Source: Mucilaginibacter tolerans
GTDB lineage: Bacteria > Bacteroidota > Bacteroidia > Sphingobacteriales > Sphingobacteriaceae
Assembly: GCF_030519375.1 (NCBI RefSeq)
Contig: NZ_JAUMKB010000006.1
Location: 186,001 to 250,000, forward strand
Reading direction: 5' to 3'
Length of the DNA stretch: 64,000 bases
Part shown: positions 1 to 64,000 of the stretch, piece after piece
Layout of the letters: every line of letters begins with the position of its first letter
How positions within the stretch are numbered: position 1 is the stretch's first letter
Translations under genes and position numbers: made by a program
The notes under the pieces: generated by a model
Told to the model about the DNA's origin: nothing
What the model saw: the letters and a program-made list of their open reading frames with translations, nothing else
Databases searched by the model: none

Positions 1-1065
1 AATCCCAAATACCTTGATGCCTATGTAGTTAGGGGATTGGCCAAAGTAGAACTTAAAGACGATAGGGGAGCTATCATTGACTACACTAAAGCTATTGGTA
101 TAAATCCTAAAGGTTCTGTGGCCTATTACGATAGGGGAATAGCAAAAGCCCGGTTGCGGGAATATAAGGGAGCATTAGCTGATTTTAACCAGGCAATTGC
201 CATCGAGGCAACCGATGGAGATTATTATAATGAGCGGGGACTGACCAAAAATCACCTCGAAGACTATAACGGGGCAATTGAGGATTTTACCCAGTCGATC
301 ACACTTGATTCAACAAATGCGGCCCCCATTTATAATAGGGGAAACTCTAAATTTGAGCTTAAGGATTATAAGGGCTCCATTGAAGATTATAACAAGGCAA
401 TAATACTAACACCTAACGATCCTGATGCTTTTTATGCCCGTGGTGATGCCAAAAGGCTTCTGGAGGATTACAATGGCTCGATTGAAGATTATAACAAGGC
501 AATAGCTCTAAATCCCTCTTTTTTGAATGCTTATAATAACCGCGGGATAGCGAAGTACAACTTAAAAGATTACCTGGGCGAAATTGCTGATGATACTAAA
601 GCCATATCTATTGATCCCAAATACCCAAGCGCTTATTACAACCGGGCGTTGGCCAATGAAAAACTTAGCAATTTCAATGATGTGATTGATGATTGCGGTA
701 AATACATTTTATTAAAACCCAAAGACCCAGATGGCTATTTGAAAAGAGGTGATGCTAAGTTTAACCTGGATGATTTCAAAAACGCTATTGTCGATTATAA
801 TATCGCGATCTCCATGAATCCCAAATACGAAGGTGCATATTATAGTCGTGGTTTGGCAAAACGAAGACTTACCCTATATAAAGAAGCTATTGAGGATTAT
901 AACAAGGCATTGGAGATCGCCCCCCAATATAGTGATGCTTACAACAGCAGGGGATATGCCAAATACTTGCTTAATGATAATACCGGCGCCTGCGCAGATT
1001 TTAAAAAAGCGGCGGATATGGGGAATGAATACGCACCGGAGAATATTAAAAAGTTTTGTAAATAA
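1..1065 (+). CDS. TPR-repeat protein (5' end outside window)
   Basis: The frame is open from base 1 and encodes 354 residues before the TAA, so the start lies upstream; the in-frame TTG at 37 lies inside a repeat and is not a credible start. The protein is built of about ten 34-residue tetratricopeptide units with the pattern Y-x-x-R-G-x-A-K...L-x-D-Y-x-G-A-I-x-D-Y-x-K-A-I and an N-P spacer between units. TPR arrays are protein-binding scaffolds. No enzymatic domain is visible, and a signal peptide, if any, is off the window. A specific partner cannot be named. Confidence 0.9.
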   Translation, partial: NPKYLDAYVVRGLAKVELKDDRGAIIDYTKAIGINPKGSVAYYDRGIAKARLREYKGALADFNQAIAIEATDGDYYNERGLTKNHLEDYNGAIEDFTQSITLDSTNAAPIYNRGNSKFELKDYKGSIEDYNKAIILTPNDPDAFYARGDAKRLLEDYNGSIEDYNKAIALNPSFLNAYNNRGIAKYNLKDYLGEIADDTKAISIDPKYPSAYYNRALANEKLSNFNDVIDDCGKYILLKPKDPDGYLKRGDAKFNLDDFKNAIVDYNIAISMNPKYEGAYYSRGLAKRRLTLYKEAIEDYNKALEIAPQYSDAYNSRGYAKYLLNDNTGACADFKKAADMGNEYAPENIKKFCK

Positions 1066-1123
1066 TCATCTTCATTTAAATCTGCTAAATTTCCTACCTT
1101 CGTTTTGCTAATATTTTTATCAA

Positions 1124-2494
1124 ATGAGTGTGGTTATCCTTGTCGTTTCTATCGTAGTACTTCTGATTGCTGTTGTTCTGTTCCTCCAAAAACCGAAAAG
1201 CGGGCATAGTGTATCAGACGAAGAACTACAACGTCTGCGCGAAGAAAATAACCGGTTGCAGATCACTTTAGCTAAGGCTGAAGAGCGGGCTACTGGGTTG
1301 ATTGCGGAACGGGATAAAGCTGATAAAATATTACAGGACGAGCGTGTGCGGTATGATCAGGCTGTTACTAATCTGAACTCGGAATTACTTGCCGAAAAGA
1401 ATCGTATGGCCAAAGCCGAAGAAGCCTTTAAAGCACAACGGGAACGCTTAACAGAACAAGAAAGGTCTATACAGGAAATACAGCAAAAATTTCAGCTTGA
1501 ATTCCAGAATATTGCAAATAAACTTCTTGACGAAAAATCTCAAAAATTTGTTGAAACCAATAAGACCCACCTGGACATATTATTAAACCCGCTGAAAGAA
1601 AACATTAAAGCTTTTGAAGAGAAAGTTGATAAGGTTTATAATATGGAGGCTGCTGAAAGGAATACACTGAGAGGAGTAATATCGCAGTTGATGGAATTGA
1701 ATAAGCTAATCAGCAACGAGGCACAAAACCTGACCAAAGCCTTAAAAGGTGACAGCAAAAAACAAGGTAACTGGGGCGAAGTGATACTTGAACGCGTATT
1801 GGAGCGTTCAGGCCTGGTCAGAGACCGCGAATACCGGATGCAGGCTAGCTTAATATCTGCAGACGGAAGCAGGCTGCAACCAGACGTTATTATTGATCTC
1901 CCCGATGAAAAACACTTAATTATCGACTCCAAAGTTTCCCTGGTTGCTTATGAACGGTTGGTTAATGCAGAAAGCGAAGATGACCGTAAGCTTTTTTCAA
2001 AAGCTCATGTGGAATCTATCAGGAATCATGTAAATGGCTTGTCCGCAAAAAACTATCACGACTTATACCAAATAAATTCACCCGATTTCGTATTACTTTT
2101 TATCCCAATCGAATCATCTTTTAGTTTTGCCGTACAACTAGATGCCGAATTATTCAGCGATGCCTGGGAAAAGCGCGTCGTGATCGTTAGTCCATCTACT
2201 TTGCTGGCTACCTTGCGCACAATATCCAGCATCTGGAAACAAGAGCGACAAAACCGTAATGTGCTTGAAATTGCCCGCCTGAGCGGCGCTATGTATGATA
2301 AGTTTGTTGGCTTCGTAGGCGATATGGAAAATATCGGCAAAAACATTAAACAAAGCCAGGCGGCTTATGATAGTGCGATTAATAAACTAACCGAAGGCAA
2401 TGGCAATTTGACCAAAACCGCTGAAAAAATAAAAGGCCTAGGCGCCAAGGCCAATAAACAATTGGATCAGAAATTTATTGAAGACGGTGAATAA
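1124..2494 (+). CDS. rmuC: DNA recombination protein RmuC
   Basis: The 456-residue protein has the RmuC layout: an N-terminal membrane helix (about 2-22), a long coiled coil (35-150) and a C-terminal RmuC domain. The latter contains the stretch QPDVIIDLP followed by IIDSKVSL, the acidic/DSK motif of a PD-(D/E)xK-like nuclease fold. RmuC limits inversions at short inverted repeats in E. coli; its exact biochemistry is still unsettled. Length is normal for the family. The ATG follows a TACCTTCG box at 1100-1107 that resembles a Bacteroidota -7 element, though I see no matching -33 box. Confidence 0.93.
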   Translation: MSVVILVVSIVVLLIAVVLFLQKPKSGHSVSDEELQRLREENNRLQITLAKAEERATGLIAERDKADKILQDERVRYDQAVTNLNSELLAEKNRMAKAEEAFKAQRERLTEQERSIQEIQQKFQLEFQNIANKLLDEKSQKFVETNKTHLDILLNPLKENIKAFEEKVDKVYNMEAAERNTLRGVISQLMELNKLISNEAQNLTKALKGDSKKQGNWGEVILERVLERSGLVRDREYRMQASLISADGSRLQPDVIIDLPDEKHLIIDSKVSLVAYERLVNAESEDDRKLFSKAHVESIRNHVNGLSAKNYHDLYQINSPDFVLLFIPIESSFSFAVQLDAELFSDAWEKRVVIVSPSTLLATLRTISSIWKQERQNRNVLEIARLSGAMYDKFVGFVGDMENIGKNIKQSQAAYDSAINKLTEGNGNLTKTAEKIKGLGAKANKQLDQKFIEDGE

Positions 2495-2563
2495 TACTTA
2501 TACTCCATAAACGATTTTCATTTCAATAACAGGATTAATATTATTGCACTAAAGTTTACAAAT

Positions 2564-2779
2564 ATGAGTTCACCAAAGAGAATGCTAATACTCATCATGA
2601 TCATCTTTGCAGGGATGATGATCGTGAATGTAAACAGCATCATTAGTGGTATCGAGGAGCATCAGACCTGGCGTATTGTTGTTGCTTCCGGATCGTCAGT
2701 TATTATGATCGTACCAATTGTACTAATTCTTATCAGGCTATCCAGGATAAAGAAACAACAACCAACTGATAACAAATAA
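2564..2779 (+). CDS. Small two-helix membrane protein, unknown function
   Basis: This 71-residue ORF starts with ATG, has two hydrophobic segments (about 7-25 and 43-60) joined by a short polar loop, and ends in a basic tail, so it is probably an inner-membrane protein with both ends inside. It lies 69 bp after rmuC on the same strand and is followed at once by a strong terminator, which supports it as the last gene of a transcript. I recognise no family. Confidence 0.6.
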   Translation: MSSPKRMLILIMIIFAGMMIVNVNSIISGIEEHQTWRIVVASGSSVIMIVPIVLILIRLSRIKKQQPTDNK

Positions 2780-2807
2780 AAAATGCCCCAATAAAATGGG
2801 GCATTTT
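2780..2807. terminator. Bidirectional intrinsic terminator
   Basis: A perfect 11-bp stem (AAAATGCCCCA / TGGGGCATTTT) with a 6-nt loop lies between the convergent genes ending at 2779 (+) and 2827 (-). The A/T ends give a T tract on both strands, so it can serve both. Confidence 0.85.
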
Positions 2808-2826
2808 CATTGTATCATAATCTTTG

Positions 2827-3201
2827 TTAATTCGTAGCGCTCCACCCATCACTCCAGCCATTTCCACCGCCTTTGGTATCTTTTACCAGCTTTTCATATT
2901 TAGCTGCCTGGGCAGGGGTTAATACTGCTTTTATTTTCTTAACGGTGGCCTCGCGCAACGGACGTACGGCCACTACCATTTTATCGGTATTGCCTTTCTC
3001 ATCCTTTTTTATTTTTTCAAATTTTTCAGCCGATTCTTTATAAATAGCGGCAATTTTCTCAGTCTGCTTATCGGTAAGTTTTAATTCCTTTTGCAAACCT
3101 TTGGCTTTTTCCGCAGGCGTGCCTACTCCGGGATGGGTTCCCTGAGCGCGTGCTGCTGTTAATCCTATAAACAAACAGCATATTAACAAAATTCTCTTCA
3201 T
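2827..3201 (-). CDS. Small secreted LTXXQ/Spy-like helical protein
   Basis: The start is placed at the ATG at 3201, which begins a clear signal peptide (basic MKR, hydrophobic core, ARAQ cleavage site); an upstream in-frame codon at 3267 would bury it. The mature part of about 105 residues is helical and rich in Lys/Glu, with LKLTDKQTEKIAAIYKE and a later VLTPAQAAKYEKL, the LT-x-x-Q style repeats of Spy/CpxP-like periplasmic proteins. This resemblance is by motif only. A chaperone or envelope-stress role is an inference. Confidence 0.75.
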   Translation of the reverse strand: MKRILLICCLFIGLTAARAQGTHPGVGTPAEKAKGLQKELKLTDKQTEKIAAIYKESAEKFEKIKKDEKGNTDKMVVAVRPLREATVKKIKAVLTPAQAAKYEKLVKDTKGGGNGWSDGWSATN

Positions 3202-3276
3202 GGGTTTTAAAGTTAAATATGACTTAAATATAGGTGTTATTTTGTTTATGGTTAACATATTACACATAATAATTGT

Positions 3277-5541
3277 TTATTTATCTGTACTGGCAGTCAT
3301 AGGCATGCACATCGGGATACCGGCTTTGTGTTTGAACGTTAATTTATTCAAATGCACCGCCGTCACCTTATCATCACCCTCGGTTATATGCAAGAACTGA
3401 TTTGGCGCCAGATTTTTAAAATGTTGCACTGTTTGGCTCCCGGCCCATTTAATTTCGATATCGTCAATCCGGTTAGCCAGGCCAATGCCAATCTCCTGTC
3501 TTAATGGCGACGAACCGAAGCTTCCGCCTGAATTGACATCTTTGTAAACACTCCTTTTTACTCCATTTTCAGTAAAAGTCACTTTAATGTGGCTGCCTAT
3601 TGCGCAGCGGTTGGCCTTAACGCCTTCCAGTTTTAATGATATCCAGTTATTATTGCTTTGACCAGGGTTGACATACAACGAACTGTTGTACGAATCGCCT
3701 TTATAAGCGCCCCCCATTTCTATAAAAACATCTTGGATGCCCACATTCCTAAAATCAGCAAAGGCCACACCATGCCCTTTTTGCAAATTTCCCATGCGCG
3801 ATGAAGTCGTTACATCAGCAAATCGTTTGCCATCTATATTTTTGAACAGCTTGTTAGGCACTAGTGAGCGGAAATCAGGATTACCGGTACCAAAGTACAT
3901 ATCCGGATAGCCGTCGTTATCGATATCACCAAAATTGGCGCCCATGTTAAAAACTACCTTATTCAGGCCTACTTCGTTTGTCACTTCTGTAAAAGTGCCA
4001 TCATGGTTATTGTGGAATAAAAACGGATTACCCATCTTCGGGATAGGTCTCCCAAGACCCTCTGCGGCGGCATAGTACCCTAGTGGTACATTAGCCTTAC
4101 CATTATAACCGCCAACCATTATATCGGGCCAGCCATCGTTATCATAATCAAAAAACCAGGTCGTAAAAGTGGGCTCTCTGTTTTTATCAAGCCCTGCCGC
4201 TATAGAAACGTCCTCAAATTCCACGGCTTTACCTGATTTGCACTTATTCTTTAACAAGTATTTATAACCATTCAGTGTTGATATAAATATATCTGGCCAG
4301 CCATCGTTATTATAATCTGCGGATGTTACCCCCTTTACAAAAGCCGTCAAATTGCAGTGTGCATTATCTGTAACGTTTGTAAATGTGCCGTCGCCGTTGT
4401 TGATGTAAAGCATACAGGTATGGGTCCCGCCGGCATCTCCACCACCAGAGTCTTCGGTACCAATAAATACGTCCAGATAGCCATCGTTGTTAAAGTCAGC
4501 CCATGTAGCCGCCTGGGTGGGGTGAAAATAAAGCAGTCCGCTGGGTATTGTAACATCCGTAAAAGTGCCGTCGCCGTTGTTACGTAGTAAGGATGGGGGT
4601 TGATTCCCAAAACCCTGCGTATTCCACGCGCCTCTTAAAACAAAAATGTCCAGATTGCCGTCGTTGTTATAATCCACCTGCTGAATATTCAAGCCGCCGG
4701 TTATTCCCTTGAGGCCACTTTGTTCTGTCACATTTGTAAAAGTGCCGTCTTTATTGTTTTGAAAATAATGCATAGGGTCGCTTATGTCCCAGCCAGAAGT
4801 AACTATATCCAAGTACCCATCATTATTAAAATCATCAACAATAACACCGCCGGCGCGGCCAAAAACGTCCAGGCCTAGGTCGGCAGCCATATCGGTAAAT
4901 GGTTTTACCTTATAGCCGGTATCTGCATCTAAATTGGGAATCAGAAATTCTTTAGGCACTGCTTTAGGATAAGTGCCCAGAGTCATAAAAGCTACATTAA
5001 GCAGCCAACGTGACGACAGGTCGTCCGGATCAGATTTAAGTATGGATTCGTATACCTGGATAGCCTTTGTCGAGCCGGTTTTGATCCTGTGAACGCCTTC
5101 ATCTTTTATAGGGAATATACACGACGAACCGGTATGATTGAGCATGCAATTACTGCGTTCGCCCAAACGCATATAGGCAATACCCATATCTGGAAGCATG
5201 TCGTTTACTGCGCTGAAATCCATTCTGTTTATCAGGTTTTCATAAATGTCCACTGCTTTTTGTTCCTGACCCTCTTTTAATAACAGTGGCGCCTTTACAC
5301 TCAGCGCATACATATTGTGATTATTACCCCGCAGATTAAGAAGCGAGTCGATATAAACCAATTTGGGCTTGGCATTGAAAGGATTGGTCACAATGTCATT
5401 GTGCTTTTCCAACTTACGTAATAAGCTGATCATTTGCGCATGGGACGAAGGTCCCGCATTACGGTAGGCGATAAATCCTGTTATACACAACAATACCATC
5501 GCCGAGATGATAATTTTTGGTACGTACTTTTTGAGTTTCAT
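3277..5541 (-). CDS. CRTAC1-like FG-GAP/VCBS repeat protein with ASPIC/UnbV domain (copy A)
   Basis: The 754-residue protein begins with a single membrane helix or uncleaved signal (about 8-26). A TPR-like helical part (about 70-200) follows, then a run of FG-GAP/VCBS repeats carrying Ca-binding loops such as DFNNDGYLD and DYNNDGNLD (about 225-600), and a C-terminal ASPIC/UnbV domain with SGGSFGSSPLRQEIGIG (about 640-735). Such proteins fold as surface beta-propellers; the function in Bacteroidota is undefined. The next gene upstream, 37 bp away, is a close paralogue of the same length, so the pair is a tandem duplication in one transcript. Confidence 0.9.
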   Translation of the reverse strand: MKLKKYVPKIIISAMVLLCITGFIAYRNAGPSSHAQMISLLRKLEKHNDIVTNPFNAKPKLVYIDSLLNLRGNNHNMYALSVKAPLLLKEGQEQKAVDIYENLINRMDFSAVNDMLPDMGIAYMRLGERSNCMLNHTGSSCIFPIKDEGVHRIKTGSTKAIQVYESILKSDPDDLSSRWLLNVAFMTLGTYPKAVPKEFLIPNLDADTGYKVKPFTDMAADLGLDVFGRAGGVIVDDFNNDGYLDIVTSGWDISDPMHYFQNNKDGTFTNVTEQSGLKGITGGLNIQQVDYNNDGNLDIFVLRGAWNTQGFGNQPPSLLRNNGDGTFTDVTIPSGLLYFHPTQAATWADFNNDGYLDVFIGTEDSGGGDAGGTHTCMLYINNGDGTFTNVTDNAHCNLTAFVKGVTSADYNNDGWPDIFISTLNGYKYLLKNKCKSGKAVEFEDVSIAAGLDKNREPTFTTWFFDYDNDGWPDIMVGGYNGKANVPLGYYAAAEGLGRPIPKMGNPFLFHNNHDGTFTEVTNEVGLNKVVFNMGANFGDIDNDGYPDMYFGTGNPDFRSLVPNKLFKNIDGKRFADVTTSSRMGNLQKGHGVAFADFRNVGIQDVFIEMGGAYKGDSYNSSLYVNPGQSNNNWISLKLEGVKANRCAIGSHIKVTFTENGVKRSVYKDVNSGGSFGSSPLRQEIGIGLANRIDDIEIKWAGSQTVQHFKNLAPNQFLHITEGDDKVTAVHLNKLTFKHKAGIPMCMPMTASTDK

Positions 5542-5578
5542 GGTTTTTAATATTAAATGATCTTTAATATTTATTTTT

Positions 5579-7837
5579 CTACTTCAAGTTAGCGTTCATC
5601 GGCATACACATTGGGATGCCCGCTTTATGTTTAAATGTTAATTTGTTCAAATGCATAGCCATTGCCTTATTATCACCTTCGGTGATTTGCAAGAACTGAT
5701 TTGGTATCATATTTTTAAAATGTTGCACGGTATGGCTTCCTGCCCAGGTGATTTCGATATCATCTATCACTTTCGCCTGACCAATTCCGATCTCTTGCCT
5801 TAAAGGCGATGAACCGAAACTGCCACCTGAATTGACATCTTTGTAGACGCTTCTTTTCACGCCATTTTCGGTAAAGCTCATTTTGATGTGGCTGCCTATG
5901 GCGCAGCGGTTTGCTTTTACACCTTCCAGTTTTAAGGATATCCAGTTATTATTGCTTTGGCCAGGATTTACGTATAGTGAACTATTATAGGAATCCCCTC
6001 TGTAGGCCCCGCCCATCTCTATAAAAATATCCTGAACTCCTACGTTCCGCAGATCAGCAAAGGCAACACCATGTCCCTTTTGCAAATTACCTGTGCGCGA
6101 CGAAGTGGTTACATCGACAAATCGTTTACCATCAACATTTTTAAACATTCTATTCGGCACTAATGACTTAAAATCGGGATTGCCTGTACCCAGGTACATA
6201 TCCAGGTAACCATCGTTATCCAAATCGCCGAAATTGCCGCCCATGCTGTAAACCACGTTGTTCAGGCCTACTTCCTTGGTCACTTCAGTAAAGGTGCCAT
6301 CATGGTTGTTTCTGTACAGAAATGTATTACCCATTTTGGGAACTGGTTTCCCTAAACCTTCGGCGGCAGCGAAATAACCCAATGGTTTGTTCATCCGCAT
6401 ATTATAGTCACCGACCATTATATCCGGCCAGCCATCGTTGTTATAATCAAAAAACCATGTCGTAAAAGTCGGTTCGGTATTCTTATAAAAGCCTGCCTGC
6501 GTTGAAACGTCTTCAAATTCTATATCTTTGCCTTGCTTGCCCTTATTTTTCAGCAAGTATTTATCGCCATCCATTGTTGATACAAATATGTCGGGCCAGC
6601 CGTCATGATTATAATCAGCAGATGTTACACCTTTAACATATGCCGTCAGGTTGCAATGAGCCTTATCAGCAACATTGGTAAAAGTGCCATCGCCATTATT
6701 GATATACATCATACACGCGTGGACACCACCTGCGTCATGAAAACCAGCATTCTCAGCACCGATAAATACATCCAGGTAACCGTCGTTATTGAAATCGGCC
6801 CATGTAGCAGCCTGTGTCGGGTGGAAAAAGAGTAGTCCCGCGGGTATGGTAACGTCCGTAAAAGTACCGTCGCCATTATTGCGCAGCAATGATGGGGGCT
6901 GATTTCCGTAACCCTGGACGTTCCAGGCGCCTCTTAAAACAAAAATGTCCAGGTTTCCATCATTGTTATAATCCACCTGCTGAATGTTAAGCCCGCCTGT
7001 AATTCCCTTCAAGCCGCTTTGCCCGGTAACGTCAGTAAATGTTCCGTCCTTATTATTCTGAAAATAATGCATCGGGTCGCTTATATCCCAGCCTGAGGTA
7101 ATAATATCCAAATAGCCGTCATTGTTAAAATCATCAACAATAACTCCACCGGCCCGGCTAAAAACATCGAGGCCGAGATCGGCAGCCATATCGGTAAACG
7201 GTTTTACTTTATACCCGGTATCCGCGTTCAGGTCGGGGATAAGGAATTCCTTGGGTACTGCCTGCGGATAAGTTCCCAGGGTCATAAAAGCTACATTGAG
7301 CAGCCACCGCGATGCCAGATCGTCCGGATTTGTATTCAGTATAGTTTCGTACACCTGGATAGCCTTTGCCGAACCGGTTTTGATCCGATGTATCCCTTCG
7401 TCCTTTATCGGAAATATACATGATGAACCATTATGATTAAGCATGCAATTGGTTCGCTCACCCAGCCGCATATAGGCAATCCCCATATCAGGAAGCATAT
7501 CATTTACCTGGTAAAAGTTCATCTTATCCATCAGCTTTTCATAAATATCCACTGCCTTCTGCTCCTGTCCTTCCTTTAATGATAAGGACGCCCCAATACT
7601 CATTGTATAAATATTCTGGCCATTAGGCCGGCTAAACAAGGAGTCGAAATGGTGTAGTTTGGGTTTTGCATTAAAAGGATTAGACATATTATTGTTGCGT
7701 TGTTCTATCTCACGTAACAACCCGATCATTTGCTGATGAGAAGAGGGTGCTGAATTGCGATAAGTGATAAATCCTGTTATACATAGTAAGGCCGCCACCG
7801 CAATGATAATTTTAGGTATATGTTGTTTTAGTTTCAT
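5579..7837 (-). CDS. CRTAC1-like FG-GAP/VCBS repeat protein with ASPIC/UnbV domain (copy B)
   Basis: This 752-residue protein matches its neighbour end to end: the same N-terminal membrane helix, TPR-like part with a conserved CMLNH..SSCIFPIKDEG segment, FG-GAP repeats with DxNxDGxxD loops, and an ASPIC/UnbV C-terminus ending in KAGIPMCMPM. Divergence is concentrated in the first 80 residues and in scattered loops. It is first in the two-gene unit. The 230 bp before it hold no other ORF. Cysteines at both the N-terminal third and the C-terminus are conserved in both copies, so disulphides are possible. Confidence 0.9.
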   Translation of the reverse strand: MKLKQHIPKIIIAVAALLCITGFITYRNSAPSSHQQMIGLLREIEQRNNNMSNPFNAKPKLHHFDSLFSRPNGQNIYTMSIGASLSLKEGQEQKAVDIYEKLMDKMNFYQVNDMLPDMGIAYMRLGERTNCMLNHNGSSCIFPIKDEGIHRIKTGSAKAIQVYETILNTNPDDLASRWLLNVAFMTLGTYPQAVPKEFLIPDLNADTGYKVKPFTDMAADLGLDVFSRAGGVIVDDFNNDGYLDIITSGWDISDPMHYFQNNKDGTFTDVTGQSGLKGITGGLNIQQVDYNNDGNLDIFVLRGAWNVQGYGNQPPSLLRNNGDGTFTDVTIPAGLLFFHPTQAATWADFNNDGYLDVFIGAENAGFHDAGGVHACMMYINNGDGTFTNVADKAHCNLTAYVKGVTSADYNHDGWPDIFVSTMDGDKYLLKNKGKQGKDIEFEDVSTQAGFYKNTEPTFTTWFFDYNNDGWPDIMVGDYNMRMNKPLGYFAAAEGLGKPVPKMGNTFLYRNNHDGTFTEVTKEVGLNNVVYSMGGNFGDLDNDGYLDMYLGTGNPDFKSLVPNRMFKNVDGKRFVDVTTSSRTGNLQKGHGVAFADLRNVGVQDIFIEMGGAYRGDSYNSSLYVNPGQSNNNWISLKLEGVKANRCAIGSHIKMSFTENGVKRSVYKDVNSGGSFGSSPLRQEIGIGQAKVIDDIEITWAGSHTVQHFKNMIPNQFLQITEGDNKAMAMHLNKLTFKHKAGIPMCMPMNANLK

Positions 7838-8069
7838 GGTATTAAATGCTAATGCATCATACTACAATTTGCACGGAGACATTTGCAGATGATCGTAAAA
7901 AAATTCTGTTTTTGCAGACTGACGTGTCAGATGATACTGATGTCAAACCGATTAAGAATAGTTGCATAATTGCGGCTGATACGCGCCTATAGCAGAGCAC
8001 AATAAAAATCAACCAACCACACCAGCCCTCAGCGTGATGTGTATCTATTCCTAAAAATTGAGATTAAAA

Positions 8070-8612
8070 TTAGCACTTGGGCGGTGGTGCCGGACTGGGG
8101 AGAATACATTTAACCAGGCCAGCATTAATACTTCCGGTAACATTGTCTATGATAACCACCGGAGAAGCAAAATGGTATTTTATTGCCTGTAGATTGTAAT
8201 CGTTTAAAATACTTTGTTTACCAAAAGGCACATGATCTTTTTTGGCATTGGGAATATCTGCAATCTTTCGTGCAGTAATAAGATTTTGATTAATGAGCCT
8301 CGTCTTTTTATAATTAGGGATACACAGCAAGTACATGGTATCCTTTGTCATCCTCAGTTTAACGTAATTGTAGCTGTTGTTCTGAAACTGCACCTGGCCG
8401 GAGATAGCTGCATAATCTTTCCAGTCTTCAATGGTCGGCATTTTAACCGGAACCTTAACAGATACCAGATCATCCAAACTGTATTTATCCATGCTGATCT
8501 GCTCGGCAAACAATTTATCAGAACGATAAACAGAATAAAAGTACAATACCGTATGCCCATACAAGCTATACAGGTGTACCAAAAGCAGTGATATGGCTAA
8601 TAGTTTTTTCAC
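8070..8612 (-). CDS. Hypothetical exported or anchored protein
   Basis: The frame is open to a TTG at 8666, but the GTG at 8612 gives a normal lysine-plus-hydrophobic N-terminus (VKKLLAISLLLVHLY), so I prefer it, for about 180 residues. After this signal or anchor the protein is soluble, with no motif that I recognise, and ends in a Pro-rich tail with a terminal Cys (PPPKC). It is a separate transcript from the FG-GAP pair. No function can be assigned. Confidence 0.6.
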   Translation of the reverse strand: MKKLLAISLLLVHLYSLYGHTVLYFYSVYRSDKLFAEQISMDKYSLDDLVSVKVPVKMPTIEDWKDYAAISGQVQFQNNSYNYVKLRMTKDTMYLLCIPNYKKTRLINQNLITARKIADIPNAKKDHVPFGKQSILNDYNLQAIKYHFASPVVIIDNVTGSINAGLVKCILPSPAPPPKC

Positions 8613-8708
8613 GAAAACGGCTAAAAACAGATCGCTTCTACAGGTTGATAATTTATAAAAATACAATCTATTTTCTAAATGTCAAGGAATCAACATATTT
8701 TAAACTAA

Positions 8709-8739
8709 AAATCCCGGTTATTATGCGTAACCGGGATTT
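8709..8739 (-). terminator. Intrinsic terminator of the Bax-inhibitor-1 gene
   Basis: A perfect 12-bp stem (AAATCCCGGTTA / TAACCGGGATTT) with a 7-nt loop is followed on the minus strand by a T-rich tail. It lies 19 bp past the stop at 8759. Confidence 0.85.
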
Positions 8740-8758
8740 GAGTCTGTAGATATATCGC

Positions 8759-9490
8759 TTATCTTCTTCTGCCGAAAATGCGCAACAGGAATAAGAACAG
8801 GTTAACGAAATCAAGATAAAGAGTTAAGCCACCCATCAAAGCCATTTTCTTGGCTGATGCATCGCCATATTCCAGACCGGCGCCTATTCTTTTCAGTTTT
8901 TGTACGTCGTAAGCTGTAAGGCCAACAAATACGGCCACACCTATATAGCTGATCAGCATACTTAATCCTGAACTATGTAAAAAGAAATTCACAATAGTTG
9001 CAACTATAATTCCGACTAACAACATCATCATTAAGGAGCCAAATTTGGTTAAGTCGGTTTTGGTAGTATATCCGGCAACAGCCATTATACCAAAGACAAC
9101 CGATGAAGTTAAAAACACACCGGACACTGACGATGCGGTATATATTAGCAGGATGAAGCTCAAGCTGATGCCAGTGGCTGCGGAATAAGCAATATACAGT
9201 AATGATAGTCCTAAATAGGATATACGGTTAATGCCAAAGCTCATGATCAACACAAAAGCAAAGGGGGAAAACATGGCCACCCAGAATAAAATTGTAGCCT
9301 GACCTGTGGCAGGGTCCACTAACAATTGTAATAAAGAGGGTGTACTGGCAAATAAGTAAGCAGCAATTGAAGAAATACCTAATGCTACGAACATCCATGA
9401 AAACACACCTGCTATAAATTTACGGGACTGGTCCGCGTCTTCTATCTGGATCACGTTCTTATAAGTGTAATCCGGGTTTTGATTTTCCAT
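8759..9490 (-). CDS. Bax inhibitor-1/YccA family membrane protein
   Basis: The 243-residue protein has a short polar N-terminus and seven hydrophobic helices ending in LFLFLLRIFGRRR. The order of helices, the GLTAYDVQKLK segment near 195 and the C-terminal basic residues are typical of the BI-1/YccA/YbhL family, whose bacterial members form pH-gated Ca2+-leak channels or bind FtsH. It stands alone, with its own terminator. A plausible promoter precedes it on the minus strand: TTG, 21 bp, TAGCTTCG (-7 box at about 9521-9528). Confidence 0.92.
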   Translation of the reverse strand: MENQNPDYTYKNVIQIEDADQSRKFIAGVFSWMFVALGISSIAAYLFASTPSLLQLLVDPATGQATILFWVAMFSPFAFVLIMSFGINRISYLGLSLLYIAYSAATGISLSFILLIYTASSVSGVFLTSSVVFGIMAVAGYTTKTDLTKFGSLMMMLLVGIIVATIVNFFLHSSGLSMLISYIGVAVFVGLTAYDVQKLKRIGAGLEYGDASAKKMALMGGLTLYLDFVNLFLFLLRIFGRRR

Positions 9491-9558
9491 TTTTAAAAAA
9501 AATTGATTTTTTATTTATACGAAGCTACGAATTTTTTGATGCAATTATCAATGTATGG

Positions 9559-9627
9559 GTATGCGGAGGTGCAAATGAGTAGATGTACAAATTAAGCAAT
9601 CCAAATCATCTGTACATCTCCGCATAC
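9559..9627. repeat. Intergenic foldback repeat, type 1
   Basis: Two perfect inverted pairs are nested here: GTATGCGGAG (9559-9568) with CTCCGCATAC (9618-9627), and AGATGTACA (9581-9589) with TGTACATCT (9611-9619). The words ATGCGGAG, GTGCAAATG and AGATGTAC are degenerate versions of each other and recur at 13464-13542. The repeat ends 13 bp from the stop codon of the minus-strand gene at 9641. Confidence 0.65.
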
Positions 9628-9640
9628 GCATATTGGCACA

Positions 9641-10207
9641 TCAGTTGAGTCTCTTGATTAGTTGTTCTTCTACTTTTTTGAAGAACTGAAGCGGCTTAAG
9701 ATTGCGCCAGATCATGTCGTCCAGATCACCGCCAAAGTTGATGTAGTAGTCGATATTGTTGCGTTTGAATTCGTCAATCACGTGCTGTCGAAAGTTGACC
9801 CCCGCTATCCAGCCATCTTCCACCTCCTGGAACCATTCTTCATAGTAACAATCATCCGATGAGTGAAAGTTAAGCACATTCTCACCTATCAGAACGAACT
9901 TATCTATTCCATTATCCATCATTAGCTCCAACAGCTCACGCTTTAGTAACATAATATCATTACTTATCGCGTCATTCCATTCGCCGATAAGCTCGATTAT
10001 AGTATAACCACGGTCGTAATCGGCAAACAAAACTTTAAGGTATAAGGTATTTGAGCCAAATGAATCCCATTGCGGGTGTAGCAGATAGTTATACACCTGC
10101 TTATCAAACTCAAACTCATTATATTCTGTAGCATAAAAGGGTGAGTTCTCATCTTCAGATGCGATGTAGTCATCTCTCCATTTATAATATGGCTCTATCT
10201 CATGCAT
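9641..10207 (-). CDS. Hypothetical acidic protein
   Basis: The 188-residue protein is soluble, strongly acidic and rich in Tyr, Asp, Glu and Trp, with no signal peptide or membrane segment. Segments such as DRGYTIIELIGEWNDAI and DKFVLIGENVLNFH suggest an alpha/beta fold. The reading frame is clean and the start ATG at 10207 is followed 42 bp upstream by murQ's stop, so both may be co-transcribed. I do not recognise a named domain. Confidence 0.75.
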   Translation of the reverse strand: MHEIEPYYKWRDDYIASEDENSPFYATEYNEFEFDKQVYNYLLHPQWDSFGSNTLYLKVLFADYDRGYTIIELIGEWNDAISNDIMLLKRELLELMMDNGIDKFVLIGENVLNFHSSDDCYYEEWFQEVEDGWIAGVNFRQHVIDEFKRNNIDYYINFGGDLDDMIWRNLKPLQFFKKVEEQLIKRLN

Positions 10208-10249
10208 AGTCCAATCCTTCTTATTCTAATTGTAAAATCATACGCCCAC

Positions 10250-11062
10250 TCACTCACCCTGCATGTGTACTTCGACCGCCCTGCGTACGCTTCCATATTT
10301 CATCAATAGTTCAGCTGCAGCGGTTTCATTCAGCCCGGTATAGTTCATCACCATGCGTGTACCACGATCAACCAGTTTGTTGTTGGTTAGTTGCATATCC
10401 ACCATTTTGTTACCCTTTATGCGGCCTAACTGGATCATCACAGCGGTGCTTAGCATATTCAGCACCAACTTTTGTGCCGTTCCTGCTTTCATGCGCGTGG
10501 AGCCTGTCACAAATTCAGGGCCGGTTATTACCTCAACGGGATATTTCGCCTCTGCCGCCACCGGACTGCCTGTATTGCATACAATGCAGCCTGTAACGAT
10601 ATTTTTTTCGTTAGCCTTCCGTAAACCGCCGATCACATAAGGTGTAGTACCCGATGCAGCAATGCCAACAACCACATCGCGCTCGCTGACTTGGTAGACC
10701 GACAAGTCTCTCCAGGCCTGCGTCATATCATCTTCGGCAAATTCCACGGCCTTGCGTATAGCGCCATCGCCACCTGCTATCAGGCCCACTACCATATCAA
10801 ACGGTACGCCAAACGTCGGTGGACATTCTGATGCATCAACCACTCCCAGGCGGCCGCTCGTTCCGGCTCCTATGTAAAACAATCGGCCGCCATTTTTCAT
10901 TTTTTCGGCGGTAATTTCTACCAATTTTTCTATTTGTGGCAGTGCTTCAGCTACTGCATCCGCTACTGAATGGTCTTCCTTATTGATGTTTTTAAGGATC
11001 TCAGACACCGGCATTTGCTCCAGGTTATTGTAATGAGAGTCTTTTTCGGTAGTCCGTTCCAT
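10250..11062 (-). CDS. murQ: N-acetylmuramic acid 6-phosphate etherase
   Basis: MurQ cleaves the lactyl ether of MurNAc-6-phosphate, giving GlcNAc-6-phosphate and D-lactate in cell-wall recycling. The SIS sugar-isomerase domain shows the phosphosugar loop LFYIGAGTSGRLGVVDASECPPTFG and later TGSTRMKAGTAQK, both family signatures. I place the start at the ATG at 11062 (METT-like opening MERTTEKDSHYNNLEQM), as in other MurQ proteins, rather than at 11146, which adds 28 unusual residues. That gives 270 residues, normal for MurQ. No PTS gene is adjacent. Confidence 0.93.
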   Translation of the reverse strand: MERTTEKDSHYNNLEQMPVSEILKNINKEDHSVADAVAEALPQIEKLVEITAEKMKNGGRLFYIGAGTSGRLGVVDASECPPTFGVPFDMVVGLIAGGDGAIRKAVEFAEDDMTQAWRDLSVYQVSERDVVVGIAASGTTPYVIGGLRKANEKNIVTGCIVCNTGSPVAAEAKYPVEVITGPEFVTGSTRMKAGTAQKLVLNMLSTAVMIQLGRIKGNKMVDMQLTNNKLVDRGTRMVMNYTGLNETAAAELLMKYGSVRRAVEVHMQGE

Positions 11063-11129
11063 GGTAAATCGTTCTTTTAACAAAAATCGATAAAAATCAT
11101 TAAATCCAAGTAAAGCGAGTATATAATTA

Positions 11130-11159
11130 TTTGCCTTCAATTTCAATTGATTAACTTTG
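11130..11159 (+). promoter_or_regulatory. Bacteroidota-type promoter of the S41 protease gene
   Basis: TTTG (11130-11133), an 18-bp spacer and TAACTTTG (11152-11159) match the -33/-7 consensus of the Bacteroidota housekeeping sigma factor. The expected transcription start falls only a few bases before the ATG at 11170, so the message would be almost leaderless. Confidence 0.65.
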
Positions 11160-11169
11160 TACTCACAGT

Positions 11170-12753
11170 ATGAAAAGAGCGGCGCAGATTATTTTCAAGT
11201 CAGCAATTCTTCTTTTGTTGGGTATCGCCATAGGCCTATACCTGGCTGAAAATACACGCCGTGGTTTTCCTTTCCCGGGCAGCAGTAAAGTCTCTAAAGT
11301 GCTGCAACTGGTACATCGAAATTATGTTGATTCGGTAAATGTAGATAGCATTGAGGGCGTTACCGTGAACAATCTGCTTCAAAACCTCGATCCGCATTCT
11401 CTTTATCTACCGCCTCAACAAGCTGAGTCCATTAATGAAAAGCTTGATGGGGGATTCAATGGTATCGGCATTGAATACCAGATACTTCGGGATACTTTGG
11501 TGATCACACAGGTGTATGGTGACGGACCGGCTCAAAAGGCGGGCATGGAGGATGGCGATAAAGTGATCGAAGTAAACAATAAGAAGTTTTCAGGCACCAA
11601 TCTTACACCTTCAGCAGTAAATAAAGTTTTTAAAGGCGACAAGGATTCTCAGATAGCACTTTCTGTTTTAAAACCTGCAGACAAGTCCGTCAAAGTTTAT
11701 CATCTCAAACGCGGTCACGTCGACCTCAGCAGCCTCGATGCATCCTACATGGCCGCTCCATCAATAGGCTATATTAAGATCAGCAAATTTGCAGCGACTA
11801 CCGATCCCGACTTTCGCGACGCGCTCAAAAAGCTAAAGGAAAAAGGCATGCAGAAACTCGTGCTTGATCTTCGCGGAAATGGCGGCGGTTACCTGAGCGC
11901 AGCAACCGAACTGGCCAGCGAGTTTCTGGAAAAAGGTAAATTGATCGTATACACCAAAGGCGTTCATGAGCCGCGTGCCGAATATCTTGCGACAGATTCG
12001 GGCTTATTTAGAAGTGGTAAACTGGCAGTTTTGATAGATGAGTATTCAGCATCAGCAAGCGAGATATTGGCCGGAGCCTTACAGGATTTCGACCGCGCAG
12101 TTATTGTAGGCAGACGCTCATTTGGTAAGGGCCTGGTTCAACAACAGTTTACTTTCAATGATGGCTCGGCGGTTAACCTTACTGTAGCAAGATACTATAC
12201 GCCCTCCGGACGGTCGATTCAAAAATCTTATAAAGATGGCACGGAGAGCTACCGCAACGAAGTGAACGAACGTGTTCAAAAAGGTGAGCTGTTTTCGGAA
12301 GAAAACTATTTAAAAGACAGCGCTTTTAAAAAAGCGGCTGTTTACCACACTTCATCCGGCCGCAAGGTATTCAGTGGTGGTGGTATTATGCCCGATGTAT
12401 TTGTCCCCGCCGATACTACTGGTAATACCATGCTGATACAAGAATTAGGTAATCAACAGCTTTTCAATGCCTTTGTGATTGATAAAATGCAGGGCATACT
12501 GAACAGCTTTAAGACCGATGACAACTTTGTGAATGATTTCAAAGTAAGCGATAACCAGTTTGACGATTTTATAATCTACGCCTCCAAAACACTGAAGGAA
12601 ATGGACTCCAAAGAAATAAAGATCTCAAAAGACAATATCAAACTATTACTCAAGGCCTTTGCTGCCCGCTTTAAATGGGGCGATACCGCTTACTACAAGG
12701 TATTAAACAGCGATGATGAAACACTAAAAAAGGCTATTTTGGCTATTGATTGA
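11170..12753 (+). CDS. Carboxyl-terminal processing protease, S41 family
   Basis: The 527-residue protein has an N-terminal membrane helix (about 7-24), a PDZ domain (about 85-165) and an S41 protease core. The Ser/Lys dyad lies in EYSASASEILAGALQD (about 290-305) and GRRSFGKGLVQQQ (about 317-330), and the fold signature LRGNGGGYLS is present. CtpA/Prc enzymes cut periplasmic proteins at nonpolar C-termini. The C-terminal extension of about 120 residues is helical. The gene is divergent from murQ and its 3' end overlaps the convergent lipoprotein gene by 11 bp. Confidence 0.92.
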   Translation: MKRAAQIIFKSAILLLLGIAIGLYLAENTRRGFPFPGSSKVSKVLQLVHRNYVDSVNVDSIEGVTVNNLLQNLDPHSLYLPPQQAESINEKLDGGFNGIGIEYQILRDTLVITQVYGDGPAQKAGMEDGDKVIEVNNKKFSGTNLTPSAVNKVFKGDKDSQIALSVLKPADKSVKVYHLKRGHVDLSSLDASYMAAPSIGYIKISKFAATTDPDFRDALKKLKEKGMQKLVLDLRGNGGGYLSAATELASEFLEKGKLIVYTKGVHEPRAEYLATDSGLFRSGKLAVLIDEYSASASEILAGALQDFDRAVIVGRRSFGKGLVQQQFTFNDGSAVNLTVARYYTPSGRSIQKSYKDGTESYRNEVNERVQKGELFSEENYLKDSAFKKAAVYHTSSGRKVFSGGGIMPDVFVPADTTGNTMLIQELGNQQLFNAFVIDKMQGILNSFKTDDNFVNDFKVSDNQFDDFIIYASKTLKEMDSKEIKISKDNIKLLLKAFAARFKWGDTAYYKVLNSDDETLKKAILAID

Positions 12754-13396
12754 GCAAAACGGGCCCAGTATTATATATAATTGTTTTACCATCATCGTCC
12801 CGGAAAATAACTTGTGGATACCATGCATGTTTAGGTTTTACACTCCATGCTTTCACAAAGTTTGGTGTATGATCATTAGTGAGTACATTAAAATCGACAT
12901 TCATATCGTAATATCCAAATTGCGCTACCACACAAGAATCTTTAAAGTTGACTATAGTAGTACCGTTTTTGCTTACCTCAGTCATATATAATTCCCTCAA
13001 TCTTGGAAGCGATTGCGTTGAATGAGTATTCAAAGTAATTGCGTCATATCGGGCTCCTGTCACCTGTTGGAAGACGTTATTTTTAAAAGTATATCCAAAA
13101 TCATAAGAAAGTACAGGAAGTCCGTTTAAATATTCGACAGCAAAAATATACTGGTAAACATTGGTGGTGCCATTTGTTGTAACGGTATCATGTAGTCTGA
13201 TATACTCAAATTGCAGATCATTAGTTGGTAAATGATTTTGTGTAAGTAATTGAACAGCCGCTATGGAATCGGCAGCGGTGACTCCGAAACTCTGTCTCTT
13301 TATCTCGCTTATGCAGCCATTATCAATAGCGACGCCACTTTTTTTGCAGCTGGAGAATACGAATAGGGCAAACACTATGTAATATATCTTCATCAT
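12743..13396 (-). CDS. Putative lipoprotein, possibly FTP/PepSY-like
   Basis: The 217-residue protein begins with a lipoprotein signal (hydrophobic core, FSSC lipobox, Cys at about 17). The mature part contains YLNGLPVLSYDFGYTF and later NFVKAWSVKPK and FRDDDGKTIIYN, a pattern that recalls the FTP/PepSY propeptide domains of secreted metalloproteases, which inhibit or chaperone the enzyme. This is a weak similarity by eye. The stop overlaps the end of the convergent S41 protease gene. Confidence 0.7.
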   Translation of the reverse strand: MMKIYYIVFALFVFSSCKKSGVAIDNGCISEIKRQSFGVTAADSIAAVQLLTQNHLPTNDLQFEYIRLHDTVTTNGTTNVYQYIFAVEYLNGLPVLSYDFGYTFKNNVFQQVTGARYDAITLNTHSTQSLPRLRELYMTEVSKNGTTIVNFKDSCVVAQFGYYDMNVDFNVLTNDHTPNFVKAWSVKPKHAWYPQVIFRDDDGKTIIYNTGPVLLNQ

Positions 13397-13463
13397 AATA
13401 AAAGTATTAGATTATAATAACTATTATTACGGGGCAAAGTATTCAAGTGTAACACCCTAATAT

Positions 13464-13542
13464 GCAGAGGTGTAAATGCGTATGTTAATATAAATCATTC
13501 AAAAAAATATCTGCGCATCTCTTCATCCGCACATTTGCACGT
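13464..13542. repeat. Intergenic foldback repeat, type 1
   Basis: Imperfect arms: GCAGAGGTGTAAATGCG on the left against the complement of CGCACATTTGCAC on the right, plus CTGCGCATCTCTTC between. The words GTGCAAATG and ATGCGCAGA match those at 9559-9627. The right arm ends 5 bp from der's stop codon on the minus strand. Confidence 0.55.
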
Positions 13543-13547
13543 CAAGA

Positions 13548-14849
13548 CTACTTTTGTCTGAAGAATATCTGTACCGGTACACCCGAAAAATCAAAATTCT
13601 CGCGTAGCTTATTTTCCAGGAAACGATAGTATGGTTCCTTTAGGTATTGAGGCAGATTGCAGAAGAAAGCAAACATTGGAGAAACTCCGTTTATCTGCGT
13701 GATGTACTTTATCTTCACATATTTACCTTTGATGGATGGGGGGGGGAAGCTTTCGATAATAGGTAGCATTACCTCGTTCAGTTTCGAGGTAGGTATTTTC
13801 TTCTTGCGGTTCTCATAAACCTTCTCAGCCGTTTCTATTACGCGCAATACTCTTTGCTTTTCGGTCACCGAAGTAAACACGACCGGAACATCCGTAAACG
13901 GTGCGATCTTATTGCGGATCATCTCCTCGAAAACCTTGGTGGTTTTATTATTCTTTTCGATCAAATCCCACTTATTTACCACGATCACGATGCCTTTTTT
14001 ATTCTTTTCGGCGAGGTGAAAAATATTGATATCCTGTGATTCGATACCTTCAACCGCATCAATCATCAATATCACCACATCGGCTTCTTCCAAGGCCTTG
14101 ATGGTACGCATCACCGAATAGAACTCGATATTCTCTTTAACCTTTGTTTTTTTGCGTAGACCGGCGGTATCAACCAGCATAAAATCGTGTCCGTACTGGT
14201 TATAATGGATATGAATAGAATCGCGGGTAGTCCCGGCAATCGGAGTGACAATATTGCGTTCCTTGCCGATCAGTGAATTGATGATGGATGATTTACCTAC
14301 ATTCGGGCGACCAACAATAGCAAATTTCGGTAACGCGTTTTCTTCAAGTGGTTCGTCATCAAAATCCTTCACCACAGCATCCAGCAACTCCCCGGTTCCT
14401 GATCCGGTCATTGATGAGATATTGTAAATCTCGCCCAATCCCAGGCTATAAAAAACCGTTGCATCTGATTGTTGCGAATTATTATCCACCTTATTCACCA
14501 CCACATATACCGGCTTTTTGCTACGACGTAATAGTGAGGCTATTTCATCGTCCAGGTCAGTAATTCCGGTAGTTACATCCACCAGGAAAAGGATCACGGT
14601 AGCTTCTTCAATAGCGATAATCACCTGCTCGCGTATAGCGGCTTCAAAAACATCTTCGGAGTGGGCCACATAACCCCCAGTGTCGATCACTGTAAACGGG
14701 CGGTTGATCCACTCGGCAACACCGTAGTGACGGTCGCGCGTAACGCCGCTAAAATCATCCACAATGGCTTTGCGACTTTCGGTTAAACGATTATATAAGG
14801 TCGACTTGCCCACATTCGGCCTGCCTACTATAGCTACTATGTTGCTCAT
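13548..14849 (-). CDS. der: Ribosome biogenesis GTPase Der (EngA)
   Basis: Der is a double-GTPase protein that acts in assembly of the 50S subunit. The 433 residues hold two complete G domains: GRPNVGKS (9-16), DTGGY and NKVD in the first, and GRPNVGKS (180-187), DTAGL and NKWD in the second. A C-terminal KH-like domain follows (about 350-433). Length and order are normal. Its neighbour upstream is era, another ribosome-assembly GTPase, in the same direction and separated by a foldback repeat. Confidence 0.97.
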
Positions 14850-14855
14850 TCTTGT

Positions 14856-14946
14856 TTAGATTTGAGACGTGAGAAATGAGAGTGAGATTGTTCGCGAGTC
14901 ACTAAAGCAGTGTCTCAAATCTCATTTCTCATATCTCACATCTAAA
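14856..14946. repeat. Intergenic foldback repeat, type 2
   Basis: An imperfect inverted repeat of about 30-bp arms made of degenerate words of the form GAGATTTGAGA / GTGAGAAATGAGA. The left arm starts just upstream of der's start codon and the right arm touches era's stop codon, so it fills the whole der-era gap. Confidence 0.65.
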
Positions 14947-15825
14947 TTAGTCTTCGTACCCGAATTTCTTCAGGTAATTTTTTTTGCTGCGCCAATCGGG
15001 GATCACCTTCACAAACATTTCAAGGAAGATTTTTTTCTGGAAAAAATCTTCCATATCCTTTCGGGCGTAGGTGCCAACTTTTTTCAGACTTTCGCCGCCT
15101 TTGCCAATCAGGATGTTCTTTTGTGACTCTCGCTCCACAATAATTTCGGAACTGATACGGTACAGTTCGTCCCCTTCCTTGAAGGCTGTAATGATCACCT
15201 CTGTGCTGTAAGGAATTTCCTTTTCATACATCTTAAATATCTTCTCACGGATAATTTCTGATGCAAAAAAGCGGTCGTTCCGGTCAGTAAGAAAATCCTT
15301 TTCGTAATAAGCCGGATGCTCGGGCAAATGCTCCATCACAAAGTTCATCACGGCTACCACGTTGTGCTCCTTCAATGCCGAAACAGCGAATATGGCCTTC
15401 GGGTTTAGTTTTTCCTGCCAGTAAGCTATCTTTTGTTTCACAGTCTCCTCGTCCGATTTATCGATCTTATTGATAACCACGCATAACGGCGCGAATGAAC
15501 CCTGTAATCTTTCCAGGATATCGCTCTCGTCATGTCTTTCGTTAATGTCCGTTACCAGCAAAACCAAGTCAGCATCTATCAGCGAACCATTTACCTGGTG
15601 CATCATAGTTTCCTGCAAGGCGTAGTGCGGTTTCATAATACCCGGCGTATCCGAAAACACGATCTGGTAGTCCTGGCCGTTTACAATTCCCAGTATACGG
15701 TGACGTGTGGTTTGTGCTTTTGGGGTGATGATAGACATCTTTTCGCCCACGAGCGCATTCATAAGGGTGCTCTTGCCTGCGTTTGGCTTCCCAATTATGC
15801 TTACAAAACCTGCCTTATGACTCAT
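14947..15825 (-). CDS. era: GTPase Era
   Basis: Era binds the 3' end of 16S rRNA during 30S maturation. The 292-residue protein has GKPNAGKS (12-19), the switch region TTRHRILGI, DTPG, NKID, and a C-terminal KH domain with ILIGKGGESLKKVG (about 235-250). It begins MSHKAGFVSIIGKPN, as Bacteroidota Era proteins do. The upstream region is shared with the divergent initiator tRNA. Confidence 0.97.
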   Translation of the reverse strand: MSHKAGFVSIIGKPNAGKSTLMNALVGEKMSIITPKAQTTRHRILGIVNGQDYQIVFSDTPGIMKPHYALQETMMHQVNGSLIDADLVLLVTDINERHDESDILERLQGSFAPLCVVINKIDKSDEETVKQKIAYWQEKLNPKAIFAVSALKEHNVVAVMNFVMEHLPEHPAYYEKDFLTDRNDRFFASEIIREKIFKMYEKEIPYSTEVIITAFKEGDELYRISSEIIVERESQKNILIGKGGESLKKVGTYARKDMEDFFQKKIFLEMFVKVIPDWRSKKNYLKKFGYED

Positions 15826-15846
15826 AGAAAAATAAATAAAATATTA

Positions 15847-15886
15847 TTTGGACTGCAAAGAAACGAATTATATCTTTGCAGTCCAA
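15847..15886. promoter_or_regulatory. Divergent era / tRNA promoters within a perfect inverted repeat
   Basis: A perfect 14-bp inverted repeat (TTGGACTGCAAAGA at 15848-15861 and its complement at 15873-15886) with an 11-bp centre. Rightwards it gives TTTG (15847-15850), 20 bp, TATCTTTG (15871-15878). Leftwards it gives TTG, 20 bp, TTTCTTTG. Both fit the Bacteroidota promoter consensus, so one palindrome appears to drive the tRNA and era. Confidence 0.65.
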
Positions 15887-15926
15887 TTTAAAACGCCGAT
15901 TTCGCTGTTGAGAATTGAAAATAGAG

Positions 15927-15999
<73 letters not shown>

Positions 16000-16010
16000 C
16001 CTGAAAATGA

Positions 16011-16047
16011 GGCAGTTACTTTAGACGGTAACTGCCTTTATTTTTTT
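16011..16047 (+). terminator. Intrinsic terminator after tRNA-Met
   Basis: A perfect 9-bp stem (GGCAGTTAC / GTAACTGCC) with an 8-nt loop, followed by TTTATTTTTTT. Confidence 0.9.
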
Positions 16048-16107
16048 GTTAAAACAATGTTTAAACAAAGGCGATTTTGCTACTATCAGCTACCAGCCTG
16101 ATCATTG

Positions 16108-16279
16108 TGGAAATTCCGAGACGCTTGACCAGGCGATTCCGTGCGGTTTAGTGCAGATAGTTGTGTAGTGATTAAGGGAAATCGCAATTAATAATCAATA
16201 AATTAACACGGTCAAAATGTCACGGAATTACCTTAATTAAAGTTCCAGAACGAGGTGGTCAACGGCACCGGAATTTCCA
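16108..16279 (+). repeat. 172-bp MITE-like element, copy 1
   Basis: The element is bounded by perfect 11-bp terminal inverted repeats (TGGAAATTCCG / CGGAATTTCCA). Further inside, TTGACCA pairs with TGGTCAA at the same offset from each end, and ATTCCGTG pairs with CACGGAAT, so both arms can form a long hairpin. A copy of identical length with 8 substitutions lies at 21652-21823. No ORF and no obvious target-site duplication is seen. It lies between the tRNA terminator and the convergent SMI1-like gene. Confidence 0.85.
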
Positions 16280-16357
16280 AACAGGATAATAAATGACACA
16301 GTTAATTGAGCACAACCCGCGGGCCGGCAGGGCAATTCCCAACCTTTTTACAAACAG

Positions 16358-16954
16358 CTAAATTTCGTACCATTCCTCCCACATAACTTCATCATGCTCC
16401 GTCCAAAACACGGAACTTTTGTTAAGAGTAGTGGCAATTTTGTGGAATTTATCGTAGTCAGTATCCAGCCAGTTTTCCCGGCTATCGAAGATATATGCTC
16501 CCTGCTCATAGGCGGCGGTGATCGTTTGAATCATAGACTGCAAGGAATCGAAATAGCTTACCGGGTGCTCAATGTAAAGCTGGGGGACAGAATAGAGATA
16601 TATTTTGCCATAATGTTGACCTGGCTTACTGTTAAACAACAGCATCTCTTCGCCGTTCTCGCTGATCAACGGTAACAGCAACGGGTCGTAGTAAAATTTT
16701 CGAGAAAGCAACTTGTTTACAAAATCAAAGGTCAGCAAACCGCCATAGTCGGTCATTTGTCCATCCATCGGCATCCTTGTGCCTGCTTTCCATTGATAAA
16801 GTAATCTCAGGTCTTCATCCTCAATGGAAAAATTTGCCAGATAAACATCTATTTCTTCGTCAGTTAACGGCGGTAATAGGCCCCGATAAGCTACAGGGTT
16901 ATGTTTCTGAAGGACCGTATCGAACGCATTAAGTAGTGTTTTGAACTTGTTCAT
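16358..16954 (-). CDS. SMI1/KNR4-like protein
   Basis: The 198-residue soluble protein has the look of the SMI1/KNR4 (SUKH) superfamily: PPLTDEEIDVYLANF near residue 30, DLRLLYQWKAGTRMP, YGGLLTFDFVNKL, and a later LYSVPQLYIEHPVSYFDSLQSMIQTITAAYEQG. SUKH proteins often act as immunity proteins or binding modules; no toxin gene is adjacent, so a lone cytoplasmic role is equally possible. Between it and the tRNA lies the 172-bp repeat element. Confidence 0.7.
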   Translation of the reverse strand: MNKFKTLLNAFDTVLQKHNPVAYRGLLPPLTDEEIDVYLANFSIEDEDLRLLYQWKAGTRMPMDGQMTDYGGLLTFDFVNKLLSRKFYYDPLLLPLISENGEEMLLFNSKPGQHYGKIYLYSVPQLYIEHPVSYFDSLQSMIQTITAAYEQGAYIFDSRENWLDTDYDKFHKIATTLNKSSVFWTEHDEVMWEEWYEI

Positions 16955-17071
16955 TGTTAAGTTATCAAAATAAAAGTGAACTAATTTTCTTGATCGTTTC
17001 CCGGTTCACATTTTGTTTCGGCTGATATCCATATGTCCACACATTAGTGGTTGTTTCTTCCAACGTGATAA

Positions 17072-17764
17072 TTAGCCATTCAGTTTATGCAGGACATCAT
17101 TTTTGTAAACCTTGCCAACGGGCAGTTTCTTATCGCCAATAGCTATCTCATTGCCTTCAAAGAATTTAACCGCTTTGAGCGAAACCAGATAGGATTTATG
17201 GATGCGGGCGAATTTCGCGGCAGGCATCTGTTCTTCGAACTGGGTGAGGGTTTGTTTGGACATGATACGCTCCGCTCCGCGGTAAATAAAGATGTAATTC
17301 CCATAGGCCTCAACATAACTGATATCGTTAAAAAATACTTTGGTTAATTTTTTATCCGATTTGACCATTACGAAATCATGCTGATCGGCGTGTTCCGCCG
17401 CCGGATACCTGCTATGGTTGACTACTTTTTCTGTAGCCTGCACAAAACGAGGGAAGGAAAAAGGCTTAAGCAGATAATCAGTTACGGACAACTCGAAGCC
17501 TTCGAGGGCGTATTCCGGGTAAGCAGATGTAATAACGATGGCCGGGTATTTTTTTAATGTCCTGAGCATATCGAGTCCGCTAAGTTTAGGCATATTGATA
17601 TCCAGGATGAGCAGGTCTGCCGGCTGCTTATTGATCAGCTGCATCGCTTCGAACGCATCGCGGCACTCGCCAACCAGGTTTAAATAGGGTACCTGTGTAA
17701 TATAGGTCCGCAAAATGTCGCGGGCAATGGGTTCGTCATCTACTATGATACAGTTCAGGGTCAT
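17072..17764 (-). CDS. LytTR-family response regulator (pair 1)
   Basis: The 230-residue regulator has a receiver domain (about 1-118; acidic pocket VDDEP, phosphoacceptor Asp in LLILDINMPK, conserved Lys in LLKPFSF) and a C-terminal LytTR DNA-binding domain (about 135-230; SYVEAYGNYIFIY, FARIHKSYLVSL). The start overlaps the kinase stop by 4 bp, which indicates translational coupling. A direct repeat suited to LytTR binding lies upstream of the kinase. Confidence 0.95.
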   Translation of the reverse strand: MTLNCIIVDDEPIARDILRTYITQVPYLNLVGECRDAFEAMQLINKQPADLLILDINMPKLSGLDMLRTLKKYPAIVITSAYPEYALEGFELSVTDYLLKPFSFPRFVQATEKVVNHSRYPAAEHADQHDFVMVKSDKKLTKVFFNDISYVEAYGNYIFIYRGAERIMSKQTLTQFEEQMPAAKFARIHKSYLVSLKAVKFFEGNEIAIGDKKLPVGKVYKNDVLHKLNG

Positions 17765-18798
17765 GTCAGTTCAATTGTAAGGTCAGTTTCAAAGCAGTCT
17801 GCATTCTTGTTTATGGTAAGGTTATGCTGACCGGGATAAATCAGATTTAGGCGTTGCCTGGCGTTCTCCATACCGAGCCCTCCTTTACGTTTTGCAGACG
17901 GCGTAGGCTCATAGCCGGGATCGATGGAGTTTTTAACGTTCAAATGCAGCTTGTCATCTTTCACCGAAAGCAGGATATGGATAAAAGCTGTCTTTTCTTT
18001 TGCCGTCGTAAAATGTTTAAAGGCGTTCTCCACGAATACAATCATGAGCAAAGGCGCTATGTATTGGCCTGTTGTATCGCCTTCAATGCCTAATTGAATG
18101 TCCGCGTTATTACTCAGCCGGATGCGTTCCAGCTCTACATAGTTAGCAATGTATTCAACTTCTTTTTGCAGCGTTACATAATGCTGACCGGTATCATAAA
18201 GCGAATACCGCATCAGATCCGACAATTTCAGCATCATGCCGGGCAGCTTTTCAGATCCAGTCACTGATAAACCATACAAATTATTCAGGGTGTTAAACAA
18301 AAAATGCGGGTTCAGTTGTGCCTTTAGATGACGCAATTCATTCTCCTTCTGTTCTTTGTCGCGTATCAGGCGATCAATGGCCACTTTGGCCAAGGAAGCC
18401 ATAAGCGTAAAGGCCACCATGGTGAACGCAAAGTGCTGATCCTGCCAGTTAGTAACCACATCAGTAATATGAAACAGGTGCGCAAAGAGCCAGCCTATGG
18501 CGTTCAAGAAATAAGGCAATAACTCAATGAGCACCACCACCTGGACGACATAAATGACGATGCCGATAAGCCATTTGCGGCGCTTTAAGAAAGGCAGTAC
18601 GAAAAGATTTTGCGTGTAACAGGGAATTGCCAGTTCCAGCATTTCCTGTAAGATTATACAAATCAAGGCTATGCCCGTCATTCGCGGGGGATATTCCTTC
18701 AGTAAGATGTACAGGAAAAACACGACGATCCAGAACGCCAATTGCGCATAAACCTTATAGGGCCAGGTAAATAAACGTGTCCAATCGAACTGTTTCAT
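17761..18798 (-). CDS. LytS-type sensor histidine kinase (pair 1)
   Basis: The 345-residue kinase has four to five membrane helices in the first 140 residues and no extracellular sensor domain. It then has the His_kinase motif LKAQLNPHFLFNTLNNLYGL (about 158-177, His in NPHFLFN) and an ATPase domain with LLMIVFVENAFKH and GGLGMENARQRL. This is the membrane-bound partner of the LytTR regulator immediately downstream. The predicted promoter leaves almost no 5' leader before the ATG at 18798. Confidence 0.94.
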   Translation of the reverse strand: MKQFDWTRLFTWPYKVYAQLAFWIVVFFLYILLKEYPPRMTGIALICIILQEMLELAIPCYTQNLFVLPFLKRRKWLIGIVIYVVQVVVLIELLPYFLNAIGWLFAHLFHITDVVTNWQDQHFAFTMVAFTLMASLAKVAIDRLIRDKEQKENELRHLKAQLNPHFLFNTLNNLYGLSVTGSEKLPGMMLKLSDLMRYSLYDTGQHYVTLQKEVEYIANYVELERIRLSNNADIQLGIEGDTTGQYIAPLLMIVFVENAFKHFTTAKEKTAFIHILLSVKDDKLHLNVKNSIDPGYEPTPSAKRKGGLGMENARQRLNLIYPGQHNLTINKNADCFETDLTIELT

Positions 18799-18802
18799 TA
18801 TT

Positions 18803-18912
18803 CAAATAAACCAAGACTGGCAGTCACATCCAAATTTTGGTGATAAACGTACTTTATCTGGTGATGAACGTCGCCAAAGACGGATATCCCCAGCCTGTTT
18901 ACGTTTGTCATC
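18803..18912 (-). promoter_or_regulatory. Promoter and LytTR-type direct-repeat operator of pair 1
   Basis: On the minus strand TTTG (18831-18834), 20 bp and TTTATTTG (18803-18810) form a promoter. Directly upstream are two 12-bp direct repeats, GGTGATAAACGT (18839-18850) and GGTGATGAACGT (18860-18871), with a period of 21 bp, two helical turns. A related half-site in the opposite orientation, ACGTTTGTCATC, lies at 18901-18912, towards the divergent serine hydrolase gene. LytTR domains bind such spaced direct repeats. Confidence 0.7.
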
Positions 18913-18988
18913 AATCATTGAAGGCTTGTCATTCTTATTTTTTTAGCTTTTTGTGCCTGGATACTTTTGGTTCATAATCTTAAAGTTT

Positions 18989-20305
18989 ATGAAAACGAAA
19001 CTCACCTTCATCATCTTATTTCTGGCCATCAGCAACGCTGTTTTTGCACAGCAGGACACGCTTATTAAGTCATTGCTACGCGACGTTCCCGTTTGGATGG
19101 CGCAGAACCATGTTCCCTGCACAGGCGTAGGGCTGATAGAAAACGGCCGCATTAAATGGCTTAAAACATTTGGCAATGTTCAGGGGGGACATCCGGCACC
19201 CATCAATACCTTATTTAATATTGCATCACAAACAAAACCCGTTACCGCCATGCTTACTATGCGGCTGGTACAGGCAGGTTTGTGGAACCTGGATGAGCCG
19301 CTTTCACATTACTGGATCGATCCGGATATTGCAGGCAACCCATACCTTAATAAAATCACTACCCGCACAGTGCTTAGTCATCAAACTGGTTTCCCCAACT
19401 GGCGTTCGGATAATAACGGCACTAAACTGCGTTTCAATTTTGAGCCGGGTACTAAATTCGGCTATTCGGGCGAAGGTTTTGAATACCTGCGCCATGCACT
19501 GGAAAACAAGTTTCATCAGTCATTGGACGTACTGATGAAAACCTACCTGTTTAAGCCGCTGGGCATGAACAATACGCAGTACTGGAGCGACGCTATTGAT
19601 ACTAATCGTTTTGCCGTGTGGTACAATGGGCAGGGCATCCGGTACAATATTTCAGTACAAACGTCGGTAAGTGCAGCTGATGACTTGATTACAACCGTTG
19701 AAGACTACTGTAAGCTGGGTATCTATACAATGAGCGGGCTTGGTCTGCCGGATACACTTTTTGCTGATATGATCCTTCCACAGGTAAAGGTAAAAGAGAA
19801 CTATTGCCGGGGCCTTGGCTGGGGGCTGGTAATGGGCCTGCCCAATGGTGAATACGCATTGGAGCACGGCGGCTCTGATGTTGGCGTGCGCACGATGGCC
19901 ATTTTTTTACCAAAGTCAAAAAGTGGTATTGTGGTGATGACTAACGCCGATAACGGCATGTTTGTAACAGACCTGGTCATCAAACGCGCACTTTCCTGCG
20001 GCACACAGGTACTGGAAACCATGAACAAAGGAGCCATTACCCACGAAAGAATAACTATTGCTAATGACGTGATCAAGAGCCACACCGGTACTTATGCCCA
20101 AAACAATGGCAAGCTGATGAAAGTTGAGCAAGATGGCAATGCTATCAAGGTATCCGGCGATGGCGTCCCTACCGCCGTGCTTTATCCCGAATCGACCAAC
20201 AAATTTTTTCTCGAAGGCTATGATGTGCAATTGGAGTTCCCGGATAACAAGTCGCTGATAGTATATGAAAATGGTAAACAGGTAATGAAGATCAGCCGCC
20301 AATAA
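18989..20305 (+). CDS. Secreted beta-lactamase-family serine hydrolase
   Basis: The start is set at the ATG at 18989, which gives a signal peptide (MKTK, hydrophobic core, VFAQ); the open frame from 18953 would place 12 extra residues before it. The 438-residue protein has the class C/PBP core: the SxxK nucleophile motif SQTK in LFNIASQTKPVTAM (about 78-91), a YSG-type second motif and HGG in EHGGSDVG (about 292). A C-terminal lipocalin-like or DUF3471-type part follows. Substrate is unknown: peptide, D-amino-acid ester or beta-lactam. It is followed after 2 bp by an M28 peptidase. Confidence 0.88.
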   Translation: MKTKLTFIILFLAISNAVFAQQDTLIKSLLRDVPVWMAQNHVPCTGVGLIENGRIKWLKTFGNVQGGHPAPINTLFNIASQTKPVTAMLTMRLVQAGLWNLDEPLSHYWIDPDIAGNPYLNKITTRTVLSHQTGFPNWRSDNNGTKLRFNFEPGTKFGYSGEGFEYLRHALENKFHQSLDVLMKTYLFKPLGMNNTQYWSDAIDTNRFAVWYNGQGIRYNISVQTSVSAADDLITTVEDYCKLGIYTMSGLGLPDTLFADMILPQVKVKENYCRGLGWGLVMGLPNGEYALEHGGSDVGVRTMAIFLPKSKSGIVVMTNADNGMFVTDLVIKRALSCGTQVLETMNKGAITHERITIANDVIKSHTGTYAQNNGKLMKVEQDGNAIKVSGDGVPTAVLYPESTNKFFLEGYDVQLEFPDNKSLIVYENGKQVMKISRQ

Positions 20306-20307
20306 TC

Positions 20308-21534
20308 ATGAAAAAGTATTTGATCATCGCGGTTTTGGCTGTTATCGGTTTTAAGAGCGGCGCACAGAATATAGCCAATTTAAAAAAGGATATGTATGGT
20401 ATTGCGTCCGATGCTACGCAAGGGCGGTTCACCGCTTCTGCCGGTTATTTAAAAGCCGCTAGATATGTAGAAGCGCAGCTAAGGGCTACAGGCATAAAAC
20501 CGGGTTGGAAAGAGGCTGGCAAAAGAACATACCTACAACCGGTGCCCTTTAGCTGGGATGATTATTCGGGCAGCAAGATGAGGATAGGCGGCAAGATTTA
20601 TCTTCATAGCGCCGAAAACTTTATCGTGGTTCAACGCGGCATTGCAAAAGAGGGAAGATGGGTGGTATTATCGCCCGGTGATTCAGTGAAGGGGAAACCG
20701 GTAGGCATTATCCTGCTTCCGAGCCAAAGCCAGGCCAGTAATTGGGAAACTACGGTTATCCGCCAATACCGGTTTGGGTATATGCACTATTTGCCCGATG
20801 GCACCAGTACCTCCGACGCTATGCCAACCATTGTGGTGAGCCCGGCACTGGCAAAAATGCTCACTAGAGGCGATAGTGTAAATGTAAAGCTCATCTACGT
20901 GTCTGAATGTAAAACCGGCTATAATGTAATAGGCATTGTGCCCGGAACAGATGGGAAGCCAGCGCATCAAGGCATAATAGTTGGGGCTCATCTCGATCAT
21001 ATCGGGCGCATCGGCAAACACATCTACAATGGCGCCAACGACGATGCCAGTGGTTGTGTGGCCGAACTAGGTGCAGCCAGGATGCTTGCTACGCATCCCG
21101 GCAAACGGGCAGTGATATTTGCATTTTTCTGCGGTGAGGAACTGAACCTGAAAGGCTCCCGCTGGTTTGCGGATCACTTACCTATTCCGCAAAGAGCTAT
21201 TTCGATGACGATCAACCTGGAACAGCTTGGAAGTAAACACCGTTCATTCAACGGTGTATGGGCGCTGGGCGACCCCACTTTCAAAGCGGCATTTTATAAG
21301 GCCAGGACGGATTTTACCACTAAAGGATTGCAGTTCTCACCTACTGACTCGGTCAGAGAAGTGTTGAGTAACACAGATACTTATAGCTTCATGAAGAAGA
21401 AGATTCCTTCACTGCTGCTCGGTTCAGGCGGCTTTGACGAGCATCATACACCGCAGGATAAGATCAATTTGATCGATTTTGAGCATTTACAAAAGGTGAC
21501 CGACCTGTTATATCATTTTATCAAAACTATATAA
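20308..21534 (+). CDS. Secreted M28-family metallopeptidase
   Basis: The 408-residue protein starts with a signal peptide ending near GAQN. The di-zinc ligands of family M28 are present in order: His and Asp in GAHLDHIG and NGANDDASG, Glu pair in FCGEELNLKGS, a later acidic ligand in NLEQLGS, and His in DEHHTPQDK. M28 enzymes are aminopeptidases or glutaminyl cyclases. It is translationally linked to the serine hydrolase (2-bp gap), so the two probably act together on peptides in the periplasm or outside. Confidence 0.9.
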   Translation: MKKYLIIAVLAVIGFKSGAQNIANLKKDMYGIASDATQGRFTASAGYLKAARYVEAQLRATGIKPGWKEAGKRTYLQPVPFSWDDYSGSKMRIGGKIYLHSAENFIVVQRGIAKEGRWVVLSPGDSVKGKPVGIILLPSQSQASNWETTVIRQYRFGYMHYLPDGTSTSDAMPTIVVSPALAKMLTRGDSVNVKLIYVSECKTGYNVIGIVPGTDGKPAHQGIIVGAHLDHIGRIGKHIYNGANDDASGCVAELGAARMLATHPGKRAVIFAFFCGEELNLKGSRWFADHLPIPQRAISMTINLEQLGSKHRSFNGVWALGDPTFKAAFYKARTDFTTKGLQFSPTDSVREVLSNTDTYSFMKKKIPSLLLGSGGFDEHHTPQDKINLIDFEHLQKVTDLLYHFIKTI

Positions 21535-21548
21535 TTATTTTAGAACGT

Positions 21549-21695
21549 ATGACCAAAAAAGAAATTTTGTCAACGCTTGATAGCTGCCTTGACAACAAGT
21601 ATTGGGGGTTCATCACGCTAAACGACCCCTATGCCTATATGGTCGACAGCCTGGAAATTCCGAGACGCTTGCCCTGGCGATTCCGTGCGGTTTAG
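21549..21695 (+). pseudogene. 5' fragment of a gene cut by the 172-bp element
   Basis: An ATG 14 bp after the M28 stop opens a good reading frame (MTKKEILSTLDSCLDNKYWG and on to AYMVDS, 34 residues). It then runs into the terminal repeat of the element, which adds about 14 element-encoded residues and stops at a TAG. The native part looks like the start of a conserved cytoplasmic protein of the Bacteroidota, and nothing beyond the element clearly continues it. I read this as a truncated third gene of the operon. Confidence 0.6.
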
Positions 21696-21823
21696 AGCAT
21701 ATAGTTGTGTAGTGATTAAAGGGAATCGCAATTAATAATCAATATATTAACACGGTCAAAATGTCACGGAATTACCTTAATTAAAGTTCCGGAACGAGGT
21801 GGTCAACGGCACCGGAATTTCCA
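21652..21823 (+). repeat. 172-bp MITE-like element, copy 2
   Basis: Same length, orientation and 11-bp terminal inverted repeats as the copy at 16108-16279, with 8 substitutions and no gap. The inner TTGACCA half-site is changed here to TTGCCCT, while its partner TGGTCAA is intact, so this copy folds slightly less well. Its left end lies inside a reading frame and supplies a stop codon. Confidence 0.85.
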
Positions 21824-21948
21824 CTTAGCCCGCAGGCAAACTTCTGCAACTATATTTAGATAATCCAGTGCCTTCGTTTCGACGCTTTTGATGTCACAGC
21901 GATTTACTCAAACTTACCATATGCTTTTACTATTTGTTATTTGACCAG

Positions 21949-24900
21949 TTAGTTCAAGGTCTTAAGATTGTCATTTGGATTCTGGTCAACCAGATATCCA
22001 AGCGGATCAATTGCCACAGTGTGGGGTTTACCTTTAACAATTATGGTTAATTTACGGTCCCCTCGTTTGAATTTGTATCGCTTAAGGTAAACAAAATGAG
22101 CCTTCGTGCTGCCTTCTTTGTCTTTGGTATCCTGCCCAAAAACACCGATGTCGATGTAGTCATTCATGTTTGATGCTGACGTGTCTTCGCCTTTATCATT
22201 AAGCCGGGTTTTATCAATATTCACATTGAGATCGATTTTATATTCATCCTTATTCCCGGTCGGTTTCACTGTGACTGAGCTAATCTTATTATCATAAAGC
22301 GTTACCCTTTGCCAGGTATCAGTCAGGTAATATTGCAACGAATCAGGAGTATGTTTCTGCAGATAGCGGTATAGGTCATTTGCCCCGGCAAAAGGGCCGG
22401 TACTTTTAAAAGCATAGGCACTTTTAAATTCACGCAAAGCATTGTTCAGGCTGTCTTCGCCTATTAATTCCCTCAAACCATACATTCCGACGCCGACTTT
22501 ATCTCCCCACTCAAACCACTTATCAGCTTTGATAACGGGCTGTTCTTTTTCATCCATACGCCTGCGGACAAACAGGTAATACCACAATTGGTTCAGCACG
22601 ACGGGGCGCATATTAGCCTTGCCATATTTCTTCTCGTTCATTACAAGTGCATCATAGTTAGCCAAACCCTCGGGTATTACAAGCGACCCGTTAGTGCTAT
22701 TTGGCGCTACCTGGAAACGCCACCATTGTTGTGCAAGGGCCCTGGTAGCGTTTGAATATAAGTAGTCAAATTGATCCGGGTTAGTAAAGTTGGCGTTCCA
22801 GCCGTTGAGTTCTGAATAGGTATTCAAAGTAGTTGTCGCAGCTTCACGGGGGCCGTAAGGTGCGGTTTCAACTTGCCTGATATTGTTAAAGGGATAATTC
22901 CCGTAAACGCTGCTGTAGTATTTCAAGCCGTCTTTATAGGCTTTGAGATAACGATCGACGTTGTTGCCATGTTCCGGATCATAATAAACGTCAATGTTAA
23001 CCTTGTGACCAACCATTACGCTGTCCTTCCGGTCGACATACCTGCCCGAGAGAATTCCGAATGGCACATACATACCCGGCTTATTTTGTACGTAATGAAA
23101 ATAATTACGCCCGTTCTGTTTCCATTGCCTTATCAGATCGCCATGCGTAATGGCAAGCTGGTCATTCTCGGTGCTTACGGTTACATCGATGCTTACCAGG
23201 TCGGCCGCTTTCCCAGCTTTTAAATTCATAATGCCTGTAGGGTCGTTCTGCGATACTTCTTCTTCTTCCTTAGGTGGCAAACCAGCTTTTTTCCGAACAT
23301 AAGGGCTGCTTATTTCATCGTCATCATCATAACCCAGGCCAGGCAGACCGCCGGTAAAAAATGTGCCGTTGTTTAATAAGTTATTAGCATAAAGGCCATT
23401 GGTAAACCCTTTGTGTATAACTGACGAATTTATCTGCAATATCGCAGAGTCTCCCGGAGCAAGCGGTTTATCGAAATTATATACCCTGAATTCGGCTGTA
23501 TCCCGTTTCGATCCAAACCAACTGAAAAATCCGCGCGAATAGAGCAATGGATAAGTAAAAGCCATAGGCTTCCCATTTATACTGATAGAATAGTCAGTCA
23601 GTTCATCGCCGTCCAACAGCATTGCGTATATGGGCTGGCTGTTTTTATTGGTGATGGTTACCGCTGCTCTGACGAGTTCTTTCTTTTCGTACGGGAAAAG
23701 ATCAACATACATTTTAATATGGGTAACTTTGGGCAATGGCAGGCTCTGGAAATGTTTAAGCGTCTTTTCATAAATGATGGAGCGGTCTTCGTTTTCAGTT
23801 TTGGTAAGGTACTCATTCACGTAGCTTATGTTATAATAAATATATCCTCCGGCTGCCAGGAACAACGGTAGTAAACCGAAAACAAAAAGTTTAGTCCTCC
23901 CATCGAACCTTTCAGGGACAAGCTGTAATCTTTCTTTAAATGATGAATTAACACCACGATTATAGAAAAGCGCCGCAATAATGATAAGCAACCCGGCTGC
24001 CAACAGCCAATACAGATCGAACCAAAGCACGGGTCTAACCATATGCCCCATACCGTCCATATCAGACATGCCGGATTTAGGGGTATAAGAGTATAATAGC
24101 AGGTGGTAGTCAAACGTGCCGGTAGTATCCAGGAAGAACATTCCTATCCATAGCGTGATGCCAAATGCGTAAGCTGCAAATTTATTATTGAAGATTACCT
24201 GAACCAGATAACAGAGAACTGCTGCCATGAGTAATTTAGGCAGTAGGATAATCAATATGTAGCAAAAGTAGGCCCCAAAATTGAGATGCGTAAACCCTTT
24301 AATTAATTGAACAATTACCCCCACTACCAAAGGCACCAGCGATAAGCCCGTTGCTATGACTAAAAGTGAGATCAGTTTTGACCCGTTCAATACCCAGTTT
24401 GGCGGTGGCAGCGAATCGTTGATGAAAGCGTAGCGCGTAAGTTTGTCACGCTGCAGGGTTTCACCGGTGTAGAACATGATGATGAAAAAGATGAAGAACG
24501 GAAAAGCGTCGGCGAAGATCCCAAGAAGTGAAACTGTTCGTGGCAGGTCAGGCACTCCATAGTTATTATCTCCCAGCCAGAATACAAATCCTAAAAACAC
24601 GCTGCCTGCCCCTACGATTATCCAGAAATAATTATCGCGGATAATATTTACTAACTCGAGTTTTACAAGGCTTTTTAAGGTGATTTTGTTGTACTTGCCC
24701 GAAAAACTTACAGCCGGTATTTTGAGCAGTTTATTTGATCGCGTACCCGTTTCATCAATAGCCGCTTTGTCGCGTTTACCGGCAAAAAACCTCTCGAAAT
24801 TGAACCGGAAATAGGTGATTATCAATACCACTAAACCAAGTCCGGGCCAAAGGAAGCGATTTACAGCCAGCGGGCCATTCATCGCGATGAGCGAGTTATT

Positions 24901-25587
24901 ATGCTCTGCTGTACTCGAATTGTTCATTTGAAACCTTACGCCATTTAAGCCGAACGGGTCGGAGATACCAATAACAGTCGTGTTGGTAGTATGATCGAGA
25001 AAGAACAGGGCGATGAAATAAAAAAGGAATAATAATATGCCGCCAAAGTAGATCACCTTAACATTTCGGGTAATAGCGACCAGGCCGAAGAAAAGCGACG
25101 AGGTAAAGAATACGTTAGGTATTGCAATAAGCAGAAACGGATAAAGATAATAGATGAGCCGGTTTGGACCATATTGCGCTGGAACAGTCTTTCCCGTTAA
25201 CGGCCCGATAAAAGTACTAAGATATATGGCTACCGGCACAGCAAGAGCGATTAATATCATAAATACAAAAGAGCCAAGATACCTGCCCCAGAAATACCCG
25301 TTTTTGGTAATAGGATAGGTAAGATAATAGTCTTTCGTCTGATATTCGATGTCCCGATACAATGCTGTTCCCATCAACGACGAGCTGATGAGCATCATCA
25401 TCATGGTCATGCCGCAACACCAGAAAGTGATGAGATAGGGTGAGTTGATATGTTCCTTCTCGCCCACGGGTAAAGAACCGGTGGAGAAAGCGAACATTGT
25501 AAACAGCAATACAGCTGAAAAATAAAGGTAAACGGCGGGCCTGCGGACCCGATTCCGGATCTCGAACAGAAATATTTTTGAAAACAT
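21949..25587 (-). CDS. ABC transporter permease fused to a degenerate M1 peptidase-like domain
   Basis: The 1212-residue protein has an ABC-2-type permease in its first 570 residues with about a dozen helices. A large C-terminal domain of M1 aminopeptidase type follows. In active M1 enzymes this carries GxMEN and HExxHxxxxE. Here the equivalent of HExxH reads TRALAQQWW (about residue 950), with no zinc-ligand His, although the following EGLANY retains its Glu. The GxMEN region reads YGPREAATT. The domain therefore looks catalytically dead and may bind peptides. It is the last gene of the operon, 21 bp after its ATPase. Confidence 0.9.
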   Translation of the reverse strand: MFSKIFLFEIRNRVRRPAVYLYFSAVLLFTMFAFSTGSLPVGEKEHINSPYLITFWCCGMTMMMMLISSSLMGTALYRDIEYQTKDYYLTYPITKNGYFWGRYLGSFVFMILIALAVPVAIYLSTFIGPLTGKTVPAQYGPNRLIYYLYPFLLIAIPNVFFTSSLFFGLVAITRNVKVIYFGGILLFLFYFIALFFLDHTTNTTVIGISDPFGLNGVRFQMNNSSTAEHNNSLIAMNGPLAVNRFLWPGLGLVVLIITYFRFNFERFFAGKRDKAAIDETGTRSNKLLKIPAVSFSGKYNKITLKSLVKLELVNIIRDNYFWIIVGAGSVFLGFVFWLGDNNYGVPDLPRTVSLLGIFADAFPFFIFFIIMFYTGETLQRDKLTRYAFINDSLPPPNWVLNGSKLISLLVIATGLSLVPLVVGVIVQLIKGFTHLNFGAYFCYILIILLPKLLMAAVLCYLVQVIFNNKFAAYAFGITLWIGMFFLDTTGTFDYHLLLYSYTPKSGMSDMDGMGHMVRPVLWFDLYWLLAAGLLIIIAALFYNRGVNSSFKERLQLVPERFDGRTKLFVFGLLPLFLAAGGYIYYNISYVNEYLTKTENEDRSIIYEKTLKHFQSLPLPKVTHIKMYVDLFPYEKKELVRAAVTITNKNSQPIYAMLLDGDELTDYSISINGKPMAFTYPLLYSRGFFSWFGSKRDTAEFRVYNFDKPLAPGDSAILQINSSVIHKGFTNGLYANNLLNNGTFFTGGLPGLGYDDDDEISSPYVRKKAGLPPKEEEEVSQNDPTGIMNLKAGKAADLVSIDVTVSTENDQLAITHGDLIRQWKQNGRNYFHYVQNKPGMYVPFGILSGRYVDRKDSVMVGHKVNIDVYYDPEHGNNVDRYLKAYKDGLKYYSSVYGNYPFNNIRQVETAPYGPREAATTTLNTYSELNGWNANFTNPDQFDYLYSNATRALAQQWWRFQVAPNSTNGSLVIPEGLANYDALVMNEKKYGKANMRPVVLNQLWYYLFVRRRMDEKEQPVIKADKWFEWGDKVGVGMYGLRELIGEDSLNNALREFKSAYAFKSTGPFAGANDLYRYLQKHTPDSLQYYLTDTWQRVTLYDNKISSVTVKPTGNKDEYKIDLNVNIDKTRLNDKGEDTSASNMNDYIDIGVFGQDTKDKEGSTKAHFVYLKRYKFKRGDRKLTIIVKGKPHTVAIDPLGYLVDQNPNDNLKTLN

Positions 25588-25608
25588 AAGCTATTGTTTT
25601 TGAGTGCT

Positions 25609-26499
25609 TTACATAGTATTCACATCTACACGTGTGGCAATATTGCTGAAGTAAACATCTTCAAGATTAGGGGCAGTTAAACTAAAACCATCCTGCGGCT
25701 GGTCATCCTCTTTTAATACCCTGATATGCAGCTTTCCCGATTTAAGCTGGGTGGATATTACATTGTAAACGTCCCGGTAATATTGTATCTCGGATTGGCT
25801 TATCGCCTTAGAATAGATTTTGCCTTCCAATTCTTTTACTGCTGTTTCGGGATCGCCTGCGTATAAAACTTCACCAAGACATATAATGGCGAAGTTGGAG
25901 CAAAGCGTACTCACATCTTCAACAATGTGTGTCGAGAGAATTACGATGGTATTCTCGCCCAACTGACTCAGCAGATTGTAAAACCGGTTTCGTTCAGCCG
26001 GATCGAGACCTGCTGTCGGTTCATCAACGATGATCAGTTTGGGGTCGCCTATAAGTGCCTGCGCTATGCCAAAGCGCTGTTTCATACCGCCGGAATAAGT
26101 ACCCAGATGTTTTTTGCGATCTTTAAACAGATTGACTTTCTCTAACAGGCCAAGGACCAGGTCTTTCCGTTCACCTACATTGCCTACGCCCTTTAGTTGT
26201 GCTATATGATCAAGCATCCGTTCGGCTGATATTTTGGGATATACGCCAAACTCCTGAGGCAGGTAGCCCAGCAATTGCCTAACCTGCGTTTTGTTTTTTA
26301 ATACATCCAGGTCATCCAGGAAAACACTGCCTGAATCCGCTTCCTGCAGCGTGGCGATGGTGCGCATCAACGATGACTTGCCTGCACCGTTGGGACCAAG
26401 CAGGCCAAACATGCCATTTGTAAGCGTCAGCGAGACATCCTTTAAGGCTGTTACACCGTTAGCATAAGTCTTAGACAAAGAATTGATTACTAATTTCAT
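25609..26499 (-). CDS. ABC transporter ATP-binding protein
   Basis: The 296-residue ATPase has Walker A GPNGAGKSSLM (about 35-45), signature YSGGMKQR (about 137), Walker B LIIVDEPTAG and the switch His in LSTHIVED. The sequence resembles the ATPases that pair with ABC-2 permeases for antibiotic or lantibiotic-type export. It lies 21 bp before the permease/M1 fusion, its evident partner, and 2 bp after the beta-helix protein gene. Confidence 0.95.
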   Translation of the reverse strand: MKLVINSLSKTYANGVTALKDVSLTLTNGMFGLLGPNGAGKSSLMRTIATLQEADSGSVFLDDLDVLKNKTQVRQLLGYLPQEFGVYPKISAERMLDHIAQLKGVGNVGERKDLVLGLLEKVNLFKDRKKHLGTYSGGMKQRFGIAQALIGDPKLIIVDEPTAGLDPAERNRFYNLLSQLGENTIVILSTHIVEDVSTLCSNFAIICLGEVLYAGDPETAVKELEGKIYSKAISQSEIQYYRDVYNVISTQLKSGKLHIRVLKEDDQPQDGFSLTAPNLEDVYFSNIATRVDVNTM

Positions 26500-26501
26500 A
26501 G

Positions 26502-27239
26502 CTATTTAAGATTTAAAAGATGTTTTACCGCCGCGCCGTTTACTACCAGCGTCGCGCTGTCGGCTAAATGATAATTTAAGTCGGCCGATGTGCCGCCCTT
26601 GATCACCAGCTGGCTTTTATTGCAAATATCCAGGTTGCTTTTGGCGAATTTGTTGTTGCCGCCAATGGTTAAAGCTGATCCGCTCCCGCTACTTTGGCCA
26701 GTAACGCCATTCAATATATTGATCCGATTATTTTCAAGAACTATATTACTCGCATGATCTGCCTGTATTTTAAGGCTATCTAAACTGAAACCTTTAATTA
26801 ATGTGGGATACCATCTTATATCCCGCGCCACAGTATCGGTTACCGGTGCACCGTTTGTAGTGTATCGCGCATCCGTTTTCAACAAAGAAAGCTTAGAACA
26901 GGAAATGTATAGGACATAGTTGGCCGCAATATTTCTGTAATGATCCGGAAAGGCGGCGTTTATCACCAGTCGCTTGCCTTGCTTATTTACACGCAGGAAA
27001 TCTTCAGCGCCTGGATTAGCCAGCACTTTATATGGTCCTTGAACAATGATGATATTTACTGCAGTGGATGCGTTCAATTCGATCTCATTAAAGTCATGAT
27101 AGTTTAAACTGATATAGTCACGGTACGGATTTGTGTAATCACCTTTCCGGTACTCCGCTCTGAGACTAAGGTCATAAGCAATCAGGCTGATGATTAATAT
27201 AGCCAGGGTTATTATTAATATCTTATTGCTTGTCTTCAT
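26502..27239 (-). CDS. Membrane-anchored DUF2807-like beta-helix protein
   Basis: The start is taken at the ATG at 27239 (MKTSNKILIITLAILI), a basic residue pair and membrane helix; the more upstream codon at 27290 lies deep in the GntR gene. The 245-residue protein then shows short parallel-beta repeats: FNEIELNASTAVNIIIVQG, LDSLKIQADHASNIVLENN, and a terminal SATLVVNGAAVKHLL. These are typical of DUF2807 auto-transporter-adhesin-head-like domains. It overlaps the regulator gene by 17 bp. A role with the transporter is inferred from context only. Confidence 0.75.
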   Translation of the reverse strand: MKTSNKILIITLAILIISLIAYDLSLRAEYRKGDYTNPYRDYISLNYHDFNEIELNASTAVNIIIVQGPYKVLANPGAEDFLRVNKQGKRLVINAAFPDHYRNIAANYVLYISCSKLSLLKTDARYTTNGAPVTDTVARDIRWYPTLIKGFSLDSLKIQADHASNIVLENNRINILNGVTGQSSGSGSALTIGGNNKFAKSNLDICNKSQLVIKGGTSADLNYHLADSATLVVNGAAVKHLLNLK

Positions 27240-27630
27240 GTTCTTCCTTGTTCGATTTAGTAATGGATTGTTTAGCCAGAAAATTTTCATACTGCTGCCG
27301 CACCTCGTCTATGGATATGTCCAGCAGGTAGATATTTTTAAAAAAATCGGGCAGATTTTGCTGCACAAACTGTTGTTTGCGATAAGCCTTTACCTTCTCA
27401 AACCCATCGTCGGCTACAAAAAGGCCCAGGCCACGTTTATTATAAACTATCTCCAGGCTCTGCAAAAATTCGTAAGAGCGCATCACCGTGTTAGGGTTAA
27501 CTTCCAATTCTACAGCCAGATCGCGCACCGAGAGTATCTTTTGCCCGGCTGTCCATTTTCCGGCCAGGATATTCTCGCACACAAATGCGGCAATCTGCAG
27601 GTATATCGCTTCGTTATCTTTAAATTCCAT
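27223..27630 (-). CDS. GntR-family regulator, YtrA subfamily
   Basis: The 135-residue protein has an N-terminal winged helix with the GntR pattern IYLQIAAFVCENILAGKWTAGQKILSVRDLA and the recognition helix VNPNTVMRSYEFL, followed by only about 60 residues. This short effector part is typical of YtrA regulators, which control ABC transporters. The gene is inside the ABC operon, between the two transporter systems. A palindrome at 29252-29277 at the operon start is its likely operator. Confidence 0.93.
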   Translation of the reverse strand: MEFKDNEAIYLQIAAFVCENILAGKWTAGQKILSVRDLAVELEVNPNTVMRSYEFLQSLEIVYNKRGLGLFVADDGFEKVKAYRKQQFVQQNLPDFFKNIYLLDISIDEVRQQYENFLAKQSITKSNKEEHEDKQ

Positions 27631-27631
27631 A

Positions 27632-28408
27632 TCAAACCTGCTTTTCCCTTAACCTGAAATAAGCTGCAACCCATATTAACACCGCCGAAATGCATAGGAC
27701 GGTCAGGATCGCCTGTGGGGGTATGGCCTTCGTAACAATGGAGTAATACTTATCGCCTACATTGAAATTGAGAAAGCCGAAAGGCATAGCAGCCTTAATC
27801 ACATCAAGACCAATAATGGCTTTAAGGAATACCGTGTTGAAAATCATCAGTACCACATAACCGATAAAAAATGCGAACCCTGTTTTAATAAAATGCAGCT
27901 TATTGAAAAATATAGCTCCAAAAAGGGCAATTGCATGAAGCAGGGAATAAATAGTCAATACGGTATAAAAGCCCCTTTGCTGAATGCTGAATAAAACAAA
28001 ATGTTGATTGGGCTCCCAGTGTTTCGCATTTGCCAAACCAATAAGCCCCAGGTAAAATACAGCCGTATAAATCAACAGGAATATGAGATAAGAATATAGC
28101 CAGCCAACAAGAAATTTTTCAAATGCAGTTGCCGGGAGCGTTAATGCAGCCATAGCTTTTTTCTTATCGCCAAAATCGCTGAAAACGGTACTGGTAAATA
28201 TGGTCCCCGCAATAAGCATAAGTATGACGAATATTGCTGTTTGCAAACCCGGATCAGGTGGTTCGGGTATAACAAAAAACAGAAATGCTCCGCCAAGTAA
28301 TATAACCCCCGCCAGTACGGCTATAGACATAAGATAGATGCGGTAATGCTCGGCAGTGTGCTTAACAAAAAGACGGCAAAAGCGCCGTAAGCTAAACAAA
28401 TTATTCAT
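27632..28408 (-). CDS. ABC-2-type permease
   Basis: The start is at the ATG at 28408 (MNNLFSLRRF), preceded by an unusually good ribosome site GGAGG for this genome and overlapping the upstream ATPase stop by 8 bp. The longer frame to 28561 would run antisense-free but inside the ATPase gene. The 258-residue protein has six hydrophobic helices. It is the permease of the first ABC pair in the operon and ends 1 bp before the GntR gene. Confidence 0.88.
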   Translation of the reverse strand: MNNLFSLRRFCRLFVKHTAEHYRIYLMSIAVLAGVILLGGAFLFFVIPEPPDPGLQTAIFVILMLIAGTIFTSTVFSDFGDKKKAMAALTLPATAFEKFLVGWLYSYLIFLLIYTAVFYLGLIGLANAKHWEPNQHFVLFSIQQRGFYTVLTIYSLLHAIALFGAIFFNKLHFIKTGFAFFIGYVVLMIFNTVFLKAIIGLDVIKAAMPFGFLNFNVGDKYYSIVTKAIPPQAILTVLCISAVLIWVAAYFRLREKQV

Positions 28409-29249
28409 TGCCGCCTCCTTCTTCGAGTATTTGAGGCACTTTGCTACTGCCGGAAGTAACAGCATTGAAAAGCAGTTCAAGATCCATTTTACTGAATTTG
28501 CCTGATGTATTTTGAACAATAGCATGTTTACCTCGCATGCTCTCCTCTTCATAAAGCACATTTACCCCGCTGGTATTCTCAAATACGCCGAACAGTAATT
28601 TATCGGTGAGCGTATCGACTGAACTATTTACGGCGATCTTGTGGTCATTCAATATCAAAACTGTATCGATCAGGCTATCAAGATCGCGAACCTGGTGAGT
28701 GGAAATGATAATGCAGCGCTCGTCATTCAGAACAGATGCGATCAATTTCCGGAACTGCACCTTTGAAGGGATGTCGAGACCATTAGTTGGTTCATCCATA
28801 ATCAATACCGAAGCGTTGGTAGCTACTCCAAAGGCGATCATAACCTTTTTTTGCTGCCCGTAAGACATATTGCTCATCGTCTGTTCAGGATCAACATCCA
28901 ATGTTTTCAGGTAAGCATAAAAATCAGTTATGCTGAATTTTGGATAGAAGGCAGCGGTGTTCTTTAAAAATTGTCCTGGCGTAAGTGCCGGAACGTAAAC
29001 CTCCTCTGCAAGGAAGAAAACGTTCGCAAGTGTATGAACCATCCTCTCTGAAGTTTCAGCGCCGTATATAAAGCATTTCCCGTGTGCCGGAAAGGACAGG
29101 CCCGAAATACATTTCAAAAGGGTGGATTTTCCTGATCCATTCTTTCCCAATAAGCCGTAAATATGTCCCGGAACAAGCGAAAGGTTCAAGTTTTTAAAAA
29201 CCGGTCGGCCTTTTTTATACCAAAAGTCAAGATTTTGAACTTGAATCAT
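28401..29249 (-). CDS. ABC transporter ATP-binding protein, first gene of the operon
   Basis: The 282-residue ATPase has Walker A GKNGSGKSTLL, a signature of the form MSYGQQKK instead of LSGGQ, Walker B VLIMDEPTNG and the switch STHQVRD. The signature variant is common in ATPases regulated by YtrA-type GntR proteins. The ATG is only 2 bp from a palindromic operator, and a promoter lies just beyond it. Confidence 0.94.
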   Translation of the reverse strand: MIQVQNLDFWYKKGRPVFKNLNLSLVPGHIYGLLGKNGSGKSTLLKCISGLSFPAHGKCFIYGAETSERMVHTLANVFFLAEEVYVPALTPGQFLKNTAAFYPKFSITDFYAYLKTLDVDPEQTMSNMSYGQQKKVMIAFGVATNASVLIMDEPTNGLDIPSKVQFRKLIASVLNDERCIIISTHQVRDLDSLIDTVLILNDHKIAVNSSVDTLTDKLLFGVFENTSGVNVLYEEESMRGKHAIVQNTSGKFSKMDLELLFNAVTSGSSKVPQILEEGGGNE

Positions 29250-29251
29250 AT

Positions 29252-29307
29252 TAGTGTATTAGTATAATAGTACACTACAAATGTAATGATCGTTCTCATA
29301 AATCCAA
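29252..29307 (-). promoter_or_regulatory. Promoter and palindromic operator of the ABC operon
   Basis: On the minus strand TTG (29305-29307), 19 bp and TACATTTG (29278-29285) form a Bacteroidota promoter. Directly downstream is a 26-bp palindrome (29252-29277): TAGTGTATTA, six bases, TAGTACACTA, with one mismatch between arms. It covers the expected transcription start and ends 2 bp before the start codon, ideal for repression by the operon's own GntR protein. Confidence 0.75.
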
Positions 29308-29423
29308 GAAAAATGAGATATTTTATTTCTGCGTTGAAACAGATAACCCTTGCAGGGTGATTAAAAATTTATAAGTTTAAAATAATTTCAATCAGGCCCC
29401 CTCATGATTACTGCAAATGATCC

Positions 29424-31646
29424 ATGTTTAGACCCTTACTTGCGGCTTGTTTCTTTTTTATCTCCGTATCTGCTGTTTTTGGCCAGGACGCTGATTTTTT
29501 TAAACCAAACCCGCATCGTCGCGAGTTAAAGGCAACAAAAATTCCGGGCAATATAAAGGTAGACGGCATTTTAGATGAGCCCGAATGGAGTTTAGCCATA
29601 GGTGCTTCAGATTTTATCCAGGTTGAACCATACCAGGGTCAGCCGTCAAATTATACAACAGTAATTAAAGTACTGTATAACCAGAAATACCTGTATGTGG
29701 GCGTCGTATGTAAAGATCCCAAGGGTAAGAGAGCGATCATGGCGACAGACTTTGTGCGGGATTTTGACTATCTGAGGCATGACCTAGTGAACCTGGCTTT
29801 TGACACTTTCAATGATCAGCGCAATGCCATGGTTTTTGCGACAAACGCTTATGGGGTGGAACGCGATCTGCTCGCGTTCGATGATATTTATTATGACATA
29901 GATTGGAACGGGCTCTGGACTGTAAATACATCACGCAGCGATTCGGGCTGGGTTGCTGAGATGGCCATTCCCTGGAAAACATTAAGATACCCCAAAAGTA
30001 AGGACAGTATACAGAGTTGGGGTTTCAATGCATATCGCAACCGGAGACTTACTAACGAAATCAGCGCCTTTTCACCCTTTCCCCGCATATTTTCATCTGC
30101 CCATATGAATTATGCTGGTGTACTAACCAACCTGCAGCCCCCGCCACCTGCTACGAATATCATTGTCGACCCTTACGTTCTGGCATCTGAAGATCACTAT
30201 GCAAATTTTGCAGGTGCAAAGCCACATACCTCAAGTTTTAAATATGGAGGAGATCTGAAATGGGCGATCAATCCAAATACAGTGCTTGACCTTACAGCGA
30301 ATACGGATTTTGCTCAGGCAGATGTTGACCAGCAAGTAAATAACACTACCCGTTTTAATGTTTTTTTCCCTGAGAAACGCCAGTTTTTCCTTGAGAACGC
30401 GTCACTCTTCGGGGTTCAAATCAGCATGAATGGCGATCAGGCCGGCGGCAATATGCGCTACCAACCTTTTAATAGCCGGAACATCGGTTTGGATACAAGC
30501 GGCAATCCGATTCCGATAGTTGGTGGGGGACGTTTTGTTTACCGTTCGGCAACGGTGAATTATGGCGCAATGGCAATCCGTCAGCAAGGGTATAACGGGG
30601 GGTCAGCAACCAACTTTTTTGTAGGCAGATTCTCGCAAAACTTTGGTCACCAAAGTCGTATTGGGGGCATTGTTTCACTTAAAGAACAGCCCGGCGCAGC
30701 CAACTTTGAATCCACTATGGACGGTTTTTTTAGGTTCAATGAATCCAATTCCATCAATGCGATTGTTACGCAATCAACTACAACCAATACCGGAGCTAAA
30801 GGATTTGCAGGCGTGGTTCAGTATTTCAACAATACCAACAATCATGAAATATGGTTGACAGAATCGGTTATAACAAAGGATTTTGATCCGCAAATGGGTT
30901 TTGTTTCACGCAGTGATGTGATTGCGACCACACCTGGTATAAACTATTTTTACCGGGGCAAACTGCTCCCGTTTAAGAGCTTCCTGTTAGCTTATGCGCC
31001 AGGCATTTTACCGGAAATTTATTATACAGCATCTACGGGAAAGTTTGCAGAGGCCCATATCCCTTTTTACCCTGTTTGGTTTAATTTTAAAAATGGCGGC
31101 TATTTTGGATATGGTTTTGAATCGATATGGCAACACCTTACTTCGATTTTTTCGCCCCTGAATCTCAACATTGCACCTGGGGATTATCATTACTTTAATC
31201 AGCAGATATATTTATCGACCGACCCATCAAAAATATTGAATGCGATGATCTCGTTTACGTCGGGGTCTTATTTTAATGGAAGATTAACAACTATCGATTA
31301 TAAAGTACAATTCGCTCCAAGTCCACATGTATCTTTAATAGGGGAGTATAATCGGAATCATTTCGATCACGTAGGAGCCGACAATACCAGTGAACTTGTT
31401 AACTTGTATATTTTACAGGGCCGTTTTGCGCTTAATCCTCATCTGCAATTTAGCGGCATATACCAGAAAAACTTACTCAACAACTCTAATGCATACAATC
31501 TGAGATTAGCCTGGGAGTTTTCGCCACTGAGCTATGTGTACTTTATTTATAACAGGGGTATCAACAACCAACTGCGTACGCGACCGATAATCGACCAGAC
31601 AGAGGACCACATTATTTTCAAACTGAGTTATTTACAGCAGTTTTAA
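29424..31646 (+). CDS. CBM9-like / DUF5916 outer-membrane-associated protein
   Basis: The 740-residue protein has a signal peptide (core LLAACFFFISVSAVFG), an N-terminal carbohydrate-binding family 9-like beta-sandwich (about 35-230; KVDGILDEPEWSLA, YLYVGVVCKDP), and a long DUF5916 part rich in beta strands (about 240-740). The latter ends in an aromatic-rich strand (LSYLQQF), as outer-membrane barrels do. Members are common in Bacteroidota and usually of unknown function. The 174 bp before it separate it from the divergent ABC operon. Confidence 0.88.
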   Translation: MFRPLLAACFFFISVSAVFGQDADFFKPNPHRRELKATKIPGNIKVDGILDEPEWSLAIGASDFIQVEPYQGQPSNYTTVIKVLYNQKYLYVGVVCKDPKGKRAIMATDFVRDFDYLRHDLVNLAFDTFNDQRNAMVFATNAYGVERDLLAFDDIYYDIDWNGLWTVNTSRSDSGWVAEMAIPWKTLRYPKSKDSIQSWGFNAYRNRRLTNEISAFSPFPRIFSSAHMNYAGVLTNLQPPPPATNIIVDPYVLASEDHYANFAGAKPHTSSFKYGGDLKWAINPNTVLDLTANTDFAQADVDQQVNNTTRFNVFFPEKRQFFLENASLFGVQISMNGDQAGGNMRYQPFNSRNIGLDTSGNPIPIVGGGRFVYRSATVNYGAMAIRQQGYNGGSATNFFVGRFSQNFGHQSRIGGIVSLKEQPGAANFESTMDGFFRFNESNSINAIVTQSTTTNTGAKGFAGVVQYFNNTNNHEIWLTESVITKDFDPQMGFVSRSDVIATTPGINYFYRGKLLPFKSFLLAYAPGILPEIYYTASTGKFAEAHIPFYPVWFNFKNGGYFGYGFESIWQHLTSIFSPLNLNIAPGDYHYFNQQIYLSTDPSKILNAMISFTSGSYFNGRLTTIDYKVQFAPSPHVSLIGEYNRNHFDHVGADNTSELVNLYILQGRFALNPHLQFSGIYQKNLLNNSNAYNLRLAWEFSPLSYVYFIYNRGINNQLRTRPIIDQTEDHIIFKLSYLQQF

Positions 31647-31739
31647 CCAATGGGAAGCATAACAAAACAATTAAGTATATTCAAACCATCTGAAATTTAT
31701 CAACCAATTTTATAACCTTTTTAAACTATCAAATCATTT

Positions 31740-32876
31740 ATGAGTAAGAGCACTACTTATCTTGAATCCAAACAGCACTATCCTATCCTCGATGGTTTGC
31801 GCGGCGTGGCTTCTGTTGTGGTTATTGTTTTTCACGTGTTTGAAACCTTTACGGGTGGTAACCGCTTTATTCAAATCATTAATCACGGCTACCTGGCAGT
31901 GGATTTCTTCTTTTTATTGTCGGGTTTTGTAGTTGCCTATGCTTATGACGACCGCTGGACTAAAATGACCCAATGGGATTTTTACAAAAGAAGGCTTGTG
32001 CGTTTGCAACCCATGGTTGTATTGGGCTCTATTATAGGGGCAGCGCTGTTTTATTTCCAGGTTAGCCCTGTTGCTTTTCCAAATATTGCCAGCACACCCG
32101 TGTGGGAGGTATTACTTCTAATGGTTATAGGCGCTACATTAATACCCGTTCCTGTTTCAATGGATATCCGTGGCTGGCAGGAAATGCACCCATTGGACGG
32201 CCCGGCCTGGTCATTGTTTTTCGAATATATTGCCAATATTCTTTATGCCCTTGCTGTCCGTCGTTTTTCAAAGCTTGCTCTTTCTATTTTAGTATCACTG
32301 GCAGGGTGCATGATGATAGGTTATTTAATTTTTGGCCCGCAGGGCGATCTCATCGGTGGCTGGTCAATTACCGGCGATCAACTCTTTGTAGGGTTTACAC
32401 GGGTGCTTTATCCCTTCTTTGCCGGGGTTTTGCTTTGCCGCATCGGCGGAATCATCCGTATTAAAAATGCCTTTTGGTGGTCCAGTCTGATGATTCTTAT
32501 CGCACTTAGCATTCCCCGCATAGGCGATGAACATCATCTGTGGATGAATGGCATTTATGATGCGGCTTGCGTAATCTTCGTGTTCCCGGTTATTGTTTCG
32601 ATAGGGGCCGGCGGAATATTACATAGCGCGAGGTCGGAACGTATCTGTAAGTTTTTTGGCGATATTTCTTATCCGCTTTATATTACTCATTACCCTTTGA
32701 TCTATGTATTCACTGCGTGGGTTGTCAACAACAAAATACCATTGGGGGTTCACGGCATGTTGATGGGGCTGCTATTGGTGATAGTGAGCATTGCAATTGC
32801 ATACGCTTCCTTGAAACTATATGATGAGCCCGTTCGCGAATGGTTAAAGAAGAAAGTTTTAATGAAAAAGGCATAG
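31740..32876 (+). CDS. Acyltransferase family 3 membrane protein
   Basis: The 378-residue protein has about ten membrane helices and the acyltransferase_3 opening YPILDGLRGVASVVVIVFHV, with the conserved Arg and His. AVDFFFLLSGFVVAYAYD follows. Such enzymes acetylate or acylate extracytoplasmic sugars, peptidoglycan or lipids. The C-terminus is short and basic. It stands alone and is followed by a strong terminator. Substrate cannot be inferred from context. Confidence 0.9.
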   Translation: MSKSTTYLESKQHYPILDGLRGVASVVVIVFHVFETFTGGNRFIQIINHGYLAVDFFFLLSGFVVAYAYDDRWTKMTQWDFYKRRLVRLQPMVVLGSIIGAALFYFQVSPVAFPNIASTPVWEVLLLMVIGATLIPVPVSMDIRGWQEMHPLDGPAWSLFFEYIANILYALAVRRFSKLALSILVSLAGCMMIGYLIFGPQGDLIGGWSITGDQLFVGFTRVLYPFFAGVLLCRIGGIIRIKNAFWWSSLMILIALSIPRIGDEHHLWMNGIYDAACVIFVFPVIVSIGAGGILHSARSERICKFFGDISYPLYITHYPLIYVFTAWVVNNKIPLGVHGMLMGLLLVIVSIAIAYASLKLYDEPVREWLKKKVLMKKA

Positions 32877-32904
32877 TACGTTGGCGCAAGCGCATTTAAT
32901 AACG

Positions 32905-32946
32905 AGAGCCATGAATTGGTTAATTCATGGCTCTTGTATTTTTTAT
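32905..32946. terminator. Intrinsic terminator
   Basis: A perfect 13-bp stem (AGAGCCATGAATT / AATTCATGGCTCT) with a GGTT loop, followed by TGTATTTTTTAT. It lies between the convergent acyltransferase and the 92-residue gene and best serves the plus strand. Confidence 0.9.
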
Positions 32947-32954
32947 ATGCCGCC

Positions 32955-33233
32955 TCATTTTGCATTCGCCTCAGCAAACTGCTGAATGTCATTTTTGCTG
33001 AATGTTACCAATTCGATAATGTTTGCGTGACGCCGTAAAAATGGAGGAACAGTCTGAAGTGCTTCTTCCTTGTTGTCAAATTCACTGATAAAATAGGATT
33101 TATGAACACCGGATTTGCAACCCCAATAGGCATGTGTAAGCAAATGCGAACCAGACTCTACAAATAACTTAATCACATGCTGACACTCAACGGTGTTTTC
33201 TGAATGTGGTATTTCGATTAAAAAAGTTGTCAT
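32955..33233 (-). CDS. Small conserved hypothetical protein (ferredoxin-like fold suspected)
   Basis: The 92-residue protein has the strand-helix pattern MTTFLIEIPHSENTVECQHVIKLF..., GCKSGVHKSYFISEFDNKEEALQTVPPFLR, and IIELVTFSKNDIQQF. This suggests a dimeric alpha-beta barrel or ferredoxin-like fold, as in small DUF4242-type proteins. No catalytic motif is evident. It lies 45 bp after the FAD oxidoreductase on the same strand, so it may be the last gene of the peroxiredoxin operon. Confidence 0.65.
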   Translation of the reverse strand: MTTFLIEIPHSENTVECQHVIKLFVESGSHLLTHAYWGCKSGVHKSYFISEFDNKEEALQTVPPFLRRHANIIELVTFSKNDIQQFAEANAK

Positions 33234-33278
33234 TTTGTTCAGATTTAATATGATAATCGGTTAACTATTATGCTCCTA

Positions 33279-34406
33279 TTACAACCCGAACCAACGGGCC
33301 TTTCTGCTTGATCCAAAATATTGTTTATCTATTACCAGTGCTTCAGATGCATCGTGGTGAATGCCAAAAGGCTTCGGGCCAGAGAAAAAGTCAACATCCA
33401 CACGGGCCACTTCTCCCTTACCAAACTCGATATAACAGGAGCCAGCTCCGGTATAAGTCGCTTCGTTTTGCTTACCATGATAGGTGGCTATAATAGAAGC
33501 AGCAGCAATTTTTGCAGCGCCTTCGGCAAATACACCGGCTTTAGGTGTTCCTACGCTGGTCACATCACCAATAGCATACACATTAGGGAACCTGGTCAAT
33601 AAGTTCTGTCTGTCGACAGGTATCCATCCGTCAACTGTCAACCCGCTTTGCTGCACCACATCAGGCGCGACATGTTTTGGGATACCGAGAAACAAATCGA
33701 ATGGTATTTCAGTGCCATCATCAAGCACGGCTATTTTCTCACGAAGCGATGCTACCTTATGCTGGGGAATAAAATGAATGCTTCGCTCTTCAAACGCCTT
33801 AATTAACGCTTTCGATGAATCCGGTGAAGGAGGAATAGGTGATCCAAACGGTATCACAAGACTGATCGTACAATCATTGCGTATGCCTGCACTAACCAAA
33901 TAATCATGCAGCATCAACGAGCCTTCGCTTGGTGCGGGTGGGCATTTAAACGGGGCACCGCATACACCCACTACCGCATGCCCCTTTTTAAAGTCCGGGA
34001 TCGTATCTCTTAGTTTTACAGCACCTTCAAAAGTGTAATACTCGTTGCCAAATTCAGCAAGGCCGGGCGTTGCGTTGATGTCATAGTTTGCGCCAAGCGC
34101 AACCACTAATACATCGGCTTCATAGATGCCGTTTTGTGTAGTAACCGCTCTTGTTACAGGATTTATAGCCGTTATAGTTTCCTTGCGAAACTTTACCCCC
34201 GGCTTTACAATACTGCTATAAGGAATTTTGATCGAATCCGCCGCCTTGTGACCAAACATGACATCGAGCTTTGAAAAGCCGAAATAGAATGTGTCATTCT
34301 GATCTATTAGGGTCAGATCAAGGTTGTCACCAATAGTTTCGGAAAGGATGGAAGTAAGTTCCAATCCTCCAAACCCGGCACCCAATACCACTACACGTAG
34401 TTTCAT
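33279..34406 (-). CDS. FAD-dependent oxidoreductase, sulfide:quinone reductase-like
   Basis: The 375-residue flavoprotein has a dinucleotide-binding N-terminus (VVVLGAGFGGLELTSIL), the second FAD motif VYAIGDVTSVGTPKAGVFAEGAA (about 290-315) and a central pyridine-nucleotide-like region with GHAVVGVCGAPFKCPPAPSE. The last of these includes the redox Cys of sulfide:quinone reductases and flavocytochrome c. It lies 3 bp after a DUF2892 membrane protein and two genes after a peroxiredoxin, pointing to sulfur or peroxide chemistry at the membrane. The natural electron acceptor is not evident. Confidence 0.85.
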   Translation of the reverse strand: MKLRVVVLGAGFGGLELTSILSETIGDNLDLTLIDQNDTFYFGFSKLDVMFGHKAADSIKIPYSSIVKPGVKFRKETITAINPVTRAVTTQNGIYEADVLVVALGANYDINATPGLAEFGNEYYTFEGAVKLRDTIPDFKKGHAVVGVCGAPFKCPPAPSEGSLMLHDYLVSAGIRNDCTISLVIPFGSPIPPSPDSSKALIKAFEERSIHFIPQHKVASLREKIAVLDDGTEIPFDLFLGIPKHVAPDVVQQSGLTVDGWIPVDRQNLLTRFPNVYAIGDVTSVGTPKAGVFAEGAAKIAAASIIATYHGKQNEATYTGAGSCYIEFGKGEVARVDVDFFSGPKPFGIHHDASEALVIDKQYFGSSRKARWFGL

Positions 34407-34409
34407 GTT

Positions 34410-34613
34410 CTATTTCTTTAACGGTTGTTTAATAAAGATTTTTGAGATTACGGTCAGCGACGGGCATAACCCTGTAACGGCCCCGAGAATAAACCCGGCC
34501 GCAGGAACATAGAGCACCCAGTTTGCTTTGGAGAAACCTGTAAGATAAATGCCAGTCCATAAGATCGTACCTACAAAGGCAAACCAAATGCGCATGGATG
34601 TTGATGCTCTCAT
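34410..34613 (-). CDS. DUF2892 (YgaP-like) inner-membrane protein
   Basis: The 67-residue protein has two membrane helices (about 9-26 and 34-50) and the family pattern AAGFILGAVTGLCPS, with a Cys near the membrane edge. DUF2892 domains occur alone or fused to rhodanese modules and take part in sulfur transfer. Here it is placed between a peroxiredoxin and an SQR-like flavoprotein, 3 bp before the latter. Confidence 0.85.
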   Translation of the reverse strand: MRASTSMRIWFAFVGTILWTGIYLTGFSKANWVLYVPAAGFILGAVTGLCPSLTVISKIFIKQPLKK

Positions 34614-34647
34614 AATTTAATGCTGTGCCAGGGGTAAGTGATTTCGA

Positions 34648-35316
34648 TTAATTCATCATACTTGGTTGAGCTACAACACGCAGGTATGGTTTAACAATCT
34701 TCCAGCCGTTCGGATATTTCTCCTTTGCTTCGTCATCCGATACTGCCGGCACAATGATCACATCCTCACCCTTTTTCCAGTTAACCGGAGTGGCAACTTT
34801 GTGCGCTGCAGTAAGCTGCATGGAATCAAGCACGCGCAATATTTCATCGAAGTTGCGGCCTGTTGTCATGGGATATGTTAATTGCAGTTTTACTTTTTTA
34901 TCGGGGCCTACTATAAATACCGAACGTACTGTTTGATTGGTAGCCGCGGTTCTGCCCTCTGAAGTGCCGGGCTCATCAGCAGGAAGCATATCGTATAATT
35001 TAGCTATGGCCAATGCCGGGTCGCCTATCATCGGATAGTTTACAGCATACCCTTGTGTTTCTTCAATATCCTTTTCCCATCTTAAATGACTTTCTACCGG
35101 ATCTACACTAAGACCAATAACCTTACAGTTTCTTTTTGCAAATTCAGGTGCCATTTTTGCCATGTAACCCAGTTCGGTAGTACAAACCGGTGTAAAATCT
35201 TTTGGGTGGGAAAACAGAATAGCCCAGCCATTACCAATCCAATCGTGAAAATTGATGGTGCCTTTTGTTGTTTCGGCTTGAAAATCTGGTGCGATGTCGC
35301 CTAATCTAATACTCAT
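34648..35316 (-). CDS. 1-Cys peroxiredoxin (Prx6 type)
   Basis: The 222-residue enzyme reduces peroxides. The peroxidatic Cys is Cys45 in DFTPVCTTELG, and the long C-terminal dimerisation part (about 160-222; WKKGEDVIIVP, YPNGWKIVKPYLRV) is that of the Prx6 subfamily. No resolving Cys is conserved at the usual 2-Cys position. The upstream region also holds a frameshifted zinc-ribbon gene, 50 bp away in the same direction. Confidence 0.95.
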   Translation of the reverse strand: MSIRLGDIAPDFQAETTKGTINFHDWIGNGWAILFSHPKDFTPVCTTELGYMAKMAPEFAKRNCKVIGLSVDPVESHLRWEKDIEETQGYAVNYPMIGDPALAIAKLYDMLPADEPGTSEGRTAATNQTVRSVFIVGPDKKVKLQLTYPMTTGRNFDEILRVLDSMQLTAAHKVATPVNWKKGEDVIIVPAVSDDEAKEKYPNGWKIVKPYLRVVAQPSMMN

Positions 35317-35366
35317 GATGTTGTTTGTTTAATTGTTTGACGATAATGGTGAAGTAGAAATATTGT

Positions 35367-35563
35367 TTATAGTAAAATATGCTTCTTTCTGCAGTTCTCA
35401 CATTCGTAGGCTTTCGGCTTAACCGTTCCGAATGAGATCAGCTTTATCACAGTGCCAACAAATGTTTTTTTTTATAATCGATCAGATTACCACCACATGC
35501 CGTGCACCGTATCCCAATAACTGTCCGTTTAATAATGATCTTATCCAAATCGAGCAATGCCAT
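35367..35563 (-). pseudogene. Small zinc-ribbon gene interrupted at a poly-A run
   Basis: From the ATG at 35563 the frame reads MALLDLDKIIIKRTVIGIRC then CTACGGNLIDYKKK and stops at 35447. A run of nine A on the coding strand (35465-35473) precedes the stop. With one more A the frame would continue through KPKAYECENCRKKHILL to a TAA at 35367-35369, for 65 residues and two CxxC pairs, a normal small zinc ribbon. With one fewer A it would give another CxHC and stop early. It is either a real frameshift, a homopolymer sequencing error or slippage. Confidence 0.6.
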
Positions 35564-35672
35564 AACAGGATTAAAGTTGTACCCGATTTAAAAAAATCTG
35601 AAATAAAAGGGACGAATATTCGCCGTTAGGGATGAATGATAGAAGATTTGTGAAGAAGAGCAGAGTTGCGTA

Positions 35673-36413
35673 TTAGTTTTCGCTTATTCCCAGGGCCTTG
35701 AAGAGCTCTTCCCGGTATGATTTACCAATGGGAATCTTAGTTCCATTGACGGAAACTTCAGTAGGGAAAACGTCGTCTATAAGGTTAATGTTTACCGAAT
35801 AACAGCGATGGATACGCATGAACTTTTGCACATTGAGTTGTTCAATAAAGTCGTTTAACGTAGATCGGACCATCACTTTCTTTTGCGATTTAAGATGTAG
35901 TGTGACATAATTGGCATCACTCTCCAGGTAGAGTAAGTCGCTAAAAAATATTTTTCTGAACACATAACCGTCCCTTACAAACATGAACTCTTTCGCAGTA
36001 TGAGCGCTCCGTTGTTCCGGCTTTGTATCGCTACGATTACCGGCAAAATTGCTGAATGCGATTTCAATGGCAGCAAACAGTTCTTCTTTGGTAAAAGGTT
36101 TAACAATATAAGCATGGGGCCTTACTTTTTTTGCCCGGTCAATTGTTTCGCCATCGCTATTGGCGGTTAAAAAAATAAAAGGGATCGGGTGCAATTCATT
36201 CAGCTTTTCGGCTACATCGATCCCATCCTTTTTACCCGACAACTGGATATCCAGCAATAATAGGTCAGGCTTGTCCTTTTCCAGCATTTCTATCGCCTCT
36301 GTGTAATTTATCGCAGGCCCGCAGTGAGAATAACCCAATTCATTAAGCGTGTTTAAAATTGTTCTGGCTATTACCAGTTCATCCTCTACAATACCTATTT
36401 TTAAAACGCTCAT
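35673..36413 (-). CDS. LytTR-family response regulator
   Basis: The 246-residue protein has a receiver domain (about 1-120; VEDELVI, Asp in PDLLLLDIQLSG, Lys in YIVKPFTKEE) and a LytTR domain (about 145-240; LYLESDANYVTLH, FMRIHRCYSVNI). It is 5 bp downstream of a propeller-type sensor kinase and is the likely partner. The kinase is of another class than those of the two LytS-like pairs in this window. Confidence 0.93.
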   Translation of the reverse strand: MSVLKIGIVEDELVIARTILNTLNELGYSHCGPAINYTEAIEMLEKDKPDLLLLDIQLSGKKDGIDVAEKLNELHPIPFIFLTANSDGETIDRAKKVRPHAYIVKPFTKEELFAAIEIAFSNFAGNRSDTKPEQRSAHTAKEFMFVRDGYVFRKIFFSDLLYLESDANYVTLHLKSQKKVMVRSTLNDFIEQLNVQKFMRIHRCYSVNINLIDDVFPTEVSVNGTKIPIGKSYREELFKALGISEN

Positions 36414-36418
36414 CTGCT

Positions 36419-39400
36419 TTAGTCTTCTTGCTTACGTAAATTGCGGTTAGTAAAATTAATGATAAATACAGCGCCGTTCTTATAATCGTATTTCACCCGG
36501 CCCCCAATTTGCCGGCTAAGATCATGGATCAATTGCATACCCAGAGTTGTTGTGCGGGTCAGATCAAAATCCGACGGCAAACCCGGACCATTGTCAGAAT
36601 AGATCAACTCATATTTACCTTCATCCATAACGCGAATTTCGATATCTATTTCTCCTTTCGCTACACCATTGAATGCGTATTTGAAAGAATTGGATAGCAA
36701 TTCATTCATAATTAACCCAAGCGGGACAGCCGAATCAATATCAAGGTACAACACGGGCACTGCCACATTCATTGATATCTTATTTTGCTTCTTATATACA
36801 CTCTCCACCTGACGGGATAAGTCATCTACAAAGCGTTTCAACTCAATGCTGCTCAGGTTTTCAAACTGATACAGGTTTTGATGTATCAGAGCTATGCTCC
36901 GAACACGGTTGCGCCCCTCCATTAATGCATCTTTTGCGGCATCGTCATTCACAGTTTTACTTTGCAACTCCAGCAGACCCGAAATAACCTGCAAATTATT
37001 CTTAACACGGTGATGGATTTCTTTCATCAGCACATCTTTTTCCGATAGCAATTCGGCCTGTTCTGATAATGATTGCTTCAACTGACCTGTTCTCTCGTTT
37101 ACCGTTTGTTCCAATTTATTTTTTTCTATGGCTAATTGTCTCGTTCTCCACTTTATTATCCAATAAATTGTGGCTATTAATACCAGTGTAAGTAATGTAA
37201 CAAACCACCATTTAAAGTAGAATGGCTTTAAAACCAGCAATGGAATAGTTAACTCGCTTTTACTCCACGCCCCTTCGCGGTTTTGCGCTTTGATATGCAA
37301 CAGGAGTGTCCCGTATGGCAGCCCGCTGATGCGGATCGAGTTTTCATTGATATAGTTCCAATCTTTATCTACGCCATCGATTTTGTAAGCATAATGATGT
37401 ACCTCGTCCCTAGCATAATCCAGTAACTGAAATTCAAGGGTGAAAAAGCGGTCGGTAGGCGCCAGCGTGATTTGCGAGGAAGTAAGCAAATCATTGGTTT
37501 TATTAATCAGCTTGTTTTGGGAGCCTACAAACTGGTTAAAAGCAATGATACGCAAAGGCACGTTTAAGGATTGAACATCTGTTCTGAAATCTGCAGGATT
37601 AAAAGCGACGATGCCGTCCAACCCGCCAAAAAAGAGCCGGCCGTCTTTCGCCTTAAAAGACGAGGTTCTGTTAAACTCGTTGTTTGTAATGCCATCTGTG
37701 GTGGTATAGGTATTGACAGAAAACGTTTTTTTGTTGAAACGGACAAGGCCGTAATCAGAGCTGATCCAAAGGTTATGATATTGATCCGGTTCAATCCGGT
37801 ACAACACATCCGACGGAAAACCGCTGGCAATATTGAATTGCTGAAATGTATTTGCTTTTCTGTCCCAGCGGTATAAACCTTCTCCGTTTGTGGCCAGCCA
37901 GAAAATACCGTCGTTGTCAGCATATGCGTCCTGTAAATTAAGCTGGGAAATTAAGGGCGACTGATCATTGGCAACGGACCATTGATCATCATGGTCATTC
38001 TTAATCTTGTATAACCCATTTTCTGCGACTGCCCATATTCTGCCTGCTCCATCCTTAAAAAATCTATATACAAACTTCGCTTCCGGCTGCTTTTTTGATT
38101 CGTAATGAAGTGAATCAAACCTTTTGCTGTTGGAGTTGAAAATTGTAAACCCGTTCGTTCGTCCCAACAACAGCAAGCTATCATTTGCCGAGAACATCGA
38201 CCATATTTCATTCCTTTGACTATCCGGATATTTAGAGAGTGTATTATTCTTAACATCATACCCGTACAGGTTATAACCACCGCAATACAAGGACGAATGA
38301 TGATTGATAAGTGCATATTTGTATTGATCATCAGTGGCGTTTTGCATTCGGCTACCTTGTTGCTGGAAGATATGGGTCCATATATTTGCCACAACTCTGC
38401 CGGTTTCATCAGCGTATATACCCCTGGCCTGGTTGTTTTTTTCGACAGATTGTTGTTTGGTGGTAAAGTAGGGTTTAAACCGGTTCTTTTCTATCTTCAA
38501 CTGCAACACGCCGAGCGAGGTGCAAAGCCAAAGGTTTCCAAAATTATCGGGGAAAAGCTTGTATATAAATAAATTTTCGAAGGTTTTTATTTCTGATTTT
38601 GAAACTATTTGAAAAAAGACATTTTCATTCCATAGGTAAAGCGCGTCTGTGCCGATATATAATATGCAGGATTTGCCGTCCGTAGAGCTTGCTGCCTGGT
38701 ACCAATATTTTGCTTTTAGACTGTCTGTATTAAATCCTTTTACATTGGCTGGAAACTTACTATCACCTCCATGCGTTATCATACCGATACTAAATGTATT
38801 GGGTTGCACGGCAGTTGTATAAGTAATTAAAAGATCGTGCTGACTGTTGAAACCGACAGGCCATGATCTGAGCGCATCTTTTTGTGTAAAGCCAATCACG
38901 GTATCCGGCGTTACTAAATACTGGGTGGTCTGGTTGAATATTTTCAACAACGCTTTTCCCATGCCGAACATACAGAAGGGGCCTGTAGCCCGATAATCTA
39001 AAGAGGATAAGGCATCCGGTTTATCCCAGTCTTTCATTTCATAGCGAAGCGTAAATCCCTTTTTGGAAGTATATTGCCAAAGCCTGAAAGGATGTGCTGC
39101 GAGGAAATCAATTTGATTAGTGCCGTCATTCGATATCCAGTAAACATCCTGCTCTTTGAAAGGAAGGTTGGGGAAAGCGGCGGTAAGTGTTTTAACCTCC
39201 TGCGTAACTGCATTCATTACATCCACCTTACCATTAGTGGTGAGCTGGAATCCGGTGCTGCCGTATTCAATGAAAACATTATTGGCATCATCCTTTGCCA
39301 ATTGAACTACTTTGTTTTCCTGCAGATGATTTCGCTGACGGGTAAAAAGCAAACAGTTTTTACCATCATAACGGTTTAGGCCATTGCGCGTGCCAAACCA

Positions 39401-39595
39401 CATGAAGCCTGCCTTATCCTGCAAACCGCAAAAAACTTCATGCGAGGCGAGTCCATCTTCTATAGAGATCAGCCTTTTGTTGACAGTATATTCTGCGCGA
39501 GTATTATGTTCGGGGTTTCCCTGTCCAAAAGCAACAGAAGCGGCTATCGCTAAAAACAGAATAAGCGCAATGCGAAAAAAAGTAAAGCGGCCCAT
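36419..39595 (-). CDS. Propeller-type sensor histidine kinase (Reg_prop, Y_Y_Y, HisKA_2)
   Basis: The 1058-residue kinase has a signal peptide and two large periplasmic beta-propellers with repeats such as GLASHEVFCGLQDKAGFMWFGTRNGLNRYDG and WISSDYGLVRF (about 30-680). A Y_Y_Y domain (about 700-780), one membrane helix (about 795-815) and a coiled coil follow. The phosphoacceptor region MKEIHHRVKNNLQVISGLLELQ (split here; His near 858) is of the HisKA_2 type, followed by HATPase (NELLSNSFKYAF, DNGPGLP). Such receptors usually sense glycans. No glycan-utilisation genes are adjacent, so the ligand is unknown. Confidence 0.93.
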   Translation of the reverse strand: MGRFTFFRIALILFLAIAASVAFGQGNPEHNTRAEYTVNKRLISIEDGLASHEVFCGLQDKAGFMWFGTRNGLNRYDGKNCLLFTRQRNHLQENKVVQLAKDDANNVFIEYGSTGFQLTTNGKVDVMNAVTQEVKTLTAAFPNLPFKEQDVYWISNDGTNQIDFLAAHPFRLWQYTSKKGFTLRYEMKDWDKPDALSSLDYRATGPFCMFGMGKALLKIFNQTTQYLVTPDTVIGFTQKDALRSWPVGFNSQHDLLITYTTAVQPNTFSIGMITHGGDSKFPANVKGFNTDSLKAKYWYQAASSTDGKSCILYIGTDALYLWNENVFFQIVSKSEIKTFENLFIYKLFPDNFGNLWLCTSLGVLQLKIEKNRFKPYFTTKQQSVEKNNQARGIYADETGRVVANIWTHIFQQQGSRMQNATDDQYKYALINHHSSLYCGGYNLYGYDVKNNTLSKYPDSQRNEIWSMFSANDSLLLLGRTNGFTIFNSNSKRFDSLHYESKKQPEAKFVYRFFKDGAGRIWAVAENGLYKIKNDHDDQWSVANDQSPLISQLNLQDAYADNDGIFWLATNGEGLYRWDRKANTFQQFNIASGFPSDVLYRIEPDQYHNLWISSDYGLVRFNKKTFSVNTYTTTDGITNNEFNRTSSFKAKDGRLFFGGLDGIVAFNPADFRTDVQSLNVPLRIIAFNQFVGSQNKLINKTNDLLTSSQITLAPTDRFFTLEFQLLDYARDEVHHYAYKIDGVDKDWNYINENSIRISGLPYGTLLLHIKAQNREGAWSKSELTIPLLVLKPFYFKWWFVTLLTLVLIATIYWIIKWRTRQLAIEKNKLEQTVNERTGQLKQSLSEQAELLSEKDVLMKEIHHRVKNNLQVISGLLELQSKTVNDDAAKDALMEGRNRVRSIALIHQNLYQFENLSSIELKRFVDDLSRQVESVYKKQNKISMNVAVPVLYLDIDSAVPLGLIMNELLSNSFKYAFNGVAKGEIDIEIRVMDEGKYELIYSDNGPGLPSDFDLTRTTTLGMQLIHDLSRQIGGRVKYDYKNGAVFIINFTNRNLRKQED

Positions 39596-39737
39596 GATAG
39601 CATTGAAGGTACATTATATTATTCAAAAGCTTTAAAGTCCGCTAAAAAGTCCATAGTCTTTATTTCACAATCTGGGACTACTACGTGCCGTAATCAAATT
39701 GAAATGTAATATTTGCTTAATACGAAACCGATGCGAA

Positions 39738-39765
39738 TTGCTTTCGTAAAAAGTGGTTATATTTG
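39738..39765 (+). promoter_or_regulatory. Possible promoter of the acyltransferase/E1-nitroreductase cluster
   Basis: TTG (39738-39740), 17 bp and TATATTTG (39758-39765) fit the Bacteroidota consensus, with a slightly short spacer. The rest of the 298 bp between the divergent kinase (start 39595) and the small ORF at 39894 is AT-rich, with two AAAGTCC words 13 bp apart (39635-39660). Confidence 0.45.
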
Positions 39766-39893
39766 CGTTACCTCAGCCTCGTCGATCATAAACTACGGTT
39801 TATTGTCATCATCAAAATTTTTATTAAAAGGTTTAGCATTACTTACTAAAAGGATAAGTATTGCATAACGTGCGCGAGTATAATTCGGTATAA

Positions 39894-40043
39894 ATGAATT
39901 ACGTGGAGTCAGGGTGCATTTCTGCTTTCAGGAGCATTAATGACGTTTGGGCAATAGTTTTTGTTATAGATAAAATGTCTGCATTACCCCTTTTTGCAGC
40001 ACTATTTGGTATAAAATATCCAATTAAAGAACCGGCTGAATAA
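39894..40043 (+). CDS. Possible 49-residue peptide ahead of the acyltransferase
   Basis: An ATG at 39894 opens a 49-codon frame ending at TAA 40041-40043, 9 bp before the next ATG. The peptide has a central hydrophobic stretch (VWAIVFVIDKMSALPLF) and a KYPIKEPAE tail. No Shine-Dalgarno site is seen, which is normal here. It may be a real small protein, an upstream control ORF or chance. The tight spacing with the next gene is the main argument in favour. Confidence 0.4.
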   Translation: MNYVESGCISAFRSINDVWAIVFVIDKMSALPLFAALFGIKYPIKEPAE

Positions 40044-40052
40044 TTACTACAT

Positions 40053-40862
40053 ATGGATGAAGGCTTGCATAGGGATCGACCTGTAGTAAGGTTAAGAGCG
40101 TTTCGGGCAATTGACGACCCCGTTGCCTGCGAGCTTTTTATTGAAGGGCACACACATGTATTGACAAGTATAGGGGTAACCAAAGTCACCTCGTCCAGGC
40201 ATGAATGGACCAGTAATCCGGCGGCTTTCGTCATTATTGTTGAATCGTTGGACGGTAAAAAAGTATATGGCGGCGCTCGCGTACAAGTAGCGGGTGGTAC
40301 TGAGCCTTTGCCCATTGAACAAGCCACTGTTGGATTGGATTCATCCGTTATTAAGCTCGTATGGAAATATGCGCAGTTTGGCACCGGAGAAATATGCGGC
40401 TTATGGAACTCGCGCGAAATAGCAGGTTATGGTATTGGCAGTATATTTTTAACCCGGGCCGCGGTAGCAATTTCCACCCAGATCGGTTTGACTTCGCTTT
40501 TTGCATTGTGTGCCCAGTATACGGTCGCCATGGCACAGAGTGTAGGCTATCACCTTGAAAATAGTGTCGGCAACAGTGGTACATTTTATTATCCCAAAAT
40601 GGATCTTCTGGCCACTGCTATGCTGCATGAAGATATTGAAACGCTTACCACTGCACAGGATGAAGACCGGAATGCCATATTAAAATTAAGGGAAAGCTTA
40701 AATCTTATCCGGATAGAAGTGCTGCGAAAAAAGTCGATCGAGATACACTACGAGCTGAAAATTCCTCACCTCGAAAACTGGGATCTTCAGGCCACAATCG
40801 CAAATGCTAAAAGGACTTTTAAAGAAAAAGACTGGACCGAAGCACGGCTCAATTTATTGTAG
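40053..40862 (+). CDS. GNAT-fold acyltransferase, FeeM/LuxI-like by shape
   Basis: The 269-residue protein shows GNAT features: an N-terminal helix-strand part, the strand VYGGARVQV (about 71-79), an acyl-CoA loop of the form REIAGYGIGSIF (about 125-136), a helix TRAAVAISTQIGLTSLFALCAQYTVAMAQ and a final strand FYYPKMDLLATAML. A C-terminal helical tail of about 70 residues is extra. The arrangement recalls FeeM-type N-acyl amino-acid synthases and autoinducer synthases, but a specific substrate cannot be read. It is first in a co-directional set with the E1/nitroreductase fusion and signal-transduction genes. Confidence 0.65.
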   Translation: MDEGLHRDRPVVRLRAFRAIDDPVACELFIEGHTHVLTSIGVTKVTSSRHEWTSNPAAFVIIVESLDGKKVYGGARVQVAGGTEPLPIEQATVGLDSSVIKLVWKYAQFGTGEICGLWNSREIAGYGIGSIFLTRAAVAISTQIGLTSLFALCAQYTVAMAQSVGYHLENSVGNSGTFYYPKMDLLATAMLHEDIETLTTAQDEDRNAILKLRESLNLIRIEVLRKKSIEIHYELKIPHLENWDLQATIANAKRTFKEKDWTEARLNLL

Positions 40863-40924
40863 CGAAACATTGGTTCCCTGGCAAACTTTTTCGTGACAAT
40901 TAAATTATATTTGCTTATAGTTTT

Positions 40925-43231
40925 ATGAATCCTATCGAAGAACTCATTACACATCCTGAAAAATCAGGTAATATTTATACTCCTATCATTCTGAGGCTCA
41001 ATAAGCCGGAGGATAAGAAAACATACGACAGACTCTTATCTGAAAAGATCGCGTTGTTTATCTCAGACGAAATAGAAAGCCAGTTAAAGGAGCTTATCAA
41101 AAGCCAAAGGCCCTGGGTGAGGATAAAACACGATGAGTATCCCGGACTGATCGCTAACTATCTTAATGGAATAGATATTAATACTTATGGTGTTTGGGTT
41201 TATTATCCCTGGAGCCGCAGGCTGGTCCATTTGCTGGATGAGGAAGAGTTTACAGAGGTTCGCACCAACCGTAATCAATATAAAATTACACGCCGCGAAA
41301 GAGACCAACTGGCCACAAAAAAGATCGGTATTATCGGTCTTTCCGTCGGGCAGTCTATCGCGCTTACACTATCTATGGAGCGGGGATTCGGCGAATTACG
41401 CCTAGCAGATTTTGATATACTTGAACTGAGCAATCTAAACCGTATTCGTACGGGTGTACACAACCTTGGTGTGCCTAAAGTAGTTATTGCTGCGCGTGAA
41501 ATAGCCGAGATCGACCCATTCCTTAAGGTAACTTGCTTCTTTGATGGCCTGACCGACGCAAATATGGATGATTTTTTTACCGGTGGGGGCAAACTGGATA
41601 TTCTGGTAGACGAATGCGACGGCTTAGACATTAAGATACTCGCCCGATACAAGGCCCGTGAACTACGCATACCAGTGTTAATGGATACCAGCGACCGAGG
41701 CATGCTGGATATCGAGCGTTTTGACCTGGAACCTGACCGCCCATTGCTGCATGGCACGGTTAGCGGGATCAATCCTCAAAACATTAAGGAATTATCCAAC
41801 GAAGATAAGGTGCCCGTTATCCTGCAAATGCTTGGTGTAGACAATATATCATCACGCGCCAAAGCGTCAATGGTTGAAGTGGAGCAAAGCATTAATACCT
41901 GGCCCCAGCTAGCCAGTTCGGTAGCATTGGGTGGTGCAGCGGGCGCCGATACGTGCAGGCGAATATTGCTGGACCAGTTCCGGGCATCAGGTAGATATTA
42001 TATCGATTTTGATCAGATTGTTAGCGATACCAAAATAAATCTTGCACCACAAACTAACAGAAGTAATCCGTTCAAACCGCTTTCGGAAGAAGAAATGCAA
42101 AGGCTGGCAAAACAAGTATCCGCCGAGACCAGCCCTTCGGATATCATGCCATCGGACCAGGTCATTAAGGACCTGGTTAATGCGGCTTGCGCAGCTCCTT
42201 CAACCGGGAATGATCAGCCCTGGAAATGGCTTTACCATCATGGTACACTTTATCTGTTCCATGATGAACACCGCTCTTTCTCATTTGGCGATTACCGTAA
42301 CATAGCGTCCTATATTTCCTTTGGGGCAGCTTATGAAAATTTGAATATCCATGCGCTGAAGCAGGGCCTCGAACCCTATTACAAATTTGTTGCCAGAGAT
42401 GGCAGCAAGATGGTTGCCGTAATCCGCTTTAGAGCAATTGAAAATAAACTATTAGTTCAACAGCTTGAGCCACTGGACAAGGCAATATTTAAACGACTTA
42501 CCAACCGTAACCAAGCCCCTAAGGCAAACATCCAATCCGATATTTATCAGCAACTGATTTTGTTCGCCGAGTCGATACCGGGGGCAAAACTCCAGGTGTT
42601 TACGGATGAAACCGTACTTAGTGAGCTGGCAGGAATCATTGGCTTCTGTGACCGGGTAAGATTACTAAGCAAAGAAGGCCACTTTGATTTTGTTCATCGA
42701 GAAATGCGGTGGACCGGCGATGAGGCCGAAAAAAGCCGGGACGGTATTGATGTCAAAACACTTGGTCTGAGCAATTCGCAAATGGCAGCGCTTGGTGTTA
42801 TTAAAAGCGAACAGGTAATCAGTACCATTAACGACCTGGACGGCGGTAAGGCATTGGATATGCTGGCCAAACGTACTGTATCAACGGCGTCTGCACTTTG
42901 CCTGCTTACTTTACCTAAACATGAATTAAAGAGCTTTTTTGAAGGAGGCAGGGCGATGGAACGTTTATGGCTGGCAGCTACCAATCTTGGATTAGCCATT
43001 CATCCGTTGATATCACCACTGTATTTATTCCCGCGAGTTGTTTATGGAAATGGAGAAGGTCTCGATCCAAAATTTGTACCTGTTTTACGGGATTTACGTA
43101 AAAAGTTTTGTGAGCTGACCGATATGGATGATGACCGTGCAGAAGTGTTCCTGGCTAAAATTGCAATTGCTCCTGAGCCGGAGTTAAAGAGTTTCAGATT
43201 ACCTTTAGAGAAAATGCTTATAATAGAATAA
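40925..43231 (+). CDS. E1/ThiF - nitroreductase fusion (Rv1355c family)
   Basis: The 768-residue protein joins two enzyme folds. Residues about 110-380 form an E1/ThiF adenylating domain with the nucleotide loop IGIIGLSVGQSIALTL (about 133-148), LADFDILELSNLNRIRTG and DECDGLDIK. Residues about 415-750 form a nitroreductase-like FMN domain opening with CAAPSTGNDQPWKW (about 420). Rv1355c is the M. tuberculosis namesake; its reaction is unknown. One idea is adenylation of a carboxyl followed by flavin redox chemistry. No free ubiquitin-like or ThiS-like partner is visible, apart from the 49-residue ORF. Confidence 0.85.
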   Translation: MNPIEELITHPEKSGNIYTPIILRLNKPEDKKTYDRLLSEKIALFISDEIESQLKELIKSQRPWVRIKHDEYPGLIANYLNGIDINTYGVWVYYPWSRRLVHLLDEEEFTEVRTNRNQYKITRRERDQLATKKIGIIGLSVGQSIALTLSMERGFGELRLADFDILELSNLNRIRTGVHNLGVPKVVIAAREIAEIDPFLKVTCFFDGLTDANMDDFFTGGGKLDILVDECDGLDIKILARYKARELRIPVLMDTSDRGMLDIERFDLEPDRPLLHGTVSGINPQNIKELSNEDKVPVILQMLGVDNISSRAKASMVEVEQSINTWPQLASSVALGGAAGADTCRRILLDQFRASGRYYIDFDQIVSDTKINLAPQTNRSNPFKPLSEEEMQRLAKQVSAETSPSDIMPSDQVIKDLVNAACAAPSTGNDQPWKWLYHHGTLYLFHDEHRSFSFGDYRNIASYISFGAAYENLNIHALKQGLEPYYKFVARDGSKMVAVIRFRAIENKLLVQQLEPLDKAIFKRLTNRNQAPKANIQSDIYQQLILFAESIPGAKLQVFTDETVLSELAGIIGFCDRVRLLSKEGHFDFVHREMRWTGDEAEKSRDGIDVKTLGLSNSQMAALGVIKSEQVISTINDLDGGKALDMLAKRTVSTASALCLLTLPKHELKSFFEGGRAMERLWLAATNLGLAIHPLISPLYLFPRVVYGNGEGLDPKFVPVLRDLRKKFCELTDMDDDRAEVFLAKIAIAPEPELKSFRLPLEKMLIIE

Positions 43232-43276
43232 ATTAAACCCTATTACCTGTCATGCTACTGGCAGAACCTGATTTAC

Positions 43277-45403
43277 ATGAAAAGGATCATTTTTTTACTG
43301 CTGATTTTACTAATAGCGCCCGCTGCAAAACTGGCTGCGCAATCGCCCGTAGCTTTTACCGGCGAGAACACCATCATTGGTAAAAATGTATCTATACTAA
43401 AAGACAGCGCAAACCATTATGATTTGCAAACCGCCAGCAAATCAACCGCTTTCGTGCCATCATCTATCGAAACGCCCAACCTGCAGTTAAGTAAATCGGC
43501 ATTCTGGCTTAAGTTTTCCATTCACAATAAATCATCATCCGACCGACTGTTGCTGGCGCTTGATTACCCCACACTTTCTGTATGTGACTTTTATTACCCT
43601 GAGAATGGCCATTATCAGGTACAAAAACTTTCCGATACTTTACCATTCGGGCAAAGGAAATATCAGCATCAAAACTTTTTGTTTGATCTTAAATTACCTA
43701 AAGACAGTACTGCCACCTATTACCTGCGTGTAAAAAGCTCTGAGCAGATGGTGTTACCACTTATCGTTGGAGAACCGGCGCAAATTGCCCAGTCCCTGCT
43801 TGTGAAAAATATCCTATGGGGGATTTTTATTGGGCTAATTGTTGTAATGGTGGCCTATAACTTCTTTATTTATCTTTTTACCAGGGACCACAGTTATGTA
43901 TGGTATGTATTATATGTTTCGTTCATAGGTCTTACGCAAACTACCTTAAGCGGTTATACTTATCATTTCCTGTTCCCGCAAATGCCTTTACTCTTCCATA
44001 AGAGTATTATTATTTTCCCGGCGCTGGCAGGTATTTCGGCAATGATGTTCGTTAGGGAATTTTTGGATACTAGAAATCGGACACCAACACTACACAAAAT
44101 TTTCCCGGTAGCCATCATTTTGTATAGCTGCGCTATTATATTCCGGCTGGCAGGTGTTGACCAGGTGAGCTACCGAATGATCGATATCTCTGCAATCTGT
44201 ACTACATTTCTTATTTACGCGGTTGCAGTAAAAATATCCCGCCAGGGTTACAGGCCGGCACGGTATTTCCTGTTTGCCTGGACTATCTTTTTTGCGGGCA
44301 TCCTTATGTTCACCTTGCGCAACCTCGGCGTATTACCATATAATAGCTTCACCAATTACACCATGGAATCAGGCATCGCTATTGAAGTTACCTTGCTTTC
44401 TATTGCGCTGGCCGATCGTATCAATGTTTTGAAAAGGGAAAAAGAACTATCACAAGCCGAAGCCTTGCGCACAGCCCACGAAAATGAAAGGATCATAAGA
44501 GAGCAAAATACGTTTCTTGAAATAAGGGTTAAAGAACGTACTTCCGAATTGAACACCGCGCTGGAAGATCTGAAACAAGCACAATCCCAACTGATCGAAC
44601 AGGAAAAAATGGCTTCATTGGGTCAGTTAACTGCCGGCATAGCGCACGAAATCAATAACCCCATCAATTTTGTTACATCCAATGTCTCTCCTTTGCGCAG
44701 AGACATAGATATGATATTTGATGCGATCAACTTTATGGAAGATGTTGCGCTATCAGACACCACACCCGACAGCAAAAGGGCACAGTTGGAAGAGTATAAA
44801 GAAGAGCAGGAACTTGATTATCTTCAAACAGAGATCAAACATCTGCTTAACGGCGTTTATAATGGCGCTTCCCGGACTGCCGAGATCGTAAAAGGCCTCA
44901 GAATATTTTCCCGTCTTGATGAAGACGATCTTAAACAGGCCGACCTGAATGAAGGGATTGATTCATCGATGATCATTCTTAACAATCAGCTGGGTGGCAT
45001 AAACGTCATACGGGAATATGGCGACTTACCGCTGGTAGAATGTTACCCCGGTAAACTCAACCAGGTTTTTCTCAATATTTTGTCCAATGGGATTTACGCA
45101 GTTCATAAACGTTTTGGGGATGAGAGCGGAGGCGAGATAAAGATAAGCACCAGTGTTGGTCACGATAATGTTCAGATCAGTATTAAAGATAATGGCATAG
45201 GTATAGATGAAGAAACACAGAAAAAGATATTCGACCCATTCTTTACAACAAAGGACGTAGGCGAAGGCACCGGTTTGGGTATGTCTATCGCATATAATAC
45301 CATCAAAAAGCATAACGGTTCAATCAGGATAAACTCCTCGGCTGGCAATGGTGCAGAATTTATAATTACGCTGCCTGTACAACATGTGATCAAAATAAAT
45401 TAA
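43277..45403 (+). CDS. 7TM-DISM sensor histidine kinase
   Basis: The 708-residue kinase has a signal peptide, an extracytoplasmic 7TMR-DISMED2 domain (about 30-165; FWLKFSIHNKSSSDRLLLAL), seven membrane helices of the 7TM-DISM type (about 175-375) and a coiled coil. A HisKA domain with GIAHEINNPINF (His near 457) and an HATPase domain (GKLNQVFLNILSNGIYA, FDPFFTTKDVGEGTGLGMS) follow. DISMED2 domains often bind carbohydrates or small carboxylates. It follows the fusion enzyme by 45 bp and precedes two further signalling genes with gaps of 12 and 2 bp, so it is part of that operon. Confidence 0.93.
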   Translation: MKRIIFLLLILLIAPAAKLAAQSPVAFTGENTIIGKNVSILKDSANHYDLQTASKSTAFVPSSIETPNLQLSKSAFWLKFSIHNKSSSDRLLLALDYPTLSVCDFYYPENGHYQVQKLSDTLPFGQRKYQHQNFLFDLKLPKDSTATYYLRVKSSEQMVLPLIVGEPAQIAQSLLVKNILWGIFIGLIVVMVAYNFFIYLFTRDHSYVWYVLYVSFIGLTQTTLSGYTYHFLFPQMPLLFHKSIIIFPALAGISAMMFVREFLDTRNRTPTLHKIFPVAIILYSCAIIFRLAGVDQVSYRMIDISAICTTFLIYAVAVKISRQGYRPARYFLFAWTIFFAGILMFTLRNLGVLPYNSFTNYTMESGIAIEVTLLSIALADRINVLKREKELSQAEALRTAHENERIIREQNTFLEIRVKERTSELNTALEDLKQAQSQLIEQEKMASLGQLTAGIAHEINNPINFVTSNVSPLRRDIDMIFDAINFMEDVALSDTTPDSKRAQLEEYKEEQELDYLQTEIKHLLNGVYNGASRTAEIVKGLRIFSRLDEDDLKQADLNEGIDSSMIILNNQLGGINVIREYGDLPLVECYPGKLNQVFLNILSNGIYAVHKRFGDESGGEIKISTSVGHDNVQISIKDNGIGIDEETQKKIFDPFFTTKDVGEGTGLGMSIAYNTIKKHNGSIRINSSAGNGAEFIITLPVQHVIKIN

Positions 45404-45415
45404 AGCCGAAACTTT

Positions 45416-46501
45416 ATGGCAGAGAAAATTAAAATACTATACATCGATGATGAACAGGATAACCTAACCGGGTTCAAGGCTAACTTCCGTACAGAATACC
45501 GTATTCTTACCGCTGAAAATACCGTGCATGCCATTGAACATCTGCAAAAGAATCCCGACATCAGGGTAGTGTTTTGCGACCAGCGTATGCCAGGGAAGAC
45601 CGGCGCTGAATTCTTTGAAGAAATCAAAACACTTTTCCCGCTACCTATAAGAATACTCATCACTGCATATACAGATATTGAAGCTGTTATACAGGCCATC
45701 AATAAAGGCAACATTTTTAGGTATATCCGGAAACCATGGATAGAGCAGGATATTATTTCGGCTATTGAAGAAGGCAATAAATTCTATATAGCCAGTTCGA
45801 TGCTGGCAATGAAAAATGAAGAACTGCAACGGGCTTATACCGAACTGGACAAATTTGCTTATAGCGTAAGCCACGATCTGAGGGGCCCGCTAACCGGTAT
45901 TCTGGGGGCCATTGATGTAGCCAAGGAAATGTCTGACATTAAGGAGCTGAAAGATTTGCTGGTGTTAATGGAAAAATCGGTATTTAAGCTGGAGGATTAC
46001 ATATCCAGCATGCACGATTACTATAGCTCAAGACGTGGTGAGCTTAAGATTACTGATATTGACTTTAACCATGTGGCCGAAGAATTGAAAGATGTATACC
46101 GGATATATACCACAACCAATAAAATATGCTTTGAAACCACGATAAGCCAGCCAGAATCTTTCCGGAGCGATGAGCTGGTAATCAAAATGATATTGAATAA
46201 CCTCATCACAAACGCCATCAAATACCAAAAGAAACACTTTGAGGGCAAAAAGATCGATCTGAATATTTCTGTGAACGACGGTCTGGCAACTATCCTGATC
46301 AGCGATACGGGTATAGGCATTCCTGAAAGCCATTTTGATGAAATATTTAATCTTTTTTCAAGGGCCACATCTCATCGGGCGGGCTCCGGCATAGGCCTTT
46401 ATAATGTTAAAGGAGGTTTGCTTAAGCTGGGCGGCAGCATAGATGTAAGTTCCGTTTTGGGTGAAGGCACAGTTTTTAAATTAATTATTCCAAGCAAATA
46501 A
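45416..46501 (+). CDS. Receiver-histidine kinase hybrid
   Basis: The 361-residue cytoplasmic protein has an N-terminal receiver (about 5-120; YIDDEQDN, Asp in VVFCDQRMPGKTG, Lys in RYIRKPW), then HisKA with YSVSHDLRGPLTGI (His near 152) and HATPase (NNLITNAIKYQ, DTGIGIPESHF). It has no membrane part, so it can relay phosphate from the 7TM kinase upstream. Its receiver is closely similar to that of the single-domain regulator on the opposite strand at 46924. Confidence 0.93.
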   Translation: MAEKIKILYIDDEQDNLTGFKANFRTEYRILTAENTVHAIEHLQKNPDIRVVFCDQRMPGKTGAEFFEEIKTLFPLPIRILITAYTDIEAVIQAINKGNIFRYIRKPWIEQDIISAIEEGNKFYIASSMLAMKNEELQRAYTELDKFAYSVSHDLRGPLTGILGAIDVAKEMSDIKELKDLLVLMEKSVFKLEDYISSMHDYYSSRRGELKITDIDFNHVAEELKDVYRIYTTTNKICFETTISQPESFRSDELVIKMILNNLITNAIKYQKKHFEGKKIDLNISVNDGLATILISDTGIGIPESHFDEIFNLFSRATSHRAGSGIGLYNVKGGLLKLGGSIDVSSVLGEGTVFKLIIPSK

Positions 46502-46503
46502 TC

Positions 46504-46923
46504 ATGGGGTTGTCATTCATTCTTATCGAAAATTTAGAGATTGATCTGTATATAGCACATAAATTGATCAAGATGACCGCGGGAGAGGATGTACAGGTCG
46601 AAACTTTTATGAGTGCTGAAGACGCTTTGGATCACATTACATCGGCAAAAGTAAAAAAAGCCGACCGGACCATTATATTGCTCGACCTGATGATGCCACG
46701 ACTAAACGGAGCAGATTTCATTAGCCTGTTTGAAGTGTTACCTGACAATATCACCAATCACTACCAGATCGTCATCGTCACTTCATCAATGAATAAGACG
46801 GAATTGGACAGGCTTGGCAAGAAAAAAAATGTAGAGACCGTAATCGCCAAGCCCCTCACACAAGATAAGGTTAAAGCTGTATTGCAGCGCATTCAAATTG
46901 ACATGGACAAGAGGGAAGCCTGA
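46504..46923 (+). CDS. Single-domain response regulator
   Basis: The 139-residue receiver has the phosphoacceptor Asp in ILLDLMMPRLNG and the conserved Lys in VIAKPLT. The N-terminal acidic pocket reads IENLEID, where most receivers have DD, so Mg2+ binding may be altered. It follows the hybrid kinase after 2 bp and its TGA is directly followed by the stop codon of the convergent regulator. Confidence 0.9.
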   Translation: MGLSFILIENLEIDLYIAHKLIKMTAGEDVQVETFMSAEDALDHITSAKVKKADRTIILLDLMMPRLNGADFISLFEVLPDNITNHYQIVIVTSSMNKTELDRLGKKKNVETVIAKPLTQDKVKAVLQRIQIDMDKREA

Positions 46924-47367
46924 TCAGGAAAGTAACTTTTGCCGCAGCAAAAACTCAAGTTGCTCATTCGAGTCCTTCAAAGCCTGCTTATCCTGCCACG
47001 CCTTATAGGCTCTCTCAATAGTCATTGTTAATTCTTCCTCATTCCAGGGTTTTGCCAGGTAATGAAATATCTTACCTTTATTCACAGCATCAATAACAGC
47101 ACTCATATCGGCAAAGCCGGTTAATAATACGCGAATTGGGTCGGGATATTTTTCCTGTATTTTTTCAAAGAGTTCTACGCCGGTCATCTGCGGCATACGC
47201 TGATCTGAAATGATCACGTGAAAGCCTCTTTTTTCCAGCAGGTTCAGTGCTTCTTCCCCACTTGTGGCAGTAAATACTTTAAAAGTAAGGCGAAAGGTAG
47301 CCTGGAAAGAGAACAGGTTATCCGGTTCATCGTCTACATAAAGAACTACAATTTTGTCTGCCGCCAT
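46924..47367 (-). CDS. Single-domain response regulator with helical tail
   Basis: The 147-residue protein has a receiver (about 5-122; YVDDEPDN, Asp in VIISDQRMPQMTG, Lys in YLAKPWNEEE) of the same subclass as the receiver of the hybrid kinase at 45416. A short helical tail follows (KAWQDKQALKDSNEQLEFLLRQKL) that resembles the beginning of the same linker. It is convergent with, and immediately adjacent to, the plus-strand operon. No output domain is present, so it may be a competing phosphate sink. Confidence 0.9.
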   Translation of the reverse strand: MAADKIVVLYVDDEPDNLFSFQATFRLTFKVFTATSGEEALNLLEKRGFHVIISDQRMPQMTGVELFEKIQEKYPDPIRVLLTGFADMSAVIDAVNKGKIFHYLAKPWNEEELTMTIERAYKAWQDKQALKDSNEQLEFLLRQKLLS

Positions 47368-47517
47368 ATCAACTTATTATTTAGTATCAAAGTTAATTAA
47401 TACGGAAGACATAATAAACTATACTCAGCAAATAGCACACAATACATGAAAAAGCAAAAAAAGCAAAGTTCAATTCGTGTGTCCGTTTTTTTTTAATAGT
47501 TGATGTGTCTGACTAAA

Positions 47518-47919
47518 CTACATTCCCGGCTTTTTGGCAACGCTTATTAGATTAACATCTATCAGCTCAAGGGATTTCACCATGTTCTGAACTGTTGCCT
47601 TATACTTTTTGAAATGAGTAGTTTGTATATGCGATTGGTACGCCGCCGTATCGGCATAAATTTCCAGGATAGTAATATCTGATGGATTGCCTTTATCAGC
47701 AACAGCATAGTAGGTTAAAACCCCAGGCTCTAATTTCACAGCTGTTGCCATTTGCTCCTTGAGCGCGGCATTAAAACTTTCGAGCTGTGCAGGGTCTACC
47801 TGTATCTTGGCTATTCTTGTGATGCGATGACCTTGCTGGGCATTCACCTGCTCAATCGAAAATAATGTTACCCCCATGGTGGTAAGAATTAATAATAGCC
47901 GCCGTAAAATAGTCTTCAT
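47518..47919 (-). CDS. Secreted antibiotic-biosynthesis-monooxygenase (ABM) domain protein
   Basis: The start is set at ATG 47919, which gives a signal peptide (MKTILRR, hydrophobic core, VNAQ). An alternative start at 47952 would overlap the cupin gene. The mature part of about 105 residues is a dimeric ferredoxin-like ABM fold (ITRIAKIQVDPAQLESFNAALKEQM, GVLTYYAVADKGNPSDITILEIYAD, HIQTTHFKKY). ABM enzymes oxidise quinols without cofactors or act in stress. It is just downstream of a cupin gene. Confidence 0.85.
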   Translation of the reverse strand: MKTILRRLLLILTTMGVTLFSIEQVNAQQGHRITRIAKIQVDPAQLESFNAALKEQMATAVKLEPGVLTYYAVADKGNPSDITILEIYADTAAYQSHIQTTHFKKYKATVQNMVKSLELIDVNLISVAKKPGM

Positions 47920-47944
47920 TGTATTGTTAATTTGATTGCATACG

Positions 47945-48340
47945 TTACCCATTATACTGAATGTCCGTTACATGTTCCATCCAGTCCACCGGTGAACCGT
48001 TCAGCCTTTCCTGTATGGCAATGTGGCTCATGGCAGTAGTTGCCGACGCGCCATGCCAGTGTTTTTCATTCGGTTCAAAATAAACTACATCTCCGGGTTT
48101 AATTTCTTCTCTCTGTCCGCCTTGGCGTTGTACCCATCCGCAGCCTGCTGTAACGATTAAGGTTTGACCGAGTGGATGCGTATGCCATGCCGTGCGTGCG
48201 CCTGGTTCAAATGTTACAAGGGCCATTGCTACACGTGCTGGTTCGGGCGGGCTATTAAGAGGATCTATCCGTACCGTTCCGGTAAAATATTCAGCAGGCC
48301 CCTTGCCCGAAGGCTGTGAACCGATTCTTTTGATTTCCAT
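47945..48340 (-). CDS. Cupin-domain protein
   Basis: The 131-residue protein is a single cupin barrel. Motif 1 is visible as [21 protein letters not shown] and motif 2 as [18 protein letters not shown], with His, His, Glu-like Gln and His positions for a metal. It is typical of small cupins found with carboxymuconolactone decarboxylase or reductase genes. It lies 25 bp before the ABM protein in the same direction, so they form a small redox unit. TATCTTTA on the minus strand about 30 bp upstream may be its -7 box. Confidence 0.9.
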
Positions 48341-48915
48341 TGCTTTTGATGTTTCTTTCTAAAACATCGTAAAGATAGCCCTGTTTTCACATGCGCTGGT
48401 AATGATTATCAAATCAATATTTAAGAATTTCAAACAAATAATTTCATCAACATTATCTAAAGGTTACAATTTTTTTGCTGTTAAAGTAAATATCCGTATC
48501 AAGCCAATATTGATTTATCATTCCGCGGCGCTTGTACTCTTTTGCTTAACTAATTGATTAAACCGCCTTTTTGAAAGGATTGGGGACAGTATGGGGAAAT
48601 TATTCTACCAATTCCCCAATTTAAACAGGAAGAAAATATTATGTCTTAAGATTAAAATTTTGCCGCGGGAATTATTCGGTTTAAAGCACAGGCAAAATAT
48701 CATTCTTTAGTGGTTGATTCACAACTGTTTGATTTTTCGCTATTTATAAAAGTTGGCTAAATAGGATTAATTGATTTAATTTGGCTGAAAATGTTGTTGT
48801 TATACCAAAAATCAACGAATGGTACAATAATTGGCTATATCATTCCGAATTTATCTACTGACTAATTAATAGCTCTAAAAAACGCAAAAAATATTACTGA
48901 TTAATTACTAAAACT
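48341..48915. other. Long AT-rich intergenic region
   Basis: About 575 bp between the divergent cupin and lipoprotein genes. I see no ORF of credible coding character. An imperfect hairpin around 48579-48622 pairs ATTGGGGA with a later TTCCCCAAT. The remainder is AT-rich and could hold regulatory sites for the lipoprotein gene, but I cannot define a promoter in it. Confidence 0.5.
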
Positions 48916-49701
48916 ATGGAATTGAAACCTTACAAAACTGGAACTGTTGTGGAACGTTACATAAAAGGTATTTTACCGATTATGCTTTGTGTACTTTTGG
49001 TGTACACGTCATGTCGCAAAGACAGCACTACGGCACCTTCAACATCAACTCAATCAACATCAAATGCCGCATTGAGCAAACAAATTGCATACAATCTTTC
49101 AAAATCATTGGCCGGTACATTTGGCGGTGTAAATCTTAATGACGGTGTTAATGTATCTGTCGAAAATCACCTTGGCCCTCACTACGCATGTGGTTGTACT
49201 CACAATAACCCACTCTGCGGGTTCTATACCGATTCGCTGGTAAACTATAATGCTACGATTGCCGATACCACTATCCACACCGGTGGTAACCTGAAGTTCT
49301 ATTTTAACTGTGTTGACGGCAAGTTATCGGGTTACTCTGCTTATGATTCTCTAACTACTGTTAAAACTACACCTGCATCTGTATCTACCTACAAAGTGCA
49401 ACAGTGGTATACTATCGTGGCCCTTGACTCTGCTAAAAACTTTATTGGTGTAAATGGCACTAACGACTTACATACTTCGATAGTTTACACTAACGGTTCT
49501 GCTTCTGAAATCGGTGGTGCGTTCTATGAGTTGTCAAACTTAAAAATTGACGTAACCAACAAAGATATTTTAAGCGGTTCAGCAACGTTCAAAGCATATG
49601 GCAGCAACTGGAATGCAAATGGTACTATCGTATTCCTTGGTAACCACAAAGCTAACTTTACTATGAACGGCACCACGACTCAGATTACGGTCACGTTTTA
49701 A
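48916..49701 (+). CDS. Putative lipoprotein, unknown function
   Basis: The 261-residue protein has an N-terminal extension, a hydrophobic core and a lipobox-like VYTSC with Cys at about 34, followed by a Ser/Thr-rich linker (about 38-55). The rest is predicted beta-rich, with CGCTHNNPLCGFYTDSL and TGGNLKFYFNCVDGKLSGY. The four clustered cysteines may form disulphides or bind metal. I recognise no family. The long upstream region suggests it is individually regulated. Confidence 0.75.
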   Translation: MELKPYKTGTVVERYIKGILPIMLCVLLVYTSCRKDSTTAPSTSTQSTSNAALSKQIAYNLSKSLAGTFGGVNLNDGVNVSVENHLGPHYACGCTHNNPLCGFYTDSLVNYNATIADTTIHTGGNLKFYFNCVDGKLSGYSAYDSLTTVKTTPASVSTYKVQQWYTIVALDSAKNFIGVNGTNDLHTSIVYTNGSASEIGGAFYELSNLKIDVTNKDILSGSATFKAYGSNWNANGTIVFLGNHKANFTMNGTTTQITVTF

Positions 49702-49741
49702 CCAAGCTATACCAAAATATAAATCCCCTTAGCCGGGAAAA

Positions 49742-49779
49742 GAAGAATCCCTTAGATCAAAAGATTTAAGGGATTCTTC
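49742..49779 (-). terminator. Intrinsic terminator
   Basis: A perfect 13-bp stem (GAAGAATCCCTTA / TAAGGGATTCTTC) between the convergent genes ending at 49701 and 49805. On the minus strand it is followed by TTTTCCC, so it best terminates the ATP-grasp gene. Confidence 0.8.
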
Positions 49780-49804
49780 GAATTAAATGGATACTATATT
49801 GTTT

Positions 49805-50665
49805 TTACAAACGCCTTAAAAAGGAAAAGAAGAACATACTCAGGCTGCCTCCAAAGCGGGGGTTAATTTCAAATACGTATGGTTTCCCATCTATCTCCTT
49901 GTAGTTAAAACAACATATCCCTTCAAAATTTATTGAGTTAAGAATATCGGTAAAAAGATCCAGGTGCGGGCATTTACCTAACTTGTTACAAATGAATTTA
50001 TCGACACCTTTAACATAGGTCGGTGTCGAAAAAATATATACCACGTTTAGTGAACATAACACTTTTCCGTCCCTGAATATCAGGTGCGTGGCATATTCTT
50101 TTTTACCCTGCACAATTTCCTGGCAAAAGAAATCCGGGTGATTAATTTCATTTAGGTGCTGTTTTTCTTTTTCCGGCGTATCGATCACATAGCAGTCCAC
50201 ACCCATGTGGGCCACTTTTCTCTTTACGATATAAGGTATTTTTAAATTTTTGCCAACACGGGGCATATCGTTCTCGAAACCCTTCTCAACCAGTGTTGTA
50301 TAGAACACATATTTATCGTCGCATATATCTATTGCCTCCATCGTAGGCGTCGGCACAAGGTTATTATCAACTAATTCTCTGTTCGGGATAAGCCGGCGCA
50401 GGTTACCCATGTTCAGCGGCATCACGATGTCATACTTTACAAAATTTTCTGGCGTAAATTCATCAAAATGTATTTCGTGATTTAAATTACGAAAGCTTTT
50501 CTTTATATCTTCTTCACGTTCCGCATTGAGGGAAAAGAGTATTTTAAATTTACGCTTCGACAAACGTGCCCTGGCGGTTTCATAAGCAAAATACAAGAGC
50601 TTATTTAATATAGCTTCCCATCGTAAAAACTTAGCGACTGTTTTATTAGTGGTATTGGTGGGCAT
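49805..50665 (-). CDS. ATP-grasp domain protein
   Basis: The 286-residue protein has an N-terminal Rossmann-like half (KFKILFSLNAERE, YDIVMPLNMGN) and an ATP-grasp core (about 115-285; IPYIVKRKVAHMG, FFCQEIVQGKKEYATHLIF, FEGICCFNYKEIDGKPYVFEINPRFGG, split). It therefore ligates a carboxylate to an amine, thiol or similar using ATP. It ends soon after the NPR metal-binding motif, a slightly short C-terminus. No substrate-specific neighbour, such as a peptide precursor, is visible; the long AT-rich upstream region of about 300 bp has no ORF. Confidence 0.88.
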   Translation of the reverse strand: MPTNTTNKTVAKFLRWEAILNKLLYFAYETARARLSKRKFKILFSLNAEREEDIKKSFRNLNHEIHFDEFTPENFVKYDIVMPLNMGNLRRLIPNRELVDNNLVPTPTMEAIDICDDKYVFYTTLVEKGFENDMPRVGKNLKIPYIVKRKVAHMGVDCYVIDTPEKEKQHLNEINHPDFFCQEIVQGKKEYATHLIFRDGKVLCSLNVVYIFSTPTYVKGVDKFICNKLGKCPHLDLFTDILNSINFEGICCFNYKEIDGKPYVFEINPRFGGSLSMFFFSFLRRL

Positions 50666-50953
50666 CAGGTTAAAGTATAAAAGGAGTTCTGTATAAATTT
50701 CGAACTATAAATAGAACGTTTAACGAAAAAACTTAAGTCAGTGTTGTCATCATTAGCTGCATAAAATATATGCATTATTATTACTAAAAAGCGCGCTGAG
50801 GGACTTTTTTTGGCTGTTTATAACGCGCTATATATTAAAAGGTTACAGATTTTAATTACATATATTAAATTATATGCCTTTTTGCCGGGTAAAATAAATG
50901 CTCAAATTACCCATAAGGCCCATGTATTTATACTATTTGCAGAGAGGATACAA

Positions 50954-50994
50954 TTAAAAAAACGCCATCATATTTCATAAAATATAATGGCGTT
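50954..50994 (-). terminator. Intrinsic terminator of the response-regulator gene
   Basis: An 8-bp stem (AACGCCAT / ATGGCGTT) extended, after one mismatch, by ATATTT / AAATAT, with TTTTTTT on the minus strand. It follows the stop at 51015. The remaining 50666-50953 is AT-rich, with a weak 6-bp AGCGCG / CGCGCT hairpin (50790-50830) and no ORF. Confidence 0.85.
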
Positions 50995-51014
50995 GAACTA
51001 ATTTTTTTACCATA

Positions 51015-51386
51015 CTAATGCTGATGGTGCCCAAGCAATTGATTGATTTTTCGTACCAGCATATTAATATCGAAAGGCTTGGTGATAAATGCATCAAAGC
51101 CGAAATTCCCAAGTGATGATGCAAGTTCGGGATAAGCAGATATTAAAATTACAGGAATATGACAGGTATCTTTGTTACCTTTTATTTGCTGGCAAATTTT
51201 ACCACCATTTGTACCGGATAATAAATAGTCAGTTAGTACCAGGTCGGGGTTATATTCACTTACTGATTTAAGTATATCATCTGTCCGGCTTAAGCCTTTG
51301 ACAGTAAAATCGTTATATTCAAGCACGGTCTCCAAAACCTGCAATATATCTTCGTCATCTTCAATTATTAAAATCCGCTTTGCCAT
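51015..51386 (-). CDS. Single-domain response regulator (CheY-like)
   Basis: The 123-residue receiver has the acidic pocket IEDDEDI, the phosphoacceptor Asp in PDLVLTDYLLSG and the conserved Lys in FITKPFDI. No output domain or adjacent kinase is present. It is an orphan and must take phosphate from a distant kinase, or act in a hybrid relay. Confidence 0.93.
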   Translation of the reverse strand: MAKRILIIEDDEDILQVLETVLEYNDFTVKGLSRTDDILKSVSEYNPDLVLTDYLLSGTNGGKICQQIKGNKDTCHIPVILISAYPELASSLGNFGFDAFITKPFDINMLVRKINQLLGHHQH

Positions 51387-51484
51387 GATGTTCGTGATAA
51401 GCTATTAGTGTGAAAAACCCAATTATACTCAAATTGTTTTTACTCTGCTTTTAAATCCTAAACCAATAGCTTATACGTTAATTA

Positions 51485-52177
51485 TTAGTTAATAGATACA
51501 AGCTCGGTTGTTCCGGCAAGTTTTCCGTTTTTTGTATAGGTTTCAGACTTTATCTGACGCGCCAGCTTAGGGGAGAACCACTCTATCACATGCATGTGCA
51601 CCGGGAAACCGATGCCCATCATTTTCATTTTTACCATAGCGTCATAACTGATGCGGAAACAATCAAAACTCCCGGCCGTGCTGGTCAGAGTTTCCTGTTG
51701 TTCCACCTTTCTGTTGGTAATATCCATCTGCATTTCGCCCATTTGGCTTCCGTTGTTGGTAATATTCATGGTCATGCTTCCATCGTCCAAAGTTTGTCCT
51801 GCCTTGAGATTAAGCGGATACACCAGGTACTTGGCTTCCCCTGTTATTTGCATTTTTCCCAATTGCTTTGCTGACGAGGATGGCATAAATGATTTCATGT
51901 CAATGCTGATTGCATTTCCCGAGCATTTGATCTCTGAATCTGATGCTCCAACTGACTTACCGTTCTTATCAATCACTTCGGTGTGATAGCTAACTGTTGA
52001 CGCATCTTTTTTGACCGAAGTATAGGTGAATTTGCCCTGCTCGTTACCTTTGGCATCTTTGTTACTGTAAACAAGTTTCTTTCCGTTAACGGCGTTGATA
52101 AACTCTGAGCAGCTTTGCGCCTTAGCCAGGGGCATAAGAATAGATACAGCAATTGCTGTGACAATAAACTTTTTCAT
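51485..52177 (-). CDS. Secreted DUF3108-like protein
   Basis: The 230-residue protein has a signal peptide (MKKF, hydrophobic core, AKAQ). The mature protein is beta-rich, with YSNKDAKGNEQGKFTYTSV, LVYPLNLKAGQTLDDGSM and STAGSFDCFRISYD, the pattern of the DUF3108/TapB-like group. This domain occurs in many envelope proteins without known role. A similar N-terminal to C-terminal logic is seen in the DUF6263 protein at 62436. It is a single transcription unit. Confidence 0.8.
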   Translation of the reverse strand: MKKFIVTAIAVSILMPLAKAQSCSEFINAVNGKKLVYSNKDAKGNEQGKFTYTSVKKDASTVSYHTEVIDKNGKSVGASDSEIKCSGNAISIDMKSFMPSSSAKQLGKMQITGEAKYLVYPLNLKAGQTLDDGSMTMNITNNGSQMGEMQMDITNRKVEQQETLTSTAGSFDCFRISYDAMVKMKMMGIGFPVHMHVIEWFSPKLARQIKSETYTKNGKLAGTTELVSIN

Positions 52178-52289
52178 AGCGATTAAATGGGGACTATAGA
52201 TAATTAAGAAGGGTCGCTACAAGATAGGAAATTATCGGTTAATCAACAAGTTAGAGTTATAGGTTTAAGTATTATTAGTAAAATGACAA

Positions 52290-53012
52290 CTATTTATTAT
52301 TTATCATATCAACATCTTTATTTTTTTTGAAATCCTGGTATGATTTAATAACATAGTTTACCAAATCGTAATCATTCCAACTGCGAATTTGTTGCGCTGT
52401 TGGCCAATAATCTGCCTTAAAATCGTCAAGCTCATTCTCATTAATAGGAGCATTCTTTTTTATTACTTCGTCGGTAAAACGAGCTGCTACCTCATAATAA
52501 GCTATTTCATCCTTGGCAAACCTGTTGAACTTCCGCGCATTAATTACCTCGCTTTTAAAATTCTCATAGATAAAGGTCATCGGTTTTAGTACCAGGTAAT
52601 AATAATGAGGAGTACCTGTATAAAAAACGCTTTTCTTTCGATATCCCCGTTTTACCGAATTCAGATCGGCTAATACTGTATTTTCCTTTATTACTACTTC
52701 CGATAGTGGATAAGCCGGTTCAACGAATACAACTTTGTCCACTAAATCTGTTACAACAAGCTGCGTTGAAGTATAGTCATCGCAGCTAACGTTCAGGGTA
52801 TCATTAACCGAGGCAGCAATAAAAAAATCTCCATATAGATTTGTCACCGTGGATGTTGAAGTCTTCGTGTTGACAATCCTGACACCGCATAAACGTAAAT
52901 TTGTGCCGGCTTTAAATACCATTCCTTTTTGTACTTGTACATCCTGTGCATGGATTAAATATGGCCAACCAAATAGGAGAAAACTGATCAATAGTAATGT
53001 ATTGCCGCGCAT
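52290..53012 (-). CDS. Carboxypeptidase-regulatory-like domain protein
   Basis: The 240-residue protein has a signal peptide (hydrophobic core, IHAQD) and a CarboxypepD_reg-like beta-sandwich (about 25-115; GMVFKAGTNLRLCGVRIVNTKT, TNLYGDFFIAAS, YPLSEVVIKE). A helical part of about 120 residues follows. This N-terminal domain is shared with SusC-type receptors, but no barrel follows. A promoter with TTG, 21 bp, TACCTTTA can be seen upstream on the minus strand (-7 at about 53021-53028). Confidence 0.83.
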   Translation of the reverse strand: MRGNTLLLISFLLFGWPYLIHAQDVQVQKGMVFKAGTNLRLCGVRIVNTKTSTSTVTNLYGDFFIAASVNDTLNVSCDDYTSTQLVVTDLVDKVVFVEPAYPLSEVVIKENTVLADLNSVKRGYRKKSVFYTGTPHYYYLVLKPMTFIYENFKSEVINARKFNRFAKDEIAYYEVAARFTDEVIKKNAPINENELDDFKADYWPTAQQIRSWNDYDLVNYVIKSYQDFKKNKDVDMINNK

Positions 53013-53074
53013 GCCTTATAAAGGTAAACATGGCGACATATCAATGACAAGGGTTTAACTTTTTTTAACAATGA

Positions 53075-53872
53075 CTATTGATTACTCGAACATTTTGCGT
53101 CAAAGAATTCAATTAACACGGGCGCTATCACTTTCCCTGCCACATTATGAGTTTCCCCTTTTAATATTTTAAGGTCGCCATTAGGCATTATTTCCGACAG
53201 TTTTTTTACTGCATTCTGCATGGTAGCCGGGCTTTTACCCCCGCCTGAGATAAGCGTTTGGGTATTAACAGACGAAGCCTTCTTTTCGGGCAACGAAAAA
53301 TCACCCAAAACAGCTACGTCATATGGCAGTGCATGCGCCGCGCGTTTGAGCTTGGACCAGACCGGCGTTAATTTCATGATAAAAACAACTATCCCTGGCA
53401 CACCCACCATGTCTTTCAGGAAAAATTTTACTGCATCACCGCGCCTGTTTTCGGCTATCATTGTCTGTAACTGCTGTAGGGAATCAGCTGGAGGTTGCTG
53501 CCCCTGATCTACCATAAACGGCGGTTCGTATAATGCCAGTTTAGTGATATTCAACCCATGTGCTGCTGCTGCCAGGGAAAGGGCGGCACCCGAAGAGAAA
53601 CCAGTAACAAATGCTGACCCGCCGTTTGCACTGATCAATGCCTCCAAATCCTCTATTTCGCGTTCAACAGCATAAGGCTGTGTATCGGAGCTTTCGTTCC
53701 GGCCGCGGCGGTCGTAAGTGATTACGGTAAAATCGCTGGTTAATAATCGGGCTAGTTTTGGCATCGGCCCGAATGCTCTGCTGCATAAAGCGCCATCCAC
53801 CAGAATCAATAAGGGCCCGCTACCCGATTTGTCATAAGCTATGCGGGTACCATCTTTTGATATAGCTTCCAT
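53075..53872 (-). CDS. Alpha/beta hydrolase
   Basis: The 265-residue protein has the lipase-type fold: LLILVDGALC oxyanion region, YDRRGRNESSDT, nucleophile elbow GFSSGAALSLA (Ser near 94) and the C-terminal His in KGETHNVAGK. Esterase, lipase or epoxide-hydrolase activity is possible and the substrate is not evident. It lies 25 bp downstream of the HMA-like gene and in the same direction as the DoxX, AHSA1 and ArsR genes, so it may be the last gene of that unit. Confidence 0.9.
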   Translation of the reverse strand: MEAISKDGTRIAYDKSGSGPLLILVDGALCSRAFGPMPKLARLLTSDFTVITYDRRGRNESSDTQPYAVEREIEDLEALISANGGSAFVTGFSSGAALSLAAAAHGLNITKLALYEPPFMVDQGQQPPADSLQQLQTMIAENRRGDAVKFFLKDMVGVPGIVVFIMKLTPVWSKLKRAAHALPYDVAVLGDFSLPEKKASSVNTQTLISGGGKSPATMQNAVKKLSEIMPNGDLKILKGETHNVAGKVIAPVLIEFFDAKCSSNQ

Positions 53873-53896
53873 GATTTTATGGGTTAATAGTTCAAA

Positions 53897-54124
53897 TCAT
53901 TCCAGTACACTGCACTGGTAACCATTTTCTGCCACCATGCGGGCAATTTTTTCCTGCGGGATGTTTTTGCCTTCAACACGAAGTATCTTGTCGCAATCCT
54001 CGAGGTCAAAATTGATACTGAACATGGGGAATTGCTTTGACAAAACACCTATCAGCCTTTTTGCCTGCCTTTTGTGCCTTACATTTGTTTTATACACTTC
54101 TACCATATTCAGTACCATTGTCAT
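53897..54124 (-). CDS. Small HMA-like protein without CxxC
   Basis: The 75-residue protein has the beta-alpha-beta-beta-alpha-beta outline of heavy-metal-associated domains (VEVYKTNVRHKRQAKRLIGVL, FSINFDLEDCDKILRVEG, EKIARMVAENGYQCSVLE). The metal-binding CxxC of loop 1 is absent. It therefore probably does not carry copper in the usual way. The ATG choice among three nearby Met codons is uncertain. It starts 3 bp after the DoxX gene, in the same operon. Confidence 0.75.
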   Translation of the reverse strand: MTMVLNMVEVYKTNVRHKRQAKRLIGVLSKQFPMFSINFDLEDCDKILRVEGKNIPQEKIARMVAENGYQCSVLE

Positions 54125-54126
54125 GA

Positions 54127-54498
54127 CTATTGCGCTTTTAGTTTATGATAACAGATATAAGAGCCAGCGACAAGTACCAATCCTAAAATGAGCATTGGCG
54201 CCCAGGTGACTGCAGGGAATGTGCCATTTGCATAAAATGAATACATGGCGCCAAGCATATCAAACGTGAATCCGGCGTAGGCCCACTCTTTTAATCTCGG
54301 ATTGCCCGGCACCAGGATGGCTATTACGCCTAAAACTTTTGCTATCGCCAGAAATTTAAAAATGTAAGTAGGATAGGCGAATTGCTTTGCAAATGCTGCG
54401 CCTTCAGGGTTCGGAATAAAGCTACCTATGGCTGAGAAAAGCATTAGCGCAACCAACAGAACGGTAAATACCCAGTAAAGAATTTTAGTTGTTTTCAT
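54127..54498 (-). CDS. DoxX-family membrane protein
   Basis: The 123-residue protein has four membrane helices with the DoxX pattern (KILYWVFTVLLVALMLFSAIG, FLAIAKVLGVIAILVPGNPRLKEWAYAGFTFDMLGA, split). DoxX proteins often accompany AHSA1 and ArsR genes and may act in membrane redox balance. It lies 61 bp after the AHSA1 gene. Confidence 0.9.
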   Translation of the reverse strand: MKTTKILYWVFTVLLVALMLFSAIGSFIPNPEGAAFAKQFAYPTYIFKFLAIAKVLGVIAILVPGNPRLKEWAYAGFTFDMLGAMYSFYANGTFPAVTWAPMLILGLVLVAGSYICYHKLKAQ

Positions 54499-54559
54499 TG
54501 TTTTAAGTGATTTAGTTTGATTTACATATGTTTTAGTTCTTATCTAAGTTATAGAAATA

Positions 54560-55057
54560 TTATTCTTTAATTTTTAGCAGATACTCAGCAAGCTGATCCA
54601 ATGTACCTCCAAAGCCTTGCTGCATTGAAGCTGTCATTTCTTCAAACTTGTTGTATTCCTCCTCGGTAGCATTAATTGGCGCCCCCTTTATAGTAAGCGT
54701 GGTTTTGCCTGCGCTTTCAGTAAATGTTACCGTATTCAAAATCTCTAAAGGCCATGGATCAATAAATGATGTACGGATACTGTTGCCTTCTTCATCGGCA
54801 AATGAGCTGGCAAATACTATCTTTTCGGGCTCCACTATTTCCCGGTAAACAAACTTGCCCCACATTTTGCCTCCACCGAAAGACATGGTATAATGAAATA
54901 TCCCTCCAGGACGAAACTCTAATGTTTTCACTTCAATCTCAGAGCCCTTTGGTCCCCACCATTGGGCAAGATGCTTTGCCTCACTCCAAACTTTAAACAC
55001 CAGTTTACGCGGCGCGTCAAATACACGGGTAATCTCCAAATCATTTCTTTTTGCCAT
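54560..55057 (-). CDS. SRPBCC/AHSA1-like protein
   Basis: The 165-residue protein is a single START/AHSA1-fold domain: LEITRVFDAPRKLVFKVWSE, HLAQWWGPKGSEIEVKTLEFRPGG, FRPGGIFHYTMSFGGGKMWGKFVY and a final TMASMQQGFGGTLDQLAEYL (quoted in parts). The fold binds hydrophobic ligands. It overlaps the ArsR gene by 17 bp, the common ArsR-AHSA1 coupling. Confidence 0.93.
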   Translation of the reverse strand: MAKRNDLEITRVFDAPRKLVFKVWSEAKHLAQWWGPKGSEIEVKTLEFRPGGIFHYTMSFGGGKMWGKFVYREIVEPEKIVFASSFADEEGNSIRTSFIDPWPLEILNTVTFTESAGKTTLTIKGAPINATEEEYNKFEEMTASMQQGFGGTLDQLAEYLLKIKE

Positions 55058-55379
55058 GTTTTTTCTTTTTTGACTGTAATTCCTTCAGATAATTGTCCAG
55101 TGAATCAAACCTCGCTTCCCAAAACTGCCGGTATTGTTCTACCCAGTCGGATACTTCATTCAGTTTCTCCAACCGGCCTTCACAAAAGCGCTCACGCCCC
55201 TGTTGCTTTATCTCGAGCAAACCGCACTCAGCCAGTATTTTCATGTGCTTGTAAATGGCCGCCCTGCTCACATCAAAATTCTCAGACACCGCATTTATGT
55301 TGAGCGACTTGTGCGCTATCATTCCCAAAATCTCTCTCCTGGTCGGATCGGCAATCGCCTGAAACACATCTCTTCTCAT
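55041..55379 (-). CDS. ArsR-family winged-helix regulator
   Basis: The 112-residue protein has the ArsR winged helix: FQAIADPTRREILGMI, the recognition helix VSRAAIYKHMKIL and the wing GLLEIKQQGRERFCEG. No metal-binding CxC motif is present, as is usual for the AHSA1-linked subgroup. It heads the unit with AHSA1, DoxX, the HMA-like protein and maybe the hydrolase. Two palindromic operators flank its promoter. Confidence 0.93.
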   Translation of the reverse strand: MRRDVFQAIADPTRREILGMIAHKSLNINAVSENFDVSRAAIYKHMKILAECGLLEIKQQGRERFCEGRLEKLNEVSDWVEQYRQFWEARFDSLDNYLKELQSKKKKHGKKK

Positions 55380-55386
55380 ATAATAT

Positions 55387-55432
55387 GAAACCTTTTGGTT
55401 TCAAATATAAATGCAACCTTTTGGTTTCACAA
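55387..55432 (-). promoter_or_regulatory. Promoter with two ArsR-type operators
   Basis: On the minus strand TTG (55430-55432), 20 bp and TATATTTG (55402-55409) form a promoter. Two nearly identical palindromes, GAAACCTTTTGGTTTC (55387-55402) and GCAACCTTTTGGTTTC (55413-55428), lie over the start region and between the two boxes, 26 bp apart. Binding of the ArsR product would block the promoter from both sides. Confidence 0.75.
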
Positions 55433-55577
55433 GTTTTTTCGAAAAATATTTCAAAGTACCGTTGGCAGCTATCGGTATAACAATCAACAATACAAACTTA
55501 GTGGCAAAATAGGGGCTATAAAACAGCTAAATGCGGCAATACGGAGGGCGAATTGCGACAAGGACCGGAAAGAAAAT

Positions 55578-56468
55578 TTATTGGATCAATAATTTCCTAA
55601 AGGCTAAACTATCGCCTCTGAAGGCATCAAAATCAACCACATGATTGATGCCGTTTATAGTAGCTCTGTCTGAATGCTGCCAGAAAAGCCATTTTGTTTC
55701 GGGACTCAGGTTGAGTTGCGCCTGGTGATAATGTGCAATCCACAGTGGGTAACCCTCGAAATACCCTTGCAGGTAATCCTGATAAAAACTGATGCCAGAG
55801 TAGATGATGGGCTTTACACCAGTTCTGCTCTGGATATAATTTAAAAACTCCTTCAGCTCCTGCCGCATCTTATTGGGGTTGGTGCCGTTAAGTTCTTCAA
55901 TATCTACTACAGGAGGGAAATCTCCTTTTTCTATCTTAACGGTTTGAAGGAAAAACTTGGCCTGCCATTTACCACTTTTGGATGGTTTAAAATAATGATA
56001 TGCGCCACAAATGAGTCCAACCTTCGGAGCCTCGCGCCAATTGCGCTGAAAATATGAATCTACCAGCAACACGCCTTCCGTTGCTTTAATAAAAGCAAAA
56101 CTGATGTGCACACTATCCTCCTCCATATTCTTCACCTTTTGCCAGTCGATTTTTCCCTGCGCATAGGATACATCGATGCCATGGATCGCGTATTTATCCG
56201 GTATCCGGATATTGAAACTTTTATACGTACGGTAATGCGGCTCTTCGCCTATATCGCGTATCCATCTCCAGGTCGAAGTGAATGTTCTTAGAACATAAGC
56301 ATAGTAAAATGGAGATAGTAATATCAACATTAGGCCAGCAACGGCAACTTTTAACTGTATCGGCCAGCCTTTGCCCTTTTTCTTTTTAGCAGGAGCCTTT
56401 TTTCTTACAGGTGCTTTTTTAGATACTACAGTTTTTTTATTAGGAGCGGGCACGCTCCAAAAATACAA
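55578..56468 (-). CDS. Membrane-anchored GH25 lysozyme-like protein
   Basis: The protein of up to 296 residues has a strongly basic Lys/Ala/Pro-rich N-terminus (about 10-38), a membrane helix (about 42-62) and a GH25 muramidase domain (about 95-296). Catalytic-site motifs are HGIDVSYAQG, FIKATEG, PVVDIEEL and a final VVDFDAFRGD. It would cut the MurNAc-GlcNAc bond of peptidoglycan in the periplasm. The start is unsure: TTG at 56468, or GTG at 56453 (VPAPNKK), which has GGAG just upstream. Confidence 0.9.
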   Translation of the reverse strand: MYFWSVPAPNKKTVVSKKAPVRKKAPAKKKKGKGWPIQLKVAVAGLMLILLSPFYYAYVLRTFTSTWRWIRDIGEEPHYRTYKSFNIRIPDKYAIHGIDVSYAQGKIDWQKVKNMEEDSVHISFAFIKATEGVLLVDSYFQRNWREAPKVGLICGAYHYFKPSKSGKWQAKFFLQTVKIEKGDFPPVVDIEELNGTNPNKMRQELKEFLNYIQSRTGVKPIIYSGISFYQDYLQGYFEGYPLWIAHYHQAQLNLSPETKWLFWQHSDRATINGINHVVDFDAFRGDSLAFRKLLIQ

Positions 56469-56697
56469 AATGGCACATTAAATAAGTGGCGGATGATGGC
56501 GGTGTTGAAAAAGTTAAAATACAGATCGCTTTTTAATGGATAAACAAACTTATCTTTCAGGAAGCCAACCTCAGACAATCAATGCCCGTATACCTTAAAA
56601 AGTGCTGTTTAAATAAAATTTCACCTGCTGATAAAACATTTAGCTTTTTTACGTTATTACCTATTAAAATACAAATTTTATATCCCACTAAGCTAAA

Positions 56698-57780
56698 ATG
56701 AAAACAAATATACTTTGGTTACTTTGCGGGCTCGGATTGACGCTGTTCATTAGCGCCTGTTCAAAGGAAAAAACCAAACCTGTTACTACCACAACTTCAA
56801 CGTTGGGTTTGTACGAATACGGTGCGGATAGCGGGAAACGCGCATTTATTCCGGTTACAAAAATAGGCACGCAAACGGTTAATTATTATAGCGTATTCGA
56901 CACAGGATCGGCCGGAATGACCATTGATGCACATGGTATTATACCCGCTGCGATGATAACCAGCTCAGGCATATCGTTTACGGGCGATTCTACAACAGTG
57001 AATGGTATTACCATTAAAGCAGGGCAATATACGCTTAGCTATGGAAATAAGACCGGTTTAACTAAGGAATATGGTTACCTGGCGTACGCCCCTGTCACTA
57101 TTGGCGATGCACATGGAAGCACAAGTGCTGGCCGTGTGCCGGTATTTTTATATTACAAAGTTGTCGACGTGACTTCAGGTAAAACCGAAACGGTTAACCA
57201 TTCATTGGATATTTTTGGCGTGGGCCCGGGTAGCAGCTATGCCAATTCGGCAATAGTAAGCCCCTTGATTTATTTTAATACCGACGCAAGCCTTATCAGT
57301 GGATTTAAACTTGCTTTATTACACAGAAGCCAGTTCAGCACCACAGGAACTTATGTGTCGGCATTGTTAAAAATTGGATTAACCACGGCAGACATAACTT
57401 CCAATGGTTTTATAATGCACCCATTAACGTATAGCAGTGTTGGAGGATATTCAGCAAATATACCATCTACAATAACCTATAACGGGCAAACAATAAGTGC
57501 CAATGTTTTATTTGATACCGGAACCCCTCTGATTTCTACCATCGAAAATAAACTGGCAGTAAACAGCACTGGTCAGCTTCCTGCAAACACACAGGTAACC
57601 GTAACCACTAATATGGGATTTACTTATACTTATACCACCACCAGTACAGCCAATTTAACGCAGGTTGAAAACCCCAATGTAACCGGTGATTATCGCACTA
57701 TATTCGGTATCGATTTTTTTATGGATAACGAATACCTGACTGATTATATGCATCACCAGATAGGATTGAAGAATAATTAA
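56698..57780 (+). CDS. Pepsin-like (A1-type) aspartic protease lipoprotein
   Basis: The 360-residue protein has a lipoprotein signal with ISAC lipobox (Cys21). It then shows every landmark of a bilobal pepsin: VFDTGSAGMTI (Asp68), a flap region LSYGNKTG (Tyr115, as Tyr75 of pepsin), DIFGVG, a second LFDTGTPLIS (Asp273) and a C-terminus IFGIDFFMDN ... HQIGL, like pepsin's ILGDxFxRxYYxVFD...IGLA. Family A1 is mostly eukaryotic, with few bacterial members. I infer an active, surface- or periplasm-tethered acid protease. No propeptide is apparent between the lipid Cys and the catalytic lobe. Confidence 0.75.
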   Translation: MKTNILWLLCGLGLTLFISACSKEKTKPVTTTTSTLGLYEYGADSGKRAFIPVTKIGTQTVNYYSVFDTGSAGMTIDAHGIIPAAMITSSGISFTGDSTTVNGITIKAGQYTLSYGNKTGLTKEYGYLAYAPVTIGDAHGSTSAGRVPVFLYYKVVDVTSGKTETVNHSLDIFGVGPGSSYANSAIVSPLIYFNTDASLISGFKLALLHRSQFSTTGTYVSALLKIGLTTADITSNGFIMHPLTYSSVGGYSANIPSTITYNGQTISANVLFDTGTPLISTIENKLAVNSTGQLPANTQVTVTTNMGFTYTYTTTSTANLTQVENPNVTGDYRTIFGIDFFMDNEYLTDYMHHQIGLKNN

Positions 57781-57927
57781 CTGCCGGATAAATTCTTATG
57801 GTTTGACCGCAAGGACTTATTATTCCACTTAGCATTATTCTGCGTTACATCAGCATTAAATAATTCATCCTATTTCCCGAAAAGAGCAACTTACAATATT
57901 TTTATACCGACTTTGTAAGCTGCATAT

Positions 57928-58830
57928 ATGAAAAGAAGAACCGCACTCAAAATGTCGGGGTTATACCTGTTAACCCCTGCTATAAAAAAGCTGAATATCA
58001 GCGCCGAAAGAAGAAAGGTTTTAAGGATAGCCCATCTTACCGACATCCACTTGAAAGATCAGTTTGGTGCACCTGGTAAACTGGCAAAATGTCTGCACCA
58101 TGTTCAGCAGCAAAGCCCTAAGGTTGATCTGATACTTAATGGCGGCGACATCGTTTTCGATATGAATAAAGAGAATATTGATACCATCAACAAGCAATGG
58201 GCGCTTTCTCACAAGATCATGAAATCCGAATGCGGCCTGCCTGTGCATTATTGTTTGGGCAATCATGATATCTGGTGGAACGAGAACGACAAAGGCCAGG
58301 CACTGTATGGCAAAAAATATTCGATGGACCAGTTGCAGCTTTCCAAAGCCTATTACAGCTTTGAAAACAATGGTTGGAAATTCATCATACTCGACAGTGT
58401 GCACCTCGATATTGACGGTACCTGGTACATAGGCAAACTGGGCGACGAGCAATTTACCTGGCTCGAAAATGAACTAAATACCACCGATGCTAAGACCCCC
58501 GTGCTGGTAATGTCGCATATACCTATCCTTACTGCAACATTGATGATTGAGGATAACATCGTGAATAAATGGGAGATGCTGGGTGGAGATATGCATACTG
58601 ATACTTCGAAAATCATCAAACTTTTTTACAAACACCCTAATGTGAAATTATGCCTAAGCGGGCACATCCATTTGCGCGATAAGGTGGTATATAACAATGT
58701 TACTTATATCTGTAATGGTGCCGTGAGCGGTGCCTGGTGGGAAGGCAACCGGCGCGAAACGGCTCCCGGTTATGGCCTGATCGATCTGTACGATGATGAC
58801 AGCTTTGATGAAACTTATGTGAACTATTAG
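57928..58830 (+). CDS. Calcineurin-like metallophosphoesterase
   Basis: The 300-residue protein has the five phosphoesterase blocks: IAHLTDIHLK, NGGDIVFD, LGNHDIWW, VMSHIP and SGHIHLRD, which bind two metals. The N-terminus MKRRTALKMSGLYLL resembles a Tat signal (twin Arg), though short. Likely substrates are phosphodiesters or phosphoesters outside the cytoplasm. It ends 2 bp before the convergent LytTR regulator. Confidence 0.9.
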   Translation: MKRRTALKMSGLYLLTPAIKKLNISAERRKVLRIAHLTDIHLKDQFGAPGKLAKCLHHVQQQSPKVDLILNGGDIVFDMNKENIDTINKQWALSHKIMKSECGLPVHYCLGNHDIWWNENDKGQALYGKKYSMDQLQLSKAYYSFENNGWKFIILDSVHLDIDGTWYIGKLGDEQFTWLENELNTTDAKTPVLVMSHIPILTATLMIEDNIVNKWEMLGGDMHTDTSKIIKLFYKHPNVKLCLSGHIHLRDKVVYNNVTYICNGAVSGAWWEGNRRETAPGYGLIDLYDDDSFDETYVNY

Positions 58831-58832
58831 TA

Positions 58833-59543
58833 CTAAAGCCTTTTAAAAAGATTTCTTTCAATCCGTTGCATCACCTGTGCACGGTAGCTTTTGCTGATGG
58901 GTAGTATATGATCGGCTAAAATCACCTCATTATTGTCTATGGTTTGAATAGCATTCACGGCAACTATATATGATTTATGTATCTTGATGAAAAGGCCATC
59001 TGGTAATTGGCTTTCCATGCCCTTAAAACTCATGTAAACAATGTGTTTCTTGTTTTTAGTGTAAAGTATGACATAGTTTGACAGCGCCTCGACATACAGG
59101 ATGTCCGCTATCAACACCTTCTCTATTTTCTGGTTCGATTTGATAAAGAAGTAATTTTCTACCTGCGTTACCTCGTGCCGCAACCTTAAACTCAAATAAG
59201 CCTGCACTTTTAATACCGCTTTAAAAAACCGCTCAAAACTTATTGGTTTTAACAGATAGTCCATTACATTTAATTCGTAACCTTCTATGGCATATTCGGG
59301 GAAAGCAGTGGTAAAAATTACGAGAGGGGGATTATTTAAGTTTTTAAGGAAATCAATCCCTGTGATTTTCGGCATTTGTATATCAAGAAAAACCAGGTCG
59401 ATGTGATGACTTTGAAGTGCTGTGCTGGCTTCAATTGCGTTTTTACACACCGCCATTGCGTGCAAAAATTCTATCTGGTCAATATACTCCAACATACCCT
59501 GCCTGGCGATCGGCTCATCGTCAACTATCAAACAATTAATCAT
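58833..59543 (-). CDS. LytTR-family response regulator (pair 2)
   Basis: The 236-residue protein has a receiver (VDDEP; Asp in LVFLDIQMPKITG; Lys in LLKPISF) and a LytTR domain (about 135-236; LYVEALSNYVILY, FIKIHKSYIVAV). It overlaps the kinase gene by 8 bp. It is clearly paralogous to the regulator at 17072, with the same gene order. Confidence 0.95.
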   Translation of the reverse strand: MINCLIVDDEPIARQGMLEYIDQIEFLHAMAVCKNAIEASTALQSHHIDLVFLDIQMPKITGIDFLKNLNNPPLVIFTTAFPEYAIEGYELNVMDYLLKPISFERFFKAVLKVQAYLSLRLRHEVTQVENYFFIKSNQKIEKVLIADILYVEALSNYVILYTKNKKHIVYMSFKGMESQLPDGLFIKIHKSYIVAVNAIQTIDNNEVILADHILPISKSYRAQVMQRIERNLFKRL

Positions 59544-60594
59544 TATACTGCAATTTGAGTACTGTTTGAAATATGTTCTCTTCTTTATTAATGCTCAGGT
59601 CATGTTTGCCCGGATAAAGCAATTCCAGACGCCTCTGCAAATTTTGTATGCCCAAACCACCAGTCTGCATTAAGTGTTTCTGCCCGGTAGCCTGGTCATA
59701 AGTGTTTATTGTATCGATGATTAATATCTCATTATCCTGCTTTCTAATAGTGATTTGTATCTTATTTTTTCCGGCTTCTTTAAAATTCGAAATATGCTTA
59801 AAAGCGTTCTCCACGATTGGCAATATCAGCAATGGCGCTATCGAAAAGTCCTCCATTTCACCCTCGATAGATAGATTGATATCCGAGTCCCTTTCAACCC
59901 GCAGGGTTTGTATGGCGACATAGTTTTTGATATAATGCAGTTCTTTTTGTATCGGTATTTTATCTGTATTGCATTCATATAGCTGATAGCGCAGCATTTC
60001 CGAAAATTTTTCAACCGTTAATCGGGCATCCGTATTTGCTTTATCTATCTGGAAATAAATGGTATTCATCACATTAAAGAGAAAATGCGGATTTACCTGT
60101 GATCGCAGAAAATTAAGTTCGGATGTCACCTTTTCTTTTTCGATCTCCAGTATCTGCTGTTCCATAAAATAACGGTCGATGATAATCTTGATAATACAAC
60201 TGATAGCAATCAGGCTGATATCGATCAATACGGTTTCAAAAAATAAGGAAACTGTTCTCAATACTGAACCGAAAACAGGTATTCCGGTGACCAACTGATA
60301 AATATATAAAGCAAACAAAAAAGTAACTACTGCATTTAAAAAAGCCAGCAGCAGTAGATAAGAGATAAAAGCGCCGATTTTACGGGTATAAAGGTACCTG
60401 GGGGTAAGTTTATAAGCAGTATAATAACAAACAGGTACGGCAGTGCCGAGTATGATCATATGGCCCCACCATTGGGGTATCCAGGGCGTGCGTGGGTTAT
60501 AGTTGATGAGCATGATAATAAATGATGCCACCATCCACGTGAGTATGTAGAATACCTTGTATTTGGTTAGCCAGTATACCACATTTTTAGCCAT
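59536..60594 (-). CDS. LytS-type sensor histidine kinase (pair 2)
   Basis: The 352-residue kinase has four membrane helices (about 10-150), the His_kinase motif SELNFLRSQVNPHFLFNVMN (His near 171) and an ATPase domain with LLILPIVENAFKH and GGLGIQNLQRRLELLYPG. No extracellular domain is present. It is a paralogue of the kinase at 17761 and shares the direct-repeat operator style. Confidence 0.94.
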   Translation of the reverse strand: MAKNVVYWLTKYKVFYILTWMVASFIIMLINYNPRTPWIPQWWGHMIILGTAVPVCYYTAYKLTPRYLYTRKIGAFISYLLLLAFLNAVVTFLFALYIYQLVTGIPVFGSVLRTVSLFFETVLIDISLIAISCIIKIIIDRYFMEQQILEIEKEKVTSELNFLRSQVNPHFLFNVMNTIYFQIDKANTDARLTVEKFSEMLRYQLYECNTDKIPIQKELHYIKNYVAIQTLRVERDSDINLSIEGEMEDFSIAPLLILPIVENAFKHISNFKEAGKNKIQITIRKQDNEILIIDTINTYDQATGQKHLMQTGGLGIQNLQRRLELLYPGKHDLSINKEENIFQTVLKLQYND

Positions 60595-60617
60595 TACATA
60601 TCCAATTTAATCCATAT

Positions 60618-60688
60618 ACAAGTTACAACCATTATCAAAGGTGTCAACCCTCTTACGTCAAGTATTTCGTGCTCATCGTCAAGTATTT
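60618..60688 (-). promoter_or_regulatory. LytTR-type direct-repeat operator and promoter of pair 2
   Basis: Two perfect 12-bp direct repeats, CGTCAAGTATTT, lie at 60656-60667 and 60677-60688, again with a period of 21 bp. Downstream on the minus strand TTG (60645-60647), 19 bp and TAACTTGT (60618-60625) may form the promoter, 24 bp from the kinase ATG. The rest of the 304-bp gap to the next gene has no credible ORF; an open frame from a GTG at 60641 merely reads through the repeats. Confidence 0.65.
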
Positions 60689-60898
60689 AGAACATTAGGT
60701 ATAATGAAAGAAAAAGAGTTTTACAGCTGTACTATTTTTAAATATACAGGATGTATTTGTATTTGGGAATTGTGTTTGGTTAGTTGGATTGAATACCGGT
60801 CGGGCAGGACCGGTATTTTTTGTAATCCTGGTTTCAAAAGATCACACAAGTAGGTAAAACTATACGCGAAAGCAAAGCTTTTTCATAGGTTTGCCACG

Positions 60899-61582
60899 AT
60901 GGAACATGTATTGGATAATCCGGCATGGAATGCGTTGATATCGGGTAACGAAAATCTTTATTACGGTAACGACCATATAAGATATTTTGCCCGGGATGTT
61001 TCGCCATTTGTAGCATTTAAAGAAAATACGAACGAGAACTTTGAGGAACTCTATCACATGGTACCCCAAGGCCGGGTGCTTTTATTCGTAACACCGGTTG
61101 AAATTGAAATACCCGGTCCGTGGAAAGTGTTGAATTGTATAAAAGGCAACCAGATGATCTGTAAACCGGGTGTTGATGCCGGTGAACAGGCTGTAGTGCT
61201 CACTACCTTAACTCAAGAGCATGTTCCGCAAATGCTCTCGCTTACCAAGCTAACCAATCCCGGGCCTTTTGCTGAAAGGACGATCGATTTCGGCCATTAC
61301 CGCGGCATTTTTCAGGATGGCGAATTGGCTGCAATGGCGGGTCAGCGCCTGCATGCTTTTAACTATGCCGAAGTTAGCGCTGTTTGCACCCATCCCGATC
61401 ATACCGGTAAAGGTTATGCCCGGCAATTGCTTGTCTATCAAATCAACCGCATCCGAGCAGCAAACGAAATACCCTATCTTCATGTGCGGTCAGACAACGA
61501 CCGTGCCATAAAAGTTTATGAAAGCCTGGGCTTTGTTACCCGCTGCAATGTGTGGTTTTCAGTGATCCAAAAAGCGAAATAA
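60899..61582 (+). CDS. GNAT-family N-acetyltransferase
   Basis: The 227-residue protein has a C-terminal FR47-like GNAT domain (about 100-227; FAERTIDFGHYRGIFQDGELAAMAG, AEVSAVCTHPDHTGKGYARQLLVYQI, IPYLHVRSDNDRAIKVYESLGF), with the acetyl-CoA loop HTGKGYA. The N-terminal 100 residues are a second, degenerate GNAT-like half. A TAGGTTTG box (60886-60893) ends 5 bp before the ATG, so the message may be leaderless, though I find no -33 box. Substrate unknown. Confidence 0.9.
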   Translation: MEHVLDNPAWNALISGNENLYYGNDHIRYFARDVSPFVAFKENTNENFEELYHMVPQGRVLLFVTPVEIEIPGPWKVLNCIKGNQMICKPGVDAGEQAVVLTTLTQEHVPQMLSLTKLTNPGPFAERTIDFGHYRGIFQDGELAAMAGQRLHAFNYAEVSAVCTHPDHTGKGYARQLLVYQINRIRAANEIPYLHVRSDNDRAIKVYESLGFVTRCNVWFSVIQKAK

Positions 61583-61639
61583 AGTTCCGCGCTGATTCTG
61601 TTTTTTATTAAGTTTGATTACTAATCAACCCCATCTGCC

Positions 61640-62413
61640 ATGAGAATTGCAACCTACAATGTAAACGGTATCAACAGCAGGCTGCCTGTATTGCTTCGCT
61701 GGCTAAGCGAAACACAACCCGACATAGTTTGCCTGCAAGAGCTGAAAGCGCCACAGGAAAATTTTCCGGAGCAACCGATAAAAGATGCCGGCTATAATGT
61801 CATATGGCATGGTCAAAAAAGCTGGAATGGCGTTGCTATGCTAACCCGCGGCCTCGAAATAAAAGAACGCAGACGCGTGCTGCCCGGTGACCCTGAAGAC
61901 TTGCACAGCCGTTATATTGAGGCTGAAGTTGAAGGACTTATTGTAGGTGGCCTTTACTTACCCAATGGCAACCCTGCTCCCGGGCCAAAATTTGATTATA
62001 AACTAAGCTGGATGGAACGCTTTATCATCCATGCAGGTGATCTGATGGCTTCGGGCCTTCCGATAGTGCTCACAGGCGATTACAATGTAATACCGACAGA
62101 GATCGACGCCTATAAACCGGAGCGTTGGGTAGAGGATGCGCTGTTCCGTCCAGAAACACGGGCTGCTTTTAACCGGCTGCTTGACCAGGGCTGGACGGAC
62201 GCTATTCGGAAACTACACCCCCAGGAAACCATATATACTTTTTGGGATTACTTCCGCGATGCCTATGGTCGCAACGCCGGCCTTCGGATCGATCATTTCC
62301 TGTTGAGCCCACAAGTTGATAGTCGCCTCCAATCGGCAGGAGTGGACCGCCACGTACGCGGATGGGAAAAATCAAGCGATCATGGGCCGGTCTGGATAGA
62401 ACTAGCTGATTAG
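61640..62413 (+). CDS. xth: Exodeoxyribonuclease III
   Basis: The 257-residue enzyme is an AP endonuclease and 3'-5' exonuclease of base-excision repair. The EEP fold is complete: RIATYNVNGINSRLP, CLQELKAP (catalytic Glu), VGGLYLPNGNP, LTGDYNVIP (Asp, Asn), GLRIDHFLLSP and SSDHGPVWIEL (catalytic His). Length is normal. A TAAGTTTG box lies at 61609-61616, 23 bp before the ATG. Confidence 0.95.
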   Translation: MRIATYNVNGINSRLPVLLRWLSETQPDIVCLQELKAPQENFPEQPIKDAGYNVIWHGQKSWNGVAMLTRGLEIKERRRVLPGDPEDLHSRYIEAEVEGLIVGGLYLPNGNPAPGPKFDYKLSWMERFIIHAGDLMASGLPIVLTGDYNVIPTEIDAYKPERWVEDALFRPETRAAFNRLLDQGWTDAIRKLHPQETIYTFWDYFRDAYGRNAGLRIDHFLLSPQVDSRLQSAGVDRHVRGWEKSSDHGPVWIELAD

Positions 62414-62435
62414 TCGATAGCGCGATATTAACCCC

Positions 62436-63290
62436 TCAATTTATGGTACAATCATATTTAGAGGTAATAACGGCGGTACCATCAACATTTATTTTAGGCG
62501 ATGTGACTTTGATTTTCATAGTGATGTTACCTTCTTTTGATAGCGGGAAATTATCTTTTATACTATAGACCATTTTACCGGTCCCTGTACCGCTCATATC
62601 AACAGATATATTCTTTACCTGAACATTCAGGCTAAAATTCGGAATCATATCAAAATAGGCTTTACCATCTGCAATCCTCACCAATTTATAAGTTACACCG
62701 GCGTCAATTTTTGCGCTCGTACCATCTTTGCCAATAGGGATGTTCATTGGTGCACCCTGTGTAAAGGAATCGCCGGGTTTTAATGGCTTATCCGGAAATT
62801 GTATCTGTTTTTGCACCATATTCATCATTTGCTGCATTTTTTTCTGGGCAGTATCACCTACGGCTTTGCCATTAGCAGAATCCAGTTTTATCTTCCAATC
62901 CTGGCTGATATGGCCGGAGGCTTTTATATCTTTTTCAGTAGCTTTTGGTGGGATAGGGAATTGTTTTCCGTTGGCACTAAGAGAAATATTGCTAATTTTA
63001 TAATCCATATTCATGGGCATGGAGTTATCGGACGCCAGCGCACCTGTTTTCATCATACCGCCCAAAGCGATAGAAAGATTAGCATCAACCGGTTGCGTTA
63101 TGCCTTGTTCTTTTAATTTATCCAATATCTGTTGATCTCCGGAAACCGTGGCATTAATTTTCATATCCACACTGATGTTGGATTGATAGTTGTGACTTGG
63201 AAGGTATTTTATCTTAAATACCACACCCTGCTGGGCCCAAAGTTGTGTGAAACCCATGCATATAAATGCAATCAAATAAATCTTTTTCAT
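62436..63290 (-). CDS. Secreted DUF6263-like protein
   Basis: The 284-residue protein has a signal peptide (MKK, hydrophobic core, LWAQQG) and a beta-rich mature part with two similar halves: an early KYLPSHNYQSNISVDMKINAT, a central KMQQMMNMVQKQIQFPDKPLKPGDSF, and IPNFSLNVQVKNISVDMSGTGTG (quoted in parts). This matches the DUF6263 group. It is not in an operon with xth, with which it converges. Function unknown. Confidence 0.8.
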   Translation of the reverse strand: MKKIYLIAFICMGFTQLWAQQGVVFKIKYLPSHNYQSNISVDMKINATVSGDQQILDKLKEQGITQPVDANLSIALGGMMKTGALASDNSMPMNMDYKISNISLSANGKQFPIPPKATEKDIKASGHISQDWKIKLDSANGKAVGDTAQKKMQQMMNMVQKQIQFPDKPLKPGDSFTQGAPMNIPIGKDGTSAKIDAGVTYKLVRIADGKAYFDMIPNFSLNVQVKNISVDMSGTGTGKMVYSIKDNFPLSKEGNITMKIKVTSPKINVDGTAVITSKYDCTIN

Positions 63291-63334
63291 AAGGCTAGCT
63301 TTTGGTATTCTATACTATTAAATATTAAAAATAA

Positions 63335-64000
63335 TCAGCTTTTAAAAGCATTCCACCCCTGGGCAGTAATCGCGTGAACCCGGCCTGACCTGGTGATCAG
63401 GTTGCATCCGGAGGAAGCTTCGGTAATATGGCCGATCACCGAAATATCCATCATCAGCTTTATTTTCTCATAGTCTACCTGCTTTATGGTAAATAATAGT
63501 TCATAATCCTCTCCACCGCTTAAAGCACAAACTGTTGGGTCCAGGTTAAATTCACGAGCGGTTTCATAGGTCATCGGATCAAGCGGAATTTTATCTTCAT
63601 AAATATTACAGCCTTTATTACTTTGTTTACAGATATGCAATATTTCCGATGCCAAGCCATCAGATATATCGATCATTGCTGTCGGCTTAATATTAAGATC
63701 CTTCAGCAATTCCACAATGTCTTTCCTGGCTTCCGGTTTAAGCTGACGCTCAATAATATAATCTTTCCCTTCCAGATCAGGCTGAATATTCGGGTTCTCA
63801 ATATAAACCATTTTTTCACGTTCCAGCAATTGCAGGCCAACATAAGCTCCTCCCAAATCACCCGAAACGCAGACCAAGTCACCTTCATGGGCCGTATTAC
63901 GGTAAGCTATATCTTTTTCATCGGCATAACCTATCGAAGTAACACTAATTACCAAACCCTGCCGGGATGAAGAAGTATCGCCCCCTACCAGATCCACATT
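63335..64000 (-). CDS. thiL: Thiamine-monophosphate kinase, C-terminal part (5' end outside window)
   Basis: ThiL phosphorylates thiamine monophosphate to thiamine diphosphate. The frame is open to the window edge; the visible part starts in the conserved VDLVGGDTSSSRQG motif, followed by GDLVCVSGDLGGAYVGLQLL, AMIDISDGLASEI and LSGGEDYELLFT, the AIR-synthase/ThiL signatures. About the first third is missing. No other thiamine gene is in view. Confidence 0.93.
   Translation of the reverse strand, partial: NVDLVGGDTSSSRQGLVISVTSIGYADEKDIAYRNTAHEGDLVCVSGDLGGAYVGLQLLEREKMVYIENPNIQPDLEGKDYIIERQLKPEARKDIVELLKDLNIKPTAMIDISDGLASEILHICKQSNKGCNIYEDKIPLDPMTYETAREFNLDPTVCALSGGEDYELLFTIKQVDYEKIKLMMDISVIGHITEASSGCNLITRSGRVHAITAQGWNAFKS

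Follow-up and report, generated by a model that had tools for sequence, protein, structure and literature searches.

A conserved family of putative pepsin-fold lipoproteins in Mucilaginibacter and its possible link to DUF3443

The window, by which we mean the whole stretch of 64,000 nucleotides of Mucilaginibacter tolerans DNA analysed here, carries on its forward strand a gene for a predicted pepsin-like lipoprotein of 360 residues (positions 56,698 to 57,780, stop codon included), recognised as an open reading frame with a family of relatives. Residues 1 to 21 (56,698 to 56,760, forward strand) correspond to a signal peptide that is modelled as a helix at residues 2 to 18 and ends in an ISAC lipobox, read from the sequence, at Cys21. 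The short linker of residues 22 to 33 that follows (56,761 to 56,796, forward strand) has pLDDT values under 50 at residues 23 to 31, and the first strand of the model starts at residue 34; judged from this model, there is no space between Cys21 and the first strand for a propeptide of the pepsin type. The only cysteines of the protein are C10 and C21. Upstream lies a divergent gene (55,578 to 56,468, reverse strand), whose product, to go by its motifs, presumably resembles a membrane-anchored GH25-type lysozyme.

The mature part of the protein contains a series of pepsin-like motifs, all encoded on the forward strand. The first putative catalytic motif, D68-T69-G70 (56,899 to 56,907), is followed by a flap-like hairpin tip, Y115-G-N-K-T-G120 (57,040 to 57,057), which is flanked in the model by strands 104-115 and 122-137, and by DIFGVG at residues 171 to 176 (57,208 to 57,225), the psi-loop motif of lobe 1. 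The second lobe has the motif D273-T274-G275 (57,514 to 57,522), a psi-loop motif read from the sequence as IFG at residues 335 to 337 (57,700 to 57,708; part of IFGIDFF, 335-341), and a C-terminal strand with IGL at residues 355 to 357 (57,760 to 57,768), comparable to VGL of pepsin. A first-pass annotation of the same DNA had named these motifs, all of which are present as it described them, and had drawn the limits of the reading frame exactly. It had also described order and spacing as those of pepsin; the order holds, while the spacing is approximate only, given that the distances D68-Y115, D68-G174, D68-D273 and D273-G337 are 47, 106, 205 and 64 residues in the window protein and about 43, 90, 183 and 87 residues in pepsin.

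Conservation was assessed in 217 loci that yielded 221 open reading frames matching the family profile at E <= 1e-5, which were reduced to 131 by merging identical last 300 residues and to 128 by removing 3 incomplete sequences; the set covers fetched loci only, counts near-identical sequences separately and includes two divergent proteins, L160 and L161. Asp is found at position 68 in 127 of these 128 distinct full-length relatives and at position 273 in just as many, T69 (128/128) and S71 are invariant, as are G174, F341 and G356 (128/128 each), and G70 (126), G275 (127), D171 (121), L357 (122) and the lipobox Cys21 (125) are retained in most sequences. The residue at 274 is Thr in 116 and Ser in 12 relatives, and T276, directly after the second DTG, is Thr in 111. 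The sole exception at the aspartates, L034, has Ser at both positions, so that both Asp were lost together; this protein (L034:2887-4002, forward strand) is likely a pseudoenzyme, and its genome also carries an intact copy (L009). Both aspartates are likewise present in all sequences of a second alignment, A2, composed of the window protein and 67 of 82 open reading frames from relatives' loci (68/68), and the sequence patterns by which these loci were recruited lay outside the active site. The first-pass annotation had made its reading depend on conservation of the two Asp in homologues, and this expectation is borne out.

AlphaFold2 run on A2 returned a bilobal, pepsin-like model with a mean pLDDT of 91.5 and a pTM of 0.86, in which confidence is low only at residues 23-31. 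A Foldseek search of the PDB with this model gave 565 matches at E <= 0.001 (best E 7.2e-13), and the best 50 of the 565 are all pepsin-type aspartic proteases; TM-scores, normalised by query length, lie in a moderate range of 0.52-0.59, with an rmsd of 6 to 8 A. VIA-align, run on the top 1000 chains with rows within 1 Z counted as tied, places residues 33-360 on Candida Sapp2 (Z 21.9), human pepsin (Z 21.2, 273 residues aligned, rmsd 3.5) and the bacterial structure 4EHC (Z 21.0, 258 of 280 residues aligned, rmsd 3.0, 20% identity), and these three are tied. The structural comparison with pepsin that the first-pass annotation had proposed thus agrees with its reading of the fold. The hairpin 104-137 of the model, with its tip at residues 116-121, sits where the flap of pepsin would be. 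A retropepsin-like dimer is ruled out by the model, in which both lobes and both Asp are in a single chain, and a recent duplication of the lobes was also rejected, given that profiles of the N- and C-terminal lobes have the motif alone in common (hhalign 20%, 20 columns). In BFVD, the same model also matches A0A4D6EIF6 (Foldseek E 6.8e-6), a 609-residue protein of Pandoravirus celtis and thus possibly a giant-virus protein of the pepsin-like kind.

The features by which Rawlings and Bateman (2009) delimit family A1 can be located in the window protein one after the other. The two motifs of the form hydrophobic-hydrophobic-Asp-[ST]-Gly-[ST] are VFDTGS and LFDTGT, the flap tyrosine on a beta hairpin is predicted to be Y115 between strands 104-115 and 122-137, the hydrophobic-hydrophobic-Gly motif of each psi loop is IFG (172-174 and 335-337; the second Gly is found in 23 of the 128 relatives), and the bilobal pepsin fold is predicted for residues 33-360. 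The complete A1 architecture claimed in the first-pass annotation stands for the window protein and is softer for the family: position 337 is Ser in 101, Gly in 23 and Ala in 4 of the 128 relatives, and at position 115 the Tyr of 107 relatives gives way to Phe in 20 others and to His in one.

The family has a restricted distribution. In overlapping genome samples, matches were obtained in 105 of 149 genomes of the genus (76 of 117 among those at least 90% complete), in 38 of 301 genomes and 2 of 25 genera of the taxonomic family, in 3 of 345 genomes of the class, all of the genus and own genome included, and in 3 of 296 genomes of the phylum, namely the own genome, one of the genus and one short match that was not counted. 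The latter (G727, outside the lineage, E 7.4e-5) spans profile positions 7-78 only, and its locus (L129) has no open reading frame of at least 150 amino acids matching the family profile. Matching named records (80 loci kept of 90 found) mostly bear the name Mucilaginibacter; a smaller part are unclassified Bacteroidetes and Sphingobacteriaceae MAGs. The closest relatives among the records (L046 and L047) are 84-85% identical. The genome of M. tolerans has a second copy (G000:C27:221862-222956) with 48% identity, and a FastTree phylogeny separates a clade of 39 sequences with this copy (support 0.998) from a clade of 52 with the window gene (0.926); the paralogues are therefore old within the lineage. 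Tandem copies occur as well, three in L123 (1446-2627, 3565-4716 and 4875-5987) and two in L041 (2944-4041 and 4217-5356). There is no recurrent neighbour: the most frequent gene within about 5 kb accompanies the family in 11 of 81 loci, many flanks ending at contig ends. A tblastn search with the window protein found no family relative in 72,556 plasmid records, and none of 16 pattern matches in viral contigs was a family relative, leaving a mobile or viral origin unsupported. The literature on aspartic proteases and pepsin did not mention Mucilaginibacter among the matches listed.

Searches with the sequence alone assign the protein to no known family. The window protein matched no family of Pfam and no model of NCBIfam at E <= 10, and nothing convincing among PDB sequences (best E 0.23, luciferases). 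PF00026 (Asp), PF20729 (PE-PGRS_C) and PF11925 (DUF3443) matched neither the window protein nor 22 diverse relatives (the relatives at E <= 1), and PF00026 was seen once, in the divergent relative L159 (E 0.023). The commonest weak match was PF13650 (Asp_protease_2; 5 of 22 relatives, best E 0.032), and PF13975 was found in 1 of 22 (E 0.49). By sequence, the window protein is not a member of the Pfam Asp family PF00026. Searches of 247 genomes of the phylum with the PF00026 and PF11925 profiles gave 0 matches each, and no control match either, so that these counts are not evidence of absence. A profile of 22 family sequences, A1, retrieved a single PDB sequence at E <= 1, that of 4EHC, the aspartic proteinase domain of PE_PGRS16 (E 3.5e-4, as the sum of two individually weak stretches with E 16 and 0.13 of their own). 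With A2, the profile of 68 closer relatives, 4EHC was not found up to E 10, and renin and pepsins came up, aligned at the first DTG, at E 0.79-1.8, which is not significant; the support for 4EHC at this level thus varies with the profile chosen. The PF20729 profile reached only 8.6 bits in the genome of M. tolerans, at a different place than the window gene, and its control search exceeded the cut-off in Deinobacterium chartae, so that a PecA-like domain is not confined to mycobacteria.

The bolder finding is a bridge that leads from the window family to DUF3443. Two divergent lipoproteins encoded in a single genome of the genus, L160 (L160:552-1619, forward strand) and L161 (L161:224-1252, reverse strand), score 44.1 and 41.0 bits with the family profile and 28.4 and 20.5 bits with PF11925, above and below the cut-off of 25, respectively. 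In plasmids, a tblastn search with L160 had one match, a Rahnella aceris protein annotated as hypothetical (E 4e-4; P0002, L218:2303-3373, plasmid pRAHAQ02). It scores 26.6 bits with PF11925 (cut-off 25) and 24.7 bits with PF20729, below the cut-off of 33; the latter match extends over 40 residues at the first motif. This double match suggests that the Pfam families DUF3443 and PE-PGRS_C are related; the Pfam matches of all three bridge proteins are local and near the first motif. We combined L160, L161 and the Rahnella protein into profile A4 and five plasmid-borne DUF3443 proteins, all matching PF11925, into profile A3. By hhalign, A1 aligns with A4 at 98.5% over 303 columns and full length, and A3 with A4 at 96.4% over the first lobe only, while A1 and A3 compared directly give 6.4%, which is not significant. 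After removal of the signal peptides, the hhalign scores are 96.0 (A1-A4) and 75.3 (A3-A4); omitting the Rahnella protein from A4 gives 95.2 and 61.7, and one reversed and five shuffled controls of A4 reach at most 26.4 with A1 and 17.4 with A3. The A1-A4 link is partly there by construction, because L160 and L161 were found with A1, whereas the A3-A4 link is not. A4 also brings up penicillopepsin, in register at DTGS, at a non-significant E of 0.022.

The five DUF3443 proteins share D-T-[GA]-S..GLR, with Gly in 3 and Ala in 2, and all five have D-[TS]-G in their second half. We infer that DUF3443 proteins may be complete two-lobed proteases, the correspondence of the second lobe following from the order of the motifs only, and that the window family may link the unexplained DUF3443 to pepsins via the first lobe only. 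In L219 and in L221 (Paraburkholderia aromaticivorans), the DUF3443 gene is immediately downstream of a DUF2844 gene, and in L222 and L223 a gene for a TAXI-type TRAP substrate-binding protein lies upstream instead. Profile A4 found no DUF3443 protein in viral contigs, where two tblastn matches were dropped, as the open reading frames of at least 150 amino acids there resemble phage structural genes. The literature searched contained no mention of DUF3443 or PF11925.

These comparisons shift the choice of a bacterial counterpart. The first-pass annotation had named shewasin as an example of the bacterial cases; the nearest sequence relatives are instead exported pepsin-like proteins of bacteria, the PE_PGRS16/PecA domain by profile A1 and DUF3443 via the bridge proteins, with shewasin judged by its description. 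Shewasins are described as cytoplasmic and of the PF00026 type (passages in PMC2761423 and PMC4814920) and as devoid of a signal peptide (passages in PMC4814920). In contrast to A1 pepsins and shewasins, the window protein does not match PF00026 and lacks a propeptide. The C-terminal domain of PecA and PE_PGRS16 (PF20729, 4EHC) is exported and two-lobed, as is predicted for the window protein, with a pair of DTG and DTG/DSG motifs; in PecA, however, the domain is preceded by PE and PGRS domains and secretion is of type VII (PMC6819658, in part), whereas the window protein is a predicted stand-alone lipoprotein of Bacteroidota. In DUF3443 (Burkholderiales and others), listed by Pfam as of unknown function, the two motifs of the five plasmid-borne members, D-T-[GA]-S and D-[TS]-G, resemble those of the window family. 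Bacterial retropepsin-like proteases of the PF13650 type have the clan motif in common with the family, but are single-lobed, unlike the present protein with both lobes in one chain.

We consider it probable that the gene encodes an exported, lipid-anchored envelope protein, an aspartic endopeptidase with the two lobes of pepsin that resembles PecA more than the shewasins. To judge from its lipobox, the protein would be exported, lipidated at Cys21 and retained at the envelope, on the inner or outer side of the outer membrane. Each lobe would contribute one aspartate, D68 and D273, to position the catalytic water above the cleft, and the hairpin of residues 104-137, which includes Tyr115, would fold down on the substrate; proteolysis with an acid optimum would be expected. 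Because a propeptide is absent, the protein would be made ready-folded and not as a zymogen, and because the gene stands alone and not in an operon, the substrates would more likely be proteins of the envelope or the environment than one fixed partner. The nearest functional precedent is PecA, a surface protease of mycobacteria that was shown to cleave itself as well as further secreted proteins; its active site is predicted to be a DTG/DSG pair, and it is 43% identical to the PE_PGRS16 domain (PMC6819658, in part). In line with this reading, Thr276 of the window family differs from the Asp that follows the second DTG in the bacterial homologues of 2009 (PMC2761423).

A reading as a pseudoprotease, an envelope protein of the pepsin fold that binds peptides or another ligand without cleavage and keeps the Asp pair for binding or stability, appears unlikely. 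It could account for the Ser that replaces the second psi-loop Gly in 101 of 128 relatives, for the Phe or His at the flap in 21 and for the persistence of L034 despite the loss of both Asp. According to passages in PMC2761423, Rawlings and Bateman judged inactivity the likelier state of bacterial homologues without the psi-loop motifs, and homologues with a flap Phe were uncharacterised in 2009; the structural study of the PE_PGRS16 domain is reported to have seen no activity (PMC6819658, in part). Of these changes, most of the family carries the loss of the second psi-loop Gly and a sixth has Phe or similar at the flap, but the window protein has neither and retains both psi-loop Gly and the flap Tyr. 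Moreover, the Asp pair is kept in 127 of 128 distinct relatives, very divergent ones included, which favours an active endopeptidase.

Recent acquisition of a eukaryotic, for example fungal, family A1 protease is very improbable. The top VIA Z-scores do belong to fungal secreted proteases, though tied with all rows within 1 Z including 4EHC, and the family is restricted to one bacterial lineage in our samples. However, PF00026 is unmatched in 22 family members, with L159 as the sole case, the window protein has neither a propeptide nor cysteines beyond C10 and C21, the profile links lead to bacterial families, and the 105 of 149 genus genomes together with the two paralogue clades argue against a recent arrival; direct transfer from a eukaryote thus finds no support in these sequence searches. 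A reading as a beta-rich lipoprotein that is unrelated to pepsin and has its two DTG motifs by chance would fit the lack of any curated family for the single sequence, but is barely credible, being contradicted by the predicted fold and by the conservation of the Asp. Given the counts for D68, D273 and Cys21 and the bilobal, pepsin-like model, the motifs are more than a coincidence, and Mucilaginibacter and its near relatives have a conserved family of pepsin-fold lipoproteins for which the PecA-like endopeptidase is the preferred reading.

Pepsin-like proteases were long thought to be eukaryotic. To our knowledge, few bacterial ones have been described, namely the shewasins, which are cytoplasmic, and PecA, a surface protease of mycobacteria. 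It is conceivable, at somewhat less than an even chance, that the Mucilaginibacter lipoproteins, PecA/PE-PGRS_C and all DUF3443 proteins form one old bacterial superfamily of exported pepsin-like proteases, native to bacteria and independent of shewasin-type acquisitions. If true, the aspartic proteases of the envelope would include a large family that has gone unrecognised, DUF3443, and the bacterial reservoir of the pepsin fold would be wide enough to ask directly if the pepsin duplication predates eukaryotes. An envelope-anchored family in soil Bacteroidota and its bridge to DUF3443 would extend the known range of the pepsin fold in bacteria, and the family would supply sequences for testing if the two-lobed form is older than eukaryotes. 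Diverse Mucilaginibacter are reported to be ubiquitous in the acidic soils of tundra and forests (PMC12074574, in part), habitats to which an acid protease at the envelope may be suited.
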